From Alcaligenaceae bacterium (GTDB taxonomy: Bacteria; Pseudomonadota; Gammaproteobacteria; Burkholderiales; Burkholderiaceae_B), in assembly GCA_012512545.1 (NCBI GenBank), contig JAAZDZ010000049.1, positions 1 to 10,285 on the forward strand: a stretch of DNA of 10,285 nucleotides. Direction: 5' to 3'. The notes beneath the pieces are model-generated. The model saw only the letters and a program-made list of their open reading frames with translations. It was not told the DNA's origin and did not search any database. Made by a program: the position numbers and the translations under genes. Shown here piece by piece: positions 1 to 10,285 of this stretch (position 1 is the stretch's first letter; every line of letters starts with the position of its first letter).

Positions 1-510
1 GGCAAGGACGGCGCCATGATCAGCGCGCGCAAGATGCTGATGCCCGACAACACCAACCCCGCCAACCTGCTGGACATCGGTTTTGTCGGCGACATCCTGC
101 AGATCGACCCCGCCGTGGTCAAAGCCCTGCAGGACGACCAGTTCATTCCGGTTATTTCCTCCATCGGCTACAACGAAAGCGACGGCCAGGCATACAACAT
201 CAATGCGGATGTCGTGGCTGGCAAAATGGCCGAAGTACTGGGCGCCGAAAAACTCGTCATGCTGACCAACACGCCCGGCGTGCTCGACAAACAGGGCGAA
301 CTCCTGCGCAAGCTGTCGGCCAGCACCATCGACACGCTGTTCGCGGATGGCACGATCTCCGGCGGCATGCTGCCCAAGATCTCTTCAGCGCTGGATGCCG
401 CCCGCACAGGGGTGAATTCTGTTCATATCGTGGATGGCCGTGTGCCGCACTGCCTGCTGCTGGAAATCCTGACCGACCAGGGCGTCGGCACCATGATCAC
501 CTCGCATTAA
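1..510 (+). CDS. argB: Acetylglutamate kinase, 3' part (5' end outside the window)
   Basis: ArgB phosphorylates N-acetyl-L-glutamate in the second step of arginine synthesis, in the cytoplasm. The frame is open from base 1, which encodes GKDGAMI, so the ATG at 16 is internal and not the start. About 169 C-terminal residues of a roughly 300-residue protein are present. Family landmarks are GKDG at the left edge, the segment from IPVISSIG through YNINAD to VAGKMAE (about residues 49-75 of the visible part), LTNTPGVLD, the G-MLPKI segment, and the C-terminal [22 protein letters not shown]. It ends at TAA 508-510. I saw no clear terminator before the HAD gene that follows 106 bases later on the same strand. 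Identification is firm. Confidence 0.96.
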
Positions 511-616
511 ATACCCGGGCTGGTCATGCTGGCGCCGTCGCACGCCCCGCACAATGATGGGCGATGGCGCCAGATACAGGCCCGCAGCCCGGTCAGGCTG
601 CCCTGCTTCTTCGCCG

Positions 617-1348
617 ATGCCTCCATTACGCAAACCCACCGCACTGCACTACCCGCGCCGCCGGGCCGGGTCATCTGCCGCGCACGATACCATCTGGCTG
701 TTTGATCTCGACAACACGCTGCACGACTGCTCGCGCCATATTTTCCAGCGCATCGACAGCAATATGTCCGACCTCATCATGGACTGGCTGGATCTTGACC
801 GCAGCGAGGCTGACGCCCTGCGCCTGGACTACTGGAAGCGCTACGGCGCCACCGCAGCGGGCCTGGAACTGCATCATGGCATTGCCGCTGCCGACTTCAT
901 CGAAGCCGCCCACGACTTCGACGTGCGGGGCCTGGTTCATGCAGAACGCGGCCTGGCTCGCAAGCTGGCCCGGCTGCCCGGACGCAAGATACTGCTGACC
1001 AATGCGCCGCAAGGCTACGCCCGCGCCGTTTTGCGCGTGCTGGGCATATTGCACTACTTTGAAATGCTGTGGAGCATCGACCATATGCATTTGCAGGGCC
1101 GCCTGCGCTGCAAGCCGTCCGTGGCCATGATGCGCCAGCTGCTGGCGCGCCTGCGCGTGCCCGCGCATCGCGTGGTGCTGGTGGACGATACTTTTTCCAA
1201 CCTGCGCAGCGCCAAGGCGATTGGCATGGGCACCGTGCTCTGCCACCACCCCGGCACCCCGCACAACGCACGGCACCATGGCCGCAGCCCCTATATGGAC
1301 AGACGCGTCAACAGCGTGGGGCAACTTCTGACAGCCCGCCACCTATGA
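617..1348 (+). CDS. HAD-superfamily hydrolase, pyrimidine 5'-nucleotidase-like
   Basis: This is a haloacid dehalogenase-type phosphatase of the cytosolic pyrimidine 5'-nucleotidase-like family often found next to argB in Burkholderiales. From the ATG at 617 it has 243 residues. Motif I is FDLDNTL with the nucleophile D30 and acid/base D32. Motif II is LLTNA with T128/N129. The motif III lysine is K166 in CKPS. Motif IV is VDD (D190/D191) followed by the family-typical N-RSAKAIGM. A helical cap lies between motifs I and II. The substrate is probably a nucleoside monophosphate, which is a family-level inference. The start is uncertain: ATGs at 554 and 557 are in frame, but their extension is low-complexity and does not resemble the family, while the product from 617 begins MPPLRKPTALHYPRRRAG, close to the usual N-terminus. 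No good Shine-Dalgarno sequence precedes any of them. It converges on the ABC ATPase gene with only 45 bases between stops and no clear terminator. Confidence 0.86.
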   Translation: MPPLRKPTALHYPRRRAGSSAAHDTIWLFDLDNTLHDCSRHIFQRIDSNMSDLIMDWLDLDRSEADALRLDYWKRYGATAAGLELHHGIAAADFIEAAHDFDVRGLVHAERGLARKLARLPGRKILLTNAPQGYARAVLRVLGILHYFEMLWSIDHMHLQGRLRCKPSVAMMRQLLARLRVPAHRVVLVDDTFSNLRSAKAIGMGTVLCHHPGTPHNARHHGRSPYMDRRVNSVGQLLTARHL

Positions 1349-1393
1349 CAAAGCCGGGGCGCGGACCTGCCATCCGGAGTCGGCAGAGCGTTC

Positions 1394-2176
1394 CTAACGG
1401 CTGGTAGTGGCTTCCAGGCTGCGCATGACTTCTGCCTGCACGGTTTCCCAGATCTGGGATTTCAGCTCGTTGTAGCGCGGAGAAAGCTGCACAGCGGCAT
1501 TGCGCGGCATGGGCAGATCGTTATGCAGATCGGTAACAATGCGGCCCGGGCGCGCGCTCATGATCAGCATGCGCGTCGAAAGCAGCAATGCCTCATCAAT
1601 GGAGTGGGTAATAAAGACAATGGTCTTGCCGCTTTGCTCGTAAATGCGCAAAAGCTCGTCCTGCAGAACCTGCCGGGTCATCGCATCAAGGGCAGCGAAA
1701 GGCTCATCCAGCAAAATGACATCGGGGTCGTTGGCCAGCACGCGGGCAATCGAAACGCGCTGGCGCATGCCGCCGGACAGCGCATTGGGAAATTTGTCCT
1801 CAAAGCCCTGCAGCCCCACCATATCAATGAAGCGCCTGGCCGTCTCGTTACGCTGGCTCTTGCCGATGCCTTTCATCTTCAGGCCGAATGCCACGTTCTC
1901 CAGCACGGTAAGCCACGGAAACAAGGCATATTGCTGAAACACCATGCCGCAATGCGGCTCCACCCTGGTGACTTCACGCCCATTGACCACAATGCGGCCT
2001 TCCGTGGGGCGGATGAAGCCCGTAATCAGGTTCAGCAAAGTGGACTTGCCGCAACCCGATGCCCCCAGCAGCACGGTGAACTCGCCTTGCTTGATTTCAA
2101 GATCGACATTCTGCAGGGCCTGGAATTCGCCAAAATGCTTGGACACCCCCTGAATGGAAATCATGGATTCGCTCAT
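1394..2176 (-). CDS. ABC transporter ATP-binding protein, nitrate/sulfonate/taurine type
   Basis: This is the cytoplasmic ATPase subunit of an importer in the SsuB/TauB/NrtD group. It has 260 residues, a normal length, and every catalytic motif is intact: Walker A GASGCGKST (38-46), Q-loop VFQQ (79-82), signature LSGGMRQR (133-140), Walker B VILLDEP (153-159) with E158, D-loop ALDA (162-165) and switch H191. The frame is open further upstream, but the ATG at 2176 is chosen because GAGG lies about 8 bases before it and MSESMISIQGVSKHF is a family-like N-terminus. This ATG overlaps the TGA of the upstream gene as ATGA, so the two genes are translationally coupled. The substrate cannot be read from the ATPase. 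Its partner permease is truncated and fused (2173-3018) and no binding protein is present, so the gene may be a relic, may serve another permease, or may be at an early stage of decay. Confidence 0.93.
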   Translation of the reverse strand: MSESMISIQGVSKHFGEFQALQNVDLEIKQGEFTVLLGASGCGKSTLLNLITGFIRPTEGRIVVNGREVTRVEPHCGMVFQQYALFPWLTVLENVAFGLKMKGIGKSQRNETARRFIDMVGLQGFEDKFPNALSGGMRQRVSIARVLANDPDVILLDEPFAALDAMTRQVLQDELLRIYEQSGKTIVFITHSIDEALLLSTRMLIMSARPGRIVTDLHNDLPMPRNAAVQLSPRYNELKSQIWETVQAEVMRSLEATTSR

Positions 2177-3018
2177 TGCTGCCACCTCAGAATGTGGTTC
2201 TCGATCAACCGGAAGACAAAGTCGGTGATCAGCACAGTAATGCTGATCATCACCATGCCCAGCACGACCACTTCCGTCTGGAAGAACTCTTTGCCGTTCA
2301 TGATGAGAAAGCCCAGACCTTCGCGCGCTGCGATCAGTTCCGCCGAAATCACGCATGTCCAGGCCAGGCCCAGAATCACCTTCATGCCGCTGAGGATCTG
2401 CGGCAGGCTGCCCGGCAGAATGACCTCGCGCATCACCTGCCAGCGGCTGGCGCCCAGGTTCTGCGCCGCTCTGATCAACAAAGGATCTACATTACGAGTC
2501 GCCTCAATGACGTAGACCAGCGCGGGGGCGAAGGTGCCCATGAACACAATGCTGTATTTCTGGGTTTCGGTAATGCCGAACCACAGCAGAGAAAGCGGAA
2601 TCCAGCTCATGGAAGGCAGAGGTCGCAAGAACGACAGCAGCAGCTGGCTGGCCGAAGCAGTCACCTTCTTGGCGATGGCCGGCCCCGCGGTAGCGGCAAA
2701 GGAATCAATCATCCCCACCCGTATGGCGGGGCGGCTGGCAAGATCGGCTTCGCGCACATCGGACACCAGACGGTCGATGTCGTCAACAATAGGCCGTGCG
2801 CGGCGACTCAGGGCAATGCCTGCGGGCGTCAGCGTGAAGGGGCGATGGGCGCGATCGAATACCTGGGTGCCAAGAATGCGCTCCACCTGGGCCAGCGCCT
2901 GCGAAACCGCCGATTGCGTGATTCCGAGCTTATCAGCGGCCCGCGAGACATTGCCGGTATCGGCAACCGCCTCGAAAATGCGCAGCATGCGCACATCCAG
3001 CGCCCCACCTTGCTTCAT
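2173..3018 (-). CDS. In-frame chimera: LysR DNA-binding domain joined to C-terminal part of an ABC permease
   Basis: The 281-residue frame has two unrelated halves. Residues 8-70 are a LysR-type winged helix (LRIFEAVADTGNVSRAA, then ITQSAVSQALAQVE, then FDR-HRPFTLTPAG). The linker helix follows, and residues 98 to about 128 look like the first strand and helix of a LysR effector domain (IRVGMIDSFAATAGPAIAKK). From about residue 130 it is an SsuC/TauC-type permease: LRPLPSMSWIPLSLLWFG, the EAA loop (RAAQNLGASRWQVMREVILP, about 183-202), and hydrophobic segments near 158-171, 213-229 and 250-266. Missing are most of the effector domain and roughly the first 100 permease residues, normally two membrane helices. 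The junction lies near 2626-2650, at a short CTG run. The 3' end overlaps the ATPase start as ATGA. The best explanation is a deletion that happened to keep frame, giving a non-functional relic. An expressed membrane-tethered DNA-binding protein is possible but unproven. Confidence 0.85.
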   Translation of the reverse strand: MKQGGALDVRMLRIFEAVADTGNVSRAADKLGITQSAVSQALAQVERILGTQVFDRAHRPFTLTPAGIALSRRARPIVDDIDRLVSDVREADLASRPAIRVGMIDSFAATAGPAIAKKVTASASQLLLSFLRPLPSMSWIPLSLLWFGITETQKYSIVFMGTFAPALVYVIEATRNVDPLLIRAAQNLGASRWQVMREVILPGSLPQILSGMKVILGLAWTCVISAELIAAREGLGFLIMNGKEFFQTEVVVLGMVMISITVLITDFVFRLIENHILRWQQ

Positions 3019-3126
3019 GCCGCGCCCCCAACCGTTGATTTATCAAAATTGGTTCTAATGTTAACGATTGGAAGGGCTAACGTACATCAACTTAAGAAAA
3101 ACTAATAATTACTATCAGGACGACTC
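3019..3126. promoter_or_regulatory. AT-rich gap upstream of the LysR start; probable old divergent control region
   Basis: This stretch is visibly richer in A and T than its surroundings. LysR regulators are usually divergent from a target gene and bind the shared gap. On the minus strand TTAACA (3064-3059) and TAAATC (3042-3037), 16 bases apart, form a weak -35/-10 candidate for the LysR start at 3018, though the leader would be short. On the plus strand TAATAAT near 3101-3109 is a -10-like run before a Shine-Dalgarno-like CAGGA and the ATG at 3127. CCAAT occurs twice as a direct repeat on the minus strand at 3051-3072, and GTTAAC is palindromic. No single T-N11-A operator stands out. The functional call is inference. 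Confidence 0.35.
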
Positions 3127-3147
3127 ATGAAACCATGCCCCACCTGA
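3127..3147 (+). pseudogene. Possible 5' stub of a lost gene divergent from the LysR gene
   Basis: An ATG at 3127 is preceded by TATCAGGACGACTC, which has AGGA at good spacing, and by an AT-rich promoter-like run. It looks like the start of a real rightward gene divergent from LysR, which is where a LysR target normally sits. The frame stops after six codons (TGA at 3145-3147) and soon runs into the 3' end of moeB. I read it as the first few codons of a gene removed by deletion or insertion. It is very short and could be chance. Confidence 0.22.
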
Positions 3148-3178
3148 AAATAACGGTATGAAATGGTGTCTGACCTTA

Positions 3179-3928
3179 TTATTTTTTGGAACACACGGAG
3201 CATGCGGGATCGCGGCTGTAGCGCAGGGTCTGCCATTGCATGGTGAGGGCGTCCAGGCACAGCAGGCGGCCGACCAGGGGCTCGCCCATGCCAGCCAGCA
3301 GTTTGATGGCTTCAATGGCCTGTGAAGCGCCTACCACGCCTACCAGCGGCCCCAGCACGCCTGTTGTGGCGCAACGCAATTCCTCGATATCATCCGTTTC
3401 TGGAAACAGGCAGTGATAGCACGGCGCATCGTCGCGACGCAGATCAAAGACACTGATCTGGCCGGCGAACCGGATGGCCGCTCCCGATACCAGCGGCTTG
3501 CGCAAGGCTACGCAGGCGCGGTTCACCGCATGCCGGGTAGCAAAGTTATCGCAGCAATCCATCACCAGATCAACGTTGGCAACCCATTCGAGCAAAGCCG
3601 CGTCATCCAGGCGCTGCAGCAGGGGCAGCACCTGCACTTCAGGGTTCAGCGCGGCCAGGGTGCGCCGCCCCGATTCCGCCTTGGACATGCCAACGCGATC
3701 CTGCCCATGCAGAATCTGCCGCTGCAGGTTGCTGAGATCCACCTCATCGTCATCGGCCAGCACCAGGGTGCCCACGCCGGCGGCAGCCATATACAGGGCG
3801 GCTGGCGACCCCAGGCCACCCGCACCCACAATCAGCACGCGGGCGGCGCTCAGGCGCTCCTGCCCCTCAATGCCGAACTCATCGAGAAGAATGTGCCGCG
3901 CATAGCGCAGAAGCTGATCGTCATTCAT
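3179..3928 (-). CDS. moeB: E1-like adenylyltransferase MoeB/ThiF/HesA family
   Basis: This family adenylates the C-terminal Gly-Gly of small sulfur-carrier proteins (MoaD for molybdopterin, ThiS for thiamine) in the cytoplasm so that sulfur can be loaded. The 249 residues are a normal MoeB length. Visible landmarks are the N-terminal QLLRYARHILL helix, nucleotide loop GAGGLG (35-40), DDDEVDLSNLQRQ (59-71), DCCDNFATR (124-132), the zinc-binding pairs CYHC (C170/C173) and CSVC (C243/C246), and the family-specific C186ATTGVLGPLVG. The ATG at 3928 is preferred over an in-frame ATG at 3973, because the extra 15 codons would be read through a terminator-like hairpin and do not look like family sequence. 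However, no clear Shine-Dalgarno precedes 3928. The protein stops two residues after CSVC-S, inside AT-rich sequence that may be foreign. No MoaD or ThiS gene is nearby, so the carrier partner is not determined here. Confidence 0.9.
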   Translation of the reverse strand: MNDDQLLRYARHILLDEFGIEGQERLSAARVLIVGAGGLGSPAALYMAAAGVGTLVLADDDEVDLSNLQRQILHGQDRVGMSKAESGRRTLAALNPEVQVLPLLQRLDDAALLEWVANVDLVMDCCDNFATRHAVNRACVALRKPLVSGAAIRFAGQISVFDLRRDDAPCYHCLFPETDDIEELRCATTGVLGPLVGVVGASQAIEAIKLLAGMGEPLVGRLLCLDALTMQWQTLRYSRDPACSVCSKK

Positions 3929-3935
3929 GCTGCAA

Positions 3936-3964
3936 AGGGAAAAGTCGCGGCCTGAGCCGCGACT
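3936..3964 (-). terminator. Hairpin terminator or attenuator between ctpA and moeB
   Basis: On the minus strand a perfect 9-bp GC-rich stem, AGTCGCGGC / GCCGCGACT with a 4-base TCAG loop (3943-3964), is followed at once by TTT-CCC-TTT. The stem is strong and the U tract is modest. It ends only about 8 bases before the preferred moeB ATG at 3928. It would therefore end ctpA transcripts and cut off moeB, unless readthrough occurs or upstream translation opens the hairpin. Confidence 0.65.
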
Positions 3965-3969
3965 GGTGA

Positions 3970-4041
3970 TCATCGGGAAATACGTTCCATGCCCTGAGGG
4001 GTGATGCGAAAACGCTCCACTTTATCGTTCGGGCTGATCAT
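3970..4041 (-). CDS. Micro-ORF (23 aa) bridging ctpA and moeB
   Basis: The ATG at 4041 overlaps the ctpA stop as ATGA. The frame reads MISPNDKVERFRITPQGMER and ends with TGA at 3972-3970. That TGA itself overlaps another ATG (3973), which is in frame with moeB. The same heptamer ATGATCA occurs at both junctions. There is no Shine-Dalgarno and I do not recognise a family, so it may be chance or the end of an eroded gene. If translated, it could couple ctpA translation to the hairpin at 3943-3964. Confidence 0.25.
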   Translation of the reverse strand: MISPNDKVERFRITPQGMERISR

Positions 4042-5465
4042 GGAGTTTTTTTTTCAGCCGCGCGATTCTCTTCGCGTTCCGCCTTGTTCTTGGCGACCAG
4101 TTCGGGATCGTTGCGCTGCACGGGACGCCCTTCCAGGAAGTTGATGGCCTGCTGAAGCTGGTAGTCTTCATCGCCGCCAAACTCGAACATGCGGGTGATA
4201 TCTACGATTTCCTCTTCTTCTTCGGCCAGACTGGCTTCATCAAAATTCCCGTTTACCAGATGGCGCTGCAGATCGGCCTCGCGCGGCAGGCGGAACAGGT
4301 TGCCCTGCGCGGTGTCGTCTACCGTGATGTCCGGCGACACGCCAGTGACCTGAATGGATTGCCCGCTGGGCGTGTAGTAACGGGCAGTCGTGAGCTTGAT
4401 GCCAGTATCTTCGCTCAGGGGCAGCACGCTTTGCACCGACCCTTTTCCGAACGTGCGGTTGCCCAGCACAGTGGCGCGGCTGTGATCCTGCAGCGCGCCC
4501 GCCACGATTTCAGAGGCGGAAGCCGAACCGACATTCACCAGCACCACCATGGGCACCGTCTTGACCCATCCACCCACCTTGGCGACGTAATCGTTGGCGC
4601 CGCTGCCCAGGTAATTACGCAGGTAATCGGCAGGCTTGGCGTGATATTCGCGGTTGGCCGAAGGAATACGCCCCTTGGTGGACACCACCAGAACATCTGG
4701 CTGCAGGAAAGCCGATGACACGGCGATGGCGCTGTCGAGCAGGCCGCCTGGATCGTTTCGCAAGTCGAGAATCAGGCCCTTGGGAGCCTGTTCGCCAGCG
4801 AGATCTCCCAGATGGCGCACGAGATCGGGTGCAGTGCGTTCCTGGAACTGGGCGATGCGCACATAGGCAATGTCGTTGTCGAGCATCTTGCTGCGCACGC
4901 TGCGCACCTTGATGATGTCGCGCACGATGGTGAGTTCCAGCGGCTTGTCGCGGCCGGGGCGGCTGATCATCAGGACAATGCTGGTATTGGGTTCGCCGCG
5001 CATCAGCTTGATGGCGTCGTTGAGCGTCATGCCCTTGGTGGGCTTGCCATCAATATGCGTGATGAGGTCGCCCGCAAGAATGCCCGCGCGGAACGCCGGC
5101 GTATCTTCGATGGGTGAAATCACCTTGGGCTGGCCGTCTTCGCTGCCGATTTCAATTCCCAGGCCGCCGAAACCGCCCTGGGTGATGGCTTCCATTTCTT
5201 TGAAGGCTTCGGCATCCAGGTAGGCGGAATGCGGATCAAGGTCGTCGAACATGCCTTTGATGGCATCGTTGATGAGCTTGTCGTCGCTGACCGGTTCGAC
5301 ATAACTGGCCTTGATCGCTGCAAACACATTGGCGAACTGCTGTAGCTCTTTGAGCGGCAAAGGTTCGCCACGCTGCGCGACGGCTGAAATTCCTACACTG
5401 AGAAGTAGTCCGCCGACTGCTCCAGCCAGCACCAGACCTAAACTGCGTACCCTGCGAGTGCCCAT
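4038..5465 (-). CDS. ctpA: C-terminal processing peptidase, S41 family, with PDZ domain
   Basis: This is a periplasmic serine protease of the tail-specific/CtpA group. Relatives trim or degrade envelope proteins, including peptidoglycan hydrolases. From the ATG at 5465 it has 475 residues. An N-terminal hydrophobic signal or anchor (about 8-30) precedes a short helical region. A PDZ domain (about 95-185) contains GGLGIEIG, PAFRAGILAGD and the INDAI-LMRG-type segment. The protease core carries LILDLRNDPGG and the Ser-Lys dyad: S316 in NVGSASASEIVAGAL and K341 in FGKGSVQ. The C-terminus is acidic, then strongly charged. An in-frame ATG at 5471 is two codons earlier. The shorter start gives the family-like MGTRRVRSLG, and neither has a strong ribosome site. 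It follows envC by about 93 bases on the same strand, fitting a role in cell-wall hydrolase control. Confidence 0.95.
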   Translation of the reverse strand: MGTRRVRSLGLVLAGAVGGLLLSVGISAVAQRGEPLPLKELQQFANVFAAIKASYVEPVSDDKLINDAIKGMFDDLDPHSAYLDAEAFKEMEAITQGGFGGLGIEIGSEDGQPKVISPIEDTPAFRAGILAGDLITHIDGKPTKGMTLNDAIKLMRGEPNTSIVLMISRPGRDKPLELTIVRDIIKVRSVRSKMLDNDIAYVRIAQFQERTAPDLVRHLGDLAGEQAPKGLILDLRNDPGGLLDSAIAVSSAFLQPDVLVVSTKGRIPSANREYHAKPADYLRNYLGSGANDYVAKVGGWVKTVPMVVLVNVGSASASEIVAGALQDHSRATVLGNRTFGKGSVQSVLPLSEDTGIKLTTARYYTPSGQSIQVTGVSPDITVDDTAQGNLFRLPREADLQRHLVNGNFDEASLAEEEEEIVDITRMFEFGGDEDYQLQQAINFLEGRPVQRNDPELVAKNKAEREENRAAEKKTP

Positions 5466-5517
5466 GCACATACCCGATTTATAGTGTTCTCATTGACGCC
5501 GCCTCGCGACGCGTATA

Positions 5518-5543
5518 GGCAGATAGTACCGAAACTATCCGCC
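5518..5543 (-). other. Hairpin between envC and ctpA
   Basis: On the minus strand GGCGGATAGT and ACTATCTGCC pair over 10 bp with one G-U pair and a TTCGGT loop. No U run follows, so it is not a standard intrinsic terminator. It could stabilise the envC mRNA 3' end or reduce readthrough into ctpA. A TATAAA at 5480-5485 (minus strand) further on is a weak -10 candidate for ctpA, without a convincing -35. Confidence 0.4.
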
Positions 5544-5558
5544 AAGTGAAGCGGCCCG

Positions 5559-6947
5559 TCATTGTTTTCCCAGCCAAAGTAGAGGATTGACCGGTTTACC
5601 TTCATGCCGGATTTCAAAGTATAGACCGGGCTCCACCTGGCCGCCGGTCGCTCCGACCGTGGCCACGGCCTCTCCGGCCCGGACGTTCTGCCCTACCTGC
5701 TTGAGCAGACTCTGGTTGTAAGCATATACGCTCAGATATTTATCGCCGTGGTCGATAATTAAAAGATTGCCAAAGCCCCCCAGCCAGCCCGCGTAGACCA
5801 CCTGCCCTGGCGCCACGGCGGCCACACGCGCGCCATCAGCGGCTCGCAGCACAATGCCCCGCCACACGCCGCCTTCCGGGCGTTCCATGCCAAAGCGGCC
5901 CTGGACTTCGCCCCGCACAGGGTAAGGCAACCCTTTGCTCAAACCCTGCTGCGCGGTGCGGCCACTCTGCGGAGCCGCTTCGCGGGGCGCCGGTTCGGGC
6001 GGCACGCTGCCCGTTTCCTGCCCGGCGGCCTGTTCAGCGCGAATGGCCTCTGCCGCACGGCGCGCTTCGGCGATCTTGCGGGCCTCTTCCGCCTTGGCGT
6101 CGCTCTCTGCCTGGGCCTGCGCCTGCCTGCGGGCTTCCTCTGCGCGGCGGGCGGCTTCGGCCTGGCGTTTTTTCTCGGCTTCCTGCTGCTCGCGCACCCG
6201 GCGCTGTTCTGCGGCCTCTTCCTCGATGGCGACAGCCAGGGCGTCTACCAGCTCGCTCAGTTTTGCCTCGTTCCGTTCCAGGTTGCGGGCTTCGCTGCGC
6301 TGCTTCTTCAGTTCGGCGTCGATGCGTTTCAAAACCGCCTGGCGCTCAGCCTGCTGGGTTTCCAGTTCGGCGCGGCGCTGCCGGGTCTCTTTGGCCAGAC
6401 GCTGGAGCTCGGCTTCGTGGGCCTGCGCCTGCTTCTGCAGCGCGGTCAATTCATCCAGCGCCGCACGCACCGCCAGCAAGGCGTCTGCCTGGGCGCGCGC
6501 CACATATTCCAGATAGCCCAGTTCGCGCGCGATATCCTGCGGGTCTTCCCCGGAGAGCAGAGCCGCCCAGGGCGACAGCCCGCTTGCGTATTGCGCCCGC
6601 AGCTGGTCGCCCAGGTATTCCTGCCGTTTGCTCAACTCTGCGGATTGCTCGCCTATGCGGCGCTGCGTATCCTGCAGCTGTTGCCCGGCCTGTCCGGTAT
6701 CGGACGCCAGGGTGTCCAGTTGCCGGTCAAGCTCGGAAATCGCCGTTTCCGACTTCTTGAGCATCACCGAGATATCACGGCGCGACGATTCGCTGCCGAC
6801 AATCTGCTTTTCCAACCGCCCGATGCGTTCACGCAGGGCGGATTGATCACGCCGCGCCTCGGCCTGACGCTGCTGCAGCGCGCTTTCAGCGGCCCAGGAA
6901 CCGCTGGAGGCAAACAACAGCGCCAGAAGAAACGCGGCATAGCGCAT
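5559..6947 (-). CDS. envC: Murein hydrolase activator, EnvC-like, degenerate LytM domain
   Basis: EnvC proteins act in the periplasm at the division site and switch on N-acetylmuramoyl-L-alanine amidases. The 462 residues begin with a signal peptide (MRYAAFLLALLFASSGSWA, cleavage near 19-20). Long coiled coils follow to about residue 240, then an Ala/Arg/Glu-rich helical linker (about 245-320), then a Pro-rich stretch and a LytM/M23 domain (about 338-462). The zinc ligands of active LytM enzymes are missing. The first His-x3-Asp segment reads VWRGIVLRAADG, the usual YAH is YAY, and the HFE motif is LYFEIR. This is expected for an activator rather than an enzyme. Only 7 bases separate its ATG from the gpmA stop, so the two are probably one transcript. 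A generic M23 peptidase label is possible, but the organisation fits EnvC best. Confidence 0.92.
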   Translation of the reverse strand: MRYAAFLLALLFASSGSWAAESALQQRQAEARRDQSALRERIGRLEKQIVGSESSRRDISVMLKKSETAISELDRQLDTLASDTGQAGQQLQDTQRRIGEQSAELSKRQEYLGDQLRAQYASGLSPWAALLSGEDPQDIARELGYLEYVARAQADALLAVRAALDELTALQKQAQAHEAELQRLAKETRQRRAELETQQAERQAVLKRIDAELKKQRSEARNLERNEAKLSELVDALAVAIEEEAAEQRRVREQQEAEKKRQAEAARRAEEARRQAQAQAESDAKAEEARKIAEARRAAEAIRAEQAAGQETGSVPPEPAPREAAPQSGRTAQQGLSKGLPYPVRGEVQGRFGMERPEGGVWRGIVLRAADGARVAAVAPGQVVYAGWLGGFGNLLIIDHGDKYLSVYAYNQSLLKQVGQNVRAGEAVATVGATGGQVEPGLYFEIRHEGKPVNPLLWLGKQ

Positions 6948-6954
6948 ATGCCGG

Positions 6955-7707
6955 TCAGCCCTGCTTCGCCTTGCCCTGCGCCGCCACTGCCGCCATAGCG
7001 GCTTCGATTTCCGCGGGGTCGCCCAGGTAGTAGTCGCGGATGGGGCGCAGCTCTTCGTCCAGTTCGTAGACCAGGGGCTGGCCGGTGGGGATATTCAGGT
7101 GGACGATTTCGTCTTCGGGCATATCGGTCAGGTGTTTGATCAGAGCGCGCAGGCTGTTGCCATGCGCGGCGATCAGCAGGCGGCGGCCCGAACGGACGGC
7201 CGGAGCAATGGAGTCGTTCCAGAATGGCACAACGCGCGCCACGGTGTCCTTCAGGCATTCGGTAGCGGGCAACAGGGCCGGGTCCACCTTGGCGTAGCGG
7301 CGGTCAAAGCGCGGGTGGCGCTCGTCGTTGGTATCGAGCGGGTCGGGCGCGATGCCATAGGCCCGACGCCAGATCAGCACCTGCTCGTCACCAAATTTGG
7401 CGGCGGTTTCCGCCTTGTTCAGGCCCTGCAGCGCGCCATAGTGGCGTTCGTTCAGCCGCCAGCTCAGCCCGACGGGCGTATGCATGGCATCCATGGCATC
7501 CAGCGCAATCCATGTAGTGCGGATGGCGCGCTTCAGAACCGAACAAAAAACCAGGTCGAACTCAAACCCTTTTTCTTTGAGCAATTCGCCGGCCTTGCGT
7601 GCCTGCTCACGCCCGGTTTCCGTCAGATCGACGTCGGCCCAGCCTGTGAAACGATTTTCGCGGTTCCATTGGCTTTCGCCGTGGCGCATCAGGACGATTT
7701 TGTACAT
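6955..7707 (-). CDS. gpmA: 2,3-bisphosphoglycerate-dependent phosphoglycerate mutase
   Basis: GpmA interconverts 3- and 2-phosphoglycerate in glycolysis and gluconeogenesis through a phosphohistidine, in the cytoplasm. It has 250 residues, the usual length. The phosphorylated H9 lies in [11 protein letters not shown]60 in VLKRAIRT, the acid/base E87 in [14 protein letters not shown], and H182 in [14 protein letters not shown]. The ATG at 7707 is chosen: AGGTGA sits about 8 bases upstream and [11 protein letters not shown] is the canonical N-terminus. An in-frame GTG four codons earlier overlaps that ribosome site and is rejected. It is divergent from the rhodanese gene and first in the gpmA-envC-ctpA block. 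Confidence 0.97.
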
Positions 7708-7742
7708 GGTAATTGTCACCTGAAAGTTAATAATCTCTGTCC

Positions 7743-7752
7743 ATTTTATAAT
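7743..7752. promoter_or_regulatory. Overlapping divergent -10 elements between gpmA and the rhodanese gene
   Basis: A perfect TATAAT reads rightward at 7747-7752, about 45 bases before the rhodanese GTG at 7797. On the other strand TATAAA (7750-7745) overlaps it and is about 38 bases before the gpmA ATG at 7707. No good -35 TTGACA is seen at 16-18 bases for either direction. The element lies in the only AT-rich stretch of the 89-base gap, where both operons must start. Confidence 0.5.
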
Positions 7753-7796
7753 CGACTGATTCAGCCCATCACGCTATCGCATTTCCGGAACGAATC

Positions 7797-8207
7797 GTGG
7801 ACTTTTTTTCTGACCAGACCAACCTTCTTCTCATCGTCGTTGCCATCACCGCAGCCGTCGCTCTGGCCCTGCCAAGCTTCCTGCAACGGGGCGCCAAACA
7901 GATCGGTGTGAACGACGCCATTAAACTCACCAACAACCAGGACGGCCTGTTCCTGGACATCCGCAGCCCGGAACATTTCAAGGCGGGCAGCATTCCGCAA
8001 TCACGCAATGTGCCTGCTGCAGATATCGCCGGCAAAATGGGCAGCCTGCCCAAGGACAAACCCATTATTGTCGTCTGCGAACGTGGCCGTTCATCCGTAG
8101 GCGTGGTAAACACGCTCAAGAGCAATGGCTGCGAACATGTCTATTCTCTGCAAGGCGGCCTGGCCGCCTGGGTAGAAGCCGGCATGCCATTGGCCAAGAA
8201 ACACTGA
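7797..8207 (+). CDS. Membrane-anchored rhodanese-like protein (YibN type)
   Basis: This is a single-domain rhodanese of 136 residues with an N-terminal membrane helix (about 9-28, NLLLIVVAITAAVALALPSF). The rhodanese domain follows with LFLDIRSPEHFKAGSIPQS and the active loop C94ERGRSS, so the sulfur-accepting cysteine is present. It ends with the usual SLQGGLAAWVEAGMPL. The role is probably sulfur transfer or thiol handling at the inner membrane, and the physiological substrate is unknown. The start is GTG at 7797, with GGAA about 7 bases before it. No other start gives the membrane helix. It is first in a rightward run with grxC 12 bases behind, an order (rhodanese, grxC, secB, gpsA) common in proteobacteria. 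Confidence 0.92.
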   Translation: MDFFSDQTNLLLIVVAITAAVALALPSFLQRGAKQIGVNDAIKLTNNQDGLFLDIRSPEHFKAGSIPQSRNVPAADIAGKMGSLPKDKPIIVVCERGRSSVGVVNTLKSNGCEHVYSLQGGLAAWVEAGMPLAKKH

Positions 8208-8219
8208 GCAAGGAACACC

Positions 8220-8477
8220 ATGGTAAAAGTCTCCATGTACACCACTGCCGTGTGCCCGTTCTGCGTACGGGCCGAAATGCTGCTGAAGCAGCGCGGCGTG
8301 GCCGAAATCGAAAAAATCCGCATTGATCTCGACCCGGAGCAACGCGCCCTGATGATGGAACGCACGGGGCGGCGCACGGTTCCCCAGATTTACATCGGCG
8401 ACACCCATGTGGGCGGCTACGATGATCTGGCGGCCCTGGATCGCGCCGGCAAGCTGCTGCCCCTGCTCGAGCAATAA
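8220..8477 (+). CDS. grxC: Glutaredoxin 3
   Basis: This is a small dithiol glutaredoxin that reduces disulfides and glutathione mixed disulfides with glutathione, in the cytoplasm. Its 85 residues match the family. It has the redox motif C12PFC15, the cis-proline segment RTVPQIYIG, and the glutathione-contacting GGYDDL. AAGGA lies about 6 bases before the ATG. It is spaced 12 bases from the rhodanese stop and so is almost certainly cotranscribed with it. Confidence 0.97.
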   Translation: MVKVSMYTTAVCPFCVRAEMLLKQRGVAEIEKIRIDLDPEQRALMMERTGRRTVPQIYIGDTHVGGYDDLAALDRAGKLLPLLEQ

Positions 8478-8491
8478 CATTCAACATTCGC

Positions 8492-8513
8492 GCGGTGGCC
8501 AGCCGGCTGCCGC
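8492..8513 (+). other. Possible hairpin between grxC and secB
   Basis: GCGGTGGC and GCTGCCGC can pair over 8 bp with two G-U pairs and a 6-base loop, in the 64-base gap before secB. No U tract follows, so it is not a clear terminator. It might affect mRNA stability or be chance in GC-rich sequence. Confidence 0.2.
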
Positions 8514-8541
8514 ACCAACCGACCCAACTTAGGAAAGATTC

Positions 8542-9057
8542 ATGGCCGAGCAACCCAATAGCCAGGATACCCAGGCGCCCAGCTTCTCGATGCAGCGCAC
8601 CTACCTCAAAGACCTTTCTCTGGAAATGCCCAACGCGCCGGAAATCCTTCTGGAGCAGCAAGGTCCGGCTGTCGAGGTTTCGCTGAACATCGGCGGCAAG
8701 CGCCTGGCCGAAACCCTGTTCGAGACCAGCGTGACCGTTACCGTCACCACCCGCATCAACGACAAGGTGCTGTACCTGGTCGAAGCCACTCAGGCGGGCA
8801 TTTTCGAAGCCGCCAACATCCCGGCTGAGCAGCTCGACCCCCTGCTGGGCATTGTCTGCCCCACCATGCTGTACCCCTATCTGCGCGCTAACGTAGCCGA
8901 TGCCATCACACGCACCTCGCTGCCCGCACTGCATCTGGCTGAAGTGAATTTCCAGACACTCTACGAGCAGCGTATCGCTGAATTAGCCAAGCAGCAGGAA
9001 CAGCCGCAAGAGGCCGGTTCCGGCCTGTACGTGCCTCCCGGCGCCAAAACCAACTGA
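8542..9057 (+). CDS. secB: Protein-export chaperone SecB
   Basis: SecB is a cytoplasmic tetrameric chaperone that keeps precursors unfolded and delivers them to SecA. The 171 residues have the family features: the N-terminal [19 protein letters not shown], the central beta-rich body with [41 protein letters not shown], and [14 protein letters not shown]. The C-terminal tail is Gln/Pro/Gly-rich. It is somewhat longer than E. coli SecB, as is common in betaproteobacteria. AGGAA stands about 7 bases before the ATG. The gpsA ATG follows 5 bases after the stop, so the two are an operon. Confidence 0.97.
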
Positions 9058-9062
9058 CGCCC

Positions 9063-10121
9063 ATGAGCGCCGCCACCTTGCCGACACGCGTTGCCGTACT
9101 GGGCGCCGGAAGCTGGGGTTCGGCGCTCGCCGCGCTGGCCGCTGAACAGACCGACACCCTGATCTGGGCCCGGCGTCCTGAAGCGGCCGCCGAAATCAAC
9201 GAAAAGCGCAGCAACGCCCGTTATCTGCCTGATATCCCCCTGCCCGCTGCGCTGCGAGCCACCAGCGATTTCAACGCCGCCATCGACCACATATGCGCCG
9301 CGGAATCCGATGCGCTCATCATCCTCGGGGTGCCGGTGGCAGGCATGGCGGAAACCTGCCAGAAGCTGGCGCAAAGCCTGTCGGCCCGCGCCCACCCCAC
9401 AGTGCATGTGGTGTGGACCTGCAAAGGCGTACAGCCCGATACCGGCCAACTGCCTCACGAAGTCGCCAGCGCTGCGCTGGCCGGCCTGCCTGGTATCGAA
9501 CTGGGCGTGCTGTCCGGCCCGTCCTTCGCGCTGGAAGTCGCTCAGGGCCTGCCTGTGGCGCTCACCATTGCCAGCCGCGCGGCCACCACCGGCGACATCG
9601 TACTGGCCGCCCTGCACAGCCAGCGCTGCCGCGTTTACACCAGCCATGACATAACCGGCGTGGAAGTCGGCGGCGCCCTGAAAAACGTCATGGCCATCGC
9701 CTGCGGCATCTCAGATGGCCTGGGGCTGGGTTCCAACGCGCGCGCAGCGCTCATCACCCGCGGGCTGGCAGAAATCCAGCGCCTGGCCAGCGCGCTGGGC
9801 GGCGAGGCCGAAACCGTGCAGGGGCTGACCGGGCTGGGCGACCTTGTGCTCACCGCCACCGGGCCACTGTCGCGCAACCGTCAGGTGGGCCTGGCGATAG
9901 GGCAAGGCCGCACACTGGAAGACATTCTGGCAGGCGGCATGACTGCCGAAGGCGTGCGCTGCGCCCAGGCCGCACTGGCTCTGGGCAAACGTCAGGGCGT
10001 GGAACTGCCTATCACCGCCGCAGTCTGCCGCGTGCTGTTCGAGGGCCAGCCACCGCGCTGCGCCGTCGCCGCCCTGCTGTCGCGCGACTCACGCCCCGAA
10101 TCACCCAACTCTTATCGCTGA
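9063..10121 (+). CDS. gpsA: NAD(P)H-dependent glycerol-3-phosphate dehydrogenase
   Basis: GpsA reduces dihydroxyacetone phosphate to sn-glycerol 3-phosphate, the backbone of membrane phospholipids, in the cytoplasm. It has 352 residues. The N-terminal nucleotide loop is [14 protein letters not shown] (G14-x-G16-x-x-G19). [10 protein letters not shown] carries the first conserved lysine (K121), followed by [15 protein letters not shown]. The catalytic K207 lies in [14 protein letters not shown], followed by [14 protein letters not shown] and [11 protein letters not shown]. The start at 9063 has no clear Shine-Dalgarno, but it lies 5 bases after the secB stop, suggesting translation by coupling. 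The C-terminal tail ([13 protein letters not shown]) is polar. Identification is firm. Confidence 0.97.
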
Positions 10122-10133
10122 CCAGGATTTTTC

Positions 10134-10285
10134 ATGATGCGCTTCTCTGGCATCCGCCGTCGCTTGAGCCTGTCCCTTATTGGGCTGGCTGCTTCGCTGC
10201 TGGCCGCCCCCGCGTGGACACAGGCCGCTGAATGGCCTGCCCGGCCAATCCACATGATTGTGCCTTTCCCACCGGGCTCATCCCC
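10134..10285 (+). CDS. Bug/TctC-type tripartite tricarboxylate receptor, 5' end only
   Basis: The frame opens at ATG 10134 (or 10137, the next codon). AGGA sits 6 bases before the first ATG. It runs off the window after about 50 residues. The product starts MMRFSGIRRR, then a hydrophobic signal core (LSLSLIGLAASLLAAPAW) with probable cleavage near AWTQAA. The mature start is EWPARPIHMIVPFPPGSS, the hallmark N-terminus of the Bug family of periplasmic solute-binding proteins, which is greatly expanded in Bordetella and relatives. The usual motif is PFPPGG followed by a small residue and often TD; here the second Gly is Ser. The ligand cannot be told from this fragment. It follows gpsA by 12 bases but is functionally unrelated. 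Confidence 0.88.
   Translation, partial: MMRFSGIRRRLSLSLIGLAASLLAAPAWTQAAEWPARPIHMIVPFPPGSS

Follow-up and report, generated by a model that had tools for sequence, protein, structure and literature searches.

An in-frame LysR–ABC permease fusion frame in a member of the Alcaligenaceae, probably the scar of a deletion within a transporter operon

Introduction

In membrane-bound one-component regulators, e.g., those of the CadC/ToxR type, a cytoplasmic DNA-binding domain is joined to membrane segments. This architecture is also present in the fusion described here, as far as can be told from its sequence, where the DNA-binding domain comes from a LysR-type regulator and the membrane segments from an ABC permease of the SsuC/TauC type. 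Chimeric genes and pseudogenes can also arise by deletion between neighbouring genes, and in the present locus colinear neighbours are likewise joined in frame. No description of a regulator built onto a transporter subunit was found in the literature searched. A staphylococcal DNA-binding protein (PMC9223772) has no bearing on the fusion, and the name Sao, which that protein has in common with SaoP of NCBIfam, was discarded as evidence on it.

In comparison to a LysR-type regulator the fusion has kept HTH_1 and the linker helix, whereas LysR_substrate (PF03466), which Pfam detects at residues 97-285 of the intact LysR protein P0123, was not found in it. In comparison to an SsuC/TauC-type permease it is without residues 1 to ~102 and thus without the first two of the membrane segments detected. 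Residues 127-281 of the fusion align to residues 118-271 of TauC (NCBIfam NF007545) and to residues 102-253 of SsuC (NCBIfam NF008470), although the fusion scores far under both cut-offs, as does the intact permease P0004. Among the 51 solved structures listed as related by sequence, CmpB and a nitrate permease correspond to the permease half and BenM and other LysR proteins to the LysR half, and none spans both halves.

Results and Discussion

The window (the whole stretch of 10,285 nucleotides that was analysed) contains an ORF that had been proposed in a sequence-only reading to be a LysR DNA-binding domain fused in frame to the back half of an ABC permease. This proposal is confirmed by a frame of 281 codons that is open, carries both Pfam domains and has parent proteins with 95% and 98% identity to its two halves. 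The fusion is encoded on the minus strand; the strand was absent from the earlier finding. HTH_1 (PF00126) was detected by Pfam at residues 10-67 (E 5.3e-22) and BPD_transp_1 (PF00528) at residues 115-276 (E 4.2e-23), and each score clearly exceeds the curated cut-off. The latter match spans positions 11-182 of the 184 positions of the profile, and its first part falls on LysR-derived residues, as true permease sequence is not reached before residue 127. The winged helix and the linker helix are complete, and the LysR sequence is followed only to residue 128 of 320. The permease-derived part includes a cytoplasmic loop that we take to be the EAA-type loop. The start codon of the ATPase gene overlaps the stop codon of the fusion by four bases (ATGA), and this ATPase is 85% identical to the ATPase encoded 3' of the permease in two of the relatives described below (L023 and L024). 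The ORF is interrupted neither by a stop codon nor by a frameshift, which fits a recent deletion, but also a kept protein.

Table 1. Positions of the fusion ORF, its parts and the adjoining features in the window
Feature	Position	Strand	Basis or remark
Fusion ORF, 281 aa	2173..3018	(-)	ATG at 3018, TGA at 2175-2173; single open in-frame ORF
LysR-derived part (winged helix, linker helix and, of the effector domain, the first strand; residues 1-128)	2635..3018	(-)	P0123 match and HTH_1
Join, codons 127-128 (CTG CTG) and T of codon 129	2634..2641	(-)	compatible with both parents
Permease-derived part, residues 127-281 and stop (permease residues 101-255)	2173..2640	(-)	P0004 match and BPD_transp_1
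ABC ATPase, apparently intact, same operon	1394..2176	(-)	ATG at 2176
A+T-rich stretch upstream of the fusion (G+C 0.41)	3019..3178	(-)	presumed lysR promoter region

Both halves could be assigned to full-length proteins by direct comparison. Residues 1-128 of the fusion are 95.3% identical to residues 1-128 of the LysR protein P0123 (320 aa; 6 of 128 positions differ), and residues 127-281 are 98.1% identical to residues 101-255 of the permease P0004 (255 aa), with three differences in 155 positions that are all V to I. In stretches of 128 and 155 residues, chance could not nearly account for such identity. A search with the whole ORF against ~5.8 billion proteins yielded 950 matches, and among the best 120 of these, which were listed, the top ones are 255-aa permeases with 97-98% identity that cover 55% of the query. 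With residues 1-126 as query 252 matches were obtained, and the top ones among the best 120 listed are LysR proteins of 320 aa with 95% identity, one of them from Achromobacter sp. F4_2707. The nearest relatives of the two halves (P0122-P0124 with 95% for LysR and P0003-P0005 with 98% for the permease) may come from different genomes, which counts against the deletion, as the same would be seen if sequences of two organisms had been joined. For several of the listed LysR and permease proteins a common length of the longest contig suggests that both are possibly encoded on the same contig, e.g., the LysR protein P0127 and the permease P0004 (both 68,150), with 86% and 98% identity to the respective halves of the fusion, and the LysR protein P0128 and the permease P0009 (both 403,973).

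Composition gave no sign of a foreign origin of one half, since the GC3 values of the LysR half (0.72) and of the permease half (0.77) are alike and show no break; the ATPase, ThiF and CtpA genes have values of 0.71-0.73. The total G+C content is 0.64 in the LysR part and 0.57 in the permease part, and 0.57 was also obtained for the ATPase gene.

To the sequence-only reading a deletion scar was the default explanation, and the organization of the corresponding genes in relatives supports this. Scanning of genome contigs with P0123 revealed three loci, in Herbaspirillum sp. 3R11 (L023), Comamonas sp. BIGb0152 (L024) and Pelistega europaea (L025). When the 268 genomes belonging to the family of the window were searched with the same protein, 23 had a match at E <= 1e-60, and 15 of these (L036-L050) encode a LysR protein of ~50% identity or more over nearly the full length. 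When only matches of >30% identity were taken, lysR, the binding-protein gene and the permease gene were separate and colinear on one strand in 18 of 18 loci, the permease in L036-L050 being truncated where the stretch ends. L025 and L037 gave identical numbers and are probably one genome, so that the 18 loci would represent 17 genomes. In all five loci that were read far enough (L023-L025 as well as L088 and L089, which are longer re-reads of the L044 and L036 loci) the permease gene is then followed by the ATPase gene. The binding protein of L023 belongs to the NMT1 family (PF09084). The intact Burkholderiales operon (L023, L024, L025) has the same parents, order and strand as the window, but all four genes are separate and complete, whereas the window is without the stretch from lysR codon 128 to permease codon 102.

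In two further genomes (G010 and G029; L021 and L022) binding protein, permease and ATPase genes occur without the adjacent LysR gene seen in the 18 other loci, and in L021 the nearest LysR protein is only 32% identical and encoded several kb away. The link between regulator and operon is therefore not universal. In L044 (G220:C1:239281-240228) the LysR match has one TAA within the matched frame.

Comparison to L023, L024 and L025 showed that 2006, 2001 and 1908 bases, respectively (~1.9-2.0 kb), are absent from the window. These bases encode the LysR effector domain, the complete binding protein and residues 1 to 100-102 of the permease, and they include the intergenic region; no binding-protein gene lies between the LysR and permease parts in the window. 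The earlier estimate that about 100 permease residues with two helices are missing agrees with this. Five hydrophobic segments were detected in P0004 by a Kyte-Doolittle scan, of which the first two (residues 7-35 and 69-92) are lost and three remain in the fusion according to this simple hydropathy scan. PF00528 begins at residue 81 of P0004, and one of the lost segments therefore belongs to the conserved core of the permease.

In our judgement the fusion ORF is quite probably a scar that was left when ~1.9-2.0 kb were recently deleted in frame within the operon. The starting point would have been an operon of the TauABC/SsuABC-like type with the order lysR, substrate-binding protein, permease and ATPase, from which the parts listed above (in the permease, residues 1 to ~102) would have been removed. 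A short sequence common to both ends may have allowed them to be joined by illegitimate recombination or by slippage during replication, and the frame would have been retained by chance (one in three). As the frame was kept, a polar effect on the coupled ATPase gene would not be expected.

At the join the LysR sequence ...QLLLWSGL and the permease sequence ...DPLLSFLRPL are combined to ...QLLLSFLRPL. Either parent could have supplied the two leucines at positions 127-128 and the first base of codon 129, which places the join at about 2634-2641, well inside the region 2626-2650 where the sequence-only reading had expected it. At the matching positions of the three named relatives 4, 1 and 1 bases are shared, and this microhomology, weak where it is readable, counts against the deletion. 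If both parents had the codons of the window, the microhomology in the window's lineage would amount to 7 bases (~7-8 at most), and a short direct repeat at the join is possible.

The same join could have been produced during library preparation or metagenome assembly, as a chimera formed within one organism or between two operon-bearing strains. The source is a fragmented draft (G000; 580 contigs with 2,645,666 bases, completeness 81.7%, contamination 2.63%) of which the window is one whole contig (C483), the join occurs on this contig only, and the unmatched nearest relatives of the two halves would fit such an origin. However, short-read assemblers join on words typically of 21 or more, and the shared sequence at the join is below this length. 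In addition, the frame is kept and the two halves are alike in GC3. Had an intact copy been assembled, a contig of G000 with the lost pieces would be expected, but none was found, which in an incomplete genome is not decisive. In this assembly P0123 matches C483 (residues 1-128) and then only unrelated LysR proteins, the next best match having 29% identity, and P0004 matches C483 (residues 85-255), all else being 28% or less (six matches). With the binding protein of L023 only two matches were obtained, the best with 25% identity (E 4e-10); given the completeness of 81.7%, absence from these searches is no proof. Taken together we consider a chimera unlikely and infer that the join exists in the cell.

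When the same junction was looked for in other strains, as had been proposed, no second case was detected among the family and order genomes and the protein matches listed. Among the best 120 of the 950 matches to the whole ORF only the window's own protein (P0002) has both domains, and the others listed carry PF00528 alone. The best 120 of the 252 matches to residues 1-126 gave no further fusion either. In both of these searches candidates had to have 0.55-1.75 times the length of the query and to share short words with it. In the family 45 of the 268 genomes, including G000, match the fusion at E <= 1e-55. The permease-bearing genomes other than G000 (44 of 44) match the query only from residue 84 or later, i.e., with the permease alone, and none of them has a second fusion. 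When 399 genomes sampled from the order were searched, four matched, and the three besides G000, which are also among the family genomes or belong to their genera, again showed the permease only. The seven other genomes of the genus gave no match to the fusion at E <= 1e-55.

Several candidates for further fusions were dismissed. Long frames of 646 and 641 aa around the permease in two family genomes contain a normal, separate permease gene, and their remaining part overlaps the binding-protein gene read in another frame, so that they are no fusions. The truncated LysR matches P0164, P0172, P0178 and P0229 do not contain permease sequence; the ends of P0171 and P0178, judged by eye, look unrelated, as would result from a frameshift.

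In a working fusion the last membrane segments of the permease would anchor the LysR winged helix, and the protein would sit on the translationally coupled ABC ATPase and bind the operator of the operon or act as dominant-negative partner of another LysR protein. We regard such a function as highly improbable. A membrane-tethered DNA-binding protein on an ABC ATPase had been put forward from the sequence as topologically possible, and to this extent the idea stands: the frame is open, and with two of five hydrophobic segments lost the N-terminus could stay cytoplasmic. Furthermore, the winged and linker helices are complete, the EAA-type loop and the ATPase, whose ATG overlaps the fusion stop, are kept, and the permease part differs from P0004 only by V to I exchanges. 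However, each of the searches described above gave the fusion as a singleton, and the effector domain, a core permease helix and the binding-protein gene are lost. The few differences to the relatives would mostly predate the deletion and are therefore silent on selection after it. A functional fusion conserved among relatives was rejected as the main reading because neither the protein matches listed nor the family and order genomes included a second example. A working regulator is thus possible on topology and unsupported by anything positive, and that its DNA binding is steered by the state of the transporter or by ATP hydrolysis is, if anything, still harder to credit. If made and working, the fusion would represent a transporter subunit that directly carries a regulator.

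For an importer the ATPase is intact, whereas the binding protein is absent and the permease is incomplete in its membrane segments. Formation of a working importer with the fusion permease would be very unlikely, because neither the binding protein nor one segment of the permease core is left. The product of the deletion would presumably do nothing useful: as it has no ligand-sensing domain and has lost two of five membrane segments, and as the binding protein is absent, the fusion is most likely a remnant without function and not a novel type of protein. As a remnant it has little import beyond illustrating how an operon and its own regulator can collapse into one open frame, which domain-based annotation would call a fusion protein.

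The cassette in the window is flanked on one side by what we take to be the end of argB and a HAD-type hydrolase gene and on the other side by a ThiF-family gene (PF00899), beyond which presumably ctpA-like and envC-like genes are located. In five genomes of the same genus (G001, G003, G004, G005 and G006) the HAD gene and the ThiF gene lie next to each other in convergent orientation, the matched stretches being 6-96 bases apart and enclosing no cassette. In G002 they are 2.5 kb apart, with a presumed amidase-like and a presumed TctC-like gene in the gap, and in G007 neither the HAD nor the ThiF gene was found. As the sites in the same genus are empty or occupied by other cargo, the operon seems to have been inserted at the HAD-ThiF site in the window's lineage, with the deletion occurring then or later.

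It had been anticipated that a relative with separate lysR and permease genes and the same flanks would confirm a deletion. The separate genes are present in 18 of 18 loci, but an intact copy of the operon with the flanks of the window was not found among the loci examined; the named intact loci have other neighbouring genes than the window, or the flanking genes could not be detected within the stretch that was searched. That no intact locus among those examined shares these flanks, and that the DNA compared included no very close intact relative, counts against the deletion.

Within the genus the gap between the HAD and ThiF genes varies in cargo, comprising the ABC cassette (positions 1349-3178 of the window), the amidase-like and TctC-like genes (G002, L075 2390-4830) or, in five genomes, almost nothing. 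In the HAD ORF (554-1348) matches of relatives start at residue 13-26 and mostly omit the N-terminal stretch, and its true start is probably further in than 554.
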